Shown here: positions 1 to 64,000 of the stretch, piece after piece
Numbering within the stretch: the first letter of the stretch is position 1
Layout: each line of letters starts with the position of its first letter
Assembly (NCBI RefSeq): GCF_023028105.1
Contig: NZ_CP095491.1
Span: 1,054,001 to 1,118,000, forward strand
DNA length: 64,000 nt
Direction of reading: 5' to 3'
Source: Halosolutus gelatinilyticus
GTDB lineage: Archaea > Halobacteriota > Halobacteria > Halobacteriales > Natrialbaceae
Translations under genes and position numbers: made by a program
Notes under the pieces: model-generated
The model's database searches: none
What the model was told of the DNA's origin: nothing
What the model saw: the letters and a program-made list of their open reading frames with translations, nothing else

Positions 1-2
1 TC

Positions 3-233
3 GGCGACTCGGTACAGGGCGAGCGCAACATCCACGCCGAGGCCGAGGTGCTGGTCATCCTCGAGGCGGCCGACGAGGTGCGCGAACGGCAACTCGAGCG
101 ACTCGCGGAGACTGTCGGGATCGAACGCGGCGTCGTCGTTTCGGTGTACGTCCTCCCGGCGGATCGAGTCGACGCGCATGACGAACACCCGCTTCTCCAG
201 CGAGCGTTCGCGGAAGGGCAATCGTATGTGTAG
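3..233 (+). CDS. Nucleotidyltransferase-domain protein, C-terminal part
   Basis: The reading frame is open from the window edge to TAG at 231-233, giving 76 visible residues; the start lies outside. The visible piece begins GDSVQGE, followed by a hydrophobic strand and a segment ending HPLLQRAFAEGQSYV. This pattern resembles the end of MNT-type minimal nucleotidyltransferases, which often pair with HEPN proteins as toxin-antitoxin modules. The GS-x10-D catalytic motif would lie upstream, so activity cannot be judged. No HEPN partner lies downstream; the next gene is a metallo-hydrolase 36 nt away. The family call is by resemblance only. Confidence 0.5.
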   Translation, partial: GDSVQGERNIHAEAEVLVILEAADEVRERQLERLAETVGIERGVVVSVYVLPADRVDAHDEHPLLQRAFAEGQSYV

Positions 234-269
234 GCTCGAATCCGAAGCCGAGCGACACGGAGGTCCGAC

Positions 270-1100
270 GTGACGATGCGCCTAACGCTGCTCGGAACCG
301 GCGACACGACCGGCACGCCCACCGTCGGCTGCGACTGTGATACGTGCGAAACCGCCCGCGATCGCGGCGTCGAGCGCACCCGCTTCTCGGTCCACGTCGA
401 GAACGATCGACGCGGCGAGTCGCTGCTGGTCGACTTCAGCCCCGACTTCCGGTACCAGTTCCTGCGCGACGACGTAGCGCTCCCCGACGCCGCCGTCGTC
501 ACCCACGTTCACTTCGATCACCTCGACGGCCTCGGCAACGTCTTTCGGGTCTTCGACTCGATCGACATCTACGCGGCCGACGAGACCGATCCCGCGACCG
601 GCGAGAGCGTCGCCGAGACCGTCCGTTCGGACTACGACTACCTGGATCCGATCGCCGTCCATCCGACCGCGCCGTTCGATCCCGTCGGGATCTGCGGCTT
701 CGACGTGACGCTCGTACCGGTCGACCACCCGCCGCTGGTCTGTTACGGGCTCGCGATCGAGGACCCCGAAACCGGCGCCAAGCTGTCGATCACGGGCGAC
801 ACGAGCTACGACGTCCCCGACCGCTCGCGCGAGGCGCTCGCCGATCCCGATCTGCTACTGGCCGACGCCATCGTTCCGGCTCACCTCTGCGAGTACCACC
901 CGATCGGCGGGCGACACGAAGACCCCGAGGGCGTTCCGCGGACGTTCGGGACGAAACACATGACCCGCGAAGGAGCGCTCGCCCTGGCCGACGACCTGAA
1001 CGCCGATCGGACGCGACTCGTGCACCTCGCCCACTACTACCCGTCCGACGAGGCGTTCGAGGAGCCGCTCGCGATCGACGGCGAGCGGTACGAGCTGTAG
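270..1100 (+). CDS. PhnP-like metallo-beta-lactamase-fold phosphodiesterase
   Basis: 276 aa. The metal-binding motif THVHFDHLDG is at residues 78-87, with later ligands in GDTSYD and a terminal LAHYY. The Cys triplet C21-x-C23-x2-C26 matches the structural zinc site of E. coli PhnP, the phosphoribosyl cyclic phosphate phosphodiesterase, so a cyclic phosphodiester substrate is likely. The exact substrate is inferred, because haloarchaea do not necessarily carry C-P lyase genes and none is visible here. ATG codons at 270 and 276 are both possible starts. Confidence 0.8.
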   Translation: MTMRLTLLGTGDTTGTPTVGCDCDTCETARDRGVERTRFSVHVENDRRGESLLVDFSPDFRYQFLRDDVALPDAAVVTHVHFDHLDGLGNVFRVFDSIDIYAADETDPATGESVAETVRSDYDYLDPIAVHPTAPFDPVGICGFDVTLVPVDHPPLVCYGLAIEDPETGAKLSITGDTSYDVPDRSREALADPDLLLADAIVPAHLCEYHPIGGRHEDPEGVPRTFGTKHMTREGALALADDLNADRTRLVHLAHYYPSDEAFEEPLAIDGERYEL

Positions 1101-1157
1101 TCGACCCTCGCTCCGTCGCCCGAGAGATGTCAGCGCAGTAGTTTCTCAGTTCTCGAC

Positions 1158-1165
1158 TAATATTT
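1158..1165 (+). promoter_or_regulatory. TATA-like strip of the KaiC-like gene
   Basis: TAATATTT lies in a low-GC strip about 65 nt upstream of the ATG at 1226. It is the only AT-rich core in this intergenic region, so a short leader of about 40 nt is predicted. Confidence 0.4.
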
Positions 1166-1225
1166 TCGCTGTCATACGTTTCGAAAAGAAGTCCATTCAT
1201 TACTGCCAATGTCTTTGGCCAGCGT

Positions 1226-2698
1226 ATGAGTGGCCGCGTCTCATCGATACGGAGCAGAATCGACGGGCTCGACGAACTGCTCCACGGCGGACTCGGTACC
1301 GGCCGGATGTATCTCGTCCAGGGAAAACCGGGAACGGGAAAGACGCTACTCGGAATGCACTTCCTTGAGGAAGGGGTGAGAAACGACGAGACGGTGCTAT
1401 TCATTCACGGCGAGGAGTCGCGCGAGGAGGTCCTTGCGAACGGGAGGGCAGTGGGCGTCGACATCTCCGACGCGGAGTTTCTCGATCTGGGGCCTGACTC
1501 CGACTTCTTCACGGAGGATTACTCGTACGATCTGGTGAACCCGAGCGATATCGAACGGGAACGGTACACCCGTGATATCCACGACGCAATTCGGGAGATC
1601 GACCCGAACCGCGTCGTCATCGATCCGATCACGCAGTTGCGCTACGTCGAGGCGAACGACCACCAGTTCCGGAAGCGGATCCTCTCGTTCATGCGGTTTC
1701 TCAAACAGGGGGAGGTGACCGTCATCACCACGGCGACGCCGTCGCCGGACCAGGAGTACGACATGGAGATTCGATCGCTCAGCGACGGGATCATCGAACT
1801 GGAGTGGGGCGAGAACGGACGCCGAATCGAAGTCTCGAAACACCGCGCGTTCGGACAACGCGAGGGCGATCACGGAATGGAGATCCGCGACACCGGGATC
1901 GAAGTCTATCCGCAGCTACTTCCCAGACAGAACGACCGGTCGTTCGAATCGAGTCTGCTTTGCTCCGGAATCGACGAGCTCGATGACCTGATCGGCGGCG
2001 GGTTCGACCAGCGGACCGTGACGTTCATCAGCGGGCCGACAGGGGTCGGCAAAACGTCGACCGGAACGCAGTTACTGACGGAGGCGGCCGAGAACGGCCT
2101 CAGTTCGGCGATCTATCTCTTCGAGGAGGACGCAGAGACGTACAACCATCGCTCGGAGTCGATCGGCATCCCCGTCTCCGACCTGCAAGACGACGGAACG
2201 CTCTCCGTGACCGAAGTCGAACCGCTCTCGCTCTCGAGCGAGGAGTTCGCTCACAGGGTCAAGCGGCAGGTCGATCGCCTGGACACGGACGTCGTGATGA
2301 TCGACGGGATCGACGGCTACACGGTCGCGATCCAGGGCACGGAGACGGAGTTGATACGGGAGCTCCACGCGCTCACGCGCTATCTGAAGAGCCGCGGAGT
2401 GACGGTGCTGGTGACGAACGAGATTTCCGAGATCACGGGCATCTCCGAGGCGACCAGCAGCAATCTGAGCTACGTCGCCGACAACATCATGTTCCTAAGC
2501 TACGTCGAAATGGACGGCAGCCTCCGCAAAGTTGTCGGGGTGTTGAAAAAGCGAACGGGCGGATTCGAACATACGCTCCGCGAATTCGAGCTCTCCGAGG
2601 ACGGCATTCGAGTCGGTGATTCCCTGACCGGTCTCTCCGGGATTCTCCAGGGATCGCCCCGCATCAATACCGTTTCCAGAAACGCTCGGAGCGATTGA
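1226..2698 (+). CDS. KaiC-like double RecA-domain ATPase
   Basis: 490 aa with two tandem RecA/RAD55-type domains. The first Walker A, GKPGTGKT, is at residues 33-40, followed by an EE pair in HGEESREE. The second Walker A, GPTGVGKT, is near residue 270, followed by FEEDAE. This is the architecture of cyanobacterial KaiC and its archaeal relatives. By my hand alignment to the KaiC autophosphorylation site, the S431 position is serine (S415) but T432 is tyrosine (Y416). No KaiA or KaiB gene is visible. A histidine kinase starts 35 nt after the stop, so a joint signalling role is likely. Whether it is a clock protein is unknown. Confidence 0.85.
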   Translation: MSGRVSSIRSRIDGLDELLHGGLGTGRMYLVQGKPGTGKTLLGMHFLEEGVRNDETVLFIHGEESREEVLANGRAVGVDISDAEFLDLGPDSDFFTEDYSYDLVNPSDIERERYTRDIHDAIREIDPNRVVIDPITQLRYVEANDHQFRKRILSFMRFLKQGEVTVITTATPSPDQEYDMEIRSLSDGIIELEWGENGRRIEVSKHRAFGQREGDHGMEIRDTGIEVYPQLLPRQNDRSFESSLLCSGIDELDDLIGGGFDQRTVTFISGPTGVGKTSTGTQLLTEAAENGLSSAIYLFEEDAETYNHRSESIGIPVSDLQDDGTLSVTEVEPLSLSSEEFAHRVKRQVDRLDTDVVMIDGIDGYTVAIQGTETELIRELHALTRYLKSRGVTVLVTNEISEITGISEATSSNLSYVADNIMFLSYVEMDGSLRKVVGVLKKRTGGFEHTLREFELSEDGIRVGDSLTGLSGILQGSPRINTVSRNARSD

Positions 2699-2733
2699 CC
2701 GTTTGCGACCGCCGCCAGCCGAGATCAGTACAC

Positions 2734-3876
2734 ATGAGGCCAAGCGAGTGCACTATTCAACTGCTCATCGAAGAAGCGGGAAACCGCGCCGCGGTCAGAG
2801 AACTTCTCGACGGCCGCTACGACGTCGACGTAGATCAGTCGGTCGACGAGGCCGACTGTTACCTCGTCGACGATCACACGTTTCCCGCGTACCACACCGA
2901 GCTCCGCGAGCACGTCGAAGCGAGCGATCCCGTATTTTGCCCGATCATCCTCGTTCGCCGCCCGGACAGCGCGGTTCGGATTTCGCTGCCGGACGCGGGG
3001 GATCGGGAATCACCCGTGCTCATCGACGACATCGTCGACGCGCCGATCGATCCGGATCTCCTCTTTCGCCGGATCAATACCCTCCTCGTCCGGCGCAACC
3101 AGTCGAGGGATCTGCTCCACTACATCACGCGGCTCGAAGAGTCCAACAGATCCCTCGAGCAGTTCGCCTACGCGGCGTCACACGACCTCCAGGAACCCCT
3201 GCGGATGGTCTCGAGTTACCTGCAGCTGATCGAGCAGCGCCACGGCGACGAGTTCGACGCCGACGCCGAGGACTTTCTCGAGTTCGCCGTCGATGGCGCC
3301 GATCGCATGCGCAGCATGATCGACGGCCTGCTCGAGTACTCGCGGGTCGACACGAGCGGAGAGTCGCTGGAGCGGGTCGACCTGAACGACGTGCTCGACG
3401 AGGTGCGTTCGAACCTTCAAGTGAAGATCCACGAACACGACGCCGGGATCAGCGTCGAGTCGCTCCCCCGCGTCCGGGGCGACCCCAACCAGCTCGTACA
3501 GCTGTTTCAGAACCTGCTGTCGAACGCGATCGAGTACAGCGGCGACGACCCGCCGCGGATTCGCGTTTCCGCCGAACGGGCGACTTCCGGAGCGTCCTCG
3601 GGCGATCCCCGAGACGCCGCGTCTCGAGGGGCGGCGATGTGGAACGTGGCCGTCGACGACGACGGCATCGGCATCGATGCGGACGGCCAGGAGCGCATCT
3701 TCGACGTGTTTCAGCGACTGCACAGTCACGACGAACACGACGGGACCGGCATCGGTCTCGCGCTCTGTAAGCGGATCGTCGAGCGGCACAACGGGGACAT
3801 CCGAGTCGACTCCGAACCGGGTGCGGGAGCGACGTTTACGGTTACCCTGCCCGCGATCGAGGAGTCCGACGCGTAA
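2734..3876 (+). CDS. Sensor histidine kinase with N-terminal pseudo-receiver
   Basis: 380 aa, soluble, with no membrane segment. Residues 1 to about 125 look like a CheY-type receiver with a possible phospho-acceptor Asp in LVDDHTF, but the usual acidic pair is replaced by EE and the conserved Lys by Ala (VDAPIDPDLL). The HisKA motif ASHDLQEP carries the phospho-acceptor H150. The N box (NLLSNAIEYS), G1 (DDGIGID) and G2 (GTGIGLAL) are intact. I chose ATG 2734 over the in-frame TTG at 2695, which overlaps the upstream stop and adds a basic 13-residue tail. It is probably cotranscribed with the KaiC-like gene. Confidence 0.88.
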   Translation: MRPSECTIQLLIEEAGNRAAVRELLDGRYDVDVDQSVDEADCYLVDDHTFPAYHTELREHVEASDPVFCPIILVRRPDSAVRISLPDAGDRESPVLIDDIVDAPIDPDLLFRRINTLLVRRNQSRDLLHYITRLEESNRSLEQFAYAASHDLQEPLRMVSSYLQLIEQRHGDEFDADAEDFLEFAVDGADRMRSMIDGLLEYSRVDTSGESLERVDLNDVLDEVRSNLQVKIHEHDAGISVESLPRVRGDPNQLVQLFQNLLSNAIEYSGDDPPRIRVSAERATSGASSGDPRDAASRGAAMWNVAVDDDGIGIDADGQERIFDVFQRLHSHDEHDGTGIGLALCKRIVERHNGDIRVDSEPGAGATFTVTLPAIEESDA

Positions 3877-3903
3877 CGACGGCCGTCAGCGGACGGAGCC
3901 GTC

Positions 3904-4923
3904 TCATCCGAACCGATCGAGGCCCGACTGCCGACGTCGTCTCCCCGTCGGATCGGGGTCCCACGGCGTTCGCCGCGCTCGCTCGCCGTCGAGGTCGATC
4001 TCGGGGGCCGAGTCCGCCTCGTATCCCGGACACGACGGCCCGCACTCCGACCCCGCGTCGACGACGCGGTCTTTCCACTCGCAGTACGGCACCGTCGCGC
4101 CGCTCGAGTCGGCCGGTCGACAGGACGCACAGTCGGGGAAGGCGTACGTTCGCCACCCCTTCCCGTAGGCCCGTTCGGCGATTCGGCGGCGTGCGCGGGC
4201 CTTCTCTTTCGCGGAGACGACGGCGATATCGGTTTTCCCGGGGTGCGACTCGATCGGTTCGATGCCGGGGTCGGCGACCGGCAACGGCGTCGGTTCGCGG
4301 ACGACCTCGATCTCGACGGGCGGAACGCGGTCGGGAGTCCGATCGTCGGCGGTTCGAGCGGTGGACGGGCCGTCGCGGTGGATCCGCCAAACGCCGACTT
4401 CCTCGGGGATGCGGTTCAGGTGCGCGCGCGTGACGTAGCTCCCCGTCGCGAGCACGACCTCGTCGACCAGCGCGAGGCTGACGTCGGTCCGCAACTGCGC
4501 CTCGAGGTCGCCCGGCCGGCCGAGGTCGGGCTTGTTCTCGATCCCGACGATGCGATCGTACCAGTCGGGGTAGCGGGCGACCTGTCGGACGTACTCGCGG
4601 CCGGGTCGCAGTTCGCGCTCGAAGAAGCCGATCTCGAGGGCGCGCTCCGTGGCCCGGCGAGCCCGCGCCGGGTGGCAGTCGAAGGCGTCCTTCCAGTAGC
4701 GGGCGCGGCCGCTCCCGACGGCCGATTCGATCGCCGCGTCGGGGATCGTCTCCGCGGTGAGGGCGACCCGATCGGCGAACTCCGGGCCGGGATCGACGCG
4801 GACGACGTCGAGGATTCGGCCGCCGGACGCCGCCACGCTCGCGCCGAGTTGGCGGGCGACGATCCCCTCGCGTCGCTCCTCGAGGGCGGCACAGAGGGCG
4901 AGTTCGAACGCGAACTCGGACAC
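3904..4923 (-). CDS. Conserved haloarchaeal protein, nuclease-like with a C-terminal Cys cluster (probably DUF5787)
   Basis: 339 aa from GTG at 4921-4923, whose product opens VSEFAFELALC; upstream codons are Arg-rich and atypical. I recognise this N terminus as the haloarchaeal family I believe is DUF5787. RILD (D39) and YDRIVGIENKPDL (D123, E129-N-K131) resemble the D and E-x-K motifs of PD-(D/E)XK nucleases. Near the C terminus, CASC, then PYC, then ECGPSC form a multi-cysteine cluster like the Fe-S or zinc clusters of Cas4/AddB-type nucleases. The nuclease reading is my inference. It is convergent with the histidine kinase (27 nt gap). Confidence 0.75.
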   Translation of the reverse strand: MSEFAFELALCAALEERREGIVARQLGASVAASGGRILDVVRVDPGPEFADRVALTAETIPDAAIESAVGSGRARYWKDAFDCHPARARRATERALEIGFFERELRPGREYVRQVARYPDWYDRIVGIENKPDLGRPGDLEAQLRTDVSLALVDEVVLATGSYVTRAHLNRIPEEVGVWRIHRDGPSTARTADDRTPDRVPPVEIEVVREPTPLPVADPGIEPIESHPGKTDIAVVSAKEKARARRRIAERAYGKGWRTYAFPDCASCRPADSSGATVPYCEWKDRVVDAGSECGPSCPGYEADSAPEIDLDGERARRTPWDPDPTGRRRRQSGLDRFG

Positions 4924-5091
4924 GGTACGTGAGAGGGGCGGATCGGAGAAAAGTCGTCTGGTTCGGGCGATCGGACCGGAGTACCGTCGCGAGCGTCCCG
5001 CGCTGGATCGCGGCCCCTCTCGGGATAGCAAGCGCGACTCCGCCAGCCGCCGGGAGACGGTTTCGAGCGACGTGATCGCGCGACGGGCGCG

Positions 5092-5622
5092 TCACTCGTC
5101 CGTCGCAGGGAGCGATCGACGGCGGATGACGTCCGACGAGACGGTTGCGAGAAGGGACATCCACAGCACGCAGAGGACGAGTCCGAGGATCAACGCCCAG
5201 TGGTAGCGGATCGTGAACGGCGCGAGGACGAGCAGCGGGATACTCAGCGGGATCAGGAGCACCGAGAGCGCGTCTCCGAGCTGCGAGGGACCGATCTCGG
5301 CCACTTCGACGAGCGCCCACCCGAGGGTTACGACGATGAACCCGAAGAACACGACGAGCGCGGTCGAATCCGGCTGAAGCACTCGCTGTCGGTAGGGCAG
5401 TTCGCGTTCGTCGTCGACGGTTTTCGATCGGAAGAGCGCCAAGACCGCGGCGAACGCGGCCGAACCGACGATTGCGGCCCCGACGGCGAGACCGATCAGT
5501 CCAGCGGTGGGTTCGACGTGCGGGTACAACTGCTCGGAGAGAACGTTGCGATCGATGTACCACACTGCCGGGAACAGGGCCATGAAAAACGGGATGACCG
5601 CGGCGCGAAGGCGGCGATTCAT
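5092..5622 (-). CDS. Membrane protein of unknown function
   Basis: 176 aa with five likely transmembrane helices: one near the N terminus, two around residues 40-65 and 85-105, and two near residues 120-160. A short polar loop, SKTVDDERELPYRQ, lies between helices. The body composition (fewer acidic residues, Leu/Val/Ile-rich) fits an integral membrane protein. I do not recognise the family. A 95-aa membrane protein gene lies 71 nt upstream on the same strand and could be cotranscribed. Confidence 0.7.
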   Translation of the reverse strand: MNRRLRAAVIPFFMALFPAVWYIDRNVLSEQLYPHVEPTAGLIGLAVGAAIVGSAAFAAVLALFRSKTVDDERELPYRQRVLQPDSTALVVFFGFIVVTLGWALVEVAEIGPSQLGDALSVLLIPLSIPLLVLAPFTIRYHWALILGLVLCVLWMSLLATVSSDVIRRRSLPATDE

Positions 5623-5693
5623 TGTACCGACGTACTGTTTGGGAATAAATAAAAGACATCACTCTTCCGCGGAACCGGTTCGGAAGCAGGAGA

Positions 5694-5981
5694 TCAGAAC
5701 CGAGGCCGAACGTGAGGTGCCGAGCGCCGTTGGACGATCGGTTCGAGCCTGGCACCGATCCGTCTCGCCGCGACGATCCCGGCCGCGATCGTTCCGATAC
5801 CGACGGCGAGCGCCGCGGCGAACGCCATCGTCGAGTCGTCGTCAACGGCCGCTGCGGCCGCGAACGCGGCGGTCGTCGCCCCGACGAGCAGCACCGACGT
5901 TCCGATCGCGATCGCGGCGACTTCGGCGACGCTCCGCCCGTCGACCGACTCGATCGTCCGAGGTTCGGTAGGGTCGTACAT
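5694..5981 (-). CDS. Small two-helix membrane protein
   Basis: 95 aa starting MYDPTEPRTIESVDGRS (ATG at 5979-5981). Two Ala/Gly/Val-rich hydrophobic helices at about residues 22-45 and 52-72 are separated by VDDDST; the C terminus is basic. The same frame remains open far upstream, but that part is Arg/Pro-rich and shows no coding character, so I take the internal ATG that directly precedes the hydrophobic part. Function unknown. Confidence 0.6.
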   Translation of the reverse strand: MYDPTEPRTIESVDGRSVAEVAAIAIGTSVLLVGATTAAFAAAAAVDDDSTMAFAAALAVGIGTIAAGIVAARRIGARLEPIVQRRSAPHVRPRF

Positions 5982-6134
5982 CACGGCTAGTGCGACGCGC
6001 GGGCGGCGAATAAGTGTAATCTGAAAAACACTTCTGTAAGGCGGATTACCGAATCCCGTTTCAGTCCCCGCGAGGGCGACGGAGACGATGGGTTTCGACG
6101 GCATGCGTCGCGGCCGGACGTTCGAACGGAGACG

Positions 6135-6139
6135 AAAAA
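6135..6139 (-). terminator. T5 tract after the zinc-ribbon HTH gene
   Basis: On the minus strand CCGTTTTTC follows the stop codon by about 25 nt. Archaeal RNA polymerase terminates at short T tracts, and similar tracts follow other minus-strand genes at 26370 and 63200. Confidence 0.4.
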
Positions 6140-6163
6140 CGGAACTGCGGCGGCGAGACGGGC

Positions 6164-7066
6164 TCAGGCGCCGTCGATCCGCGTCTCGAGGACGGTGAGA
6201 TCCTCGTCCATCGTCACCCGGAGTTCGTCGCCCGCGATCGGGATCCTGACCTCGAGTCGCAGCGGGTCGCGATCGACGACGCTCGTGTACTCGTCGGAGA
6301 CGCACCACGGCAGCGTCCAGTAGGGGCGCTCGTCGAGCGAGACGCCTCGTTCGCGGTGGAAGGTGACGACCTCGGAGTGGTCGAGCAGGCGCAGGCCGAC
6401 GGCCGAACAGAGCGTGTGGCCACACTGAGCGCACTCGTGATCGACCCGACGGCTCACGCCGAGACAGCAGTCGTCGTCCTCGACGACGGTCGTCGTCATG
6501 CGGCCGCTACACTCCGGACAGACGCCGTCGGCCGCGAGGCAGTGCAGGTGACGGACCCGCTGGTCGAAGGCGTCCGCGATCTCCGCGCGCGTGCGATCGT
6601 TCAGCCCGCCCGGCGGGAACGCGTACTCACCGTGACCGTGACCGCAGTCGGTGCAGCCGATGGCGAGTCGTTCGTCCTCGTAGCTCGCCCGCAACGCGCC
6701 GCCGCAGGCGAAACAGGAGCCCTCGACCGAGAACGGCTCGATCGACGGGTGTTCGTTGAACGAGCCGGCGATCACCGAGCGGACGACCTTCTCGCCGGCG
6801 TGTTTGAACGCGTAGCCGTCCTCGACCTGCGTGACGAAGTGTCCCGTCAGCTTCTGGAGGTGGTAGTTGAACTGCGCCGAATCGCGCATCCCGACCGCTC
6901 GGCGCAGGTCGGAGAACGAGACGGGGCGTTCGTCGGCCGCCCACAGCGCCTCGAGGATCGATAACCGCGTCTCGTTCCCGACGAGCGCGAACGCGTCGGC
7001 GGGGTCGAGACAGTCCGTGCACTCGAGCAAGCTGTCGCGCTCGCTCGAGACGTCCGATCGACTCAT
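6164..7066 (-). CDS. ArsR-type winged-helix regulator with zinc-ribbon repeats
   Basis: 300 aa from ATG 7066 (MSRSDVSSE); an upstream in-frame ATG at 7087 would add only seven residues. Residues about 25-100 form an HTH: FALVGNETRLSILEAL, then FSDLRRAVGMRDSAQFNYHLQKL. This is followed by several Cys pairs (CFACGG, CTDCGHG, CPECSG, CAQCGH), i.e. two or more zinc ribbons, and a C-terminal beta-rich domain. This layout recurs in haloarchaeal regulators of unknown effector. The Cys pairs suggest structural zinc or metal/redox sensing; the ligand is not deducible. Confidence 0.78.
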   Translation of the reverse strand: MSRSDVSSERDSLLECTDCLDPADAFALVGNETRLSILEALWAADERPVSFSDLRRAVGMRDSAQFNYHLQKLTGHFVTQVEDGYAFKHAGEKVVRSVIAGSFNEHPSIEPFSVEGSCFACGGALRASYEDERLAIGCTDCGHGHGEYAFPPGGLNDRTRAEIADAFDQRVRHLHCLAADGVCPECSGRMTTTVVEDDDCCLGVSRRVDHECAQCGHTLCSAVGLRLLDHSEVVTFHRERGVSLDERPYWTLPWCVSDEYTSVVDRDPLRLEVRIPIAGDELRVTMDEDLTVLETRIDGA

Positions 7067-7209
7067 ATCGGGAGGTAGACGATGCACCGTGAAAACCGTT
7101 CCCTGAACGTCGTTTCTGTAATAAGCGTGTCACGATCGGAGTCGGGAATCGATCGGCCGGCGATGGCAACGGCCGCTCCGCGCGGGGGAAAGGAAGTCGC
7201 CTGCGCGAC

Positions 7210-8205
7210 TCAGGGCCGCGGTGCGGCCTTCTGGAGCGCGGTTTCGGCGATGTTGCCGCCGTAGTCGGCGCTCCGAGAGAGGGAGTCGAGGATCAACCCC
7301 AGCGACTGGGCCTGGACGGGATCGAGTTCGCGGAGCATGTCGTCGATACGGCGGGTGTGTTCGTCGATGTCGAGGACGGACTCGAGGGCGTCGTGACCGA
7401 GATCGGTCGCCTCGTCGCTCTCGTCGGCGAACAGCGCGTCCATCGACTTCTCGAGGAGCGCCGACGCGTCCGCGTGGAGATCGAGCAGGGCGCCGGCGAC
7501 GTCGTCGGGGATCGCCTCGAGTTTGAGCGCGAGCTGACTGATCTTGACGGCGTGGTCCGCGACCCGTTCGAGCTGGCGGGCGCTCGAGTGGTAGTCGAAA
7601 CAGTCCTCCCGGGAGACGCCGAGTCCTTCGGCCGCACCCGGCGATCGGAGCGCCGCCCGGAAGATCCGGGAGACGACGAGCCAGAGCCGATCGACGTCGT
7701 CGTCGCGGGCGATGACGTCCCGCGCCATATCGTCGTCGTTCTCGACGAGGGCGGTGATCGCGTCCTCGAGCATCGACGCGGCGATCAGGCGCATGCGCGT
7801 CACGGCGGTGACGATCGACAGCTCCGAGGAGTCGAGCAGGTCCTGGACGACGACGCCGTCGGCCGATTCGTCGACGACTTCGACGCCGATGAGGCCCTGG
7901 ACCGCGGTCCGGATCGACTGGCGCTGGTCCGTGGAGATCCGATCGGCTTCGAGCCGGATGAGATCGAAGCCGCTGACGTACATCGTCAACACGGCCCGGA
8001 TCAACTGCTCGCCGTCGAGGCTCGAGACGTCGAGCGTTCCTTCCTGTCGATCGCTCTCCCGCTGTGGCGTCACGATCAACGTGTCCGCCTGCGAGTAGAT
8101 TTCGACGGTCGTCCCGTTACTGACGTCGTTCTCCGTCGCCCAGGTCTTCGGAAGCGAGACGGTAAAGGTCGACCCACCGGTGACCTGTACCTTGCGCGTC
8201 TCCAT
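7210..8205 (-). CDS. AbrB/SpoVT-PhoU-type phosphate regulator
   Basis: 331 aa from ATG 8205; a minus-strand TATA-like TTTATG at 8230-8235 lies about 28 nt upstream, matching a leaderless start. The N terminus METRKVQVTGGSTFTVSLPK is an AbrB/MazE-like swapped-hairpin DNA-binding domain. From about residue 100, two PhoU-like helical repeats follow (D-R-D-D-D-V-D-R-L and ARQLERVADHAVKISQLA). It diverges from pstS across a 640-nt control region. Its paralogue lies at the far end of the pst operon (14218-15222). It probably senses PstSCAB/PhoU status and controls PHO promoters. Confidence 0.85.
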   Translation of the reverse strand: METRKVQVTGGSTFTVSLPKTWATENDVSNGTTVEIYSQADTLIVTPQRESDRQEGTLDVSSLDGEQLIRAVLTMYVSGFDLIRLEADRISTDQRQSIRTAVQGLIGVEVVDESADGVVVQDLLDSSELSIVTAVTRMRLIAASMLEDAITALVENDDDMARDVIARDDDVDRLWLVVSRIFRAALRSPGAAEGLGVSREDCFDYHSSARQLERVADHAVKISQLALKLEAIPDDVAGALLDLHADASALLEKSMDALFADESDEATDLGHDALESVLDIDEHTRRIDDMLRELDPVQAQSLGLILDSLSRSADYGGNIAETALQKAAPRP

Positions 8206-8733
8206 AGGGGACCGTCTAGACTCCGGGAACATAAACTAACTAGATTCTATAGAGTGATTCCGATTCAACGTTATACGTTCGTGTGGGGGATTCAGACGGT
8301 AGTTATCGGTAGTCTACGAAACGTTCACATACGCCACCGAAAGCATGACAATGTCCATCTATATATACCAGGTGTCGCTCGTTCTATCGGCATCGCCCGA
8401 GTGTCGAGTCGCGCTCGGACCGACGACCCGGGGCCGACCCGGACGGCGGACTCTCGAACGCGCGTCGGCCAGCAGCAATTCCTCGACCGGCGATTCCGGC
8501 CGGTAACGATCCGGCAGATCCGTGCCGATCGAAAGCCCTCGTGCGATCGAACGAGTGGCGGCTCTCCGAGAGTACGCGCGCGCGTTCGTGCCGTCGAGCA
8601 CGCGACGACGACGTCTATCGGCAGTTACGGCGACGATCGATCGGGGGAAAGCGGCGCGAGTAGCGCGGGATCCACCCCGTCGGAGCGGATCATCGATGCA
8701 GCTGCCGGAACGCTCGATCGAGAGTAGACGACC

Positions 8734-8749
8734 TACGTACGGGTACGTA
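8734..8749. promoter_or_regulatory. Operator-like inverted repeat upstream of pstS
   Basis: TACGTAC-GG-GTACGTA is a 7-bp inverted repeat with a 2-bp centre, about 100 nt before the pstS start. Its position and symmetry suit a dimeric DNA-binding regulator such as the AbrB-PhoU proteins encoded on either side. No binding is shown. Confidence 0.45.
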
Positions 8750-8774
8750 CCCCACTGGTCCGGTACAGCGGAAA

Positions 8775-8822
8775 ATATAGAGATCCGAGTCAAGATATAT
8801 AGATATTAGCATCGTATTTATG
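8775..8822 (+). promoter_or_regulatory. pst promoter: paired ATATAGA(G/T)AT repeats and TATA-like box
   Basis: Two near-identical decamers, ATATAGAGAT (8775-8784) and ATATAGATAT (8797-8806), are 22 bp apart, two helical turns. They precede TATTTATG (8815-8822), which lies about 28 nt upstream of the pstS ATG. Paired cis elements called P-boxes have been described for Halobacterium pst promoters; whether these are equivalent is inference. Confidence 0.5.
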
Positions 8823-8845
8823 TAAACCGTCCAATCCCCCGAGTG

Positions 8846-9832
8846 ATGACGGACAACCAGTTCGGGCGTTCGGTGGGTACGGTTTCACGACGGACATTCC
8901 TCGCCACGAGCGGGGCCCTGGGAACGGTCGCGATCGCGGGCTGTTCCGAAACCGATGCGAACAACAACGAGAGCGAGGGCGACGGCAGCGGCGGCAGCGA
9001 ACTCTCCGGTGAAGTCCGAATCACGGGTTCGAGCACCGTCTACCCGATCTCGAACCAGATGGCCGAGCGGTTCATGGACGAGAACCCCGAGGTGAACGTC
9101 ACCGTCGACTCGACGGGCAGCGGCGGCGGGTTCCAGAACCACTTCTGCCCCGGCGACTCGGACATCAACGGCGCCTCCCGACCGATCAAGGAGGAGGAGG
9201 AGAGTCAGTGTAGCGACAACGGCGTCACGCCGATCGAGATGCAGGTCGCCGGCGACGCGCTCACGATGGCCGTCAGCAACGACAACGACTGGGTCGACTG
9301 CATGAGCTACGACGAACTGACCCAGATCTGGAAGCGCGACGGCGCCGAGATGTGGTCCGACGTCAATTCCGACTGGCCGGACGAACCGTTCGACCTCTAC
9401 GGCCCGGACACGACCTCGGGCACGTACGACTGGTTCACCGAGAACGTCAGCGACGGCACGCACACGGCCGACCACGAGGGGACCGAGGACGACAACATCA
9501 TCATCGAAGCCCTCCAGCAGAACCCGTACGCGATGGGCTACTTCGGCTACGCCTACTACGCGGAAAACGAGAGCAGCGTGAAGGCCCTCGAAATCAAGAA
9601 GGAAGAGGGCGGCGACTGCGTCGCACCGAGCCTCCAGGCCGCCAGCAACGGCGACTACCCGATGGCCCGACCGCTGTTCATCTACCCCTCGGAGGAGGCC
9701 CTCGAGCGCGAGGAGGTGCAGGCGTTCGTCGAGTTCTACATCGAGAACACCTCGAAGGACTGGATCGCCGACGAGGTCGGCTACGTGCCGGCCAACGACG
9801 ATCTCGTCCAGGAGAACCTCGACAAGATCTGA
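8846..9832 (+). CDS. pstS: PstS phosphate-binding lipoprotein
   Basis: 328 aa. ATG 8846 follows the TATA-like box by about 28 nt; the GTG directly upstream is less likely. The signal SRRTFLATSGALGTVAIAGC has a twin-arginine pair (R15-R16) and a lipobox Cys (C33), so the protein is probably Tat-exported and lipid-anchored. An Asn/Gly/Ser/Glu-rich linker follows. The mature protein has the hallmark ITGSSTVYPI near its start and TSGTYDWF in the middle, both contributing to phosphate binding in the PstS family. It is the first gene of a tight pst operon and supplies phosphate to PstC/PstA. Confidence 0.93.
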   Translation: MTDNQFGRSVGTVSRRTFLATSGALGTVAIAGCSETDANNNESEGDGSGGSELSGEVRITGSSTVYPISNQMAERFMDENPEVNVTVDSTGSGGGFQNHFCPGDSDINGASRPIKEEEESQCSDNGVTPIEMQVAGDALTMAVSNDNDWVDCMSYDELTQIWKRDGAEMWSDVNSDWPDEPFDLYGPDTTSGTYDWFTENVSDGTHTADHEGTEDDNIIIEALQQNPYAMGYFGYAYYAENESSVKALEIKKEEGGDCVAPSLQAASNGDYPMARPLFIYPSEEALEREEVQAFVEFYIENTSKDWIADEVGYVPANDDLVQENLDKI

Positions 9833-9869
9833 TCGGGACCCATCGACCGTTCGAACCGTTATCGAGTTG

Positions 9870-9874
9870 TTTTT
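9870..9874 (+). terminator. T5 tract between pstS and pstC, possible partial terminator
   Basis: The 87-nt gap between pstS and pstC is T-rich (TTGTTTTTCGATTATTTCG), unlike the nearly gapless joints further down the operon. A leaky archaeal terminator here would give more binding protein than permease, as usual for such systems. This is inference from base composition. Confidence 0.35.
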
Positions 9875-9919
9875 CGATTATTTCGTAATGACAACCCACA
9901 CCCACGTTACATTCCTGAA

Positions 9920-10858
9920 ATGAGTACCGAATCGACGACCCCCGACCTGACCAGATCGAGGCGCGGAGAAACCACGATAGAACGACTGTACAAGTGGGCG
10001 CTGTTCGGCTGTGCCGCGCTGACGGTGTTCGTGACGGGCGCGATCATCGTCACGCTGACCGCCGACGCCGTCAAGTTCTTCGAGGAGGTCGACGCCTTCG
10101 AGTTTCTGACCGGAACGGTCTGGAAACCCTCGAGCCGCCAGGAGTTCGGCGTCCTCCCGCTGGTGACCGCGACGCTCACCGTGACGATCATCTCGGCACT
10201 GGTCGCCATCCCGATCGGGACGGCCGCGGCGGTCTTCCTGAGCGAGTACGCGAGCGACCGAATGCGATCGGTGCTCAAGCCCTCGCTCGAGGTTCTCGCG
10301 GGGATTCCGACCGTCGTCTACGGCTACCTGGCGCTCGTCTACCTGACGCCCTGGCTTCGCGCGGCCGGCGCGCCGCTGAACTTCCAGAACCTGCTCAGCG
10401 CCTCGATCATGGTGGGCATCCTGATCATCCCGATGGTCTCGTCGCTGTCGGAGGACGCGATGAGCGCCGTCCCGGACGAACTCCGACAGGCCGGGTACGG
10501 CCTCGGGGCAACCAAGTACGAGGTGTCGACCGACATCGTCATCCCGGCCGCCGCCTCCGGCATCTTTTCGTCGTACATCCTCGCGATCTCGCGAGCGATC
10601 GGCGAGACGATGGTCGTCGTGGTGGCCGGCGGGATGAGCGCACGGATGCTCGACACGTCGAATCCGTTCGCTCACGTCTTCGAATCGGGAGAGACGATGA
10701 CCGCCGCGATGGTCCACGCCGTCTCGAGCGACGCGGTCGGGGGGACCCCGGAGTACTATGCGATGTTCGCGATCGGGTTGACCCTGTTCTCCATCACGTT
10801 CGCGATGAACCTGATCAGCAATCGAATCGCCGCACGCTACAAGGAGGACTACCAATGA
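9920..10858 (+). CDS. pstC: PstC phosphate ABC transporter permease
   Basis: 312 aa with about six transmembrane helices. The family sequences LAGIPTVVYGYLAL and the EAA-like loop ELRQAGYGLGATKYEVS are present, followed by AISRAIGETMVVV. The EAA loop contacts the ATPase PstB. The stop overlaps the ATG of a 20-codon mini-ORF (ATGA, 10855-10858) that leads into pstA. It forms the membrane channel together with PstA. Confidence 0.92.
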   Translation: MSTESTTPDLTRSRRGETTIERLYKWALFGCAALTVFVTGAIIVTLTADAVKFFEEVDAFEFLTGTVWKPSSRQEFGVLPLVTATLTVTIISALVAIPIGTAAAVFLSEYASDRMRSVLKPSLEVLAGIPTVVYGYLALVYLTPWLRAAGAPLNFQNLLSASIMVGILIIPMVSSLSEDAMSAVPDELRQAGYGLGATKYEVSTDIVIPAAASGIFSSYILAISRAIGETMVVVVAGGMSARMLDTSNPFAHVFESGETMTAAMVHAVSSDAVGGTPEYYAMFAIGLTLFSITFAMNLISNRIAARYKEDYQ

Positions 10859-10917
10859 GAGCTGATCGCCGACCCGCGACGGAATCGGCGGACCCGACGA
10901 CGGAGGTGCGTCACTGA
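10855..10917 (+). other. 20-codon mini-ORF bridging pstC and pstA
   Basis: ATG at 10855 overlaps the pstC stop as ATGA. The frame encodes MRADRRPATESADPTTEVRH and ends in TGA at 10915-10917, whose A starts the pstA ATG (TGATG). The frame differs from both neighbours. It may serve only to carry ribosomes from pstC to pstA by termination-reinitiation; a functional peptide is not supported. Confidence 0.35.
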
Positions 10918-12632
10918 TGGCGACGGCGGACGAGCGAACCCGGCAGTGGTTCGGTTCCGAGGGCCAGATCAGCCAGCTTCGGGGAGCGGTGTTCAAGTAC
11001 TCCTGTCTCGGCGCGACGCTGCTCGCGCTCGCGCTGGTGTTTGTGTTCCTCCTGTACGTGGCCAACGACGCTATCCAGCCGGCGTCGGCCTCGACGGGCT
11101 GGCTGCTGACGGTCGCCGCGACGATCGTCCTGCCCGCGATCCTGCTGGCCGCCTACTACTACTTCCGCGACACGCGGGCGGGAGAGGTGGCCTACATCTC
11201 GTTCGGCCTGCCGATCGTGGCGACGCTGCTCGCGGGCGGCGCGCTCGTCGTCTTCAGACACGTCGTCAGCCCGCACGAGTGGTTCGCGCTGGTTATCGCG
11301 ACGGGCGTCGCGTACGGCGGTATCACACTTCACGCCCGGGAGCGGGGCGCCGCGTCGGCCCTGGAGCAGTTCGCGGTCAGGGTCGGCGTTCCGATTCTCG
11401 CCGTCGTCGGCGTACCCGGGTTCGCCGTCGACCGGACGATCTCGACGCCGATCCTCGGACAGGAACTGTTCCACCTGTCGTTTTCGGTTCCGACCGTGCT
11501 GCCGAGCCTGCGGGGGCTCATCCTCTCGCTGCCGATGTTGCCGATGGACTGGCTCTCGCTGTTGCTGGCGTTCACGCTCCCGGTCGCCGCCGTCGCGGCG
11601 CTGCGCGTCCGGGCCGTTCGAGAGAGCGCTCGGGACGCGGAGCTCGTCGCCGGCCTCATCGTCGGCGTGGCCGCGGTCGGGTTCGTCGCAGCACCGCTGG
11701 TCGGCGTCGTCGCGACGACGTGGGTGATCGTCGCGACGGTCGTCGTCGCCCCGATCGTCCTGTACCTCGAGTCCGTTCTTCGACGGGGCGAAGGGGTCGC
11801 CGGCCTGGCGTTCCCGCTCGTCGTCGGCGGCGGCGCGATCGTCGCCGCACTCGTCGTCCAGACGCTCGGTTACGCCGGCCCCGACCTCTGGCTCGACTGG
11901 CAGTTCCTGACCGACAACGCCAGCGTGAACCCGGAGGACGCGGGGATCTACCCCGCCCTCGTCGGGTCGATAATGATCCTGATCGTCGTCGCCGTCGTCG
12001 CGTTCCCGATCGGCGTCGGCGCCGCGATCTACCTCGAGGAGTACGCCCCCAGTCAGGGCCGCGGGAGTAAACTCGTCGAACTCATCGAGATCAACATCGC
12101 CAACCTCGCGGGCGTTCCGTCGGTGGTCTACGGCGTCCTCGGTCTCGCGGTGTTCGTCCGCGGGGTCGGGCTGTCGTCCGGGATCGTCATCGTCGGCGGG
12201 CTAACCGTCGCGTTGCTGATCTTGCCGATCGTCATCGTCTCCGCCCAGGAGGCGATCCGCGCGGTTCCCGATTCGCTGCGCCGGGCCTCCTACGGCATGG
12301 GCGCGACGAAGTGGCAGACCGTCCGCAGCGTCGTCCTGCCGCGGGCGGCGCCCGGGATCCTCACCGGGACGATCCTCGCGCTCGGCCGCGCGATCGGCGA
12401 GACGGCGCCCCTGTTGATGATCGCGATCGCGGCCGTCGTCCGCCTCTCGCCGGACTCGTTTTTCAGCCTGACCGGCGCGATGCCGCGACAGATCTTCACC
12501 TGGTCGACGGAGATCAAGCCCGAGTTCCGCTACGGCGTCCTCGCGGCGGGGGTCGTCACGCTGCTCGTCGTGATGCTGATGATGAACGGGACGGCGATCG
12601 CCCTTCGAAATAGGTACCAGCGACAGGAGTGA
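10917..12632 (+). CDS. pstA: PstA phosphate permease with large N-terminal membrane extension
   Basis: 571 aa, about twice the length of typical bacterial PstA (near 280-300 aa). Residues about 340-571 form the permease domain: NLAGVPSVVYGVLGL, EAA loop SLRRASYGMGATKWQTV, and ALGRAIGETAPLLM. Residues about 25-330 add roughly eight extra hydrophobic helices with no recognised domain. The start overlaps the upstream mini-ORF stop. pstB follows after three bases. The permease function is secure; the role of the extension is unknown. Confidence 0.9.
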   Translation: MATADERTRQWFGSEGQISQLRGAVFKYSCLGATLLALALVFVFLLYVANDAIQPASASTGWLLTVAATIVLPAILLAAYYYFRDTRAGEVAYISFGLPIVATLLAGGALVVFRHVVSPHEWFALVIATGVAYGGITLHARERGAASALEQFAVRVGVPILAVVGVPGFAVDRTISTPILGQELFHLSFSVPTVLPSLRGLILSLPMLPMDWLSLLLAFTLPVAAVAALRVRAVRESARDAELVAGLIVGVAAVGFVAAPLVGVVATTWVIVATVVVAPIVLYLESVLRRGEGVAGLAFPLVVGGGAIVAALVVQTLGYAGPDLWLDWQFLTDNASVNPEDAGIYPALVGSIMILIVVAVVAFPIGVGAAIYLEEYAPSQGRGSKLVELIEINIANLAGVPSVVYGVLGLAVFVRGVGLSSGIVIVGGLTVALLILPIVIVSAQEAIRAVPDSLRRASYGMGATKWQTVRSVVLPRAAPGILTGTILALGRAIGETAPLLMIAIAAVVRLSPDSFFSLTGAMPRQIFTWSTEIKPEFRYGVLAAGVVTLLVVMLMMNGTAIALRNRYQRQE

Positions 12633-12635
12633 GCC

Positions 12636-13556
12636 ATGAGCTACGACACCACACCCGAAACCGACACCAGCACCGAATCGCGACCGGATCGCGACGAATC
12701 CGACGGCGAGCAGACCGGCGCCGCCGGGGCGACCGCGGACGAGTCGCTGCTCAGCACGTCGATCGAGGTCGACGATCGCAGACGGCCCGTCACCGACGGG
12801 ACGCCCATCATCGAGACCCGCGACCTCGACGTCTACTACGGCGACGAGCGGGCCCTCCGAGGCGTCGAGATGGCCATTCCGGAGAACCGGGTGACGGCGC
12901 TGATCGGCCCCTCGGGCTGCGGCAAGTCGACGTTCCTGCGGTCGATCAACCGGATGAACGACCTCATCGACGTCGCCAGGGTCGACGGCGTCATCGAGTT
13001 CGACGGGAAGAACGTCTACGACGGGGACGTCGACCCCGTCGCCCTGCGGCGGAAGATCGGGATGGTCTTCCAGAAACCCAATCCGTTTCCGAAGTCGATC
13101 TACGACAACGTCGCCTACGGGCTGAAGGTCCAGGGGCTCGCCGACGCGATCGACCTCGACGCCGCCGTCGAACGCGCGCTGAAAAACGCCGCGCTGTGGG
13201 ACGAGGTCGCCGAGCAGCTCGACAAGTCGGCGCTCGATCTCTCCGGCGGCCAGCAACAGCGCCTCTGTATCGCCCGCGCGATCGCCCCCGATCCCGAGGT
13301 CATCCTGATGGACGAGCCGGCGTCGGCGCTCGATCCGATCGCCACCTCGAAGATCGAGGACCTCATCGACGACCTCTCCGAGGAGTACACGGTCGTGATC
13401 GTCACGCACAACATGCAGCAGGCGGCCCGCATCTCCGATAAGACCGCCGTCTTCCTCACCGGCGGCGAACTCGTCGAGTTCGACGACACCGCGAAAATCT
13501 TCGAGAATCCCGAGAACGATCGCGTCGAGGACTACATCACCGGCAAGTTCGGCTAA
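12636..13556 (+). CDS. pstB: PstB phosphate ABC transporter ATPase
   Basis: 306 aa. Walker [10 protein letters not shown] is near residues 91-99, the signature is LSGGQQQRL, Walker B is [13 protein letters not shown], and the switch His is in VTHNMQQ. The family hallmark [11 protein letters not shown] is present. The first 50 or so residues form an acidic, low-complexity tail not seen in bacterial PstB. It energises PstC/PstA and, in the general PHO scheme, relays transporter state to PhoU. phoU starts 3 nt after the stop. Confidence 0.94.
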
Positions 13557-13558
13557 CC

Positions 13559-14218
13559 ATGTCACGAACCGAATATCAACGCCAGCTCGAACGACTGCGC
13601 GGGGACGTACTCGAGATGAGCGACGTCGTCTGCGACCGGCTCCGACGCGCGCTCGAGGCGTACGAGACGAAAGACGACGACCTCGCGGCGCGGGTCATCG
13701 ACGGAGATCACGAGATCAACCGGCAGTATCTCGACCTCGAGCAGGACTGCATCGAGTTGCTCGCGCTCCAGCAACCGGTCGCCGGGGACCTGCGCTTTAT
13801 CGCCGCCTCGTTCAAGATCATCACCGATCTGGAGCGGATCGGCGACCTTGCCGTCAACCTGGCCGAGTACACCCGGCGGGCCGAACGGGACCGCTACCCG
13901 GACGTCGACGTCGCGCACATCGGCGCCGAAACGGTCACGATGGTCGAGGAGGCCGTGCGAGCGTACGCCGACGACGACGGCGCCGCGACGCACGACATCG
14001 CCGCGATGGACGACGAGATCGACGCGCAGTGCGAACGGGCGAGTCGGATCGTGGTCCGCGACCTCATGGACGCCGAGACCGACGACGACGAGCTCCTCGA
14101 AGATGTCTCCCGGCTGTTGCTGGCGCTCCGGGACGTCGAACGGGTCGGGGACCACGCGGTCAACATCGCCGCTCGGACGCTGTACATGGTCGAGAACGAC
14201 GACGAACTGATCTACTGA
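13559..14218 (+). CDS. phoU: PhoU phosphate signalling protein
   Basis: 219 aa, all helical, with two PhoU repeats. Metal-coordinating E/D-xxx-D patterns are visible in DLERIGDLAVNLAEY (first repeat) and DVERVGDHAVNIAART (second repeat). It lacks the AbrB-type N terminus of the flanking regulators, so it is the canonical PhoU that couples PstSCAB to regulation. TGA overlaps the next ATG as TGATG (14216-14220), indicating translational coupling to the AbrB-PhoU gene. Confidence 0.93.
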   Translation: MSRTEYQRQLERLRGDVLEMSDVVCDRLRRALEAYETKDDDLAARVIDGDHEINRQYLDLEQDCIELLALQQPVAGDLRFIAASFKIITDLERIGDLAVNLAEYTRRAERDRYPDVDVAHIGAETVTMVEEAVRAYADDDGAATHDIAAMDDEIDAQCERASRIVVRDLMDAETDDDELLEDVSRLLLALRDVERVGDHAVNIAARTLYMVENDDELIY

Positions 14219-15222
14219 TGACCCAACGCGCGCTGTCGAACGGGGCGCTCGATCCGGTCGAGCGGAAGGTGCAACTCGCCGGAAACTCGACGTTCGTCGT
14301 CTCCCTGCCGAAGGACTGGGCAATCGAGCAGGGACTCGAATCCGGCATGTCGATGTACCTCTATCCGCACGAGGATCGACTGGTCGCCGCGACCGAGACG
14401 GTATCGACGCGAGAGCGAACCGCGACCGTCGACGCCGGCACCGTCCCGGCGGAGACGGCGGTGCGACGCGTCAGGAGCGCGTACGCGATCGGCTGCGACC
14501 GGATCACCGTGACCGGCCTCGACGACGCCGACTCGCGGCTCCGGCGGCGGCTCGAACGAACGGTCACCCGACTCATCGGGACCGCGATTCAGGAGGATAC
14601 CGGCGATCGTCTCGTGATCGCGAACCTGCTCGACAGCAGCGAGGTGTCGCTGCCCCAGACGGTCGCGCAGACCCAGCAACTCGCGCTCGAACTGTACGAC
14701 GACGCCATCGATGCCGTCCTGACGGACGATCCCGATCTCGCACGCCGCGTGATCGATCGGGACGACGACGTCGATCGACTGGTCGCGTTCGTCAGCCGCG
14801 GCTTCCACCGCGGGCTGGAGAACGTCCACGAGATCGAACGGCTCGGAACGGATCGGCTGTCCGCGTTTCGCCACTACCGGATCGCGCGACAGCTCGAACG
14901 GATCGCCGATCACGCCGCGGGGATCGCGACGGTGGCGACGAGACAGTCGAGGCCGCCGGGCCGGGCGCTCGCCGATCGGCTCGAGGCGGTCGCGACCGAC
15001 GCGCGGACCGTCGTCGACCGGTCCGTATCCGGCGACCCCGATCGGGCGTGCGAGACGATGAACGATCTTCGCGAGGCGATCGCCCGACTCGACCGGGAGC
15101 TCGCCGACGGGACCGACGCGAACGCGTACCTGTACGGGGCGCTCCTCCGTCGAATCCGGCGAACCGCCGAGCACGGGATCGCCGTCGCCGACGCGACGAG
15201 CGAATCGTGGATCGAGAACTGA
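14218..15222 (+). CDS. Second AbrB/SpoVT-PhoU-type regulator
   Basis: 334 aa from ATG 14218, overlapping the phoU stop. The N terminus reads VQLAGNSTFVVSLPKDWAIE, the same AbrB-like DNA-binding fold as in the divergent regulator (there VTGGSTFTVSLPKTWATE). PhoU-like repeats follow, with DRDDDVDRLVAFVSR and ARQLERIADHAAGIATVA. Both repeats are recognisable but diverged from the paralogue. As last gene of the pst operon it would be autoregulated with transport, while the paralogue has its own promoter. Confidence 0.86.
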   Translation: MTQRALSNGALDPVERKVQLAGNSTFVVSLPKDWAIEQGLESGMSMYLYPHEDRLVAATETVSTRERTATVDAGTVPAETAVRRVRSAYAIGCDRITVTGLDDADSRLRRRLERTVTRLIGTAIQEDTGDRLVIANLLDSSEVSLPQTVAQTQQLALELYDDAIDAVLTDDPDLARRVIDRDDDVDRLVAFVSRGFHRGLENVHEIERLGTDRLSAFRHYRIARQLERIADHAAGIATVATRQSRPPGRALADRLEAVATDARTVVDRSVSGDPDRACETMNDLREAIARLDRELADGTDANAYLYGALLRRIRRTAEHGIAVADATSESWIEN

Positions 15223-15278
15223 GCCCGGTCGCGCTCGTGCCTCGCGGAAGCGGCGTCGAGACGCCGTCGATCGACTGC

Positions 15279-15284
15279 AAAAAA
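15279..15284 (-). terminator. T6 tract downstream of phoX, next to a palindrome
   Basis: On the minus strand six T residues lie about 63 nt after the phoX stop. The perfect palindrome GGCGTC-GA-GACGCC occupies 15252-15265 just beyond. The region separates two convergent operons, so a terminator is expected for either strand. Confidence 0.4.
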
Positions 15285-15346
15285 GCGGCGTCGGGGGCGG
15301 CGGAGACGGGTCGTTCCGACGATCGCCGCGGTCGCGGCGCCGGCGG

Positions 15347-17473
15347 TTACCGGTCGTGGTCCCGGCCCCACCACCGATCGCGGTCGGACCGGCCTCGCGA
15401 TCGACTGCGGCCGGATCGGCCCCGCGATCGACCGGGTTTCGGCCACCGTCCCCATCCCGGCGGCTCGTAGACCCACAGGTTGTCGTTGGAGTAGCTCCGC
15501 CGGAGCGGGGAGTTGTCCTCGCAGAGGAGCACGCGCCCGTCCGGGAGCACCATCACGTTGTCGATGTTGATGATCGCGTCGTCGGCGACGCTGGCGGGAT
15601 CGGCGGCGTCGGCGCCGACGACCATCGGTTCGAGCCGGGAGATGTCGTAGTCGGCTTCGAGCTCGGCTCGGTAGACGACGCCGCCGTCGACGCGCTCCAT
15701 CCGGAGGTCGCCCCCGTCGTCGGTCATCCCGTCGTTCAGCTCGGAGATGCCGACGTACAGGTAGTCGCCGGGCTGGGCGTCGTCGATCGTGTCGCTCCCT
15801 TCGGCCTTGCGGAACTCGATGGTCGCGCCGACCTCCTTCGCCGCCGCGCGCGTCTCCAGGAAGGGGACCCGCCGGAGGTCCTCGTCGACGCCGTCCGGAC
15901 CGTACTGCTCGTACTGCTCGGCCCACTCGACGACCTCCTCGTCGGTGACGTAGTCGCGGTTGCCGTGTTTCGCGACCTCGCGGTCGGCCTCCTCGAGTGC
16001 GGCCTCCAGGTCGTCCGTCCAATCGGTCTCGGCGTGCGTCTCGAGGTAGTCGACCTGCGTGACGTCGTCGTAGTCGGCGATCCAGGATTCGACCTCGGCG
16101 TTCGTCGCGGTGCCGAGTTCGATCCAGTCGATCTCCAGGTTGACCGCGATCGGCGGCAGGTTCATGGCCGCCTGCTTGTTGGTAACCTCGATCGCGTACA
16201 GCGTGCCGCGGACGTCCGTCCGATCGTCGTAGCTGGGGATCGGCTCCTCGGCGACGAACTTGTAGATGCCCTTGTTCGCCCCGTCTGAGGTGAGGTACAC
16301 CGTTCGCTCGTCGGGCGTGACCTCGGGACACTCCCAGGCCGCCCGGCCCCAGGTGTAGTGTTTGACCGGCGTCGGTTCGTCGGCCGTCGGTTCCGTGATC
16401 TCGACGCAGTAGCCCGTCCGGTACGGGTTGGGGTAGCCGTTGCCGATCGGTTCGCGCGTGTTCTCGCCGTCCACCTGGTCGACCGGCTCGGCGCCGAGGT
16501 GGTACGCGAGCATCTCCAGGCCGCTGAGCGCCCACGATCCCTGGAGAGACCAGCTCTCCTCGCCGAACAGGTCGTCGAGCGAGTTCTGAATTTCGGACGG
16601 GTTCGGCCGGTTGAAAAACGCTCGCGCGCCGCGGAGACCGACGCCCGATCCCGCCTCGACGATGTCGGAGACGGTCGCCGGCCCGGAGACGCGCGTGTGG
16701 ACGTAGTCCTCCTCGGCGGAGATCGGGTTCCCCCACGGCGCGAGGTCGCCGTAGCAGTTGATCCGAGTGCCGCCGAGGTTCCGGAACGCCTCCGTGTTCT
16801 CCAGGTTCATCGCGTTGTCGAGATCGACCTCCCAGCCGTCCTCGCTCCGCCGGATCGGCGTCCGGACGATGCTTCCGGGGCTGGTCTCGACGTTCGTAAA
16901 GAGGTAGCCCTCGAGGCCGTCCTCGTCGGTCGGGACGAGAAAGTTCATGTCCGGGTTGCTGCCGAAGGCGCCGTATCGGGTGCCGGCGAACTCGGCGACC
17001 GGCGTCCCGTCGGGCGTCTCCGGGTGCCCCCACATCGAGGACCCGCCCTCGATCGGGTCGCCGTTCCGGACGAGGAGTTCGTACTCGGCGCCGGCGACGC
17101 GGACCCGTTGCTGTTCCTCGTTCGTCCGCGGCGGTTCCAGTTCCTCGAACTCGTCGTTTCGCCCGTTGTACTCGAAGCGGTGGCCGGCCAACCAGCCGAC
17201 GCCCGCGGTCCCGAACGGCTCGGGGTTATCGGTGCTGGGGTGCTGGAGACTGAACAGCATCTCGCCGTTGTCGAACACGAACGGTCCGGTAACCTCCGCT
17301 CCGAGCGCGGTGTGGGCCAGCCGACCGATCCGGCCCTTGACCACGGGTGCACCGCCCGTCGGCGGGTCCTCCCACTCCTCGTCGCCCCGCGCGCTCGCGG
17401 TTCCGACGAAGCCGGAACCGATCGCCGACGCGACCGACGTCTCGATCAGCGTTCGCCTGGTAAATTCCACCAT
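15347..17473 (-). CDS. phoX: PhoX/DUF839-family secreted phosphatase-like protein
   Basis: 708 aa. The N terminus MVEFTRRTLIETSVASAIGS is a Tat signal (TRRTL) with an AxA-type cleavage site (ASA) before GDEEWED. The body matches the DUF839/PhoX beta-propeller family: GYPNPYRTGYCVEI, YTWGRAAWECPEV, YLTSDGANKGIYKFV and NIDNVMVLPDGRVLLCEDN. PhoX enzymes are Ca/Fe-dependent alkaline phosphatases; I did not verify every metal ligand. The C terminus is an unusual basic tail rich in Arg-Ser/Gly repeats (about 30 residues). The operator-like palindrome upstream and the adjacent pst operon point to phosphate-starvation control. Confidence 0.82.
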   Translation of the reverse strand: MVEFTRRTLIETSVASAIGSGFVGTASARGDEEWEDPPTGGAPVVKGRIGRLAHTALGAEVTGPFVFDNGEMLFSLQHPSTDNPEPFGTAGVGWLAGHRFEYNGRNDEFEELEPPRTNEEQQRVRVAGAEYELLVRNGDPIEGGSSMWGHPETPDGTPVAEFAGTRYGAFGSNPDMNFLVPTDEDGLEGYLFTNVETSPGSIVRTPIRRSEDGWEVDLDNAMNLENTEAFRNLGGTRINCYGDLAPWGNPISAEEDYVHTRVSGPATVSDIVEAGSGVGLRGARAFFNRPNPSEIQNSLDDLFGEESWSLQGSWALSGLEMLAYHLGAEPVDQVDGENTREPIGNGYPNPYRTGYCVEITEPTADEPTPVKHYTWGRAAWECPEVTPDERTVYLTSDGANKGIYKFVAEEPIPSYDDRTDVRGTLYAIEVTNKQAAMNLPPIAVNLEIDWIELGTATNAEVESWIADYDDVTQVDYLETHAETDWTDDLEAALEEADREVAKHGNRDYVTDEEVVEWAEQYEQYGPDGVDEDLRRVPFLETRAAAKEVGATIEFRKAEGSDTIDDAQPGDYLYVGISELNDGMTDDGGDLRMERVDGGVVYRAELEADYDISRLEPMVVGADAADPASVADDAIINIDNVMVLPDGRVLLCEDNSPLRRSYSNDNLWVYEPPGWGRWPKPGRSRGRSGRSRSRGRSDRDRWWGRDHDR

Positions 17474-17505
17474 GCAAGCGGAGACCCACTAGCCCCGGAT
17501 ATCAA

Positions 17506-17534
17506 ATTTTATACTATTCATACGAAACTGTATG
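17506..17534 (-). promoter_or_regulatory. phoX promoter: TATA box and adjoining inverted repeat
   Basis: On the minus strand TATAAAAT (17506-17513) precedes the phoX ATG by about 36 nt. Immediately upstream, at 17519-17534, CATAC-GAAACT-GTATG is a perfect 5-bp inverted repeat with a 6-bp spacer, placed where an archaeal activator or repressor would contact the pre-initiation complex. Confidence 0.55.
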
Positions 17535-17671
17535 TAATCCCTACATTGATATATCGGAAGCGCTGTGCGCCGAATCGCGACCTCGTCTATCGCGAGACTC
17601 CCTCGACCGACGGACCGTTCGCGTCGCGGACGACTCGCGCCGGCGTCGCGGCGAGTCCGAGCCCGGCGCGG

Positions 17672-18124
17672 TCACTCGATGCCCTCGTCGCGGGCCGCCC
17701 GCCGGACCTCCTCGGCGCGGGTCCGGACCCAGGAGACGTACGTGTCGAGCTCCTCGTGGGTCGAGCCGAAGAAGGAGGCGACCCAATCTTTGGACGTCTC
17801 GGGCTGGGCGAGCATGTACGCGGCGATGACGTCCATTCCCGACTGCACGATCGCCGGCGGGATGCCGATCTCCCCGGTCCCCGCTTCGCGAAACCCGTTC
17901 GTGTCGAAGTAGACGTCGGCGTAGAGCGTCGCTTTCTCCGGGGTCTCGAACGTCAGTCCGGGGTGATTCGGCGCCTCAAACCGATAGCGCAAGTCCTCCT
18001 CGGCGGACTCGATTTCGAGAACCCGGACGTCCTTGATGTACTCCCTGTACACCGACGTTCGATCCGGCGCTCGGCCGCTCGTATCCGACGTTTGTTCCAG
18101 CGATCGATCCGTCGAACGTGACAT
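17672..18124 (-). CDS. Unknown haloarchaeal protein
   Basis: 150 aa, acidic, soluble, no signal or membrane helix. A polar N-terminal tail of about 25 residues precedes VYREYIKDVRVLEIESAEE, then a beta-rich stretch FETPEKATLYADVYFDTNGF and a helical C terminus with the pattern FFGSTHEELDTYVSWVR. I do not recognise the family. It is transcribed toward phoX, and a GTATG-TAC-GTATG repeat (18156-18168) lies 32-44 nt before the start, sharing its 5-mer with the phoX palindrome. A link to phosphate control is only a guess. Confidence 0.65.
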   Translation of the reverse strand: MSRSTDRSLEQTSDTSGRAPDRTSVYREYIKDVRVLEIESAEEDLRYRFEAPNHPGLTFETPEKATLYADVYFDTNGFREAGTGEIGIPPAIVQSGMDVIAAYMLAQPETSKDWVASFFGSTHEELDTYVSWVRTRAEEVRRAARDEGIE

Positions 18125-18284
18125 GTCTCGCCGTCCAACGAGGCGGCACTTGAATGTATGTACGTATGAGGCGTACAGCGGGCTATAGACGGTGACGGAG
18201 GCACCGTACCCGTCTTCGATCCGCGTCGGATTCGGCAGCCCCGCGAAAGAAATCCCGTCCGGGCGTCCGCTTCGCGATCGGCCG

Positions 18285-18704
18285 CTACTCGTCGAAGTAC
18301 TCGTCGAAGAGGTCGGACACGCGGGCCTCGACGTCGTCTCGAATCGCGCGAACGTCGTCGATCGACCGCCCGTGCGGATCGTCGAGCGCCCAGTCCCGAA
18401 CGGAGACGCCGGCGTCGAGTTCGAGGGTCGAACACCCCATCGTCGCGACGACGGTACAGTCGTTCAGTGCTTCGGTCGAGACCGCTCGCGGGGTGCGATC
18501 GGAGAGGTCGACGTCGAGTTCCGCCATCGCCTCGACGACCTCGGGGTGGACCTCGTCCGCGGGGCGGGTCCCGCCGGTGAGTATCTCGACCTCGCCGTCG
18601 AGTCCGCGGCGGGATCGTTCCCGCTCCGCGAACGCCGCGGACATCTGGCTTCGACCGGCGTTTTGCACGCACACGAATCCGAACGTCAGCGTCTCGTCGC
18701 CCAT
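18285..18704 (-). CDS. arsC: Arsenate reductase / low-Mr protein tyrosine phosphatase
   Basis: 139 aa. The P-loop C12-VQNAG-R18-S19 is the C-x5-R-S signature of the LMW-PTP/ArsC fold, and DDPHG near residue 105 carries the general-acid Asp. A second Cys in VATMGCSTLE could serve the thioredoxin-linked arsenate reductase relay. Length is typical. No arsR or arsenite pump is adjacent, so substrate choice between arsenate and phosphotyrosine stays open; the Cys arrangement favours ArsC. Confidence 0.82.
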   Translation of the reverse strand: MGDETLTFGFVCVQNAGRSQMSAAFAERERSRRGLDGEVEILTGGTRPADEVHPEVVEAMAELDVDLSDRTPRAVSTEALNDCTVVATMGCSTLELDAGVSVRDWALDDPHGRSIDDVRAIRDDVEARVSDLFDEYFDE

Positions 18705-18885
18705 GCGAGAGACACGCTCGACAGCCGAAATAACGGTTCCTAAGAGGGCTACTGTGGGCTACGTTCTCGTCCGAACCGCGCCGTCCCCGTTCGTCGTCTC
18801 GATCGGCGGCGTCCGGGCCCGACGATCGACGCCCCGACGAGGCGAGCGGGGATCGTCGGACTCGGAGACGAACCGCGGGTCCGCG

Positions 18886-19041
18886 TCAGGGGGGATTGGG
18901 TTCGACGACGGACGTCCGGGTTTCGAGGAGAACGGTACTGATCTCGCTTTTTCTGTGACTCGTCAGGAGGTGCGCGTAGACGCCGTCTCGAGTGGAAGCC
19001 GCGTACGCACACAGCGGACAGGGGTGGATGGTGTCGGTCAT
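18886..19041 (-). CDS. 51-aa C2H2-type zinc finger microprotein
   Basis: 51 aa from ATG 19039-19041. The ligand set C8-PL-C11 and H24-x4-H29 (in GVYAHLLTSHRKSE) forms a classic C2H2 finger occupying the first 30 residues, with a short C-terminal tail. Haloarchaea encode many such one-finger proteins, usually regulators of unknown target. It lies alone between arsC and the metallophosphoesterase. Confidence 0.7.
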   Translation of the reverse strand: MTDTIHPCPLCAYAASTRDGVYAHLLTSHRKSEISTVLLETRTSVVEPNPP

Positions 19042-19508
19042 TGGCGTTCGGAACTGATCGGGTCGGTTCGAGGCGACCGACGGCAAGACCGGTCGTTCGC
19101 GCGATCGCCGGGCGGCGGGGGTGGATCCGTCCGGGCGACCGCCGAATCCCGCGACCGGACCGTCGGCGTCGACCCGAGCGTCGGTACGGGCTATCGGTAA
19201 AAACCGGTTGCTAGGAGGGATACGGAGCGCAGCGTCGATCTCCCATTCGCTCCGTACCGGTCGAAACGGCTCGGTTCGGAGACGGAGATCGATACCCGCC
19301 GCTCGATCGGTATCGTTTCGCACGTAGCACAATTATAAATTCAATTTACCGTGGTGGTTGCGGGCTGCAGTATGCGTCGACGATCCCCCGACGACTCCGC
19401 CGATCGGTGCCGCGCGTCGATCGCCGGTCGAAGCCGCTCACGACCGTTCGGATCCGCGTTCCCGATCGCCCGCCCCTGCGATCGCGACCGCCCGCGTCGG
19501 AGCCGGCC
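19042..19508. other. 467-nt intergenic region with a promoter and an upstream ORF
   Basis: The left 280 nt shows no coding signal on either strand. An AT-rich strip, AATTATAAATTCAATTTACC (19331-19350), is the only strong promoter-like core. It is followed after about 35 nt by ATG 19372, opening a 46-aa frame that ends in ATGA at the metallophosphoesterase start. Confidence 0.5.
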
Positions 19509-19512
19509 ATGA
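19372..19512 (+). other. 46-aa upstream ORF coupled to the metallophosphoesterase
   Basis: ATG 19372 lies about 35 nt after the TATA-like strip ATTATAAAT. The frame encodes an Arg/Pro/Ser-rich peptide and stops at TGA 19510-19512, overlapping the next ATG as ATGA. Its composition is not protein-like for a halophile, so a translational control role is more plausible than a functional product. Confidence 0.35.
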
Positions 19513-20507
19513 GCCGAGCCGAGCGCGACCTTTCGTCGGTCGGCGATCGGGTCCTCCTCGGACGACTCGAACGACCGCGGACCGAGTCACCGACGCGGCT
19601 CGCGGTCGTCGGCGATCCCCACGTCGCCACACGCGCCGAGGGGACGTCCCGCGTCTTCCACCGGACCGAAGAGCGGCTTCGAACGGCCGTCGACGACCTG
19701 AACGGGCGCGACGTCGATGCCGTCGTGTTCCCCGGCGACCTCACGAAGGACGGCGAGCCGTGGAACCACGATCGGTTCGAGTCGCTGCTGACCGAGCTCG
19801 ATCCGCCGTCCGTCGTGACGCCGGGGAACCACGACCTCCAGAAACGAGGGGACGAACACGAGTGTCCGTCGCCGTCGTCGTTCGCGACTCGGTACGGAAC
19901 GGGATCGCTCCCGGCCCGCTACGAGATCGGGCCGGTCGATCTCTTCGTCCTGAACAGCGCCGCCGGTCCGGACGGGCCGTACGTCGACACCCACCGCGGA
20001 TTCGTCTCGGACGACCAGCTCGCGTGGCTCGACGACGGGCTCGAATCGGCGGCGGTGCCGATCGTCGCGTGCCACCACAACGTGCTCCCGCTCGTCTCCG
20101 AGCCGCTGCGTAGCGCCAGCGCGTGGCGGGTCTACACGATGCGGGGCCGCGAGCGGGTCCGATCGGTGCTGGACGCCCACGACGTGGCGCTCGTCCTCGG
20201 CGGGCACCACCACCTGCCGGCGCTGGTCAAGCGACGCGGCCTCGCGCAGCTCGTCGCGCCGGCGGTCGCGTCGTACCCGCAGGCCTACTGTCTGCTCGAG
20301 ATCGACGCGGACGGGACGAGCGTCTGGCTGGTTTCACACGCCGACGCGGCGGAACGGGCCGAAGCGTACCGGGAGGCGGCGGCGGGAGCGCCGATCGCCA
20401 GAACCCTGCTCGGGCTCACCGAGAGCATCCTCGACGACTGTCCGTTGCTGTACGAGCCGACCGGCGTCGCGGACGATATTCTGACGGAGTCGGTCGCTCG
20501 CGAGTGA
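19509..20507 (+). CDS. Calcineurin-like metallophosphoesterase
   Basis: 332 aa. Motifs in order: AVVGDPH (D-x-H), VVFPGDLTKDG (GD), TPGNHD (GNHD), VACHHN (H) and LGGHHH (GH-H), the five blocks that bind the binuclear metal site. No signal peptide, so it acts in the cytoplasm. I chose ATG 19509 (MSRAERDLSSVGDRV); an in-frame GTG at 19407 would add an Arg/Pro-rich stretch. Substrate cannot be read from the sequence; nucleotide or phosphoprotein phosphodiesters are typical. Confidence 0.85.
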   Translation: MSRAERDLSSVGDRVLLGRLERPRTESPTRLAVVGDPHVATRAEGTSRVFHRTEERLRTAVDDLNGRDVDAVVFPGDLTKDGEPWNHDRFESLLTELDPPSVVTPGNHDLQKRGDEHECPSPSSFATRYGTGSLPARYEIGPVDLFVLNSAAGPDGPYVDTHRGFVSDDQLAWLDDGLESAAVPIVACHHNVLPLVSEPLRSASAWRVYTMRGRERVRSVLDAHDVALVLGGHHHLPALVKRRGLAQLVAPAVASYPQAYCLLEIDADGTSVWLVSHADAAERAEAYREAAAGAPIARTLLGLTESILDDCPLLYEPTGVADDILTESVARE

Positions 20508-20693
20508 CGCCGTGGGATTCCGACGGTCCGTCGGCGCCGGCTGTGCGCACGAACGTCTCTCAGCACGCTCGGCGCCGAGCCTCCGGCGATCCGTCGCGGT
20601 ACCGATCCGTACGAATCGACGAACGCTCAGCCGCAGACGACGGTCACTGGAAACGGCGGAAATACCCGACCGCATCGCTCCCAGAACAGTAAG

Positions 20694-20700
20694 TTTATCA
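20694..20700 (+). promoter_or_regulatory. TATA-like box of the aIF2-gamma operon
   Basis: TTTATCA in an AT-rich strip 45 nt upstream of the aIF2-gamma ATG. It is the only promoter core found before five closely spaced translation/transcription genes. Confidence 0.4.
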
Positions 20701-20741
20701 AGCGCACGCGGGAAGCTATCTCTAAGATTACTCACCGTCTT

Positions 20742-21971
20742 ATGGTAGGAAATGGACAACCGGAGGTGAACATCGGGCTCGTCGGTCACGTTGACCACGG
20801 CAAGACGACGCTGGTGCAAGCGCTCAGCGGGTCGTGGACGGACCAGCACTCAGAGGAGATGAAACGCGGCATCTCCATCCGACTGGGCTATGCGGACGCG
20901 ACGTTCCGCTACTGCGACGGCGTGGACGAGCCCCAGTGTTACACCGTCGAGGAGGAGTGTCCGGACGGCTCGACGAGCGAGCCGCTTCGGACCGTGTCGT
21001 TCGTCGACGCCCCTGGTCACGAGACCCTGATGGCGACGATGCTCTCGGGCGCGTCGCTGATGGACGGCGCCGTGCTGGTGATCAGCGCCAGCGAACCCGT
21101 CCCGCAGCCCCAGACCGAAGAGCACCTGATGGCGCTCGACATCATCGGGATCGACAACATCGTCATCGCACAGAACAAGGTCGACCTCGTCGACGCCGAC
21201 CAGGCGCGACAGAACTACGAGGAGATCCAGGAGTTCGTCGAGGGAACCGTCGCCGAGGATGCGCCGGTCGTCCCCATCTCCGCGGGCCAGGAGGTCAACA
21301 TCGACCTGCTGATCCAGGCGGTCGAAGAACACATCCCGACGCCCGAACGGGACCCCGACGACGACGCCCGAATGCACGTCGCCCGCAGTTTCGACATCAA
21401 CAAACCCGGGACGACCGCCGCGAACCTCACCGGCGGCGTCCTCGGCGGTAGCCTCGTTCAGGGGGAACTCGAAGTCGGCGACGAGATCGAGATCCGTCCC
21501 GGCCGCGAGGTCGAGGAGGGCGGCCAGACCGAGTACGTCCCGATCGAGACGACGGTCCGATCGCTCCAGGCAGGCGGCGAGGGCGTCGACTCGGTCACGC
21601 CGGGCGGCCTGCTCGGCGTCGGCACCGGTCTCGACCCGTCGCTGACGAAGGGCGACGCGCTGGCCGGTCGACTGGCCGGCCCGCCGGGATCGCTCCCCCG
21701 GACGTGGGACAGCTTCACCATGGACGTGGACCTGCTCGATCGCGTCGTCGGCACCGACGGCGGCGAGGTCGACGAGATCAACACCGGCGAGCCGTTGATG
21801 ATGACCGTCGGGACGTCGACGACCGTCGGCGCCGTCACCAGCGCTCGCGAGAACGAGTGCGAGGTCACGCTCAAACGGCCGGTCTGTGCCGAACCCGGGA
21901 CGAAGATCGCGATCAACCGCCGGATCGGCGCGCGCTGGCGATTGATCGGCCTTGGAACGTTGCAGGGGTAG
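20742..21971 (+). CDS. eif2g: Translation initiation factor aIF2 gamma subunit
   Basis: 409 aa, family length. GTPase motifs: G1 GHVDHGKT near residue 14, G3 DAPGH, G4 NKVD. Beta-barrel domains II and III follow ([23 protein letters not shown]). It carries initiator Met-tRNA to the small subunit with aIF2 alpha and beta. The zinc-knuckle region keeps only three cysteines (YCDG, QCYT, ECPDG) rather than two CxxC pairs. It leads an operon with a PIN protein, Rpo7, Spt4 and a CoA-pathway kinase. Confidence 0.95.
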
Positions 21972-21993
21972 CGGTTAGGACGACGACCAACGA

Positions 21994-22380
21994 ATGGCTA
22001 CGCGTGTCGCGCTCGATACCAGCGCCCTCATGATGCCGGTCGAACTCGACGTTCGGCTGTTCGACGAACTCGAACGACTGTTGGACTCGTTCGAGCCCGT
22101 CGCGCCCCAGTCGGTCGTCGAAGAACTGCGACGGCTCGCCGACAAGGGCGGCACCGAGGGAACGGCCGCGAACGTCGGCCACGACCTGGCGATCGAGCGC
22201 TGTCTCGTCGTCGACACGGAGGCGTCGTACGCCGACGACGCGCTGGTCGAACTCGCCCGCGAGGGCGCCGTCGAATACGTCGTCACAAACGATCGTCCGC
22301 TGCGCGACCGGGTCCTCGAGACGGGGAGACCGGTAATTGCATTACGCGGGAGAAACAAATTAGCGATCACTCAACCATAG
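21994..22380 (+). CDS. PIN-domain protein (Fcf1/Utp24-like)
   Basis: 128 aa. Acidic active-site residues of a PIN nuclease fold are visible in ALDTSALM (D8), VVEELRRLAD, DTEASYADDAL and VVTNDRPLRDRV. The position directly after aIF2 gamma and before rpoE1 is conserved across archaea, which suggests a housekeeping RNA-processing role related to Fcf1/Utp24 rather than a VapC toxin. No antitoxin-like gene is next to it. The stop abuts the rpoE1 start. Confidence 0.82.
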   Translation: MATRVALDTSALMMPVELDVRLFDELERLLDSFEPVAPQSVVEELRRLADKGGTEGTAANVGHDLAIERCLVVDTEASYADDALVELAREGAVEYVVTNDRPLRDRVLETGRPVIALRGRNKLAITQP

Positions 22381-22950
22381 ATGTACAAACGGGTCAGACT
22401 GAAGGACACGGTAGAAGTACCGCCGGAGGAGCTCGGCGACGTCTCGCCGGATCTCGTGAAGCGACTGCTGCAGGACAAACTGGAAGGACGCATGGACGAG
22501 GAGGTCGGCAGCGTCGTCTCCGTCACCGAGGTCCACGACATCGGCCAAGGGACGGTCCTGCCGAACCGACCGGGCGTCTACTACGAGGCCGAGTTCGACG
22601 CGATGACGTTCGATCCGCAGATGCAGGAGGTCGTCGACGGAACGGTCGTCGAGGTCGTCGAGTTCGGCGCCTTCGTCGGGATCGGTCCCGTCGACGGACT
22701 GCTTCACGTCTCGCAGATCAGCGACGAGTACCTCGCGTTCGACGGCGAGAACCAGCAGCTCTCCTCGAACGAATCCAACCGCACGCTCGGCGTCGAGGAC
22801 GCCGTCCGCGCGCGGATCGTCACCAAGAGCATCGACGAGCGCAACCCGCGCGACTCGAAGATCGGGCTCACCGCGAAACAGCCCGGCCTCGGCAAGCACG
22901 GCTGGCTCGAGGAGGACCACGAGAAACAGGAAGCGGCGGCGGGTGAATAA
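22381..22950 (+). CDS. rpoE1: RNA polymerase subunit Rpo7 (RpoE1)
   Basis: 189 aa. The N-terminal tip domain opens MYKRVRLKDTVEVPPEELG. The C-terminal S1/OB domain has GTVVEVVEFGAFVGI, VDGLLHVSQISDEY and IGLTAKQPGLG. Together with Rpo4 it forms the RNA polymerase stalk that binds nascent RNA. Length and order match the family. spt4 starts 3 nt after the stop. Confidence 0.94.
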   Translation: MYKRVRLKDTVEVPPEELGDVSPDLVKRLLQDKLEGRMDEEVGSVVSVTEVHDIGQGTVLPNRPGVYYEAEFDAMTFDPQMQEVVDGTVVEVVEFGAFVGIGPVDGLLHVSQISDEYLAFDGENQQLSSNESNRTLGVEDAVRARIVTKSIDERNPRDSKIGLTAKQPGLGKHGWLEEDHEKQEAAAGE

Positions 22951-22952
22951 CG

Positions 22953-23150
22953 ATGGCAGCCGATCGCCTCGTCTGTCGCGAATGTCACCGGGTCAACGAC
23001 CCCGACGCCGACTCCTGTGAGAGCTGTGGCTCCTCGTCGCTGACGGAGGACTGGGCCGGCTACGTCGTCATCGCCCACCCGGAGGAAAGCGAAATCGCGA
23101 CCGAGATGCAGGTGACCGAGCCGGGCGCGTACGCCCTCAAAGTCCGGTAG
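22953..23150 (+). CDS. spt4: Transcription elongation factor Spt4 (RpoE2)
   Basis: 65 aa. A four-Cys zinc ribbon, C8-xx-C11 and C23-xx-C26 (LVCRECHRV and CESCGSSS), precedes the beta sheet DWAGYVVIAHPEESEIA. Partner of Spt5/NusG at the RNA polymerase clamp. Typical archaeal size; always near rpoE1. Confidence 0.93.
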   Translation: MAADRLVCRECHRVNDPDADSCESCGSSSLTEDWAGYVVIAHPEESEIATEMQVTEPGAYALKVR

Positions 23151-23152
23151 CC

Positions 23153-23737
23153 GTGTCCGACGAGGACGATCGCGCCGACGCCGCGGAGCCGGCATACGAG
23201 CCGCTGCTGGTCCTCCCCGACGACCTCCGCCACGAACTCAAGGAGCCGCTGGGCCCGATCGAGACCGACGCCGACGTCCTTCTCAACGAGATCGACGGAC
23301 CGCTCATCACGGTGGGCGACGTCGTCACCTACCACTTCCTGCGGGCGGGACGGAAGCCGGACGTCGCGTTCGTCGACGAACGAACAAAGCGATCGGCCGT
23401 CGACGACGAGATCCGCCGAACCGTCACCGAGGAGACGACCGTCGAGACGGTGAATCCGCCCGCCGAGATTTCCGCCGACGTGATCAGAGCGCTGCGGGAC
23501 GCACTGGAACGGGACGAACCCACGACGGTCCTCGTCGAGGGCGAAGAGGATCTCGTCGCGCTCCCCGCGATCGCCGCCGCGCCCGAGGGAGCGAGCGTGG
23601 TCTACGGCCAACCGAACGAGGGAATGGTCCACGTGCGGGTTACGGACGACCACCGCGCGGAAATGCGCGCCCTACTCGATCGGTTCGAGGGGAACGCCGA
23701 TCGGCTCTGGGAGTTGCTCGACGCCTCGCGGGACTGA
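23153..23737 (+). CDS. GTP-dependent dephospho-CoA kinase (DUF359)
   Basis: 194 aa from GTG 23153, 3 nt after spt4. Conserved segments are DGPLITVGDVVTYHF, then FVDERTKR, NPPAEIS and VEGEEDLVALPA, characteristic of the archaeal GTP-dependent dephospho-CoA kinase that completes CoA synthesis. The acidic N-terminal tail (about 18 residues) is a haloarchaeal feature. Linkage to the aIF2/Rpo7 operon is common in archaea. Confidence 0.88.
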   Translation: MSDEDDRADAAEPAYEPLLVLPDDLRHELKEPLGPIETDADVLLNEIDGPLITVGDVVTYHFLRAGRKPDVAFVDERTKRSAVDDEIRRTVTEETTVETVNPPAEISADVIRALRDALERDEPTTVLVEGEEDLVALPAIAAAPEGASVVYGQPNEGMVHVRVTDDHRAEMRALLDRFEGNADRLWELLDASRD

Positions 23738-23817
23738 TCCCGCCGGATCCGCTGATCGTCGCGGAATTTGTCACCTATTCGAGAAGTTAATGCCCGGACG
23801 GCGCGTAGCGAAGCGAC

Positions 23818-25563
23818 GTGATACCGAAAGCGTCGGCGGTCCGGGACCGAAGGAGCGATCGCGGACCGGACCGGCGCAAACCGCCGACGAGCGGGAGCCC
23901 GATCGGTCACCTCGTCGCGGTGGGACGAGTCCGGCTGCAGCGGCTGTTCGCCGTGTTCCTGCTGAACTTCCTCGGTGTCTTCTACTTCGTCCGGTTGGTG
24001 ATGTGGCCCCGGCTCGAGGCGGATCTGCTGGCTCGCGGGGCGGAGATCGTCGCCTTGACGCCGTTCGACGTGATTCTGCTCCAGGCGAAACTGGCCACGA
24101 TCGGCGGGATCGTCCTCACGGTCCCGATCCTGATCGTCCTCGTGCGGACGTCGATCGGCGAGCGGGGAACGCGGGCCTGGCTCCGGCGACGCTGGCACGT
24201 CGTGCTCGGGACGTGCGCGCTCGCCATCGCGCTCTTCGCGGGCGGCGTGCTCTACGCCTACGGCGTCATCTTCCCGTTTCTCTTCGACTTCCTCGCGGCG
24301 AACGCGATCCAAAGTGGCTTCACGCCGACGTACTCGATCGTCCACTGGACGCAGTTCGTCCTGACGCTCGTGCTCGTCATGGGCGTCGCCGCCGAGTTAC
24401 CGCTCGTCATGACGAGCCTGGTCTACGCCGAACTCGTCTCCTACGAGACGTTCCGAAAACGCTGGAAGGTGGCCGTCTTCGGCGTCGTCGTTCTGTCGTC
24501 GATCGTCAACGGCTCGCCCGATCCGTTCTCGATGCTGCTCGTGGCCGTGCCGCTGGTCGTCCTCTACGGCGTTGGACTCGGCTGTGCGAGACTCGTCGTG
24601 ACGGCTCGCGAGTCCGGTCGACTGCCGGAGAGAGCGTCTCCGGCGACCGACGCCACCGAAAGCGGTCCCGAGGGTCGAAACGGAGACGGAACGGCTGCGA
24701 TGGCCGACGACCGCCGGTCGAGTCGGCTCGCCGAGACGATCGAGCGCACGTCGGTAACCGTCTCGGAGGCGCTGGCCACGGCGCAGACGAACGAGGAGAT
24801 CGGCGGCTACTACTACGATCTGCAGTACGTGGTCTCCCGACTGCGCGAGAAGTTGCTGATCATCGGAGGCGTCTTCACGCTCGTGTTCTTCGGGACGTTC
24901 ACGCTCCTCTACCAGGGCGGCATGGGGTGGCTCATGCGCGATTTCACCGGCCGACTTCCTGCCTCGATCAGGCCGACCGACGTGAACGTCGTCCTCATTC
25001 ACCCGGTGGAGATCCTGGCGTTCGAGATGAAGGTCGCCGCCATTCTGGCCGCGATCGCCGTGGTGCCGCTCGTCTGCTACTACGCCTGGCCGGCGGTCCT
25101 CGAACGCGGCCTCGCCGCGGGATCGCGGGTCGTGTTCAAGTGGTGGGCGATCGCCCTCGGGATCGGCCTCCTGGCCGGCAGCGTCGGCGGCTACCTGTTC
25201 GTCGCCCCCGCGATGATGGCGTACCTGGTGACCGACGCGGTCCAGGCGGGCGCGGTCATCAGCTACCGCGCGCCGAGTTTCTTCTGGCTCGTCTTCCTGG
25301 CGTCGGTCGGGATCGGCCTCCTCGCGGACGTCGTGATCACGATGGTGCTGTTCCACGTCACCGGGACGGTTTCCTACCGGACCATGCGCAGGCGCTGGCG
25401 CGAGGTGACGATCGCGCTCTGCTGTCTCGGCGCACTTCTCCCGCAGGGGATCGCCGTGATGCTCGCGATCGCGATCGCCGTCATGGCCGCCTACGGGCTC
25501 GGCCTGGCGGTCCTCTGGGTGATCAGCCTCGGCGGCCGATTCGACCCGGCTCCCGCCGCCTGA
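23818..25563 (+). CDS. tatC: Fused double-domain TatC (TatCt-type)
   Basis: Up to 581 aa. Two TatC domains are fused in one chain: the first with RLFAVFLLNFLGVFYF, LTPFDVILLQAKL, FPFLFDFLAANAIQSGF; the second with LREKLLIIGGVFTLVFFGT, HPVEILAFEMKVAAI and FVAPAMMAYL. About 13-14 helices are expected, with an acidic polar linker near residue 265-325. This fused form is the haloarchaeal TatCt of the twin-arginine translocase. The N terminus is uncertain: GTG 23818 gives a basic, Pro/Arg-rich first 30 residues unlike known relatives. No tatA gene is adjacent. Confidence 0.82.
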   Translation: MIPKASAVRDRRSDRGPDRRKPPTSGSPIGHLVAVGRVRLQRLFAVFLLNFLGVFYFVRLVMWPRLEADLLARGAEIVALTPFDVILLQAKLATIGGIVLTVPILIVLVRTSIGERGTRAWLRRRWHVVLGTCALAIALFAGGVLYAYGVIFPFLFDFLAANAIQSGFTPTYSIVHWTQFVLTLVLVMGVAAELPLVMTSLVYAELVSYETFRKRWKVAVFGVVVLSSIVNGSPDPFSMLLVAVPLVVLYGVGLGCARLVVTARESGRLPERASPATDATESGPEGRNGDGTAAMADDRRSSRLAETIERTSVTVSEALATAQTNEEIGGYYYDLQYVVSRLREKLLIIGGVFTLVFFGTFTLLYQGGMGWLMRDFTGRLPASIRPTDVNVVLIHPVEILAFEMKVAAILAAIAVVPLVCYYAWPAVLERGLAAGSRVVFKWWAIALGIGLLAGSVGGYLFVAPAMMAYLVTDAVQAGAVISYRAPSFFWLVFLASVGIGLLADVVITMVLFHVTGTVSYRTMRRRWREVTIALCCLGALLPQGIAVMLAIAIAVMAAYGLGLAVLWVISLGGRFDPAPAA

Positions 25564-25651
25564 GCGGCACCGGACCGCGAGCCGATCGCGCACGACCCGG
25601 ATATCGCCGGGTTCGAGTGGTTATACTCCGGAACGCGTACGTTCTCATACG

Positions 25652-26371
25652 GTGGAAGAGAGCATTTCCGGATTCAAGGTGGAGGGAGACTGGGGAGCGA
25701 TCGTCGAGCACGGCGAACGCATCACCCAGGCGCTTCGAGAACTCGGTGTACAGAGCGACGACGGCGACGACGATCGCAGCCGATTCGCGGCCGATCTGGA
25801 CGAGTGGGACGAGTGGCGGCCGAAAGCCCACGAATCCTTCGAACGAGACGTCACGGAGAAGACCGCCGAACAGGCGAGCGTCGGCGAAGGCGAGGGCGAA
25901 CGGGAGGGGGCGGAGCCGGAGGAGGACTTGCAGACCGCCGGCGAAAAGCTGTCGGAGTCGGTCACCGCGCTCGAGGAGCGCGACGTCGACGAGGCGGTCG
26001 AGAGCGGCACCGAAGCGATCGATCGCGCGACCCGAGCGGCCGACTCCGTCGGTCGGAAGGCGTTACGAACCGTCGAGAAAGGCGTCTACCGCCACGTCAT
26101 GACGCAACTCGCGCCGTGTTACTTCGACAACGAACTCGTCAGCGCCAACGTTCAGCGACCGCTCACCGAGGACGGCGATCGGTTCAGCTTCGAGGTGAAC
26201 GTCAACGACGATCAGCTCAAAGCGGAGGTGTCGGACCTCCTCGCCAGGTACGAGGACGAGGTCGATCGCTGGCACGTCGATACCGAGAAGGATACGACGA
26301 TCCACGAAACCGTCGAGGGGGCAGAGGTGCCGCCGGAGCCCGGCGACCAGTCGCGATCGACGATCACGTAA
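25652..26371 (+). CDS. Conserved haloarchaeal protein (probably DUF5828)
   Basis: 239 aa from GTG 25652 (product opening VEESISGFKVEGDWGAIVEHG). I recognise the pattern EWDEWRPKAHE, EKTAEQASVGEGEGE and DEVDRWHVDTEKDT as a haloarchaea-specific family I believe is DUF5828. The middle (residues 70-130) is highly charged and probably coiled; the end is a compact alpha/beta segment containing APCYFDNELVSANVQ. No catalytic motif is visible. It sits 88 nt after tatC. Function unknown. Confidence 0.75.
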   Translation: MEESISGFKVEGDWGAIVEHGERITQALRELGVQSDDGDDDRSRFAADLDEWDEWRPKAHESFERDVTEKTAEQASVGEGEGEREGAEPEEDLQTAGEKLSESVTALEERDVDEAVESGTEAIDRATRAADSVGRKALRTVEKGVYRHVMTQLAPCYFDNELVSANVQRPLTEDGDRFSFEVNVNDDQLKAEVSDLLARYEDEVDRWHVDTEKDTTIHETVEGAEVPPEPGDQSRSTIT

Positions 26372-26374
26372 AAA
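26370..26374 (-). terminator. T5 tract after the FAH-type hydrolase gene
   Basis: Minus-strand CCGTTTTTACG begins about 46 nt after the stop at 26420, in the gap between two convergent genes. Confidence 0.4.
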
Positions 26375-26419
26375 CGGCGTAGCGGCGCAGTCGGCCGGTA
26401 CGCCGCCGGCGCCGGGACG

Positions 26420-27415
26420 TCAGTCGACGATCGTGTGCTCCAGGATCCCGATCCCCTCGATCTCGAGTTCGATCGTGTCGCCGTCCGCGAGCCACCGACC
26501 GAGTTCGAGGCCGCAGCCCTCGCCGACGGTGCCGCTGCCGATGACGTCCCCTGGATAGAGCGTTTCCGACCGGGAAACGTGCTCGATGATGTCCGCGAAC
26601 GAGTGGTACATCTCATCGACGGTTCCCTCCGACCAGACCTCGCCGTCGACCCGCGCCGTCATCGGCGCGTCGAGGACGTCGATGTCCTCGCGCGGGACGA
26701 GATACGGGCCGAGGCCGTTGGCGAAGTCCTTGCCCTTCGCCGGCCCCAGTTTCGCCTCCATCTCTCGGCCCTGGATGTCGCGGGCACTGAAGTCGTTGAA
26801 CACCGTGTAGCCGGCGATATGCTGCTCGGCGTCTTCCGCCGGGACGTCGCGACCCCGTTTCCCGATCACCGCTGCGATCTCGAGTTCGTAGTCCATCACG
26901 GACGAGTAGTCGGGCCAGCGGACGGTCCCTCCCGGCGCGACGATACCGTCGGGGTTTCCCTTATAGCAGACCGGGAGGTCGTACCAGACGTCGGGAATCT
27001 CACCGTCGAGGCTGTTCTCGACGTGCTCCTCGATCGCCATGCAGTCCCGCAGGGTGTTCGGCCGCGGGAGCGGGGCGAGCAGATCGTACTCGCCGGGTTC
27101 GTACCGGAGCTTCGCGCCGCCCGGTCCCCGTTCCGCGTCGGTTTCGGCGGCGTACGCGACGGCCTCCCGGGCGTCCTCGATCGCCCGATCGCCGCGTTCC
27201 AGGAAGGCGATCATCTCGGGCGGGACGTGCGCCCGAGCCAGATGCGCGGGCGCGGGTTCGCCCTCCGCCTCAAGGGCCGCGCCGTAGGCCGCGGTGAGGT
27301 CGATCAAGGCGGCCTCGCCGGTCGCGGCCGACGCGTCCTCGCTCGACTCGTCGACCGCGCCGATCCGCTCGACGGGGCCGATCGGCGTCCCGACCTCGAA
27401 GGTGGCGAGTTTCAC
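26420..27415 (-). CDS. Fumarylacetoacetate hydrolase family protein
   Basis: 331 aa. The FAH-fold core runs from RDCMAIEEHVEN to the C terminus. Metal ligands are suggested by DYELEIAAVIGK and NDFSARDIQGRE; a later family block is GDVIGSGTVGEG. Such enzymes cleave or decarboxylate diketo acids in aromatic-compound breakdown. The start overlaps the end of the upstream cyclase gene by 4 nt (27412-27415), so both are made from one transcript and probably act in one pathway. Exact substrate not determinable. Confidence 0.85.
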   Translation of the reverse strand: MKLATFEVGTPIGPVERIGAVDESSEDASAATGEAALIDLTAAYGAALEAEGEPAPAHLARAHVPPEMIAFLERGDRAIEDAREAVAYAAETDAERGPGGAKLRYEPGEYDLLAPLPRPNTLRDCMAIEEHVENSLDGEIPDVWYDLPVCYKGNPDGIVAPGGTVRWPDYSSVMDYELEIAAVIGKRGRDVPAEDAEQHIAGYTVFNDFSARDIQGREMEAKLGPAKGKDFANGLGPYLVPREDIDVLDAPMTARVDGEVWSEGTVDEMYHSFADIIEHVSRSETLYPGDVIGSGTVGEGCGLELGRWLADGDTIELEIEGIGILEHTIVD

Positions 27416-28266
27416 GCCGTCTCACCCCCGCTTTCGCCGCCGCGGCCGTCGAGCATCGCCACCGGCCGGACCCACCCGGCGCTTCCCCCCTCGATCTCGA
27501 TCGGGAAGGCGACGATCGGCACCTCGGTCCGCCGCGGAAGCGCGTCGAGGTTGGCCATCTTCTCGATCTGGCAGTACTCGACCTCGCGGCCGGCGAGGTG
27601 CGCCGGCCACAGTTCCACCTCGTCGCCGGTCTCTTCGTAGCGCTCGCCCATCGTCGCGAACGGTTTGTCGAAGCCGTAGGCGTCGGTGCCGATCACCCGC
27701 ACGCCCCGCTCGACGAGGAACTTCGTGCCGGCCGCGCTCATGCCGGGAAAGTCCGTCAGGTACTCCGGCGTCCCCCACAGCTCGTCGGCCCCGGTCTGAA
27801 TCAGGACGAGTTCGCCCGGCGAGAGGTCGTGATCGAGGTCGGCCAGCGCGCCCGCTATGTCCGCGCGGGAGATTTCGTCGCCGGGGTCTTTCCTCCGGAA
27901 ATCGAGGACGACCGCGTTCCCGCGACACCACTCGAGCGGGATCTCGTCGATCGTCTTCGCGGGCTCGCCGTCGACGTCAGGGCCGTAATGCCACGGCGCG
28001 TCGAGGTGGGTGCCGGCGTGCGCGATCGCGCGGACCTCCTCCCACGCCAGGCCCATTCCGTCGGGAAAATCGTCCGCATCGACGTCGTACCCCTGCGATC
28101 GGAGGGTCGCCGCGAGCCGTTCCGCCCCCTCCTCGTGGTCGAAGGCGTCGACGCTCGGCGGAAACGGTTCGCTCTCGACGCCGTCCACGAGTCCGATACT
28201 CAGGTCGATCAGATCGGCATCTGCTACCGAGCCACACATGAGCGTACCGTCACTCGCCGCACACAT
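27412..28266 (-). CDS. Cyclase family protein (kynurenine formamidase-like)
   Basis: 284 aa. The metal-binding signature HAGTHLDAPWHYG near residue 84 is diagnostic of the cyclase/KynB family, and LVLIQTGADELWG plus VERGVRVIGTDAYGFD follow as expected. Members hydrolyse N-formylkynurenine or act as polyketide or isatin hydrolases. Overlap with the FAH-type gene suggests a small aromatic or keto-acid degradation operon. ATG 28266 or the one at 28239 could be the start. Confidence 0.82.
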   Translation of the reverse strand: MCAASDGTLMCGSVADADLIDLSIGLVDGVESEPFPPSVDAFDHEEGAERLAATLRSQGYDVDADDFPDGMGLAWEEVRAIAHAGTHLDAPWHYGPDVDGEPAKTIDEIPLEWCRGNAVVLDFRRKDPGDEISRADIAGALADLDHDLSPGELVLIQTGADELWGTPEYLTDFPGMSAAGTKFLVERGVRVIGTDAYGFDKPFATMGERYEETGDEVELWPAHLAGREVEYCQIEKMANLDALPRRTEVPIVAFPIEIEGGSAGWVRPVAMLDGRGGESGGETA

Positions 28267-28364
28267 AGGCGTAGCCGTAACCCGACTCGCGGTTCGTCGG
28301 CGATCGCGGGGCCGTCAGGGACGGCGAGCGAACCGTGATGCGCCGGGCGAGGAACGCTCCGCAG

Positions 28365-28372
28365 TATATTTA
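28365..28372 (+). promoter_or_regulatory. TATA-like box of the geranylgeranyl-reductase-like gene
   Basis: TATATTTA centred 29 nt before the ATG at 28397, consistent with a leaderless transcript. Confidence 0.5.
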
Positions 28373-28396
28373 CCGACCCGTGAGAAGGTGCCAGAC

Positions 28397-29527
28397 ATGT
28401 ACGACTTCGTCGTCGTGGGCGTCGGCCCTGCCGGCGCCCGGTTCTCGAGGCGGGCCGCCGAGAACGGCTACGACGTTCTCGCCCTGGAACAGGGCACCGT
28501 CGGGACGCCGCTGGCCTGTTCGGGACACGTCAGCACGGACGTCTGGGAGTTCACCGGCGACGGCGCCCGCACAGACCTGTTCCAGAACGAGGTCTACGGC
28601 GCCCGGTTCCACGTCGGCGGTCCGCACAGCGGCGCCTACCCCTTCTACAAGCGCGAGGTGGCCTCGAACGTCATCGATCGGGTCGGCCTGGACCGCCACC
28701 TCGCGGATCTCGCGCGCGAGGCCGGCGCGGACGTTCGCGAGGAACACACCGTGACGGGCGTGACCGATCGCCGTGATCGCGTCGAAATCACCGCGAGCGG
28801 CCCCGACGGTGCGGTCGAGTTCGAGGCGAAGATGGTCGCCGGCTGCGACGGCCCGCGATCGCGCGTTCGAGGGGCGCTCGACCTCCCCGAACCCGGCGAA
28901 CTGCTCCACGGCGTGCTGGCCTTCTCGGAGGAGGCCGACGACCAGGACTTCGTCGACGTCCACCTCACGCCGCCGACGTTCTTCGCCTGGCGCATCCCCC
29001 GCGGCGACGCCGGCGTCGAGTACGGCCTGGCCGCCCCGCCCGGCGTCGAGGTGACCAAGCACTTCGAGGAACTGATCGACGGCTACGAGATCGACGTCTC
29101 CCGCCGCTGTTCGGGCGCGATCCCGATCGGCCCGCCCGATCGCGTCACGAGTCGACGGGGCTTCCTGATCGGCGACGCGGCCGCCCAGACCAAGCCCTTC
29201 ACCGGGGGCGGCATCCTCTACGGGATGACCAGCGCGGACCACGCCGCCCGGACGATCGATCCCGATCGGCCGACGACGCTGGCCGCCTACGAGCACGCCT
29301 GGCGTGCGGACCTCGAACGCGAGATGGAGCTCGGCCGCTGGCTCCGACAGGCGTACTCGCTCCCCGAGCCGATCCAGCGGATCGGCCTCGGCGCGCTCTC
29401 CGGCGAGATCGGCGTCCACATGGATCGACCCACGTCGCTGCTCTCGACGGCTCATCTGAAGGCAATGCTCTCGCGGGGACGCGGCGAAGACGCGGGCCGC
29501 AGCGGCGGTAACGAGCGCCCGTCGTGA
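28397..29527 (+). CDS. Geranylgeranyl reductase family flavoprotein
   Basis: 376 aa. FAD dinucleotide motif VGVGPAGARFS near residues 8-18, and the family block IGDAAAQTKPFTGGGILYG near residue 260. A central substrate-binding beta domain includes FFAWRIPRGDAGVEYGLA. The family saturates isoprenoid chains of archaeal lipids, though haloarchaea carry several paralogues and this one may act on another isoprenoid or quinone. Start ATG 28397 is supported by a TATA-like box 29 nt upstream and by immediate entry into the FAD strand. Confidence 0.84.
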   Translation: MYDFVVVGVGPAGARFSRRAAENGYDVLALEQGTVGTPLACSGHVSTDVWEFTGDGARTDLFQNEVYGARFHVGGPHSGAYPFYKREVASNVIDRVGLDRHLADLAREAGADVREEHTVTGVTDRRDRVEITASGPDGAVEFEAKMVAGCDGPRSRVRGALDLPEPGELLHGVLAFSEEADDQDFVDVHLTPPTFFAWRIPRGDAGVEYGLAAPPGVEVTKHFEELIDGYEIDVSRRCSGAIPIGPPDRVTSRRGFLIGDAAAQTKPFTGGGILYGMTSADHAARTIDPDRPTTLAAYEHAWRADLEREMELGRWLRQAYSLPEPIQRIGLGALSGEIGVHMDRPTSLLSTAHLKAMLSRGRGEDAGRSGGNERPS

Positions 29528-29600
29528 GCCGCCGCCGAAATCGAGCACTGAAGCCACCAACAGAGACTTATCGGCGAGACCAGTAGAGCAAGCATCAACT

Positions 29601-29777
29601 ATGTGTGAACGCTCCGCAGACTGTACGGGAGACGAGCACTGCCAGCTCGTCCTCAGAAATCTCGAAACGGGTAACAAAACCGTGGAGTACTACTGCAAAG
29701 GCCACCTCGTCCTGCGAATTTGGGAAGTCGAACAGGACGATCGGTTCGCTGCAGTCGAGGCGACCCAGCTTTCCTGA
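29601..29777 (+). CDS. 58-aa cysteine-containing microprotein
   Basis: 58 aa, ATG 29601 to TGA 29775-29777. Cysteines at 2, 8, 14 and 32 (CERSADC, HCQL, YYCKGH) could bind zinc. The rest is a mixed strand/helix, LVLRIWEVEQDD, and the composition is acidic as in real haloarchaeal proteins. A plausible promoter strip, ACTTATCG, lies about 30 nt upstream. No family recognised. Confidence 0.6.
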   Translation: MCERSADCTGDEHCQLVLRNLETGNKTVEYYCKGHLVLRIWEVEQDDRFAAVEATQLS

Positions 29778-29935
29778 TCGACGGCCGGACGTTCACACTG
29801 CCGCTCCGGGGGCGGCCCGGTACTGCCGGTTATCGGTTCTCGACGGAGACCGTACTCCCAGCGATCGGCAATCGCGATCGCGAGATCGGCCCTCCGCCGA
29901 TCCCGTCTGCGGTCGCCGTCGATCGCAGCCGCGGC

Positions 29936-31366
29936 TCAGTCGGCGGACCGCGGTTCGATCGTTCTGCTCCCCGGAAACAGGTTGTCCGGATCGTATCTCG
30001 TCTTTAGCTCGACCAGCCGATCGTAGTTGTCCCCGTAGACGGCGGTTCCGGGGTCTTCGTTCATCCCGGGGAAGTTTCCGTACCCGCCCGACGCCACCGA
30101 CAGCGCTCGGACGACGTCGATCCTGTTTCGGGCCCACGTTACGTTCGCGTCGTCGTCCGCGGGATCCTCCCAGTTGGCCTCGAACGTGAGCATGTACGGC
30201 TTCTCGCGGTGCCAGAACGCGGTCTCGTCGGTCGGAACCTCGGCGACCGCGTCCCCGAGGTGCCAGACGTCGATCGTCGAGAGCGCCGACGGCGCGGCCT
30301 CGTTGTGCCGAATCATGAGGTCGACGACCTCGTCCGTGAGTTCGTCGAGGTAGACCGACTTCCAGTAGTAACGCAGGCCGTCGGGGTAGTCCTCGTCGAG
30401 CATCGACTGCAAGTCGGCGTAGGCCATCGGACCGCCGAGGTCGGCGATCGGGTTCGCACCCTCGCGCAGCGGGGCGAAGACCTCGTCGGCGTCGGCGAGG
30501 TCGCCGCGGTACGACCCGAGAAACGCCACGGCTGGTTCGCCCCACGAGTCCTCGGGGAACTCGTCGAGTTCGGGGACGTGCGCGGTGAACGCGAGCGCGC
30601 TCGCTGTCCGGGGCGCGTCGGCGGTCCACTCGCGGTACCGAGCCATCGCCGCGGCCGCGTCGTCGCCGCGGTACCACGCGAAGAGCGCGTACACCTCGGG
30701 ACCGACCGCGTGGCAGTCGAACTCGAAGGAGGTGACGACGCCGAGCGCGCCGCCGCTTCCGCGGACTCCCCAGAACAGGTCCGCGTCCCGGTCGCCGTCG
30801 GCGGTGTGCACCCGGCCGTCCGCGGTGACGACGTCGACCGATCGCAGGTTGTCGAGCGCCAGGCCGTACTGGCGGCTCAGGTGCCCGTAGCCGCCGTTGA
30901 GCGTCAGCCCCGCGACGCCGGTCTCCGAGACGACGCCGAGGGCCGTCGCGAGGCCGAACAGTTGCGTCTCGCGATCGACGTCGCCGAGCGTCGCGCCGCC
31001 CTCGACGCGCGCCGTGCCTGCATCGGGATCGACGCGAACGCCGTTCATCTCGGAGAGGTCGACGACGAGGCTGCCGTCGCGGACGGCCGTCCCGGCCACG
31101 TTGTGTCCGCCGCTCCGGACGGCGACCGACAGCCCCTGCTCGCGGGCGAAGGTCACCGCCGCGACGACGTCCGCGGTGCCGCCACAGTGGGCGACGATCG
31201 CCGGATACCTGTCTATCATGCCGTTCCAGATCCGCCGTTCCTCGTCGTACTCCGGATCCGCCGGATAGACGACGCGACCGCCGAACTCGTCCTCGAACGA
31301 TCGAACGGCCTCGCTCGGGAGGGCAGCAAGCGCCGTCTCGCCCGGTGGTTTGCCCATTGTTACCAT
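29936..31366 (-). CDS. FAD-linked oxidoreductase (berberine-bridge-like)
   Basis: 476 aa. PCMH-type FAD domain with VRSGGHNVAG, whose His is the usual covalent FAD site; the second covalent Cys of bicovalent enzymes is not seen (GGYGHLSRQYGL there). The C-terminal BBE segment reads YGDNYDRLVELKTRYDPDNLF. Oxidises sugars or alcohols in this superfamily; substrate unknown. It diverges from a close paralogue at 31587. MVTM offers ATGs at 31366 and 31357. Confidence 0.86.
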   Translation of the reverse strand: MVTMGKPPGETALAALPSEAVRSFEDEFGGRVVYPADPEYDEERRIWNGMIDRYPAIVAHCGGTADVVAAVTFAREQGLSVAVRSGGHNVAGTAVRDGSLVVDLSEMNGVRVDPDAGTARVEGGATLGDVDRETQLFGLATALGVVSETGVAGLTLNGGYGHLSRQYGLALDNLRSVDVVTADGRVHTADGDRDADLFWGVRGSGGALGVVTSFEFDCHAVGPEVYALFAWYRGDDAAAAMARYREWTADAPRTASALAFTAHVPELDEFPEDSWGEPAVAFLGSYRGDLADADEVFAPLREGANPIADLGGPMAYADLQSMLDEDYPDGLRYYWKSVYLDELTDEVVDLMIRHNEAAPSALSTIDVWHLGDAVAEVPTDETAFWHREKPYMLTFEANWEDPADDDANVTWARNRIDVVRALSVASGGYGNFPGMNEDPGTAVYGDNYDRLVELKTRYDPDNLFPGSRTIEPRSAD

Positions 31367-31586
31367 ACACCGAGTTTCGCCGTCGACGACGATAAACTAG
31401 TTTCGCGATCGGAACGACGATCGCTCCGACAGATATGACGGATCGGGCGCGAGCAGAAACCGAACCGAGTGGTCGCGTTTCGCCCTCGATCGCGGGATTT
31501 TGAGTGTGTCCGGTGTTCGGTCATATCTTAATTATTTATTATGTGTGGCTATATCTCCGCGTGCGTCCTACGATCACCGAGGGACA

Positions 31587-32984
31587 ATGGCAGTAACTAC
31601 CACTCCCGCGGACGACGGTGCAATACGCGGATTCGAGGAGGGGCTTCACGGGGAACTGCTCCGTCCCGAGGATCCGAAGTACGACGACCGCCGAGCCGTC
31701 TGGAACGGCATGATCGACCGATCGCCGGCGCTCATCGTTCGCGCGATGGGCGTCTCGGACGCGATCGCGGCGGTGACCTTCGCCCGCGAGCAGGACCTCC
31801 TCCTCGCGGTGCGCGGCGGCGGACACAACATCGCCGGCAACGCCGTCTGCGACGACGGCCTGCTACTCGACCTCTCGGCGATGCGATCGGTCCGCGTCGA
31901 TCCGGAGCGCCAGACCGCCCGGGTCGAGCCTGGGGCGACCCTCGCCGACGTCGATCACGAGACGCAGGCGTTCGGGCTGGCCACCCCGTTCGGGATCAAC
32001 TCGACGACCGGCGTCGCGGGGCTCACCCTCGGCGGCGGATTCGGGTGGCTCACTCGGAAGTACGGGATGACCGTTGACAACCTGCGATCGGTCGACATCG
32101 TCACTGCTGACGGCGAACTCCGGCGCGCGAGCGAGGACGAGAACCCGGATCTCTTCTGGGGGATCCGCGGCGGCGGCGGCAACTTCGGCGTGGTCACCTC
32201 CTTCGAGTTCGACCTCCACGAGGTCGGTCCGGAGGTGCTCGCGGGACCGATCGTCTACCGCGGCGAGGACGCGCCGGCGGTGCTCCGACACGTCCGCGAC
32301 TTCAACGAGGAGGCGCCCGACGAGGCGACCGTCTGGGCCGTCCTCCGCAAGGCGCCGCCGCTCCCGTTCCTGCCGGAGGATGTCCACGGCGTGGGCGTCG
32401 TCATCGTCGTCGCGTTCTACAGCGGCGATATGGACGAGGGCGAGGAGGTGCTGGCCCCGGTTCGAAAGTTCGGCGATCCCATCGCCGACGCCGTCGGCCC
32501 CCATTCGTACGCCGCGTTCCAGCAGTCGTTCGATCCGCTGCTCACCGAGGGCGCCCGGAACTACTGGAAGTCGCACTTCTTCCACGAGTTTTCCGACGGG
32601 GCCATCGACACCGTCGTCGAGTACGCGGAGACGCTTCCGTCCCCGCTCTCGGAGATCTTCTTCGGGCAGCTCGCCGGTGCGATGGCGCGGATTCCGGCGG
32701 ACGCGACCGCCTTCCCCCACCGCGACGCCGAGTACGCGATGAACGTCCACACGCGCTGGGAGGACCCGGCCGACGACGACCGCTGTATCGCCTGGGCGAG
32801 AAAGTTCTACGACGCCATGGCGCCGCACGCGACCGGCGGCGTCTACGCGAACTTCGTCAGCGAACGCGAGGGCGACGAGCACATCGCCTACGGCGAGAAC
32901 TACGATCGGCTGGTCGAGGTAAAGACGAAATACGATCCGGACAACCTGTTCCGGATGAACCAGAACGTCAAACCGGCCGCCTGA
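31587..32984 (+). CDS. FAD-linked oxidoreductase, paralogue of the divergent gene
   Basis: 465 aa. VRGGGHNIAGNAV carries the covalent-FAD His, GGGFGWLTRKYGM is the conserved FAD loop, and the BBE end is YGENYDRLVEVKTKYDPDNLF. It is clearly homologous to the gene at 29936-31366 (shared VWNGMIDR/IWNGMIDR, AAVTFAREQ, LRSVD-VTADG), so a duplication and inversion is likely. ATG 31587 is chosen because upstream sequence is AT-rich promoter (TTAATTATTTATTA, 31529-31542). Confidence 0.86.
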   Translation: MAVTTTPADDGAIRGFEEGLHGELLRPEDPKYDDRRAVWNGMIDRSPALIVRAMGVSDAIAAVTFAREQDLLLAVRGGGHNIAGNAVCDDGLLLDLSAMRSVRVDPERQTARVEPGATLADVDHETQAFGLATPFGINSTTGVAGLTLGGGFGWLTRKYGMTVDNLRSVDIVTADGELRRASEDENPDLFWGIRGGGGNFGVVTSFEFDLHEVGPEVLAGPIVYRGEDAPAVLRHVRDFNEEAPDEATVWAVLRKAPPLPFLPEDVHGVGVVIVVAFYSGDMDEGEEVLAPVRKFGDPIADAVGPHSYAAFQQSFDPLLTEGARNYWKSHFFHEFSDGAIDTVVEYAETLPSPLSEIFFGQLAGAMARIPADATAFPHRDAEYAMNVHTRWEDPADDDRCIAWARKFYDAMAPHATGGVYANFVSEREGDEHIAYGENYDRLVEVKTKYDPDNLFRMNQNVKPAA

Positions 32985-33135
32985 CCGGTTTCGCCGCCGC
33001 TGCGCCGCCGGCACCGCGTCTCCGGTGCGCGCTGCACGCGCCGTCGTAGACGGGGGCGCTCGGCCGCACTGTGACGCCGACTACCCCAGGACTGGGCGAT
33101 CTACTACTCTCAGGGCAGGGCGATCGGGAGCGACT

Positions 33136-34497
33136 TCACGGCCCGTTCGCGGTTCGACTTGCCACCCGCTGCGCGTCGGTGTCGTCGCCGCCACCCCGTT
33201 CCTCGGCGACGACGTACTGCACCTCGACGGTTAGCTCGCCGTCGGCGTGGGGGCTGATTTCCTGGTAGAGCCGATCGGCCAACCCGGGTTCCGGCCCCGG
33301 TTCCGGCCCGGAGACCGTAACGACGACCCGATCGACCGACTGGATCGGGTAGTCGCCGTCGAGTTCGATCGCGACCGCTTCGGATTCGAGTTCCTCGTAC
33401 CGCGGCTCCGCGAGCACCGCGTCGACCTCGTCCTCGGCGGCCGACTCGAGTTCGGTCGTGTGGAAGTCGAGGAGGGTCACGCCGGCCAGCGGCGCGGCCA
33501 GGACGAGCAGCGCAATGCTGAAGATCGTCGCGTAGGCGTACGTCGGTCTCCGGGTCGGCGACACCTCGAACAACCCCTGCGGGCGGTAACCCGCGACCCA
33601 CAGCGTGCCCAGCGCGGCGAGGTTGATCGACAGGAGGTTCACCACCACGAGGGCAGTGGCGCCGATCGCCGCGCCGAACATTCCCCAGGCGACCGTGATC
33701 CCGACCGCGGCCGAGGGCGGGATGAGCGCCGCGGCGATCATCACGCCGACGATCGCCTCCGAAAATCCCCGTGTGAGGCTCAGGATGCCCGCGATGCCGG
33801 CGCCGAGCGCCACCGCGATCGAGAACAGGTTCGGCGAGACCCGCTCTTCGAGTTCCGTCGCGACGACGATGTCGACTCCCGACGGTTCGAGGCCGGCCGC
33901 GCGGGCGAGGACGGCGAGACCGATCGAGGCGGCGACGACCATCGTGACGCCGATCGCCTGATACCTGAAGCCCGTCGATTTGAGATGCCGATCGCCGGTG
34001 ACGATGCCGACGCTGGACGCGAGCGCGGGTCCGAGCAGCGGCGCGATGACCATCGCCCCGATCACGACCGCCGGGGAGTCGGCCAGCAGCCCGGCGGTGG
34101 CGACGACGGCGCTGATGAGCAGCATGACCGCGTAGATCCGAAACGGGGGCGTGAGTTCGTCGGCCTTCGTGCGGAGGACCTGCCGCGACGTACGCGCACC
34201 CTTCTGGCCGCCGTGGCTGTACTGCTCCTGAAGCGACGAGAACTCTTCCGAGATGACCGTCTCCGCGTCGATCACGACCACGCTGGACTCGCCGCCGATG
34301 CCGGCCCGTCGGAGCCGATCGAGCACCGGTTCGACGGCCCGCGTCGGGAGCGGAAACCGGACCACTGCCGTGAACCCCCTGCCGCTGGTCTCGTCGCTGA
34401 CGACGTAGTCGATTCCCTCCTCCTCGAGCATGTCGAGCACGGGTCGTCGCTTCCCCTCCGGGACCGTGACCTCGAGATAGCGCATACGGGTGCTCAC
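33136..34497 (-). CDS. TIGR00341/DUF389 membrane protein
   Basis: 453 aa. An N-terminal ACT-like or ferredoxin-like regulatory domain (residues 1 to about 85, MRYLEVTVPEGKRRPVLDML) precedes the DUF389 membrane core with DSPAVVIGAMVIAPLLGPALA and VGVMIAAALIPPSAAVGI. About eight helices are expected, with an acidic soluble tail from about residue 350. Family members are widespread but functionally undefined; a transport role is often assumed. A short unknown gene lies 97 nt upstream on the same strand. Confidence 0.85.
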   Translation of the reverse strand: MSTRMRYLEVTVPEGKRRPVLDMLEEEGIDYVVSDETSGRGFTAVVRFPLPTRAVEPVLDRLRRAGIGGESSVVVIDAETVISEEFSSLQEQYSHGGQKGARTSRQVLRTKADELTPPFRIYAVMLLISAVVATAGLLADSPAVVIGAMVIAPLLGPALASSVGIVTGDRHLKSTGFRYQAIGVTMVVAASIGLAVLARAAGLEPSGVDIVVATELEERVSPNLFSIAVALGAGIAGILSLTRGFSEAIVGVMIAAALIPPSAAVGITVAWGMFGAAIGATALVVVNLLSINLAALGTLWVAGYRPQGLFEVSPTRRPTYAYATIFSIALLVLAAPLAGVTLLDFHTTELESAAEDEVDAVLAEPRYEELESEAVAIELDGDYPIQSVDRVVVTVSGPEPGPEPGLADRLYQEISPHADGELTVEVQYVVAEERGGGDDTDAQRVASRTANGP

Positions 34498-34593
34498 GGT
34501 CGACTCGTGGATAGTAGCGAGGGCAGCAGTGGACGGGGACGACAGCGACGAGAGAACGGCGAGGCGAGAGACAGCCCCGACGAACGGAGCGCG

Positions 34594-35007
34594 TCAGTGG
34601 TCGGACCCGACGATCCCGCAGGCGATCGCGTCGGGATCGACGAGTTCCTCGCCGTCGACGGCGGCCGGATCCAGCAGCACGATCGTATCGTCGGGCATCC
34701 CGTCTTCGACCTGCACCGGACGGCCGAGTACCGCCGAGAGCTCCTCGACGTCGTCGATGTCATACTCCCGTTCGATCAGTAGCTCCGCGTTCGCCCTGGA
34801 GATGAGAAACACCAGCGAGCCCGGTTCGACGGACTCGCTTTCGGCCGCCTCGAGCAACGCTTCGAGCGTTTCGGAACTCACCGCGTCGAACGACCGGATC
34901 GTCGCGCGCTCGGTGTCCGACCCCGGCGCGTCCGCCGACTGCGTCCGAATGCGCGAGGCCAGTTCCTCGAAGTCCGTCTCGGCGTCGATCGCATCTGTCG
35001 TGCTCAT
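34594..35007 (-). CDS. Unknown acidic haloarchaeal protein
   Basis: 137 aa from ATG 35007 (MSTTDAIDAETDFEELA). Strongly acidic, no membrane helix. Helical N-terminal half; then SLVFLISRANAELLIEREYDI and a C-terminal part, DDTIVLLDPAAVDGEELVDPDAIACGIVG, that reads like alternating beta strands and turns. I do not recognise the family and see no catalytic motif. It may be cotranscribed with the DUF389 gene. Confidence 0.6.
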   Translation of the reverse strand: MSTTDAIDAETDFEELASRIRTQSADAPGSDTERATIRSFDAVSSETLEALLEAAESESVEPGSLVFLISRANAELLIEREYDIDDVEELSAVLGRPVQVEDGMPDDTIVLLDPAAVDGEELVDPDAIACGIVGSDH

Positions 35008-35099
35008 ACGCGCCACTCCAGCAGCCGCGTCCTTCACGCTGTGGCCGGCCAGTTCCGGTCTTCGTGACCGATCGAGGTGATCCCGTTCGGAGGCGCACG

Positions 35100-35590
35100 T
35101 TCGCAGGGAACTGTCCGCTTCTCAGACCGGTTTAATTAGGCCGTGCCGGTAATTCGAATCGACGCGGCATTAGTCGTTTTTCTCCACAGCCGCCGCAATC
35201 CGTTCTAGCGCGCGCACTGCTCTCCAAAGAAGGAACAACAAAAGCGCAAACGGGACAAACGATATCCAGACGACGGGCTGATTAACGAGGTAGATACCGA
35301 CCAATAGGACGAGAATGGCGATAGTGTACGTTGCAACGCGAGACATCGATCCTTGGTATCGAGTCGGCATCGGTGTCGGGTTTTGCGAAAGGGAGCATAA
35401 ATCATTTGATAGGTTAGGTCGAGTTATCCGGGCGGAGATCGCAGTAAATCGTTCGGAATTACGTACGACGCTTACTGCTCGAAACGAGCAGGCCTGCGAG
35501 TAGCACGGCCGAACCGGCTCCCAACCCGCCCGCTTCTCGAGTCGGCCGACTAGACACTGCCATCCGAACCGGCAAGACCGGCACTGAGTT
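35100..35590. other. Local low-GC patch
   Basis: By eye this stretch has clearly more A and T than the surrounding genes, with runs such as GGTTTAATTAGG, AACAACAAAAGCG and CATAAATCATTTGATAGG. It contains one small membrane-protein gene and a perfect hairpin at 35475-35491 (CTGCTCG-AAA-CGAGCAG). It may be a relic of acquired DNA. Confidence 0.5.
35170..35370 (-). CDS. Small two-helix membrane protein
   Basis: 66 aa from ATG 35370. A minus-strand TATA-like ATTTATGC (35395-35402) lies about 28 nt upstream, favouring this start over ATG 35346 (58 aa). Two hydrophobic helices, TIAILVLLVGIYL and ISFVPFALLLFLLW, are joined by a short turn; the C-terminal RALERIAAAVEKND is amphipathic. Base composition is lower in GC than neighbours. 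Function unknown. Confidence 0.6.
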   Translation of the reverse strand: MPTRYQGSMSRVATYTIAILVLLVGIYLVNQPVVWISFVPFALLLFLLWRAVRALERIAAAVEKND

Positions 35591-35596
35591 CCGGAC

Positions 35597-36715
35597 CTAG
35601 TATTCCGGAAGCCGATCGGAGGCGTCCGACCCTTCGACGAACGGGAGTTCGGTTCGGGCGGCGGGCACTTCCTCCCCGCCGACACGAACGGTCAAGTCGT
35701 CGCTAGCGAGGCCGTAGTCGACGATCGCGAGCGCAATAACGTCCTCCAGGAGCGGGCTGACGCCGGCGCGGGTCACCTCGCCGACCGAGGAGTCCCCGTC
35801 GAAGACGGCCGCGCCGGAGTCGGGGACCCGCGGCTCCTCGCTTTCGTCATCCTCGCCATCCTCGGTCGCGATCGTCAACCCGACGAGTCGTCGGCTGGGC
35901 TGTCCGCGGTTCTCGACGCGGGAGACGACCTCCTGGCCGACGTAACAGCCCTTCTCGAAGTCCAGGGCGTTACGGAGACCGAGGACGTTCGGGATCGTCC
36001 CCTCCAGTTCGGTGTGAAACAGCGGGGAGCCGGCTTCGAGACAGAGCGTGTCCCAGGTGCGGTAGCCGAACGGGGCCGCGTTGAGGCCGTGGTTCAACAG
36101 GACGTCGTAGACGGCTTCAGCGGCGTCGGCCGTGCAGACGACCTCGTAGCTCTCCTCGCCGGTGAGCGCGTCGGTGCGGACGACCGTCACCCCCTCGTCG
36201 CCCATCGATCCGCGGACGAACGAGTAGCGCCGATCGGGCGACCCGGATCCGGTGAGAACGCTCGCGATCTTCTCCGTGGCCGTGGGACCGTGGACGCCGA
36301 AAATCGCGTAGTCGTCGGTGGCGACGCGGATCTCGACGTCCTGGATGAACACCTTCTCGGACCAGTCCTCGGCGAGCGGCTCGGCCTCGCCCGGCGGCGT
36401 GAACAGCAGGAGTCGCTCGCCGGCGTTGTAGACGTAGAGCTCGACCTCAACGGCACCCTGGGGGTCGAGCACGAGCGCGTAACAGCCCTGCCCGTCCTCG
36501 CCGGGGACCCGGTTCGAGACGACGTTGTCGACGTACTCGACGCGATCGTCGCCCTCGACGACGAGCACGCCGTAGGCCGCCTCGAGCAAGCCGACGCCGT
36601 TGCGAACGGCCCGATGGGTTCGCTCCGGTCGGCCGTAGTGCTCGACGATCGTTCGGCCGTCACGCTCGCCGAACGTGGCGCCGAGATCCGCGTGCACAGC
36701 CTCGATAACGCTCAT
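35597..36715 (-). CDS. YgfZ/GcvT-like folate-binding protein
   Basis: 372 aa from ATG 36715. The diagnostic YgfZ block DFEKGCYVGQEVVSR (K-G-C-Y-x-G-Q-E) is present, preceded by an aminomethyltransferase-fold body (AIFGVHGPTATEKI, FGYRTWDTLCLEAG). YgfZ/IBA57 proteins assist Fe-S cluster enzymes using tetrahydrofolate. No other glycine-cleavage gene is nearby, which supports YgfZ over true GcvT. It follows a 99-aa wHTH gene by 39 nt. Confidence 0.87.
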   Translation of the reverse strand: MSVIEAVHADLGATFGERDGRTIVEHYGRPERTHRAVRNGVGLLEAAYGVLVVEGDDRVEYVDNVVSNRVPGEDGQGCYALVLDPQGAVEVELYVYNAGERLLLFTPPGEAEPLAEDWSEKVFIQDVEIRVATDDYAIFGVHGPTATEKIASVLTGSGSPDRRYSFVRGSMGDEGVTVVRTDALTGEESYEVVCTADAAEAVYDVLLNHGLNAAPFGYRTWDTLCLEAGSPLFHTELEGTIPNVLGLRNALDFEKGCYVGQEVVSRVENRGQPSRRLVGLTIATEDGEDDESEEPRVPDSGAAVFDGDSSVGEVTRAGVSPLLEDVIALAIVDYGLASDDLTVRVGGEEVPAARTELPFVEGSDASDRLPEY

Positions 36716-36754
36716 GCCTCCACGGAGGGGCCGGGCCCCCACAGGCGTTTCGAT

Positions 36755-37054
36755 TCAAAAAGGGATCCGCTTGCGCAGCCACTCGCCGATCGATTCGTCG
36801 GATTCCTCGTCGGCCGGCACGTCGGGAACGACCCGATCGGCGGGTTTGATCACCGTCTCGTTCGCGGAGGCGTCGACGACGATCAGGTCGTCGGCTTTCA
36901 GCGTCCCCAGGGCCTCCTCTAAGTCGTCGATGCCGACCTCGACGGCCGCACGAAGCTCGAAGACGGTCATTCCCTCCTCCGCTCGATCGACCAGCGCGTC
37001 GAGTACCGCGACCTCCGTCCGTGCCCGGTTTCGGTACTCCCGCTTTGCTTTCAT
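36755..37054 (-). CDS. Small winged-helix protein (probably DUF6432)
   Basis: 99 aa from ATG 37054 (MKAKREYRNRARTEVAVLDAL). The fold reads as winged helix: VAVLDALVDRAEEGMTVFELRAAV, then DDLEEALGTLKADDLIVVD. A C-terminal acidic and basic tail follows. I believe this matches the haloarchaeal family DUF6432. It is the first gene of a pair with the YgfZ-like gene, so it may regulate it. Confidence 0.68.
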   Translation of the reverse strand: MKAKREYRNRARTEVAVLDALVDRAEEGMTVFELRAAVEVGIDDLEEALGTLKADDLIVVDASANETVIKPADRVVPDVPADEESDESIGEWLRKRIPF

Positions 37055-37212
37055 CCAGCAGTACATTCGACGACCCGGGATTTGACGTTTGCCGTTCGAG
37101 CAGTGCCGACGAAGGTGAAGTGGCGACCGAAACCGATCGCATCCGATCGACCCCGCCAGTTCGTTTCATATCGAATATCAGTCATTTAAAGACGGACACG
37201 TATGCAGCACGT

Positions 37213-37220
37213 TTTTTATG
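37213..37220 (+). promoter_or_regulatory. TATA-like box of the DUF7093-type gene
   Basis: TTTTTATG centred 27 nt upstream of ATG 37244. It supports that start over the in-frame ATG at 37202, which would lie upstream of the box. Confidence 0.5.
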
Positions 37221-37243
37221 CCCTGAATCGGTACGGTTTGACA

Positions 37244-38080
37244 ATGGTCCTGCGATGTTCGCTGCTCGGACACGACTACGGAGACCCCGACGTCGATCGC
37301 GAGCGCGAAGAACGGGGCAGTGAGGTCGTCGTAACCGTCCAGGAGTACGAAGAGTGCGCTCGGTGCGGCCAGAGACACGTCATCAGCGAGAACACCGAAG
37401 TGACGAGTCTCACCACCGAGACGGCCGCCGATCCACGCCCCGACGAACCCGAAGCCGACGCCGACGACGCGGCGAGTACGCCGGACGCGGAGCCGACGGA
37501 TTCCGCAGCCGACGACATCGACATTCCGACCGACGAGAACGGCGACCCGATCACCGACGACGCGGAGATCCTCGAGGACGAGGAGCCGACCCCCGACCGC
37601 GATCGCGAACACGGCGAGTGGCCCGACTCCGAAGACGTCGGTCCGCCGGTCGGCGCGGACACGGAGCCCGCAGCGTGGCCCGACGCCGACGACGAGCAGT
37701 CGGTCGACGACGAGACCGAACCCGCGGCGTGGCCCGACGCCGACGAGGAGCCGATCGACGACGCCGTTCTGCTCGAGACGGACGCCACTGCCGAGGCCGA
37801 GCGCGGCGACGGCGCGTCGATCGGCCTCGACGCCGAACCCCCGGAGACGGGAGCGATCGAAGCCGAGCCGTCCGCAGCCGACCCCGAGGGACTCGGTATC
37901 GAACGCGCCACGTCGGCGCCCGCCCCCGCCGAGGGACGCGACAGCCCCGACGACGACGTTCCGATGGAGCTCTACTGCCCCCGCTGCGACTACATCGCCG
38001 GTAACGTCCGGACGTCGCTTCGAACGGGTGACATCTGCCCCGAGTGTCGAAAGGGATACCTCGGGGAACGAGAGCGGTAG
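37244..38080 (+). CDS. Zinc-ribbon protein with acidic middle (probably DUF7093)
   Basis: 278 aa starting MVLRCSLLGHDYGDPD. The N-terminal ECARCGQR and C-terminal pairs CPRCDY and CPECRKGYL form zinc ribbons. Between them about 170 residues are extremely rich in D, E and P and contain an 18-residue tandem repeat (TEPAAWPDAD units). I believe this is the haloarchaeal family DUF7093. A zinc-ribbon at each end joined by a disordered acidic linker suggests a scaffold or nucleic-acid-linked role, unproven. Confidence 0.72.
   Translation: MVLRCSLLGHDYGDPDVDREREERGSEVVVTVQEYEECARCGQRHVISENTEVTSLTTETAADPRPDEPEADADDAASTPDAEPTDSAADDIDIPTDENGDPITDDAEILEDEEPTPDRDREHGEWPDSEDVGPPVGADTEPAAWPDADDEQSVDDETEPAAWPDADEEPIDDAVLLETDATAEAERGDGASIGLDAEPPETGAIEAEPSAADPEGLGIERATSAPAPAEGRDSPDDDVPMELYCPRCDYIAGNVRTSLRTGDICPECRKGYLGERER
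37661..37757 (+). repeat. 54-nt tandem repeat inside the zinc-ribbon gene
   Basis: TEPAAWPDAD-encoding units begin at 37661 and 37715, exactly 54 nt apart. The second copy diverges after about 40 nt. It is an in-frame expansion of the acidic linker. Confidence 0.6.
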
Positions 38081-38279
38081 CGACGACATTCGAACAGTTC
38101 TCTTCGACCGACGCGGTCGGACGGGCACGATCGGTTGCGATCGTCCGCCGCGATCGGCGACGCTCCGATGATAGTCGATCACCGCCGATCGCGGCAGCCG
38201 ATTCCGACTCGGACCTATCGAGACGCCACAACGTCGGCTATGAAAAGAGGTAAACCAGCCGCCGTGTATTCTCCAATCC

Positions 38280-38663
38280 ATGAAGGAGTACAAGATGCGT
38301 CGCGGTGAGTATCTCGAGGAGCGAATCCCCGACATGGAAGCCACCATCAAGGACTACTTCGGACCCATCACGGACACCCAGGAGTACAAGGGGAGCGAGC
38401 TCTACGTGATCGGCGAACCCGACAATCCCGTCTTCGAGAAGATCGTCGTCGGGGCCGTCGCGTACTCCGGCAAGAAGGATAAACTCGGCGTCGAGTTCCA
38501 CGAGCGCGACCCCACCGAACTCGGCCCGGACGAACTCGAGGCCGCCGGCGACGCCGTCAACGCGAAAAACGACTTCCTGCTCGAGGCGACCGGTCGGGAC
38601 GCCAAGGCCCGGCGCGATTCGTTGAAGCGATCGGTCGAGGACGATCCCGATCACGACCTCTGA
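38280..38663 (+). CDS. Conserved haloarchaeal protein (probably DUF5611)
   Basis: 127 aa. MKEYKMRRGEYLEERIPDM and DYFGPITDTQEYKGSELYVIG are typical of a short euryarchaeal family I believe is DUF5611. Compact alpha/beta pattern with a charged helical C terminus (AKARRDSLKRSVEDDP). An in-frame ATG at residue 6 is an alternative start. Function unknown; no motif for catalysis. Confidence 0.75.
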   Translation: MKEYKMRRGEYLEERIPDMEATIKDYFGPITDTQEYKGSELYVIGEPDNPVFEKIVVGAVAYSGKKDKLGVEFHERDPTELGPDELEAAGDAVNAKNDFLLEATGRDAKARRDSLKRSVEDDPDHDL

Positions 38664-38929
38664 CCACCGGCCATTTGCTCTGGAATCTGCTCTGCTGACG
38701 ACAGCGACGCTGCCCCACAGCGCACCGTGTTTCGGCAACCGGTCAATCGAAAGCGCCCTCTTTCCCGTCGGATTAGTCGTCGGCCTGCTCGCAGCCTGCG
38801 GCTGCTCGCGGCGCAGTACGCCTTCTCTGCCCTTCCCCAGGTCGGAACGACCAGCAGCGGATCGGACGAAGTGGGAGCCGCAACGCACTTCGAAACGGCT
38901 ATCGGCAGCACGTCGAATTTCCGGGTAAG

Positions 38930-39118
38930 ATGGATCTCACCGCGTTCCTGATCGCGACGGCGATCGCACACGCCGGCTTTGCGATCTTCGTTGCCGCCCA
39001 CGCCCGCCTCACGGACCGGGACGCCGGCAACTGGCCGTACGTCACGCTCGCGATCGGGCTCGCCGGGCTCGCCGGTTACTTCTTCTACGACGAGATCACC
39101 GGCGGCGGCCGGATCTGA
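38930..39118 (+). CDS. 62-aa two-helix membrane protein
   Basis: 62 aa with helices at residues 4-24 (LTAFLIATAIAHAGFAIFVAA) and 37-55, separated by the polar loop RLTDRDAGN. The short C terminus ends TGGGRI. Size and topology are common among haloarchaeal small membrane proteins. The 266 nt upstream holds no gene I can support. Confidence 0.55.
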   Translation: MDLTAFLIATAIAHAGFAIFVAAHARLTDRDAGNWPYVTLAIGLAGLAGYFFYDEITGGGRI

Positions 39119-39169
39119 GCCGGCGGGGATAGAATAGCCGCAGCGAGAACCGGGAGAATCGATCGCCGA

Positions 39170-40759
39170 TCAGGCCAAAAAGACGTGCCGCGGCCGGTCG
39201 GCGAGGATATTACGCCCGAACTCGACGGTCTCGGAGAAGGCGTCGCTGCGGAAGAACGCCATCGCGTCCTCACGTGAGTCCCAGCGGCTGGCGATGAACA
39301 TGTCGTTTTCGTCCTCGCGGTTTTCCAGCAGGTCGGTCTTGCGGTGTCCGTCCATGTCCGCGAGGAGGCCCGCGACGTCGCCGAAGGTGTCGACGAAGTC
39401 CTCGCGATGCTCCGGCTCGACGGCGTAGAACATGCCCATCGTCCCCCACGAATCGTCGTCATCGTCGCTCGCGGGGCCGTCGCCCCGCTCGCCATCGGCG
39501 CCTACCGGCGCCCCGTCTCCAGCCTGTCGGACGATGTCGGGCAGGTCGGCGAGGAACCCGGCCGCCGTGTTCGCGGCGCGCTCGGTTTCCCAGAGGCTGA
39601 CGATCGCGGTCTCGGAGTCTTCGTTTCGCGGTTCGTAGACCGCCGTCTTCACGTGCGTGTCGTAGTGGTCGAAGTTCGTCCGCAAGCCGTCGACCTCCTC
39701 GAAGAGGTCGTCGGCGTCGGCGGCGGAGTAGAGCACGACGGCGTGGACGTCCTCGCCGTGGGGCTGGCCCGCGTAGACGCCGATCTCCTCGAGTTCGCTC
39801 CGGACGTCGTCGTCGCTCGCACCGCCGTGGTGGCCCGACTCGTCCGAGTCGCCGTGGGAGTGGCCGCCGTGCGGGTGGCCGCCGGAGTCGCCGTGGGAAT
39901 GCCCACTGGAGTCGTCGTACGGGCGGCCGCTTGCGGCGCTTCCGTGGTGTCCGTGCGCACCGTTCGCGTCCGCCTGCGGGATCGACTCGCCCGCGAGGAA
40001 CGCGCCGAGTTGCTCGGCCGGGAACCGCCGCGCGGAGCGGAACCGACCGAACTCCGCGAACCGCGAACTCGAGGGATCGAAGCGCATCTCGTAGAGCAGG
40101 TCCTTCACGTCGGCCGGATCGTCGGCGAACAGCGTCACGCCCCACTCGAAGTCGTCGAGGCCGATGCTGCCGGAGATGATCTGCGTGACGCGGCCCGCGT
40201 AGCCCTTGCCGATCTCGCCGTGGGACGAGAGGTGTTCCGCGCGCTCGTCGAAGGAGAGGTCGTACCAGTTGTGGTCCGGGCCGCGGCGCTTGCTCATCGG
40301 GTAGAAGCTGACGAACTCGGCGTCCGGAATCTCGGGTTTGAGCCGGGATTCGATGTACCGTTTCATCCCGGTATCCTCCACCTCCGCATCGTCGTCGAAG
40401 AACTCCTGGGACATGTAGCCCGAAACCTCCGTCACCGAGAGGTACGAGTCGGTCCGTTCCGTGAACGCCGCGAGCGCCGTGTGCTCGAACCGCCGCTCGA
40501 TCGCGTCGAGGTCCGCGAGCGTCGGTCGCAGGTGGAGCACCAGCAGATCGGCCTCGTGCCCGAGCACGGAGAAGACGGCCGAGTCGCCCTCGTCGGCGTC
40601 CGCGACGGCTTCGGCCGCGGAGAGGTAGTCGACCCCCTCCTCGATCGCCCGCGTCCGTTCTCGATCGGGGGCCGCCCGCCAGGCGTCCCAGTCGATCGAC
40701 CGGAAATCGTGCAAGACGTACCAGCCCTCTTCGGTCTGTGGCGGTTGCCGTCGGTCCAT
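39170..40759 (-). CDS. pitA: PitA: chlorite dismutase-like/HemQ domain fused to ABM domain
   Basis: 529 aa from ATG 40759 (MDRRQPPQTEEGWYVLHDF). Residues 1 to about 245 match the Cld/HemQ fold: FVSFYPMSKRRGPDHNWYDL, LSSHGEIGKGYAGRV (probable heme-ligand His), SGSIGLDDFEWGV, YEMRFDPSSSRFAEFG. A His/Gly/Ser/Asp-rich linker follows (residues about 255-310), then an alpha/beta-barrel-like segment and a C-terminal antibiotic-biosynthesis-monooxygenase (ABM) domain ending in RPRHVFLA. This fusion is the known haloarchaeal PitA. It may act in heme synthesis or heme handling. A PadR regulator is divergent. Confidence 0.88.
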   Translation of the reverse strand: MDRRQPPQTEEGWYVLHDFRSIDWDAWRAAPDRERTRAIEEGVDYLSAAEAVADADEGDSAVFSVLGHEADLLVLHLRPTLADLDAIERRFEHTALAAFTERTDSYLSVTEVSGYMSQEFFDDDAEVEDTGMKRYIESRLKPEIPDAEFVSFYPMSKRRGPDHNWYDLSFDERAEHLSSHGEIGKGYAGRVTQIISGSIGLDDFEWGVTLFADDPADVKDLLYEMRFDPSSSRFAEFGRFRSARRFPAEQLGAFLAGESIPQADANGAHGHHGSAASGRPYDDSSGHSHGDSGGHPHGGHSHGDSDESGHHGGASDDDVRSELEEIGVYAGQPHGEDVHAVVLYSAADADDLFEEVDGLRTNFDHYDTHVKTAVYEPRNEDSETAIVSLWETERAANTAAGFLADLPDIVRQAGDGAPVGADGERGDGPASDDDDDSWGTMGMFYAVEPEHREDFVDTFGDVAGLLADMDGHRKTDLLENREDENDMFIASRWDSREDAMAFFRSDAFSETVEFGRNILADRPRHVFLA

Positions 40760-40942
40760 GATCGCGGGTTGGGCCGGCGGCGTCAAGAAGTGCCGGGTTT
40801 CGGGCCGGCGTCGCCGGTAGCCTGCGCTCCCGTCCCGTTCCCAGCGATCGACCCTGATCACCCCGATCGCGCCGATCGACGAACCGAGAACGCAACGGCC
40901 GACAGAAGTCATTTACGTTAGACGTGGTTAGATTCCGCGTAC

Positions 40943-41467
40943 ATGCGGAAAAGTGGGCCGCCGAAAGGAGTTATCGCCTATCTCGTCCTCGAGTTGCTCG
41001 AGGAGAAGCCGCGGTACGGCTACGAGATCTTAAAGGAGATTCGCGAGATCAGCGGCGGTCACTGGGAGCCGTCCTACGGCTCCGTGTATCCGATCCTCTA
41101 CAAGTTCGAGGAGAAAGGGTGGGCCGAGCGGATCGACCGCGAGGACGAGCCCGATCGAAAGTACTTCGAACTCACCGACGCGGGCTACGAGGAACTCGAA
41201 GCGCGGCGCGAGACCGGCGCGGAGAAGGCGCGGGACTTCGCGGACGTCATCCTCGGGTTCTTCCACGTCTACGCGGCGTTCGCGACCGACGATCGGTTCC
41301 GGGTCCCCGAGAAGGAAGGCGAGTGGCGGTTCGACGAGGCGTTCAGTCGCTGGATGGTCGAACAGGTCGTTCGCCACCACGAACACTACTTCGACGCGGA
41401 ATTCGAGCGGGTCGAGGACGCGCCCGAGGAGTTCTACGAGCGCCACGGCGTCGAACACGACGAGTAA
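40943..41467 (+). CDS. PadR-family transcriptional regulator
   Basis: 174 aa. PadR winged helix: GVIAYLVLELLEEKPRYGYEILKEI, then SYGSVYPILYKFEEKGWAERI and KYFELTDAGYEELEARR. The C-terminal half is helical and acidic and probably dimerises. The 183-nt gap to the divergent pitA start is shared promoter space, so control of pitA and autoregulation are likely. Ligand unknown; heme or iron status is a guess from context. Confidence 0.87.
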   Translation: MRKSGPPKGVIAYLVLELLEEKPRYGYEILKEIREISGGHWEPSYGSVYPILYKFEEKGWAERIDREDEPDRKYFELTDAGYEELEARRETGAEKARDFADVILGFFHVYAAFATDDRFRVPEKEGEWRFDEAFSRWMVEQVVRHHEHYFDAEFERVEDAPEEFYERHGVEHDE

Positions 41468-41510
41468 TGCCCGGGCGTATTTACGACGAATAGCGGCTGC
41501 GAGATCGATT

Positions 41511-42410
41511 CTATGGGAGGTCGCCCGTCAGGAACTTCCGGAGGAGCGCGCGGAGTTCGTCGCGAGCGCCCGGTCCCGGGAAGTGGGATTCGCCTTTCAG
41601 CCGGACGACGACTTCCAAGTTCCGGATCGCCCGCTTGGCCCGCGGGACGACGACGTCCGGCGGAAAGAAGAGATCCCGCTCGGCGACCGCGAGCAGCGTC
41701 GGGGCGTCGAATCCCGCCAACTCGTCCGGCGTCGCCGTCTTCGGGAACGATCGCTCCAGTTTCACCTCGTCGAAGACGGCCCCCACGACGTCGAGGATCG
41801 TCTCGTCGATCGCCTCGGCCGGTTCCGTGAACATCGGTTGTACCGCCCGCCGGAGGCGCGATCGGTCGGGCGCGAGCCGATAGGCCAGCATCGGCAGGAC
41901 GATCTCGACGAGCAGCCGCCGGATCGAGCCGGTTCCGAGGCCCGCCGGCACAACCAGTCCCGCGCGCGAGATGCGATCGGGCGCGAACGCCGCCGTCCGC
42001 AGGACGATCCCACCGCCGTAGGACGGGCCGAGCATCGGGACGCGATCGAGGCCGAGGCCGTCGAGGATGTCGCACGCCCACGTCCCGTAGCTGTCGTCGC
42101 GGGGCGAGAGCCGCGTCTGGGCGCTGAATCCGGGGTGGCCGATCGTGTCCGGCGCGTAGAGCCGGAACTCGTCGGCGAGCGGGAGAAACCACGACAGACT
42201 GATCGGGTTGACGACGTTGCCGCCGTGAAACACCACGACCGGCGGCGCGTCCTCGGGGCCGGCGGCGAGGACGTGCGTCTCGCCGAATCGGGTCTCGACG
42301 AAGCGCCGATCGAAGTCGGCGTCGAGGTCCCCGAGCAGCGTCTCGTAGAGCGATTTGAGTCGTCGCTCGCCCCGTTTCGATCGGTAGATGCCGTCGTCGT
42401 CGCCAATCAC
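41511..42410 (-). CDS. Alpha/beta hydrolase
   Basis: 299 aa. Oxyanion segment VVFHGGNVVNP, nucleophile elbow GPSYGGG with the catalytic Ser near residue 122, an acid in AVAERDLFFPPD and a terminal His in GESHFPGPG complete the triad order. No signal peptide. The substrate is not predictable. It lies 63 nt downstream of the site-2 protease gene on the same strand and may share its transcript. Confidence 0.84.
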   Translation of the reverse strand: MIGDDDGIYRSKRGERRLKSLYETLLGDLDADFDRRFVETRFGETHVLAAGPEDAPPVVVFHGGNVVNPISLSWFLPLADEFRLYAPDTIGHPGFSAQTRLSPRDDSYGTWACDILDGLGLDRVPMLGPSYGGGIVLRTAAFAPDRISRAGLVVPAGLGTGSIRRLLVEIVLPMLAYRLAPDRSRLRRAVQPMFTEPAEAIDETILDVVGAVFDEVKLERSFPKTATPDELAGFDAPTLLAVAERDLFFPPDVVVPRAKRAIRNLEVVVRLKGESHFPGPGARDELRALLRKFLTGDLP

Positions 42411-42473
42411 GACGGACGATACGTCACCGCAGGTGAAAACTGTGCGTCCGGAACGGGGCCGGTCAAAACGCGT

Positions 42474-44309
42474 TCAGCCCGCGAGCAGCCCCGGCGCGAA
42501 CACCATCGCGAGGAAGCTGACGAGCATCGTCAGCCCGATCGAGGTCGTCACGATGCGAACCATCCCGCGGGTCGAATCGATCGGGAGCCGAGAGAAGATC
42601 GCCTCCGTGCTGGTCCGGAGAATGTGGCCGCCGTCGAGCGGAAACGCCGGGATGCAGTTGAAGAAGCCGAGCTGGACGTTGATCCAGCCGGTCCAGAACA
42701 GCAGGTTCGCGATCGCGAAGACGGTCCAGTCCCCGAGCGCGCCGAGCGCGCCCTGTGCCACGTAGAAGTTCTCGATGCCCCCGGCGAATCCCGCGAAGTT
42801 GAAGGGGAGGCCGCCGGCGATGCCCATGATCGGCAACAGCAGCGCCAGTCCGATCTTCCCGAAGAAGCTGTCGGCGATCGCGCCGAACCGGCTCTCGCCC
42901 TCGCCGCCCAGCAGGGCGAGGTACTCCCCGGCGGGGTAGAGCTGGACGCCGATCGCGCTCACCGTGAGCCCCGACACGCCGGGGTTCGGGGAGATGCCGA
43001 GGAAGCCGATGTCGAACCGTTCGTGCTGGCCGAGCGTCACGGTGGCCTCGTTGCGCTCGCCGGCCGAATCGTAGTACGTGACGGAGATCTCGTCGCCCGC
43101 GCTGGTCGTATCGAGGACCGACTGGAGGTCCTCGTAGTTGTGGATCCGCTCGCCGCCGAGGCCCGTGATGACGATCGGGCCGTCGGTCGGGCCGATCGCG
43201 TTCCCGAGCGGCTCGTCCTCGAGGACCGTCACCGCGGAGCCGATCGGCACCTCGCGGTCGACGCGCTCGCCGTCCTGTTGGATCGTGAGCCGGGCCGTCT
43301 CGTCGTCGCCGACGGCCTCGTAGAAGCCGCGTTCGGTCGCGATCGGCTCGCCGTCGACGGCGAGGATCGAGTCGCCGGCGTCCAGCCCGAGCGGGCTGTT
43401 CTCCATCGCCGCGGTCACGACGAGCGAGAGTTCGACCGGGACCGTCCGCTCGCCGTTGAGTTCGACCGACACCCGATCGCTGTCGGCGGCTTCGAGCCGC
43501 GCTTCGAGGTCGTCGTTCGTCTCGACCGCCTCGCCGTCGATCGCCGTGATCCGATCGTCCGGCTGGATACCGGCGGCGGCGGCGGGCGAGTCGGGCGCGA
43601 CGCCCCCGACCGCGGCGCCGGGTGCGACGGCGATCGATCCGGCCACGGGGCCGAACAGCAACGCGAAGGCGACGAGCGTGACCGCGAAGTTGTTCGTGAC
43701 GCCGGCGGCGAACATTCGCGTCTGGCCGCCGCGGGAGGCGGTTCGACTGCTCTCCTGGTCGGGTTCGACGAACGCGCCGACCGGGAGAATCGCGAGCAGC
43801 GCGATCCCCATCGATTCGATGTCGATGTCCTCGACCCGGCAGAGCAGGCCGTGGCCGCCCTCGTGGACGACGAGGCCGACGAGCAGACCGAAGACGATTC
43901 CGGGCGTCGCCGACAGCGGCAGGAAGTCGTTGACGCCGGGAATGACGAGCACGTTCCGCGGCTGCTGGACGCTCGTCGCGACCTGGGGCGAGGTCAGCGA
44001 ACTCACCGCCGCCGAGATGAGGAAGACGAACATCGCCACCATCACGACGAGCGCGATGCCGATGCCGAGGTTCGCCCACGCGCGCCAGAATCGCTTGGGT
44101 CTCGCGAGGCGATCGAGAAACGCTCGCCCGCGTTTCGTGTGGATCGTCAGAATCGGCCCCTGCGTGCCGACGTACTCCGGCAGGAGGCCCGACTGTCGGG
44201 CGACGACGATCGCGAGCCAGTAGATCGCGAGGCCGACGACGGTCCAGGCCAGGAGCTCCGATCCGAAGAGTTCGGGGGACGAGACGAGAGCGGGAGGGCC
44301 GTATTCCAT
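42474..44309 (-). CDS. Site-2-type membrane metalloprotease (M50) with PDZ domains
   Basis: 611 aa. Zinc site HEGGH near residues 148-152 (VVHEGGHGLL) and the third ligand in FPLDGGHILR near residue 558. Between them are two PDZ-like domains (residues about 235-430; GIQPDDRITAIDGEAV, GLDAGDSILAVDGEPI and a third GLGGERIHNYEDL). Several membrane helices flank these. S2P enzymes cut transmembrane regulators within the bilayer. It lies 82 nt after lysS. Confidence 0.88.
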   Translation of the reverse strand: MEYGPPALVSSPELFGSELLAWTVVGLAIYWLAIVVARQSGLLPEYVGTQGPILTIHTKRGRAFLDRLARPKRFWRAWANLGIGIALVVMVAMFVFLISAAVSSLTSPQVATSVQQPRNVLVIPGVNDFLPLSATPGIVFGLLVGLVVHEGGHGLLCRVEDIDIESMGIALLAILPVGAFVEPDQESSRTASRGGQTRMFAAGVTNNFAVTLVAFALLFGPVAGSIAVAPGAAVGGVAPDSPAAAAGIQPDDRITAIDGEAVETNDDLEARLEAADSDRVSVELNGERTVPVELSLVVTAAMENSPLGLDAGDSILAVDGEPIATERGFYEAVGDDETARLTIQQDGERVDREVPIGSAVTVLEDEPLGNAIGPTDGPIVITGLGGERIHNYEDLQSVLDTTSAGDEISVTYYDSAGERNEATVTLGQHERFDIGFLGISPNPGVSGLTVSAIGVQLYPAGEYLALLGGEGESRFGAIADSFFGKIGLALLLPIMGIAGGLPFNFAGFAGGIENFYVAQGALGALGDWTVFAIANLLFWTGWINVQLGFFNCIPAFPLDGGHILRTSTEAIFSRLPIDSTRGMVRIVTTSIGLTMLVSFLAMVFAPGLLAG

Positions 44310-44391
44310 CGGTACTATCTCCGGGGGGCGGTCTCAAATGGCTTTTGTCTATTCGCGATGAAAACGAACCGACGCTCGATCGAACCCGCGG

Positions 44392-46146
44392 CTACCGCTC
44401 CCGGCGGAGCCGATCGACGACGAAGTTGCGGTCGACATTCGCGAGGAAGGGGCCGAGTTTCGGCCCCTGCTCCTCGTCGAAGAACAAGCGGTAGCCGGCC
44501 CCGAAGAACGCGCCGATGTCGACGTCGTGGCGCTTTGCGGTCTCGTAGATCTCGCCCTGAATCTCCTCGGGGCCGTGCCCCTCGGCGACGAAGTCGGCGA
44601 GTTCGTCGAGGGCCGCCGCCGTGGCGTCGTCGAAGTCGTGGTCGGGGATCTCGCTGCGCTTGAGTTCGTAGTCGAACTCGTTTTCGGTCCGGCGCGCCCA
44701 GTTGCGCGCCTTCTCGACGCGGGCCAGGGCGCCCTCGACGGCCCACTCCGGGGCGTCGTCGGGAACGTGCCCCTCGCGGCGGGCGATCTCCTCGCGCAGC
44801 TCCGGGTCGTCGGTCATTCCCAGGACGGCGGCGAACGTGTAGGGGAGACGGATCCGCTCCGCTCCGGGCTCGTCGACGAGCAGCGGATAGACCCGATCGG
44901 CGAAGGCCGTCTCGTCCTCGCTGGCCGCAACCTCGTCGAAGTAGACGGCTTCGAGGCGATCGAACTCGTCGACCAGTTGGTCGAGGCGTCCGATGCTGAA
45001 GTCCCGCGCCTTCGAGGGGTCCTTCGCGAAGAAGTACCGCAGCACCTCGGGTTCGAGCAGGTCGAGGACGTCCGAGACGAGGATCACGTTCCCCTCCGAG
45101 GAGGAGAACGGCTCGCCGTCGAGGGTGAACCACTCGTAGACCATCGGGACCGGCGGCTCGTTCCCGAGGACGTTGCGCGAGACGTCCTCGCCGCTCGGCC
45201 ACGAGCCCTCGGCGTGGTCCTTTCCGAAGGGTTCGAAGTCGACGCCCAGCACCTCCCACTGGGCGGGCCACTCGAAGCGCCAGGGCAACTTCCCCTCGCG
45301 CAGCGTAGCCGTCCCCTCGTGGCCGCAGCCCTCGATCGTCCGCTCGCCGGCGTCCATGTCGGTACACTCGTACTCGACGGTCGGCGGCTCCGCGTCCAGG
45401 TCCACGCCCGTCACCGTCTCGGTGATCTTGCCGCAGTCCTCGCAGATCGGGTTGAAGGGGACGTAGTCCTCGTCGACTTTGTCCTGGTACTCGGCGAGGA
45501 CCTCCCGGGCGCGATCCCGATTTTCGAGGACGTGTCGAGTGACCTCGTCGAGTTCGCCCGACTCGTACAGTTCGGTGGTCGAGACGAGGTCGATCGGCAC
45601 GTCCACGGCGTCCGCGCTGTCCTTGATGATATTCGAGAAGTGGGCGCCGTAGGAATCGCAGCAGCCGAAGGGGTCTGGAACGTCGGTGTACGGAACGCCG
45701 AGATTGCGACCGAGCGCGCCCGCATCGACGTCGCCGAGGTCGACGAGGTTCCCGTCCAGATCGCAGAGCGTGCGCGGGAGCTTTCGCAGCGGGTCGCGAT
45801 CGTCGGCCGTGAAGACCTGCCGAACGTCGTAGCCGCGCTCGCGGAGCACCTCGGCGACGAAGTAACCGCGCATGATCTCGTTGACGTTCCCGAGGTGGGG
45901 CACGCCGGAGGGCGAGATGCCGCCCTTGACGACGATCGGGTCGTCGAGGTCGCTGCTCGCGGGTTCCCCGCTCGCGTCTTCCGCGGCCTCCCGCTGGTCG
46001 GCCACGCGTTCCAACACGCGATCGGCGACCTCGTCAGCCCAGAAGGCGTGGTGTTCCTCGCCGCCCTCCTCTCGTTCCCGCCGGAGCGTGTCGAGGCCCT
46101 CCGCGTCCCCGCTCGGTTCGTCCGGTTCGGGCTCGTCCGCGCTCAT
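44392..46146 (-). CDS. lysS: Lysyl-tRNA synthetase, class I
   Basis: 584 aa. Class I signatures: a HIGH-type motif in SPSGVPHLGNVNEI and a KMSKS-type motif in PFSSSEGNVI. Two Cys clusters in the middle, CEDCGKI and the later CTDMDAGERTIEGCGHEG, suggest a zinc-binding insert. The tail past residue 400 is the alpha-helical anticodon-binding region. Class I LysRS is typical of archaea. The start overlaps pyrH by 4 nt (46143-46146). Confidence 0.92.
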   Translation of the reverse strand: MSADEPEPDEPSGDAEGLDTLRREREEGGEEHHAFWADEVADRVLERVADQREAAEDASGEPASSDLDDPIVVKGGISPSGVPHLGNVNEIMRGYFVAEVLRERGYDVRQVFTADDRDPLRKLPRTLCDLDGNLVDLGDVDAGALGRNLGVPYTDVPDPFGCCDSYGAHFSNIIKDSADAVDVPIDLVSTTELYESGELDEVTRHVLENRDRAREVLAEYQDKVDEDYVPFNPICEDCGKITETVTGVDLDAEPPTVEYECTDMDAGERTIEGCGHEGTATLREGKLPWRFEWPAQWEVLGVDFEPFGKDHAEGSWPSGEDVSRNVLGNEPPVPMVYEWFTLDGEPFSSSEGNVILVSDVLDLLEPEVLRYFFAKDPSKARDFSIGRLDQLVDEFDRLEAVYFDEVAASEDETAFADRVYPLLVDEPGAERIRLPYTFAAVLGMTDDPELREEIARREGHVPDDAPEWAVEGALARVEKARNWARRTENEFDYELKRSEIPDHDFDDATAAALDELADFVAEGHGPEEIQGEIYETAKRHDVDIGAFFGAGYRLFFDEEQGPKLGPFLANVDRNFVVDRLRRER

Positions 46147-46868
46147 CGTTCGTTGTCGGCCCAGTAGGTCGGTTCCGCGCCGGCGCCGTCGGGAACGACG
46201 TCCGTCCCGTCGTGGTCGCCGTATCGGACGGCCTGTGCGATCCGGTCGGGATCGGTTCCGTCGAGGACGATCGTTCGCATGCCCGATCGTTCGATGATCT
46301 TCGCCGCGAGCAGATCGACGGGCGCCGACGCGCCGGCGGTCATGTCGAGCCCGGCGATGACGTCGACCAGTTCCGTCGCGGAGAGTTCGTCGTACTTCGT
46401 CGCGTCCGACGTCTCGTTGGGATCGGCGCTGTAGACGCCGGGAACGCTCGTGGCGTAGACGAGCAGGTCGGCGTCGACGTACTCCGCGAGCGCGGCGCCG
46501 ACGGCGTCGGTGGTCTGGGCCGGGGCGACCCCGCCCATGACGCAGACGTCCCCCTGCCGGAGCGCCTCGCCGGCTTCCTCGTAGTCCCGTGCCGGTGCGG
46601 TCACCGATTCCTCCCCCAGCGCGGCGATGAGCAGGCGCGCGTTCAGCCGCGTGACGTCGATTCCCAGTTGATCGAGCTCGATCTCGTTAGCCCCCAGTTC
46701 GCGTGCGGCGCCGATGTACTCCCGAGCGACGCCGCCGCCTCCGACGACGGCACCGACGCGACAGCCGTCTGCGACGAGGTCTTCGACGACGGCAGCGTGT
46801 TCGGCGACCCGATCCGCGCCGGGTTCTGGGACGAGCACGCTCCCGCCGATAGAGACGACCACTTTCAT
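46143..46868 (-). CDS. pyrH: Archaeal UMP kinase
   Basis: 241 aa from ATG 46868 (MKVVVSIGGSVLVPEPG). Amino-acid-kinase fold: VVSIGGS phosphate loop, VVGGGGVAREYI, and DADLLVYATSVPGVYSADPNE. It phosphorylates UMP to UDP. TATA-like ATCATAAG (minus-strand CTTATGAT) at 46894-46901 sits 30 nt upstream, indicating a leaderless start; an upstream in-frame ATG is therefore unlikely. It leads an operon with lysS. Confidence 0.92.
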   Translation of the reverse strand: MKVVVSIGGSVLVPEPGADRVAEHAAVVEDLVADGCRVGAVVGGGGVAREYIGAARELGANEIELDQLGIDVTRLNARLLIAALGEESVTAPARDYEEAGEALRQGDVCVMGGVAPAQTTDAVGAALAEYVDADLLVYATSVPGVYSADPNETSDATKYDELSATELVDVIAGLDMTAGASAPVDLLAAKIIERSGMRTIVLDGTDPDRIAQAVRYGDHDGTDVVPDGAGAEPTYWADNER

Positions 46869-46893
46869 GCTATCGCGATGTAACCGGGAGGCG

Positions 46894-46901
46894 ATCATAA
46901 G
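46894..46901 (-). promoter_or_regulatory. TATA-like box of the pyrH-lysS operon
   Basis: Minus-strand CTTATGAT centred 30 nt upstream of the pyrH start. Confidence 0.5.
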
Positions 46902-46972
46902 GGTTGCCAACTGCAGAGCGCCCGAGAACCGATCGCTCGGCAGGGAGTGACACTCGGGTCGAAACGCCCCGT

Positions 46973-47968
46973 TCAGCCGCCGAGCGACAACACGAGCGCC
47001 TCGCCGTCGCGATCGAACGTCGTTCCGAACTCGGCGGAGCGCTCGCGCATCCGCTCGCGCGACCACGCGGCCGCCTCGGGAGCGGCCTCGTGGATCGCAC
47101 AGTCGTCGATCTCCGTGGGGTGGAGTCGCAGCTCCGTCGGCGCGCCGTCGCTCGTCACCGACAGTTCGAACAGGAAACCGCGATCGTTGCGCAACCGATC
47201 GTCGACCGCGTAGTCGTCGACGAAGTCGCCCGCGTCGTAGACGATCGGCGCCCCGTCGTAGACCTCGATCCCCTGGAAGACGTGGGCGCTGTGGCCGTGA
47301 ATTACGTCGACTCCCTCCTCGATCAGCCAGCGACCGAACTCGCGGAACGACTTTGGCGGCTCCGTCACCATGTTCGGTCCCCAGTGCAGCGACGCGACCA
47401 GCAGGTCCGGGTTCGTCTCGCGCGCCCGGGAGAGCGCGTCCCGAACGAGCCGTCGGGTGTCCGGGTCGTCGACGTCCACTTCGATCCGAGCGGTTCCCGG
47501 CGACTCCTCGTCGGCGGCGAACTCCGGCGTGTTGTCGGTAACCGAGACGACGGCGATGTCGAGGTCGCCGATCGACGTCGCGGCCGGATCGAGCGCTTCG
47601 TCGATCGTCTCACCCGCACCGGCGCGGGCGATCCCCGCCGCGTCGAGGTGGTCGAGCGTATCCCGGAGGGCTGCCTCCTCGTAGTCGAGCACGTGGTTGT
47701 TCGCGAGCGCGCAGACGTCGACGCCGGCCCGTTCGAGCGCGGGCACCGCCCAACCCGGGTCGGCGCGGAAGTGAAACGGTCGGTTCGTTCGCCGCCACTT
47801 TCGCCCGCGCGTCGAGAGCACGCACTCGAGGTTGATCACCAGCCCGTCGAGGGCGTGCAGCCGATCGAGGACGGTCCCCCACACCGCGTCGACGTCGCGG
47901 TGGCGCTGTCGATCGTCGACGCGTCGACCGAGCATCACGTCGCCGGTGAATCCGAGACGGTGCACCAT
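46973..47968 (-). CDS. CapA/PgsA-type metallophosphatase-like protein
   Basis: 331 aa from ATG 47968 (MVHRLGFTGDVMLGRRVDD). Family landmarks are GFTGDVMLGR, NLECVLS, CALANNHVLDY, SLHWGPNM and IHGHSAHVFQGIEVYDG, which supply the binuclear metal ligands of the poly-gamma-glutamate synthesis CapA family. No signal peptide is seen, so it is not an obvious capsule factor here. In-frame codons upstream of the chosen ATG are Arg-rich and non-acidic. Confidence 0.84.
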   Translation of the reverse strand: MVHRLGFTGDVMLGRRVDDRQRHRDVDAVWGTVLDRLHALDGLVINLECVLSTRGRKWRRTNRPFHFRADPGWAVPALERAGVDVCALANNHVLDYEEAALRDTLDHLDAAGIARAGAGETIDEALDPAATSIGDLDIAVVSVTDNTPEFAADEESPGTARIEVDVDDPDTRRLVRDALSRARETNPDLLVASLHWGPNMVTEPPKSFREFGRWLIEEGVDVIHGHSAHVFQGIEVYDGAPIVYDAGDFVDDYAVDDRLRNDRGFLFELSVTSDGAPTELRLHPTEIDDCAIHEAAPEAAAWSRERMRERSAEFGTTFDRDGEALVLSLGG

Positions 47969-48125
47969 ACGATCGCGTACGCGACCGGGGGCCAAAGTTC
48001 TGAAACGCGGGCGGTCGCGAGTTCGAGACCGACGGGCGAATCGCGGCCGACGCGCGACGGGGAGAACGCGGAAATCGGCCACGCCGGGCGACAGCTACAA
48101 AGTCCGACCGGCCCTCTTTCCGCAC

Positions 48126-48959
48126 ATGTACGTACTCGGCTGTCTTGATCGGGGAGCGAGCGACGGGGCGTTCGAGCAGGTCCTCGATCGCGTCGTCGAC
48201 CGACTCGCCCGAGAGGGACGCGTCGGCGTGGTCCGATACGACGCGACCATCGCGGACGGGACCCAGGAGTTCGTGACGACCGGCGGCGACGTCACGTACG
48301 AGCTCGGCGCCGACGGTGACTGGACCGCCACCGGGACGGGAATGACGGTCGGCGACGCGATCGACGCGCTCGCGCCGGACTGCGACTACGCGGTCGTCGC
48401 CGGCGTTCCCGAGCTTCGATACCCCGTCGTCGCCGTCGGATCCGACGACCAGAACGGTCTCGAGGAGCGCGACGACGTGCTCGCGACCGTCGATCGAGCG
48501 ACGGACCTCGACCCGGACGACGTCGCGGCCGCGCTGGAAGCGACCGAGCCGTACCAGACCCTCGAATCGCTCGTCGAACGGGTCAAACGCTCCCCCAGGG
48601 CGGAGCTGTCCGGTGCCATCGCCACCTTCACCGGCCGCGTTCGCGCGAAAGACGATCCGGACGACGCGCGCACGGAGCACCTCGAGTTCGAGAAGTACGA
48701 GGGCGTCGCCGACCGGCGAATGGCGGCGATCGAGTCGGAACTCGAATCCAGGGAAGGCGTCCTCGACGTCGAACTGCACCACCGAACGGGCGTGGTCGCG
48801 GACGGCGAGGACATCGTTTTCGTCGTCGTGCTCGCCGGCCACCGCGAGGAGGCGTTTCGAACGGTCGAAGACGGGATCAACAGATTGAAAGACGAGGTTC
48901 CCCTGTTCAAAAAGGAGGTCACGATCGACGGCGAGTTCTGGGTTCACGAGCGACACTGA
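48126..48959 (+). CDS. moaE: Molybdopterin synthase large subunit MoaE with N-terminal MobB-like part
   Basis: 277 aa. Residues about 135-277 are MoaE: SGAIATFTGRVRAKDD, EFEKYEGVADRRM, HHRTGVV, VLAGHREEAFRTVEDGINRLKDEVPLFKKE, where the late Lys pair is catalytic. The first 110 residues resemble a MobB-type domain, but the P-loop is degenerate (LGCLDRGASDGAF). MoaE with MoaD inserts sulfur into precursor Z. No moaD is next to it. Confidence 0.85.
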   Translation: MYVLGCLDRGASDGAFEQVLDRVVDRLAREGRVGVVRYDATIADGTQEFVTTGGDVTYELGADGDWTATGTGMTVGDAIDALAPDCDYAVVAGVPELRYPVVAVGSDDQNGLEERDDVLATVDRATDLDPDDVAAALEATEPYQTLESLVERVKRSPRAELSGAIATFTGRVRAKDDPDDARTEHLEFEKYEGVADRRMAAIESELESREGVLDVELHHRTGVVADGEDIVFVVVLAGHREEAFRTVEDGINRLKDEVPLFKKEVTIDGEFWVHERH

Positions 48960-49179
48960 CGGTTGAATTTACTCCCCTACGGATCGGAAGGAGTTAATTT
49001 GCAGCTCCGAACGGTTCAGACGTATCGCGAACTGAGGGTGTGACAATAATGAGTTAGCTGCGGTTTTAAAACGTCTAGGACGATTTAAGCTATTGTTGGG
49101 ACCGTTCGTGAACGCGAGTAAAAGGTCGATTACCGCCCGGATTCCTGAACACATTCGAAACGCCGCTAACCATCCTTCC

Positions 49180-49187
49180 TTTATAAC
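49180..49187 (+). promoter_or_regulatory. TATA-like box of the 79-aa gene
   Basis: TTTATAAC at the end of an AT-rich 250-nt intergenic strip, centred 33 nt before ATG 49216. Confidence 0.5.
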
Positions 49188-49215
49188 ATATCTCCCCGAC
49201 AAGACGCTGCTGTCG

Positions 49216-49455
49216 ATGAGCACGACAGCCCAACCCTCCACGGAAAGCAAAGAACGCCGCCTGAAGCAGTATCTGCGCGAACGTGCAGCGAACGGAGAGC
49301 TGTACTTCAAAGGGAAGTTCATCGCGGACGACGTCGGTATGTCCCCGAAGGAGATCGGCGCGCTGATGGTCAAACTCTCGGAGTCGGCGACCGACCTCGA
49401 GATCGAGAAGTGGTCGTACACGAGTGCGACGACGTGGCGCGTCGAACCCGCCTGA
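49216..49455 (+). CDS. 79-aa conserved haloarchaeal protein (probably DUF7123)
   Basis: 79 aa from ATG 49216. STESKERRLKQYLRERAANGELYFKGKFIADDVGMSPKEIGALMVKL is a winged-helix-like block; IEKWSYTSATTWRVE closes the wing. I believe this matches DUF7123. An upstream in-frame start would place the TATA-like box inside the gene, so 49216 is preferred. Likely a small DNA-binding protein; target unknown. Confidence 0.75.
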   Translation: MSTTAQPSTESKERRLKQYLRERAANGELYFKGKFIADDVGMSPKEIGALMVKLSESATDLEIEKWSYTSATTWRVEPA

Positions 49456-49770
49456 TCGCCGATCACGCCAGCCGAACCGACACGCTTGCCATACACCTGC
49501 GGTCGTCCCTGATCCGCCCGCGATCACCCCGGTCCGCACCCGCCGATCGATCCCGATCCGGCGGCCCCGTGCCGGCGCGTCACCGACGCCGTCCGGCACC
49601 CGACGCTGATCGCTCCCGCGATCGCGCAATCGACGATGCCGCCGCGTCCGCCGTCCCCGCCGACGCGCGTCTCGTCAGTCGCTCGCGGATTTTCGCTGCG
49701 GTCGCGGCTCCGAGATGGGGCGCCTGCCGCCGACAGTCGATTTATACGACGGGAGGCGTAAACACGAGTG
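49456..49770. other. 315-nt intergenic region before the second M50 protease
   Basis: GC-rich and without a credible gene on either strand. The only recognisable element is TTTATAC (49741-49747), centred 27 nt before ATG 49771, a probable leaderless promoter of the protease gene. Confidence 0.5.
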
Positions 49771-50931
49771 ATGGAGGACGTCGATTCGTCCCGGTTTGAC
49801 CCGTCCCGACTAGGTGACGGGTCGGCCCTCGATGCGGGCCCGCCGATCGATCGCATCGAGTCGGTGTTCGCGGTCTACGAGACGCAAGCCGAAGGCGACC
49901 GGTTGGTGTACTACGGCGATCCGCTGATCCCGCCGGAGCGGACGATGCGCGAGCTGTGGCCGCTCTTTCGCGACGCGGGATACGAACCGCAGCTAACGAT
50001 GCGCCACGGCGAGTACGTCCTCGTCGCCGAACCCACGTCGATCGGCATCGACGGGATTCCGTGGACGAACCTGCTGTTGTTCCTGGCGACGATCGTCTCG
50101 ACGCTGTTCGCCGGCGCGCAGTGGTACTACTACGACCCGATCTCGAACCCGGCGGTGCTGTGGCGTGCGTGGCCCTTCACCGCCGCCGTGCTGGGCGTCT
50201 GGAGCGTCCACGAGATGGGCCACTACGTGATGAGTCGGTACCACCGGGTCGACGCCTCGCTCCCGTACTTCATCCCCATCCCGTCGCTCATCGGGACCAT
50301 GGGCGCGGTGATCAAGATGAAAGGACGGATGCCCGATCGGAAGGCGCTGTTCGATATCGGCGTCGCCGGCCCGCTCGCCGGCCTGGTGGCCACGATCGTC
50401 GTCACGATCGTCGGACTCCACCTTCCGCCGGTCACCGCGCCGCCGGACGTCGTGCAGGATCCCAACGCGATCGAGCTCCGGCTCGGGTACCCGCTGTTGC
50501 TGGAGTGGCTCGCGGCCCTGTTCGACCAGCCGCTGTACCGCGACGACCCGGCGACGGCGGTGAGTCCCGTCGTCATCGGCGGCTGGGTCGGGATGTTCGT
50601 CACCTTCCTCAACCTGATCCCGGTCGGCCAGCTCGACGGCGGCCACATCCTGCGGGCGATGGCCGGCGAGTACCAGGAGACGATCGCGGCGCTCGTCCCC
50701 GGCGCGCTCTTCGGGCTCGCCGCGTACCTCTACTACGTCAGCAACTACGGGCAGAACGCCGTCTTCATCTGGGTGTTCTGGGGGTTCCTGACCGCCGTGA
50801 TCGCGGCGGTCGGCCCCGCCCGCCCGGTGGACGATCGGGGACTGGACCGCGGTCGATTCCTGCTCGGCGCCCTCACGTTCGCCCTCGGCGTGCTCTGCTT
50901 CATGCCGGTGCCGATCGAGATCGTCGGCTGA
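49771..50931 (+). CDS. Second site-2-type membrane metalloprotease (M50)
   Basis: 386 aa. The zinc site HEMGH is near residues 147-151 (WSVHEMGHYVMSR), and NLIPVGQLDGGHILRA near residue 285 gives the third ligand. Six or more helices; a soluble N-terminal domain of about 95 residues precedes the first helix, and there is no PDZ domain, unlike the other S2P in this window. Similar archaeal and bacterial S2Ps with cytosolic N domains cut membrane regulators. Convergent with thiL. Confidence 0.87.
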   Translation: MEDVDSSRFDPSRLGDGSALDAGPPIDRIESVFAVYETQAEGDRLVYYGDPLIPPERTMRELWPLFRDAGYEPQLTMRHGEYVLVAEPTSIGIDGIPWTNLLLFLATIVSTLFAGAQWYYYDPISNPAVLWRAWPFTAAVLGVWSVHEMGHYVMSRYHRVDASLPYFIPIPSLIGTMGAVIKMKGRMPDRKALFDIGVAGPLAGLVATIVVTIVGLHLPPVTAPPDVVQDPNAIELRLGYPLLLEWLAALFDQPLYRDDPATAVSPVVIGGWVGMFVTFLNLIPVGQLDGGHILRAMAGEYQETIAALVPGALFGLAAYLYYVSNYGQNAVFIWVFWGFLTAVIAAVGPARPVDDRGLDRGRFLLGALTFALGVLCFMPVPIEIVG

Positions 50932-50941
50932 CGGCAGCGCG

Positions 50942-51847
50942 TCAGCCGTGAGTGAAGCCGCGGTCTTCGAGGGACGCCCCGTCGAGCGTGACGCCGTCCG
51001 TCGTGACCGAGCCGATCGGCGACAGTGCGACCGGAGACGCTTCGCGAGCCGTCTCGACGTCGTCCTCGGGGATCGTACAGACGAGTTCGAAGTCCTCGCC
51101 GAACGTCGTCGCCCGATCGAGCGCCCCGTTCTCGTCGGCGGTCGTCTCGTAGACGGCGTCGTCGATCGGGACGGCGTCGGACTTGATCGCGAAGCCGCAG
51201 CCGCTGGCGTCGGCGAGCTGGTGGAGCGATCGGGCGAGGCCGTCGCTCGAATCCATCATCGCGGTCGCGGTGGGGGCGAGCGCGCGCCCGGCCATGACCC
51301 GCGGTTCGAACCGGAACAGGTCGTTCGCGCGATCGAGCGCGTCACGGTCGACGGCGGTACCATCGTCGCTCGCCGCGCGTTCGAACAGGCGGATGGCGGC
51401 CGCGCTTCGACCCAGCGTCCCGGTGACGCAGACCGCGTCGCCCGGGCTGGCACCGTCTCGGGGCACGGGATCGTCCGTTCGACCGATCGCGGTGGTCGAG
51501 ACGGTGAACTCGTCGTGGCCGTCTAGATCGCCGCCGACGTACTCGGCGCCGACGCGCTCGCAGACGTCGCTAGCTCCCCGGACGAACCCGAGCAGTTCGT
51601 CGCGATCGAATTCGGGCGCGGCGTAGACGGCGACGGCGGCGACGGCCTCCGCACCCATCGCGGCGACGTCGGACAGCGAGGCCCCCACCGATCGCCAGCC
51701 GGCCGTGTACCGGCTCACTCCCTCGGGAAAGTCCGTCCGCTCGTGGAGCATGTCCGTCGTCACGACCAGGTCGTCGACGATCGCGGCGTCGTCGCCGACG
51801 GGATCGAGTTCGTCAGCCAGCAGCGCCAGCGCGGCCCGTTCGTCCAT
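50942..51847 (-). CDS. thiL: Thiamine-monophosphate kinase
   Basis: 301 aa. ThiL landmarks: PVGDDAAIVDDLVVTTDMLHERTDFP (metal-binding Asp), GWRSVGASLSDVAAMGAEAVA, YVGGDLDGHDEFTVSTTAIG, MDSSDGLARSLHQLA and TTFGEDFELVCTI. It phosphorylates thiamine phosphate to the diphosphate cofactor. A minus-strand T-rich strip (CCGTTTTTTGCG) about 26 nt upstream of the ATG may be its promoter core. It ends 10 nt from the convergent M50 gene. Confidence 0.92.
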   Translation of the reverse strand: MDERAALALLADELDPVGDDAAIVDDLVVTTDMLHERTDFPEGVSRYTAGWRSVGASLSDVAAMGAEAVAAVAVYAAPEFDRDELLGFVRGASDVCERVGAEYVGGDLDGHDEFTVSTTAIGRTDDPVPRDGASPGDAVCVTGTLGRSAAAIRLFERAASDDGTAVDRDALDRANDLFRFEPRVMAGRALAPTATAMMDSSDGLARSLHQLADASGCGFAIKSDAVPIDDAVYETTADENGALDRATTFGEDFELVCTIPEDDVETAREASPVALSPIGSVTTDGVTLDGASLEDRGFTHG

Positions 51848-52070
51848 ACCGATCGATTCACCCCCAGCGCAAAAAACGGCCCGAACCGATCGCGATTATC
51901 GGGTGTCGTGTCGATCGTGTGCGTCAGTCGGAGAAGCAGTGATGCGCCGAGTGAGAACGCCACGAAAGCCACACCCGTTGCGGCGTGCTCGGTCGGCCGG
52001 CCCAGGTGGGACTTTCGCGGTGTTCCTGAACCGTACGAACACCTCGCAGGCCCGATCGAGATACGATGGC

Positions 52071-52078
52071 CTTAAATG
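52071..52078 (+). promoter_or_regulatory. TATA-like box of the S19e operon
   Basis: CTTAAATG centred 28 nt before the S19e ATG at 52102; supports a leaderless transcript and that start. Confidence 0.5.
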
Positions 52079-52101
52079 CCGCCGAAGGGAACCACACGCC
52101 A

Positions 52102-52557
52102 ATGGCTACGATGTACGACGTTCCGGCGGACGACCTCATCGAGGCGCTCGCCGAGGACTTCGAGGAGCGACTCGACGAACCCGACTGGAGCGAGTTCGCC
52201 AAGACCGGCGCCGATCGCGAACTGCCCCCCGAACAGGAGAACTTCTGGGCGACCCGCGCCGCGAGCCTACTGCGCAAGGTCGCCGACCGCGGACCGATCG
52301 GCGTCGAACGCCTCTCGACCGAATACGGCGGTTCGAAGGGCGGCTCGACCCGCTACCGCGTCGCCCCCGATCGGCGCGCCGACGGCTCGAAGAACGTCAT
52401 CCGGACGATCCTGCAGCAACTCGAAGAGGAAGGCCTCGTCGAGACCGCGGAGGGTGAAGGCCGCCGCGTCACCGCCGAGGGGCAGAGTCTCCTCGACGAC
52501 ACCGCCGGCGCCGTCCTCGAAGAACTCGACCGGCCGGAACTCGAACGCTACGCGTAG
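52102..52557 (+). CDS. rps19e: Ribosomal protein S19e
   Basis: 151 aa from ATG 52102 (MATMYDVPADDLIEALAEDFEE). Winged-helix ribosomal protein: WATRAASLLRKVADRGPIGVERLSTEYGG, GSKNVIRTILQQLEEEGLVE, GRRVTAEGQSLLDD. Archaeal/eukaryal-type small-subunit protein. It starts an S19e, PDCD5, PP-loop ATPase group conserved in haloarchaea. Confidence 0.94.
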   Translation: MATMYDVPADDLIEALAEDFEERLDEPDWSEFAKTGADRELPPEQENFWATRAASLLRKVADRGPIGVERLSTEYGGSKGGSTRYRVAPDRRADGSKNVIRTILQQLEEEGLVETAEGEGRRVTAEGQSLLDDTAGAVLEELDRPELERYA

Positions 52558-52657
52558 ACTGCCGACGCGATCGGGTTCGGATGGAATTTACGCGCAGTGA
52601 CGGTTTCGATGGTCCGTAATCATTTTCCCGCGTGCAGAAGAACACGTTAGTAGAGCT

Positions 52658-53008
52658 ATGAGCGGTTCACCCGACGACGAACGACTCGAGGAGTTGCGAC
52701 AGAAGAAGATGGAGCAACTGCAGGAACAGGCGGAGGCCCAACAGAGCGGAGAGGCCCAGGAGGCGGCCCAGCAGCAGGCCGAAGCCCAGAAGAACGCGCT
52801 GTTGCGACAGCACCTGACCGACGAGGCTCGCAAGCGGCTCAACACCGTCAAGATGAGCAAACCGCAGTTCGGCGAGCAGGTCGAGCAGCAGGTCGTCGCG
52901 CTCGCCCGATCGGGGCGCATCCAGGGCAAGATCGACGACGAAAAGATGAAACAGCTGCTGCAAGAACTCAAACCGGACTCGAAGAGCTTCGACATCAAGC
53001 GGCGCTAA
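52658..53008 (+). CDS. PDCD5-related DNA-binding protein
   Basis: 116 aa. Charged N-terminal helix ([21 protein letters not shown]) with Gln/Ala-rich coil, then the three-helix core with [41 protein letters not shown] and DIKRR at the end, diagnostic of the PDCD5/TFAR19 family. It is linked to S19e in many archaea and is thought to bind nucleic acid or ribosomes. Its TAA stop overlaps the next ATG by 1 nt. Confidence 0.93.
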
Positions 53009-53598
53009 TGGAGCTCGGACTGCTCTACAGCGGCGGCAAGGATTCGACGCTCGCGGCCCTCCTCCTCGACGAGTTCTACGAGGTTACGCTGGTGACCGGC
53101 CACTTCGGCGTCACCGACGACTGGAAACACGCCGAGGACTCCGCCGAGACTATCGGCTTCGACTTCGAGCGGCTGCCGCTCGATCCCGACGTCGCCCGCG
53201 AGGCCGTCGATCGGATCCGCGAGAACGGGTTCCCTCGAAACGGGATCCAGCTCGTCCACCAGCACGCGCTGGAGGAGCTCGCCGCACAGGAGTTCGACGC
53301 GATCGCCGACGGCACCCGACGGGACGATCGCGTGCCGACGGTCTCGCGCGCCCAGGCCCAGAGCCTCGAGGACCGCCACGGCGTCGACTACGTCGCCCCG
53401 TTGACGGGGTTCGGTCGTGGCGCCGTCGATCGACTGGTCGACACCACCCTCGACGTGACCGTCGGACCGAGCGAGGAGCTCGATCGGGCGGATTACGAGG
53501 CCGAATTGCGGGCGCTCATCGCCGACGAGGATGGCCCCGAGACGGTGGCCGACTGCTTCCCGGCGCACGAACAGACCGTCGTCAGGGACGTCCGCTAA
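53008..53598 (+). CDS. PP-loop ATP pyrophosphatase
   Basis: 196 aa. The N-terminal PP-loop SGGKDS at residues 8-13 defines an N-type ATP pyrophosphatase that adenylates a substrate. Later family-like stretches are IADGTRRDDRVPT and the ending DCFPAHEQTVV. It resembles the 7-cyano-deazaguanine/tRNA-thiolation and diphthamide ligase superfamily, but the substrate cannot be assigned. Coupled to PDCD5 by overlap, which hints at a translation-related role. Confidence 0.82.
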   Translation: MELGLLYSGGKDSTLAALLLDEFYEVTLVTGHFGVTDDWKHAEDSAETIGFDFERLPLDPDVAREAVDRIRENGFPRNGIQLVHQHALEELAAQEFDAIADGTRRDDRVPTVSRAQAQSLEDRHGVDYVAPLTGFGRGAVDRLVDTTLDVTVGPSEELDRADYEAELRALIADEDGPETVADCFPAHEQTVVRDVR

Positions 53599-53648
53599 CG
53601 AGCCGCAAAATCGACAGCGGCGAAGACGGTAATGCGAGCATTACGTTC

Positions 53649-53654
53649 TTTTTT
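53649..53654 (+). terminator. T6 tract after the S19e-PDCD5-PP-loop operon
   Basis: CGTTCTTTTTTCCC begins about 50 nt after the stop codon, at the end of a co-directional operon and before a separate promoter-like TGTATAAGC (53659-53667). Confidence 0.45.
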
Positions 53655-53704
53655 CCCTGTATAAGCGCGCCATAACCAAGCCCGGGTCCGTGGAACCGGG
53701 AGGC

Positions 53705-54166
53705 ATGAGCGAGCGCACGACGATCCGAGAGGTCTTCGCAGAGGTCGACCCCGATCCGGACGCCATCCTTGAGGCGGCGGGCGTCGATTCGCCGGTGGAA
53801 CTCGTCGAAAGCGGCGGGGAACACGATCCGAGCGCGGACGACCCGTCGGCGGACGAGGATAGCGTCGACGAACTGCTCGAGGCGCTCGAAGAGGGCGACT
53901 CGAACGGAGCGCGAGACGGTGAACGCTCGACTGCAGATTCGACCGACGACCGGGTGGACGAGTCGGCGGCCGGATTCGGAGAATCGTTGGCTGGGACGGC
54001 CGACGCGATCGGCGGTCCGTCCGTAACGGTCGTCCCGGGCGACGGGGCGGTCATCGACGAAGTGCTCCGAGCCGGTTCGACGACGGACGACTCGCGGTCC
54101 GGTCGCGAACTGAGCGGCGGACCGACGGTGACGCGCGTCCCGGGCGACGAATCCGGCGGCTCCTGA
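53705..54166 (+). CDS. Acidic repeat-containing protein of unknown function
   Basis: 153 aa from ATG 53705; GTG 53690 is an alternative in-frame start. A folded N-terminal segment, TTIREVFAEVDPDPDAILEAAG, precedes a long acidic low-complexity stretch. The C-terminal half contains two copies of a GGP(S/T)VT-x-VPGD motif, about 35 residues apart. No membrane segment, no catalytic pattern. Soluble, disordered in part; function unknown. Confidence 0.6.
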   Translation: MSERTTIREVFAEVDPDPDAILEAAGVDSPVELVESGGEHDPSADDPSADEDSVDELLEALEEGDSNGARDGERSTADSTDDRVDESAAGFGESLAGTADAIGGPSVTVVPGDGAVIDEVLRAGSTTDDSRSGRELSGGPTVTRVPGDESGGS

Positions 54167-54366
54167 TCGGTCGTCCACGAGGCGTCCCGCGGTGAGAGTC
54201 CCGCAGTCGAACGACCCGGATCGAGGGCCGAACGAACCGATCGACACCGGATCTCGACTCGACGGGCGTCACGCGGGGTTGATTTGACGCGGGTCACGGA
54301 TTTGACTCGATGATGGCGCGTCTCCTAAAGGAAGGATAGAAGTTCGACCTGGGCGAACGACCGTGC

Positions 54367-55665
54367 ATGTACGAGCGGATCAAGGGCTTTCGAGACTTCT
54401 ATCCGGGCGAGATGGCCGCGCGGCGGGCGACCATCGACGTGCTGGAAGACACCGCCCGTAGCTACGGCTTCCGCGAGATCGGAACGCCCGCGCTCGAACG
54501 GGCCGAGCTGTGGACCGACAAGAGCGGCGACGACATCGTCGACGAACTGTACGCGTTCGAGGACCAGGGCGGGCGCCACGTCACGTTAACCCCGGAACTG
54601 ACGCCGACGGTCGCGCGGATGGTCGTCGCCAAGCAACAGGAACTGTCGAAGCCGATCAAGTGGTTCTCGACCCGGCCGTTCTGGCGCTACGAGCAGGTCC
54701 AGCAGGGTCGTCAGCGCGAGTTCTACCAGACCAACGTCGACATCTTCGGCTCGAGCGAACCCGAAGCCGACGCCGAGATCCTCGCGTGGGCGGCCGACGC
54801 CCTCACCGGACTCGGCCTGACCGAGGAGCACTTCGAGTTCCGCATCTCCCACCGGGACATCCTCGGCGGCGTCCTCGAGACGTACGAGGCCGACGTCGAC
54901 GTCGACGAGGCGATCCGCGCGGTCGATAAATCCGAGAAGCTCTCGGAGACTGAGTACCACGACCTGCTCGTCGAGGCCGGCCTCACGTACGAGCAGGCGG
55001 CCGAGTTCGACGACCTCATCGCGAGCGGCGACCTCGACGCGGTCGAGGAGTTCGCGGGTACCGGTCGCGTCACCGCCGCGGTCGAAAACCTTCAGAACGT
55101 CCTCGCGGCCGCCGCGGATTTCGGCGCGCGCGAGCACTGTACGATCTCGCTCGAGACCGCCCGCGGGCTGGACTACTACACCGGCGTCGTCTTCGAGTGC
55201 TTCGACTCCACGGGCGAGGTCTCCCGATCGATCTTCGGCGGCGGCCGGTACGACGATCTGATCGAGGGGTTCGGCGGCCAGCCGACGCCCGCGGTCGGCG
55301 TCGCGCCGGGCCACGCCACGCTGTCGCTGCTCTGTCAGCGCGCCGGCGTCTGGCCCGACGAGGAACTGCGGACGGACTACTACGTGCTCCAGATCGGCGA
55401 CACCCGATCGGAGGCGGCCCGGATCACGCAGGCGCTGCGCGAGCGCGGCCACGTCGTCGAGACCGACGTCGCGGGCCGCTCGTTCGGCGGCCAACTCGAC
55501 TACGCCGACTCGATCAACGCCGAGACGGTCGTCATCGTCGGCGAACAGGATCTCGAGAACGACGAGGTGACGATCAAGGACATGGACTCCGGCGACCAGA
55601 CCCAGATCCCCGTCGACGACTTCCCCGGCGATCGGGACCGGCCGACGTACGAGGACGTCGCGTAA
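54367..55665 (+). CDS. hisS: Histidyl-tRNA synthetase
   Basis: 432 aa. Class II motifs: motif 1 KGFRDFYPGEMAARR with PALERAELW; motif 2 FSTRPFWRYEQVQQGRQREFYQ; histidine A-box GLDYYTGVVFE and motif 3 GGGRYDDLIEGFGG with PAVGVAPG. A C-terminal anticodon-binding domain (YVLQIGDTRSEAARI) follows. Full family length. No neighbouring histidine gene. Confidence 0.94.
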   Translation: MYERIKGFRDFYPGEMAARRATIDVLEDTARSYGFREIGTPALERAELWTDKSGDDIVDELYAFEDQGGRHVTLTPELTPTVARMVVAKQQELSKPIKWFSTRPFWRYEQVQQGRQREFYQTNVDIFGSSEPEADAEILAWAADALTGLGLTEEHFEFRISHRDILGGVLETYEADVDVDEAIRAVDKSEKLSETEYHDLLVEAGLTYEQAAEFDDLIASGDLDAVEEFAGTGRVTAAVENLQNVLAAAADFGAREHCTISLETARGLDYYTGVVFECFDSTGEVSRSIFGGGRYDDLIEGFGGQPTPAVGVAPGHATLSLLCQRAGVWPDEELRTDYYVLQIGDTRSEAARITQALRERGHVVETDVAGRSFGGQLDYADSINAETVVIVGEQDLENDEVTIKDMDSGDQTQIPVDDFPGDRDRPTYEDVA

Positions 55666-55807
55666 GCGGCTCGCGATCGGGTGAGGTGTTCCGACACCGG
55701 TTCGCCCGTCTTCGCCGCAGAAGGCGTCGGCGAGCGGAGACCGACGGCTCGCGGCACCCGCCCGTTTGCTCGGGGCCGCGATCGAACGGACCCGAGCCTC
55801 TCGAGTG

Positions 55808-56005
55808 CTACCCTGATCGGTCCGCGGTCTGCGGCTGGGACTCGAGGCTGTCGCCGCCCGCGAGCCGATCGGCCTCGTCGCGACGTTCGACCGGACTGTG
55901 GCCCGTCTCGACGTAGTGGTCGATCATCGCCCGGCCGAGGTCGGTGACCTCGTCCGCACTGGCTTCTCGCTCCCAGTCGCACTCGGCACAGTATGCGATC
56001 GGCAC
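55808..56005 (-). CDS. 65-aa zinc-finger-like microprotein
   Basis: 65 aa. C6-AE-C9 plus two histidines in MIDHYVETGHSPV (H30 and H36) fit a C2H2 or C2H-type zinc site in the first 38 residues; the tail is polar. Haloarchaea hold many such single-site proteins. Lies between hisS and the sulfatase, facing away from both. Confidence 0.65.
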   Translation of the reverse strand: MPIAYCAECDWEREASADEVTDLGRAMIDHYVETGHSPVERRDEADRLAGGDSLESQPQTADRSG

Positions 56006-56224
56006 GGCGGTGGTTTCGTACTCGACCTGTCTGAATCTATCGGTTTACATGTCGCTCGTTTTTCCGTTCGCGCAGACGATCGGTGTGATCGGCTTCGTTC
56101 GAACGAGACAGCGGGACGTATTCGGGTGTTTCCGCTGAACGCGTCGATACTACAGTCATGGAGTCCAAACGATACCGAGACGATCGGCCCCACCATTAAC
56201 TACGGAGCCGGTGTACGGCATCCG

Positions 56225-57685
56225 ATGGCCGACACGCCGAACGTCCTGCTCGTCCTCACCGATCAGGAGCGCTACGACTGCAGCGCCCCCGACGGCCCGC
56301 CGATCGAGACGCCGACGATGGATCGCCTCTCGAACGAGGGGATGCGGTTCGAACGGGCGGTGACGCCGATCAGCATCTGTACGAGCGCCCGCGCCTCGCT
56401 GTTGACCGGCCAGTACCCCCACGGCCACGGGATGTTGAACAACAGCCACGAGGCCGACGCGATCCAGGCGAACCTGCCGTCGACGATCCCGACCTTTTCC
56501 GAGGCGCTCGCGACGAGCGACGCCGGCTACGACCTCACGTACACGGGCAAGTGGCACGTCGGCCGCGACCAGACGCCCGAGGACTTCGGCTTCTCGTACC
56601 TCGGTGGGAGCGACAAACACCACGACGACATCGACGACGCGTTCCGCGAGTACCGCGAGGAGCGTGGGACGCCGATGGAGGAGGTCGAGTTCGAGGAGGC
56701 GGTCTACACCGAAGGCGAGGACGGCACCTTCGTCGCCGCGAAGACCCCCGTCGACGTCGAGGATACGCGGGCGTACTTCCTCGCGAAACGGACGATCGAC
56801 GCGATCGAGGCCCACGCGAGCGGCGATCGGGAGGGGCCCTTCTTCCACCGGGCGGACTTCTACGGGCCGCACCACCCGTACGTGATCCCGGAGCCGTACG
56901 CCTCGATGTACGATCCCGACGACATCGAACAGCCGGAGAGCTACCTCGAGACGTTCGAGGGGAAACCGCAGGTCCAGGAGAACTTCGTCGACTACCGCGG
57001 CGTCCGGGCGTTCGACTGGGAGACGTGGGCCGAAGTGATCGCGAAATACTGGGGGTTCGTGACGCTGATCGACGACCAGCTAGAGCGAGTGCTCGACGCG
57101 CTCGAGGAGCACGGCCTGGCCGAGGAGACGGCCGTGGTCCACGCGTCCGATCACGGCGACTTCGTCGGCGGCCACCGCCAGTTCAACAAGGGGCCGCTGA
57201 TGTACGACGACACCTATCGCATCCCGTTGCAGGTCCGCTGGCCCGGCGTCACCGAACCGGGATCGGTCTGCGAGAAGCCCGTCCACCTGCACGATCTGGC
57301 GCCGACGTTCCTCGAGATGGCCGGCGTCTCGATTCCCGACAGCTTCCACGGCCGCAGCCTCGTTCCTCTGCTCGAGGGCGACGAGCCCGCGGGCTGGCCC
57401 GACTCGACCTTCTCGGAGTACCACGGCGAGGAGTTCGGCCTCTACAGCCAGCGGATGGTCCGTACGGCCCGGTACAAGTACGTCTACAACGGGCCCGACG
57501 TCGACGAGCTGTACGACATCGATCGCGACCCCGCCGAACTCCAGAATCTGATCGACCACCCCGACTACGTCGACGCGCGCCGAAGCGTGCGGAAGCGACT
57601 CGTCGAGTGGATGTACGCGACGGACGATCCGAACCGGGCCTGGGTGCCCGATGCGCTTCGCGATGCATCGGCGAAGCGGGATTGA
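56225..57685 (+). CDS. Sulfatase (alkaline-phosphatase superfamily)
   Basis: 486 aa from ATG 56225 (MADTPNVLLVLTDQERYDC). D13 and Q14 are in the first metal motif. C52-TSA-R56 (ICTSARASLLTG) matches the C-x-(S/P/A)-x-R formylglycine signature of type I sulfatases, with later HASDHGDFVGGHR and KGPLMYDDT. No signal peptide, so it is cytoplasmic or exported by another route. The enzyme that makes formylglycine is not visible nearby. Substrate unknown. Confidence 0.86.
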   Translation: MADTPNVLLVLTDQERYDCSAPDGPPIETPTMDRLSNEGMRFERAVTPISICTSARASLLTGQYPHGHGMLNNSHEADAIQANLPSTIPTFSEALATSDAGYDLTYTGKWHVGRDQTPEDFGFSYLGGSDKHHDDIDDAFREYREERGTPMEEVEFEEAVYTEGEDGTFVAAKTPVDVEDTRAYFLAKRTIDAIEAHASGDREGPFFHRADFYGPHHPYVIPEPYASMYDPDDIEQPESYLETFEGKPQVQENFVDYRGVRAFDWETWAEVIAKYWGFVTLIDDQLERVLDALEEHGLAEETAVVHASDHGDFVGGHRQFNKGPLMYDDTYRIPLQVRWPGVTEPGSVCEKPVHLHDLAPTFLEMAGVSIPDSFHGRSLVPLLEGDEPAGWPDSTFSEYHGEEFGLYSQRMVRTARYKYVYNGPDVDELYDIDRDPAELQNLIDHPDYVDARRSVRKRLVEWMYATDDPNRAWVPDALRDASAKRD

Positions 57686-57727
57686 GACGGCCGGTCGTAG
57701 TCTCGTAGCGGCGATCGCTACGACGGA

Positions 57728-58534
57728 TCAGAGAGGGGTCGGGTCGGATTGGAGATCCAGATAGAAGGCGACCGAGTACGTCGCGTAGAACGCACCCGCG
57801 ATAGCGATCGCGACCAGATAGACGGCTGCGGCCGCGACGAGCAGCGGCAGGGTGAGTTCGGGGACGTCGACTCCGGGGAGTTGATCGGGGGCGAACGCGA
57901 ACGCCGCTGCTACGCTGAGTAACCCCAAGAACGCGCCACCGACGACGAGAATAACCGTATAGCCGACCGCGCTGAGCAGATTCCGCCGGACGAGGCTCAC
58001 GCTCGTTTTGAATCCGTCGACGAGACCGGTATCGCTCAGGACGATCGCGTGAGCGTAGAACTGTACGAAGAAGGACACCAGCAGGTACGCGAGGAGGACG
58101 AGGAGTCCGAACAGCGCCACCACCGCGATCGCGCCGAGGCTCGGGTCTCCATCGGCGGCGACGATGCCGACGCCGCCGATCAAAATCCCGAAAAACGCCA
58201 GTATCCCGAGAGCGAAGTTCACCGCCAGAAGCACCAGATACGCCAGCAGGAGCGAAACGTAGTTCGACTTGCCGACGCGAACGAGCGTCCCGAGAGACGT
58301 TCGGCCGGTAATCGCCTCCCTGCCCATCCCGATGATTCCGCCCTGAAAGAACGGAAGGAACACGATCAGCAGAACGGTCATCAGGAGCGAAACCGCCGTC
58401 ACGAGAAGCGGATCCTGCGACTGGAGGGCCATCTGCGGAAGCTGTACCAGTCCGTACGCCCCCATAATGACCAAGAGGACGGGATTACGAACGAATCCGC
58501 GAATCGCGGGACGAAGGGAGTTCAGGGCACCCAT
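57728..58534 (-). CDS. Multi-spanning membrane protein (DUF7847-like)
   Basis: 268 aa from ATG 58534 (MGALNSLRPAIRG); ATG 58540 adds two residues. Six or so helices: PVLLVIMGAYGLVQLP, LLVTAVSLLMTVLLIVFLPFF, YLVLLAVNFALGILAFFGILIGG, then further long ones, with FFQGGIIGMGREAITGRTS as a conserved cytosolic loop. I believe it belongs to the DUF7847 group of haloarchaeal membrane proteins. Function unknown. Confidence 0.72.
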   Translation of the reverse strand: MGALNSLRPAIRGFVRNPVLLVIMGAYGLVQLPQMALQSQDPLLVTAVSLLMTVLLIVFLPFFQGGIIGMGREAITGRTSLGTLVRVGKSNYVSLLLAYLVLLAVNFALGILAFFGILIGGVGIVAADGDPSLGAIAVVALFGLLVLLAYLLVSFFVQFYAHAIVLSDTGLVDGFKTSVSLVRRNLLSAVGYTVILVVGGAFLGLLSVAAAFAFAPDQLPGVDVPELTLPLLVAAAAVYLVAIAIAGAFYATYSVAFYLDLQSDPTPL

Positions 58535-58672
58535 ACACATCGGTCGAACGAACAGTATATAACTCTATCAAAACGATCCCAGGCTCAGCGAGGAGCGGAA
58601 GCGTACGTTTACGGGATCGAAGCGACTACGGTCCCGTATGATCGGCGACGCCGTCGAACGGGGGACGAACAG

Positions 58673-59131
58673 ATGACCGGAAGCGGATCGAACGACCGAC
58701 CGGATTCGGCCGAACTTCGCGAGACAGCGGCCGAGAACGAAGAGATCGCCGACGCGCTCCAGGATCTCCGCGAGGAGGTCGTGGACGAACCGATCGGGGA
58801 CACCCGGCTGGCGGATCTGTACGGGGAAGCGGCCACCAGCCGACCCGACATCTGGAACACCGTCACCGCGTTCATCGACGTCGAGGACGGCGAGGCGATC
58901 GTCACGGACGAGAGCAAACTGGCGGAGGGCAAGTGGGCCCCCGAGATCGTCGAGGGCTGCGACGCGATGCTCACCGTCGACGTCGGGCGGATGTCCCTCG
59001 ACCAGTTCGCGGCGGTCGTCGACCGAAAGCTCGCGGGGACGATCGACGACCTCCGCGAGGAGGCGGCACAACTGCGATCGGAAGCCGAGGAACTCGAATC
59101 GGAAGCCGACGGGACGGAATCGGACGACTGA
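58673..59131 (+). CDS. Unknown acidic haloarchaeal protein
   Basis: 152 aa from ATG 58673. Helical throughout: an N-terminal coil (ELRETAAENEEIADALQDL), a central FIDVEDGEAIVTDESKLAEGKWAPEIVEG segment, a strand DAMLTVDVGRMSLDQFAAVVDRKL, and a C-terminal coiled coil rich in E and A. A short ATG-started frame before it (58638 onward) is out of phase. I do not recognise the family. Confidence 0.6.
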   Translation: MTGSGSNDRPDSAELRETAAENEEIADALQDLREEVVDEPIGDTRLADLYGEAATSRPDIWNTVTAFIDVEDGEAIVTDESKLAEGKWAPEIVEGCDAMLTVDVGRMSLDQFAAVVDRKLAGTIDDLREEAAQLRSEAEELESEADGTESDD

Positions 59132-59157
59132 GGGACGGGAGAACCGAGAACCGTCGG

Positions 59158-59607
59158 TCACTCGATCGCGAGCGGTTCCCGTACGAATCGGCCGTCCGTC
59201 TCCGGGTTCGCTCCCCGTTCGTCGGCCCCCGTTCGCCAGCGCCAGGAACCGATTTCGAACGGCTCCAGCGAGACGATCGCGTACGACCGATCGGGCCACG
59301 TCGCCCGCGCCGCGTCGGTCGCGCTCGGTCGCGGCGGGCCGCGAGGGTGGGAGTGATAGAAGCCGACGATCTGCTCGCCGCGACCTTCCAGGCGTTCGAA
59401 GATCGCGAGCTGCGCCTCGGGATCGATCCGGTAGCGCGTCCGGGGCGTCTCGGCGACGTTTTCGGCGGGATACTGCGATCGAACGCGGCTCCAGTCGTCG
59501 GGTGCGTACTCGCCGCCGAGCACCCCGCAGATCTCCTCGGGGCTGCCCTCGCGGGCGCGGTCGACGATCGCGTCGCGAACCGACGCCGGAAGGATGAGCG
59601 CGGTCAC
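59158..59607 (-). CDS. JAMM/MPN+ metalloprotease
   Basis: 149 aa from GTG 59607 (VTALILPASVRDAIVD). The JAMM motif is complete: E25 in SPEEICGVLGG, H85-x-H87-P88, S95 and D98 in FYHSHPRGPPRPSATD. In haloarchaea such enzymes (HvJAMM1-like) cleave SAMP ubiquitin-like conjugates; others process MoaD-type carriers. The start overlaps the upstream cobalamin-binding-protein stop by 4 nt (GTGA). Confidence 0.87.
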   Translation of the reverse strand: MTALILPASVRDAIVDRAREGSPEEICGVLGGEYAPDDWSRVRSQYPAENVAETPRTRYRIDPEAQLAIFERLEGRGEQIVGFYHSHPRGPPRPSATDAARATWPDRSYAIVSLEPFEIGSWRWRTGADERGANPETDGRFVREPLAIE

Positions 59608-60620
59608 GGATTCGAGTCGACCTCGACCCCCGCGTCGGCGGGATTCTTGTGCGGCTCCAGTTCGTCGAACGGAACCGCGACGTCCAGATCGGGGGCGTCG
59701 AACCGATCGGGGTGGACGATTCCCGCGATCGCTTCGAGGGTGTCGACGAGCCGCGGGCCGGGCCGGTTGAGGTAGTGGTGGCCGTCGAGCGCCCAGACGC
59801 GCCCCTCCTGAACTGCCGTAAGGTCGTCCCAGCCCTCGCGATCGGTGAGGTCCGATCGATTCGCGGCGATCTGATCGAGCCCGAACCCGCAGGGGCCGAC
59901 GATCGCGATCTCGGGATCGTACTCGCGGATCGCGTCCCATTCGCGGGGACGCGATCGATCGCCGACATCGGCCAGGCCGTACTCGCCGCCGGTCCAGCCG
60001 ACCAGTTCGGCGGTCCAGTGGCCCGCGACCATGACCGGATTGGTCCAGTCGAAGATGACGACTCGGGGGCGATCGGCAGTGTCGATATCAGCTGTTCGCG
60101 CCCGAACATCGTCGATTCGGGACTCGAGTTCCAGTCGGACTTCGCGGGCGCGGTTTTCGCGCCCGGTCGCCCGGCCGAGCCGATCGAGGTCGTCGAACAC
60201 GTCCGCCACCGTGTGCGGATCGGTCGTGAGAACCTCCGGGTCGACGTCATCGTCGGACTGCGTCCGACTGCTCGAGGCGCGTCGAGCCTCGTTGGCCTCG
60301 TCGATCGCATCGGCGACGACGACCTCGTCGACCGCGCAGACGTCGCACATCCCTTGCGTGACGATCAGATCCGGGTCGAGATCGGCGAGAGTCTCGGTGT
60401 CGACGTCGTAGACGCCGCTCTCGGTCTCGGCGGTTTCGAGCACCTGTCGATCGATCTCGGCGCTCGAGGCGCGACACGCCTCGCTGATCCGGGAGCGCGT
60501 GATCGAGGGCAGCGACTCGACGCCGGGCGGGTAGTCGCACTCGTGGGAGACCCCGACGGGGTCGATGCCCAGCGCGGCGACGAGTTCGGTCGCCGAGGGG
60601 AGCGTCGTGACGATTCGCAT
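59604..60620 (-). CDS. BtuF-like cobalamin-binding protein
   Basis: 338 aa. Opens MRIVTTLPSATELVAALG and continues CDYPPGVESLP, DLIVTQGMCDVCA, RPRVVIFDWTNPVMVAGHWTAELV and VGPCGFGLDQ, the pattern of the BtuF/FecB-type cobalamin or corrinoid-binding family. No signal peptide or lipobox is visible, so it may be cytosolic or use non-standard export. It is transcribed before the JAMM gene and overlaps it. The functional link between the two is unknown. Confidence 0.82.
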   Translation of the reverse strand: MRIVTTLPSATELVAALGIDPVGVSHECDYPPGVESLPSITRSRISEACRASSAEIDRQVLETAETESGVYDVDTETLADLDPDLIVTQGMCDVCAVDEVVVADAIDEANEARRASSSRTQSDDDVDPEVLTTDPHTVADVFDDLDRLGRATGRENRAREVRLELESRIDDVRARTADIDTADRPRVVIFDWTNPVMVAGHWTAELVGWTGGEYGLADVGDRSRPREWDAIREYDPEIAIVGPCGFGLDQIAANRSDLTDREGWDDLTAVQEGRVWALDGHHYLNRPGPRLVDTLEAIAGIVHPDRFDAPDLDVAVPFDELEPHKNPADAGVEVDSNP

Positions 60621-60728
60621 ACCCGCACTACGAACGGGAGTACCAAAAGGAGCAACGTCGATCGCCCTCGATCGCGATCGATCGAGAGCCGACCCGGCGA
60701 CGATCGCGCGGACGGGCGCCGACGAGCG

Positions 60729-61424
60729 TCAGGCGCTTCCCATCGGATCGTCGTCCGGCGTTTCGTCGGACTCCGACTCCTCGTCGGTGCGCTCGAACTC
60801 GTTCGCGTCGTCTTCCTCGTCGAGTTCCGCCCTCGTCTCGTCGTCCTCATCTTCGCCGTCGATCTCGTGGTCGTCGAGTTCGTCCGATTCGGCCGCGGTC
60901 TCGGATACGCCCTCGTCGACGTCGATTTCGGTCACCGATCGGGAGCCGACACCGGCGTCGGACCCGACGCTCGACTCGGACGGCGTCTCGTCGACGTCGA
61001 ACGCGTCGGTTTCGAGTTCCTCGCCGTCGGCGGTGATCGACCCCTCGGTGATCTCGATCGTGACGCCGTCTCGCTCCGGTTCGCGGCCGACGAGTCGGTT
61101 GCTCGCCGTCTCGACCTCCTGGTTGACCGCCCAGACGAACCGCAGGACCGTCTCCAGTTCGGTGCCGGCCTGGCGGATCGTTCGATCGCCGGAGAGTTCG
61201 CCCAGGCTCTGGGCGCCCTCGGGGTGGAGGTATTGGATGGGGTGGTCGTTCGGCAGCTCCCGCAGGTCGACGTCGAACGACCAGAGGTACGGAAGCAGCT
61301 GGACCGCGTACCCCTGCGGTTTCGGCGCTCGCCGTCCGGCGACGGTCAACGCGATGCTCACCGCGGGCGATTCCGCGTCGGTGTCGAAGTACAGGCCCTT
61401 GAAGCCCGGAATCGAGATTCGCAT
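60729..61424 (-). CDS. Unknown protein with a long acidic C-terminal tail
   Basis: 231 aa. The folded part, residues 1 to about 130 (MRISIPGFKGLYFDTD, SIALTVAGRRAPKPQGYAVQLLPYLWSFD, PIQYLHPEGAQSLGELSGD), is beta-rich. Residues 140-231 are almost all D, E, S and T and probably disordered. A minus-strand TATA-like strip (GCATAAAACG, 61477-61486) lies 55 nt upstream. I do not recognise the family. Confidence 0.62.
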   Translation of the reverse strand: MRISIPGFKGLYFDTDAESPAVSIALTVAGRRAPKPQGYAVQLLPYLWSFDVDLRELPNDHPIQYLHPEGAQSLGELSGDRTIRQAGTELETVLRFVWAVNQEVETASNRLVGREPERDGVTIEITEGSITADGEELETDAFDVDETPSESSVGSDAGVGSRSVTEIDVDEGVSETAAESDELDDHEIDGEDEDDETRAELDEEDDANEFERTDEESESDETPDDDPMGSA

Positions 61425-61660
61425 ACGCGACCAGTCGCACTCACCGCGGGTGAGTCCACAGTCGGCACATTCAGCCTCGTTTTATGCGATCCGCCGACCG
61501 GCCGCCGGCTCGCGTCACCGCGATCGGGTCCACCGCCGAACGAACGCCCCCCGGAGCTCCGCCGCGGGGAGAGCGAGCGGTCGACGCGGAGCGCGTACGC
61601 GTTCGTCCGGAGATCGGCGATCCGATCGACCGGATCGCGGCGCGGATACTATCGCCACGG

Positions 61661-61668
61661 TATATATC
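61661..61668 (+). promoter_or_regulatory. TATA-like box of the methyltransferase gene
   Basis: TATATATC centred 26 nt before ATG 61690; indicates a leaderless transcript. Confidence 0.55.
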
Positions 61669-61689
61669 GTCCCCGCCGCAAAAAGCGAT

Positions 61690-62283
61690 ATGAACGCGAT
61701 CGATCGGATTCTCCACCGGGTTTTCGGTCGGCCGTCCGGACTCGCCGGACGACTCGGCGGGCGGCTGATGGCCCGGATGAACGCCGAGACGGCGCAGCAG
61801 GTGATCGACGCGCTCGGGCTCTCGCCGACCGACGCCGTGCTCGAAGTCGGGTTCGGGCCGGGAATCGGAATCGAGTACGCCGCCGAAATCGTCACCGACG
61901 GCCGCGTCGCGGGCGTCGATTACTCCAGCGCGATGGTCGAGCAGGCCACCCGGCGGAACGAGGCCGCGATCGACGCCGGTCGCGTCGACCTCCACTACGG
62001 CACGGTCGAACAGCTGCCGTTCGCGGACGGGACCTTCGAGGCGGCGTTCTCGATCAACTCGATACACGCCTGGCCCGATCCCGCGGACGGCCTCCGCGAG
62101 ATACGCCGCACGTTACGGCCCGGCGGCACGATCGCGATCGCGGTCACGCAGCATTCGACGTGGCCGGCGAACGATCCCGAAGCGCTGCTCCGCGAGGCCG
62201 GGTTTACGGCCGTCGAGCGGCGGGAGTGGGACGACGCGACGTGCGTTTTCGGTCGCGTTCCGAACGACGGGAGCGACGAGTAG
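61690..62283 (+). CDS. Class I SAM-dependent methyltransferase
   Basis: 197 aa from ATG 61690. SAM-binding motif I VLEVGFGPGIG near residue 49, acidic loop GVDYSSAMVE, motif in QLPFADGTFEAAFSINSIHAWPDP, and LRPGGTIAIAV. A short basic N-terminal part (RILHRVFGRPSGLAGRLGG) is typical of the UbiE/COQ5-like group. Substrate unknown. Confidence 0.85.
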   Translation: MNAIDRILHRVFGRPSGLAGRLGGRLMARMNAETAQQVIDALGLSPTDAVLEVGFGPGIGIEYAAEIVTDGRVAGVDYSSAMVEQATRRNEAAIDAGRVDLHYGTVEQLPFADGTFEAAFSINSIHAWPDPADGLREIRRTLRPGGTIAIAVTQHSTWPANDPEALLREAGFTAVERREWDDATCVFGRVPNDGSDE

Positions 62284-62376
62284 CCGGAGCGATCCCGCCG
62301 CGCCTCGCCGATTCCTCGGTATTCGATCGCCGGCGACGTCGGTCGAACGGGTTTCGTCGCCGGTTGTCCGCGGCCG

Positions 62377-63123
62377 TCAGAAGGTGTCCGCGAACTTGTC
62401 CCGCCGGTAGAGGTCGAGTTCGCTCACGCCCGAGCCCTCGCGCGAGGCGGCGAAGACGATCGCGTCGGCGATCTCCTCGGGGTCGGTGGCCTCGTCCGCG
62501 TCGAAGGCCTCCTCGAACGGCGTCCCGTCGGCCGTCTCGAACTCCGTCCGGACCTCGGAGGGGTTGACGACGGTGACGCCGACGCCGTCGTCGCCCACCT
62601 GGGCTGCAACGCTCTTGGCGAAGCCCCGGACCCACCACTTCGAGGCGGCGTAGACAGGGTTGTACGATCGCGGGTAGTGGCCCGCGAAGCTGCCGACGAA
62701 GAGCAGGTGGCCCGATCGATCGCGGACGTGGGGGATCGCCGCCCGGGTCGCGTAAAAGACGCCGTCGACGTTCGTCCCCTGCATCGTCTCGTACTCCTCG
62801 GTCGTCATCTCCTCGACGTCGCTGCCCCGCGAGAGGCCCGCGTTGTTCACCAACACGTCGATCCCGCCGAAGGTCTCGACCGCCTCGGCGATCAGGTCGT
62901 CGATCGCATCCTCGTCGCGTACGTCGGTCGGCGCGACCAGCGTCTCGACGCCGTGGTTCGCCTCGAGATCGTCGGCGAGTTCGGTCAGTCGATCCTCGCT
63001 TCGAGACGCGAGGACGACGGTCGCGCCGTCGGCCGCGAGCGCCCGGCAGGTCGCCGCGCCGATGCCGGAACTCGCGCCGGTGACGATCGCCACCTGCCCC
63101 TCGAGTCGCGCTTCTGGTGCCAT
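62377..63123 (-). CDS. Short-chain dehydrogenase/reductase
   Basis: 248 aa. NAD(P)-binding TGASSGIG near residue 15, NNAGLSRG, catalytic Ser in VGSFAGHY, and Y-x3-K in YAASKWWVRGFAKS. Arg-rich strand end (ASRSEDRL) suggests NADP preference. Full-length classical SDR. No operon partner; substrate unknown. Confidence 0.88.
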   Translation of the reverse strand: MAPEARLEGQVAIVTGASSGIGAATCRALAADGATVVLASRSEDRLTELADDLEANHGVETLVAPTDVRDEDAIDDLIAEAVETFGGIDVLVNNAGLSRGSDVEEMTTEEYETMQGTNVDGVFYATRAAIPHVRDRSGHLLFVGSFAGHYPRSYNPVYAASKWWVRGFAKSVAAQVGDDGVGVTVVNPSEVRTEFETADGTPFEEAFDADEATDPEEIADAIVFAASREGSGVSELDLYRRDKFADTF

Positions 63124-63199
63124 GTGACAGCTGTCGACGACGAGGACGTTGGCTGTTTCGAAGGCGGAGATTCCTCGCGGTCCCTCGAGCGGAGACGGG

Positions 63200-63204
63200 A
63201 AAAA
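63200..63204 (-). terminator. T5 tract after the M32 carboxypeptidase gene
   Basis: Minus-strand CCGTTTTTCCC lies about 19 nt after the stop at 63223, the third minus-strand gene end in this window with this short signature. Confidence 0.4.
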
Positions 63205-63222
63205 CGGCGGGCCTCGTCGGGA

Positions 63223-63999
63223 TCAGTAGTCGTCGAGGTCGTACAGCGCACCGTACTTCGACTCGACGTACGCGAGGAAGTGGTCCGCGGTGAACTCCTC
63301 GCCGGTGGCCCGCTCGATCAGTTCGGGCGTCGTGTACCGCTTGCCGTGTCGGTGGACGTTCTCGCGGAGCCAGCCGTTCAGGTCGTCGAACTCGCCCTCG
63401 CGGATGCGATCGTCGAGGTCGCCGATGTCGTCCTCCGCGGCGGCGTAGAGTTGGGCCGCGAGCACCGACCCGAGCGAGTACGTCGGGAAGTAGCCGAAGC
63501 TGCCGTGGGACCAGTGGATGTCCTGCAGGCAGCCCTCGGCGTCCGTCTCGGGGCGGACGCCCAGGTACTCTTCGTACTTGTCGTTCCAGACCTCGGGGAC
63601 GTCCTCGACCGCAAGATCGCCCGAGATGAGGTCGCGTTCGATCTCGAAGCGGATCACGATGTGGAGGTGGTAGGTGAGTTCGTCCGCCTCGACGCGGATG
63701 AGGTTGTCGTCGTAGACCTGGTTCGCGGCCTCGTAGGCCTCCTCGGGGTTGACGTCCTCGAGCCCCGGAAAGCGCTCGCGGGCGATCGGCAGGAAGTGCT
63801 CCCAGAACGGGCGCGATCGGCCGACGTGGTTCTCCCAGAGGCGCGACTGCGATTCGTGGACGGAGAGATCGCGGGACTCGCCCAGCGGCGTCCCGTAGCC
63901 GTCGTCCGGGAGGCCGAGGGTGTAGTTCGCGTGACCGAACTCGTGGATCGTCGAGGTGATCGAGCCGAGCAGGTCGTCCTCCTCGAAGCGGGTGGTCAC
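63223..63999 (-). CDS. M32 family metallocarboxypeptidase, C-terminal half
   Basis: 259 visible residues; the gene continues past the window edge, so the start is not seen. The zinc motif HEFGH is in TIHEFGHANYTLGL, followed by ESQSRLWENHVGRS, a family block of thermostable (Taq-type) carboxypeptidases, and later WSHGSFGYFPTYSLGSVLAAQLY. Family length is about 500 aa, so roughly half is present. It removes C-terminal residues of peptides in the cytoplasm. Confidence 0.88.
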   Translation of the reverse strand: MTTRFEEDDLLGSITSTIHEFGHANYTLGLPDDGYGTPLGESRDLSVHESQSRLWENHVGRSRPFWEHFLPIARERFPGLEDVNPEEAYEAANQVYDDNLIRVEADELTYHLHIVIRFEIERDLISGDLAVEDVPEVWNDKYEEYLGVRPETDAEGCLQDIHWSHGSFGYFPTYSLGSVLAAQLYAAAEDDIGDLDDRIREGEFDDLNGWLRENVHRHGKRYTTPELIERATGEEFTADHFLAYVESKYGALYDLDDY

Positions 64000-64000
64000 G

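Follow-up and report, generated by a model that had tools for sequence, protein, structure and literature searches.

DUF5787-A, a haloarchaeal protein family of no assigned function in Pfam, is likely to be a PD-(D/E)XK DNA nuclease tethered through the sliding clamp to replication forks or to repair patches. This reading draws on features computed here: the predicted fold class, the conservation of the motif residues, a C-terminal PIP motif like that of FEN1, near-universality, and a place in the core genome. Judged from its sequence and structure model, the protein is built of a PD-(D/E)XK core, an inserted winged helix, a four-cysteine (Cys4) cluster, and a PIP box (Table 1).

The gene and its product

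The open reading frame (ORF) lies in the window, by which we mean the whole 64,000-nucleotide stretch of Halosolutus gelatinilyticus DNA that was analyzed, and an earlier note, made from the sequence alone, had assigned it to a haloarchaeal protein family. That assignment holds: the translated minus-strand ORF matches the Pfam family DUF5787 (PF19100) with 342.5 bits and an E value of 3e-102, against a gathering cut-off of 25, and a profile search of NCBIfam matched no family. The same genome encodes a second DUF5787 copy (locus L002) that scores 416.6 bits to PF19100 and is 38% identical to the window protein over the match. We refer to the window gene and its orthologs as type A and to the second DUF5787 paralog as type B.

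Table 1. Coordinates of the type-A gene, its predicted parts, and other genes of the window, with the type-B locus given in its own numbering
Feature	Positions	Strand	Remarks
DUF5787 type-A gene	3904-4923	minus	339 aa; GTG start 4921-4923 (VSEF read as MSEF); TGA 3904-3906
Nuclease core part 1, residues 1-46	4786-4923	minus	Helix 1 (E7, C11), strands 1 and 2 (R24, Q25, D39)
Winged-helix insert, residues 62-117	4573-4740	minus	Between nuclease strands 2 and 3; from model and structure matches
Nuclease core part 2, residues 122-183	4375-4560	minus	Strand 3 (E129-N-K131-P-D), helix (Q143, D147), D154 just ahead of strand 4
Four-Cys cluster C265, C281, C294, C298, residues 265-302	4018-4131	minus	Predicted metal site
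PIP box QSGLDRFG, residues 332-339 (read from sequence)	3907-3930	minus	Terminus of a low-confidence, probably flexible tail
Lactamase-fold gene	270-1100
KaiC-like two-domain ATPase	1226-2698		Name from sequence
Histidine kinase	2695-3876		Name from sequence; overlaps the KaiC-like ORF by 4 bases
AbrB/PhoU-like gene, then PstS-, PstC-, and PstA-like phosphate transport genes	7210-12632		Names from sequence
L002: NUDIX gene	3374-3811	minus	Type-B locus
L002: DUF5787-B	1399-2451	minus	Type-B locus
L002: DUF5797	867-1370	plus	Type-B locus

A predicted PD-(D/E)XK core interrupted by a winged helix

An AlphaFold2 model of the window protein, computed from a 38-row alignment, had a mean pLDDT of 84.8 and a pTM of 0.73, with most of the core above 90. 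The N-terminal half of the model is composed of helix 3-16, strands 21-27 and 37-45, an insert, strand 122-130, helix 140-150, and strand 155-160, and the insert contains helices 49-55, 62-65, and 85-97 followed by strands 101-106 and 109-114. When the insert, which places a winged helix between strands 2 and 3, is left out, the order of elements is alpha-beta-beta-beta-alpha-beta. This is the order of the PD-(D/E)XK core rather than that of an unrelated fold. D39 is found near the start of strand 37-45, E129 is at the end of strand 122-130, and K131 comes just after that strand; from this topology, D39 and E129/K131 would adjoin in an antiparallel hairpin, as the PD-(D/E)XK motif needs. The strand-like contexts proposed in the earlier note for D39, D123, E129, and K131 agree with the model, in which these residues are in or beside predicted strands.

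A total of 999 chains, including PDB candidates from Foldseek, were aligned to the model with VIA-align. The best row was 3dnx (SPO1766), with a Z of 11.7, an rmsd of 3.7, and 143 of 146 residues aligned; 3dnx is a small one-domain protein whose function is unknown, and we take it to belong to the MmcB group. Further rows included 1xmx (Z 9.8), PaqCI (9.7), NucS (2vld; 9.3), EndoMS (5gke; 9.2), Can2 (8bao; 9.2), Card1 (9.1), BamHI (7.5), and Bax1 (7.0). Among the best 20 rows, 16 are titled as nucleases, presumably all of the PD-(D/E)XK kind. A second group in the lower rows comprises many winged-helix proteins that cover only residues ~62-117, with Z of ~6-6.7, and this restriction to the insert is an independent sign that the insert may be a DNA-binding winged helix.

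Foldseek searches with the model gave no match with E below 0.08 against the PDB and none with E below 0.001 against viral models, and no sequence link to any nuclease was found in Pfam, in NCBIfam, or by hmmsearch of PDB sequences. A profile of haloarchaeal NucS, the sole superfamily member compared by hhalign, scored no better than column-shuffled controls whether or not the insert was retained, and kinship of DUF5787 with NucS by sequence was rejected. Because Foldseek by itself was not significant and a sequence-level nuclease link is missing, membership in the PD-(D/E)XK superfamily rests on the predicted structure together with the motif, from which we assign the fold class of DUF5787-A with high confidence. 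The model of type B was poor (pLDDT only 41.5), so the fold of type B rests on its sequence.

Conservation of the active-site residues in two clades

Conservation was assessed in sequences picked by BLAST from 194 loci, after loci with no stop (L157), too short an ORF (L158 and L160), or no match (L159) had been dropped. The resulting 147 type-A and 43 type-B sequences collapsed to 136 and 42 distinct sequences, which are 46-83% and 30-38% identical to the window protein, respectively. D39, W121, E129, N130, Q143, and D147 are each present in 136/136 type-A and 42/42 type-B sequences, and K131 in 135/136 and 42/42, with the qualification that, for E129-K131, the 80 named loci carry some selection bias, since they had been found through the patterns [GA][IV]ENKPDL or ERAY[GE][KR]GW; the loci outside these 80 were found by tblastn or HMM and no pattern was used. 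A single type-A sequence, L165, has N in place of K131 (ENN), and its PIP box is intact.

The earlier note had picked out D39, D123, E129, and K131 as nuclease residues. All four positions are correct, and D39, E129, and K131 are conserved as proposed, but D123 is not: it is Asp in just 60/136 type-A and 10/42 type-B sequences and is therefore no motif residue. The conservation of E129 and K131, the invariant D...E-x-K, the predicted fold, and the structure matches all favor the PD-(D/E)XK-type nuclease that the note had suggested, and we consider it quite likely that DUF5787-A is an active DNA nuclease.

A four-cysteine cluster unlike that of Cas4 and AddB

The cysteines of the C-terminal region are also conserved: C265, C281, and C298 are each found in 136/136 type-A and 42/42 type-B sequences, and C294 in 135/136 and 42/42. 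The one type-A sequence without C294 (L139, from a metagenome-assembled genome) has truly lost this residue of the C-terminal pair; a further C-S-C is present close to the first Cys, and the PIP box is kept. The pLDDT of the region in the model is ~61-79. We regard the near-invariant four-Cys site as a predicted metal site and lean toward zinc over an Fe-S cluster.

Part of what the earlier note said of the terminal Cys set thus stands, namely the four near-invariant positions, but the second cysteine of "CASC," C268, is dispensable (82/136 type A, 0/42 type B), and the proposed resemblance to Cas4/AddB nucleases is not supported by Cys number and spacing. Cas4/AddB Fe-S nucleases are defined by one N-terminal Cys and a C-terminal C-x2-C-x5-C. 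The spacing in DUF5787 is C-x15-C-x12-C-x3-C, with all four residues C-terminal. Cys11, for its part, is present in 126/136 type-A sequences (the remainder being 5 Ala, 4 Ser, and 1 start not resolved) and 41/42 type-B sequences, and its replacement by Ala or Ser in 9/136 type-A sequences indicates that it is dispensable for the four-Cys site, which argues against a Cas4/AddB arrangement. Comparisons of the Cys region with DUF7140 (best E 0.0013, below that family's cut-off) and with CDGSH proteins (E 0.44 in a PDB sequence search) are leads only.

A C-terminal PIP box

The window protein ends in RRRRQSGLDRFG. A PIP motif at this position is present in 136/136 type-A sequences, at identities to the window protein as low as 46%, versus 0/42 type-B sequences. 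The form of the motif in haloarchaea is given as QxxLxxFx in the portion consulted of a review of Haloferax volcanii replication and repair (PMC7776575), and the general form as QXXhXXaa in the corresponding portion of a review of archaeal PCNA-binding proteins that covers NucS, Nre, and TIP (PMC4929162). Within type A, position 332 is Q, position 335 is L or I, and position 338 is F, W, or Y, each in 136/136 sequences, while positions 333 (S 99, A 25, T 7), 337 (R 99, Q 30), and 339 vary. The aromatic residue is followed by 0-6 residues in 135/136 sequences, the tail of L171 being longer, and R315 and W321, just ahead of the PIP box, are also invariant in type A. As a background, the motif was found at the C terminus of 8/5,246 other ORFs of at least 90 aa in the 80 named loci, most of these ORFs being spurious.

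Other proteins of the same lineage provided controls. FEN1 of the same genome ends in QTGLDRWT, and haloarchaeal FEN1 has the PIP motif in 30/30 loci examined (39 genomes with a match); RNase HII of the same genome ends in QTGLGQFSNSSTNS (QTGLGQF plus 7 residues), and NreA in QSNLDAFSNVQ (QSNLDAF plus 4). Haloarchaeal NucS had a C-terminal PIP box in 0/30 loci examined (L148 and L201-L229; 35 genomes with a match). With a PIP box on type A and none on NucS, the haloarchaeal clamp tag would be carried not by NucS but by a different PD-(D/E)XK-like protein. We note that NucS_C is absent from 4/39 class genomes. A further, weak match to NucS_C (L149; 25.3 bits) occurs in the genome of the window, within an ORF of 365 aa that has another C-terminal ending.

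On its sequence, we read QSGLDRFG of DUF5787-A as a PCNA-binding PIP box, and binding of PCNA by the protein is very likely. The PIP box is the strongest functional clue, and it narrows what had been a loose suggestion of a nuclease to a specific replication-repair hypothesis; it had been overlooked in the earlier note, as had Cys11 and the winged-helix insert.

Distribution and gene neighborhood

A search with the window protein found a match in 387/391 genomes of the class and in 375/377 of the good assemblies among them. Two copies are the rule, a single match being seen just in G162, G205, G328, and G377; the copy in G205 is B-like and truncated by the contig end. Four genomes of the small-genome families f5 and f11 (G021, G218, G286, and G382) gave no match, also when the alignment profile was used. 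Over 294 genomes of the phylum, PF19100 gave 52 genomes above the cut-off, each with 2-3 matches and each from the same family or order as the genome of the window, and H. volcanii is among the species in which the DUF5787 family is present. One candidate relative from outside the Halobacteria (G579; E 2.9e-4) was rejected: the match is in the Cys-rich part of a methionyl-tRNA synthetase-like ORF, which we take to be a methionyl-tRNA synthetase.

No relative was encoded in the phage records or in the viral contigs, and the one plasmid record with a match, the 828-kb replicon of Natronorubrum bangense, has a partial match annotated as DUF5787. The best E value in a search of PADLOC defense families was 0.052. 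DUF5787-A is a core chromosomal gene, and the defense role raised in the earlier note is at odds with its near-universal, syntenic, chromosomal occurrence and with the lack of a PADLOC or phage match; DNA repair, which the same note had offered as the alternative, is the likelier field.

Synteny was examined in the 80 named loci, where contig ends lower the counts. Downstream of type A, a metallo-beta-lactamase-fold gene (Lactamase_B_2) is found in 64/80 loci and is convergent in 64/64. The upstream cluster is divergent and includes eIF2 gamma (74/80), PIN_9 (62/80), rpoE (62/80), and a kinase-like gene (60/80); members of the eIF2 gamma cluster are on the strand opposite to type A in 64/64 cases. 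PIN_9 and Lactamase_B_2 were identified by family search, and the names eIF2 gamma, rpoE, and kinase-like were given from sequence. Because no conserved gene is in an operon with type A, the neighborhood names no pathway for it. In the window, type A is separated from the lactamase-fold gene by the KaiC-like and histidine-kinase ORFs. Matches to these two ORFs occur in 1 and 3 of the 80 named loci, respectively, which suggests that the pair was inserted in this lineage into an otherwise conserved gene order. HVO_0697-HVO_0700 were considered as the H. volcanii neighborhood and rejected: HVO_0699 is eIF2 alpha, and eIF2 gamma is HVO_1901. Near type B, a NUDIX gene occurs in 17/19 loci and DUF5797 in 16/19, and a nucleotide-sanitizing link for type B is possible on these gene contents.

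Discussion

We infer for DUF5787-A a catalytic activity, DNA rather than RNA as its substrate, PCNA binding, a bound metal, and a pathway, and these would fit together as follows. The C-terminal QxGLDxF peptide would dock on loaded PCNA, and the flexible tail would let the body of the protein reach DNA adjoining the clamp. There, the inserted winged helix and the four-Cys module may hold a particular DNA structure or lesion, and D39, E129, and K131, with Q143 and D147, would bind Mg2+ and cut the strand. DUF5787-B shares the catalytic and Cys residues of type A but lacks the PIP box; it could be either a subunit partnering type A or an unlinked sister enzyme. For DUF5787-A itself, the examples of NucS and FAN1 would make a strand- or structure-specific endonuclease behind the fork the likeliest role. 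A more elaborate arrangement, in which types A and B form a core, heterodimeric PCNA-directed endonuclease that has taken over the cutting that NucS performs with the clamp at mismatches, lesions, or fork structures in other archaea, fits the missing PIP box of haloarchaeal NucS; we hold it to be a doubtful, tentative extension.

Among known systems, NucS/EndoMS shares the PD-(D/E)XK core with DUF5787-A, and Pyrococcus abyssi NucS is described as having a C-terminal PIP box in the portion consulted of the PCNA-binding protein review (PMC4929162). DUF5787-A differs from NucS/EndoMS in that it has neither a match to NucS_C (PF01939) nor profile similarity, in that it would have no N-terminal OB/Sm-like domain, the modeled core beginning at residue 3, and in having a winged helix within the core and a Cys cluster. 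FEN1, a core flap nuclease bound by PCNA, ends in a PIP box of the same type (QTGLDRWT, compared with QSGLDRFG in DUF5787-A), but its fold class is PIN/XPG, unlike that of DUF5787-A. FAN1 and VRR-type repair nucleases of eukaryotes have a PD-(D/E)XK fold and accessory domains that differ from those of DUF5787-A. FAN1 is reported to need PCNA and RFC in the part consulted of PMC10438374. NreA, of an unrelated family, shares the C-terminal PIP box, and the portion consulted of PMC4929162 describes it as an archaeal PCNA-dependent factor of unknown activity whose C-terminal PIP box is needed for repair.

Several other readings have to be weighed against a clamp-bound nuclease. DUF5787-A could be a PCNA-bound sensor or scaffold for DNA structures, in which the residues of the nuclease fold bind metal and DNA that stays uncut and the winged helix does the recognizing. 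The ExK is indeed in an unusual context, E-N-K and then P-D, and the winged helix is modeled as a confident separate domain; we think this unlikely all the same, given that D39, E129, K131, Q143, and D147 show almost no variation in either clade, even though type-B sequences are just 30-38% identical to the window protein. Pseudo-nucleases usually lose their active-site residues. A further reading takes the C-terminal motif for a structural tail rather than a PIP box, and the protein for a nuclease unrelated to PCNA; it would accord with the invariant R315 and W321, which may pack the tail on the body. This is quite unlikely in view of the motif's close likeness to the FEN1 C terminus of the same lineage, its near-terminal position in 135/136 sequences, and the retention of Q, L, and the aromatic residue while positions 333, 337, and 339 vary.

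The conserved gene order around eIF2 gamma, PIN, rpoE, and the metallo-beta-lactamase gene (74, 62, 62, and 64 of the 80 loci, some of which lie on short contigs) could instead tie DUF5787-A to RNA processing, as a nuclease working with that cluster or with the lactamase-fold gene, but these neighbors are on the opposite strand (64/64 for the cluster, 64/64 convergent for the lactamase-fold gene) and so share no operon with it, and the PIP box and winged helix would point to DNA; we judge an RNA-processing role very unlikely. Highly improbable is a Cas4/AddB-type Fe-S nuclease of defense or spacer acquisition, a reading that starts from the Cas4/AddB resemblance proposed in the earlier note. 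Such a nuclease shares with DUF5787-A the nuclease fold and C-terminal cysteines, and the mostly conserved Cys11 would suit it, but the number and spacing of the cysteines differ, no dependence on an N-terminal Cys is seen (Cys11 being Ala or Ser in 9/136), and the gene is a core one in 387/391 genomes, with no PADLOC match better than an E value of 0.05 and no phage or viral-contig relative.

We found no paper in the open-licence literature on DUF5787, PF19100, or the motif peptides, and the portions consulted of PMC4929162 and of the H. volcanii review PMC7776575 do not mention DUF5787. As far as these partial sources go, accounts of archaeal replication and repair seem to have passed over a near-universal haloarchaeal gene whose product combines a complete nuclease active site with a clamp tag like that of FEN1. 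We think that DUF5787-A is probably an overlooked nuclease of DNA replication or repair and not a defense gene. The idea is directly testable, since H. volcanii is genetically tractable and holds the DUF5787 family, and it bears on a puzzle in that organism, where deletion of nucS had no phenotype according to the part consulted of PMC7776575.
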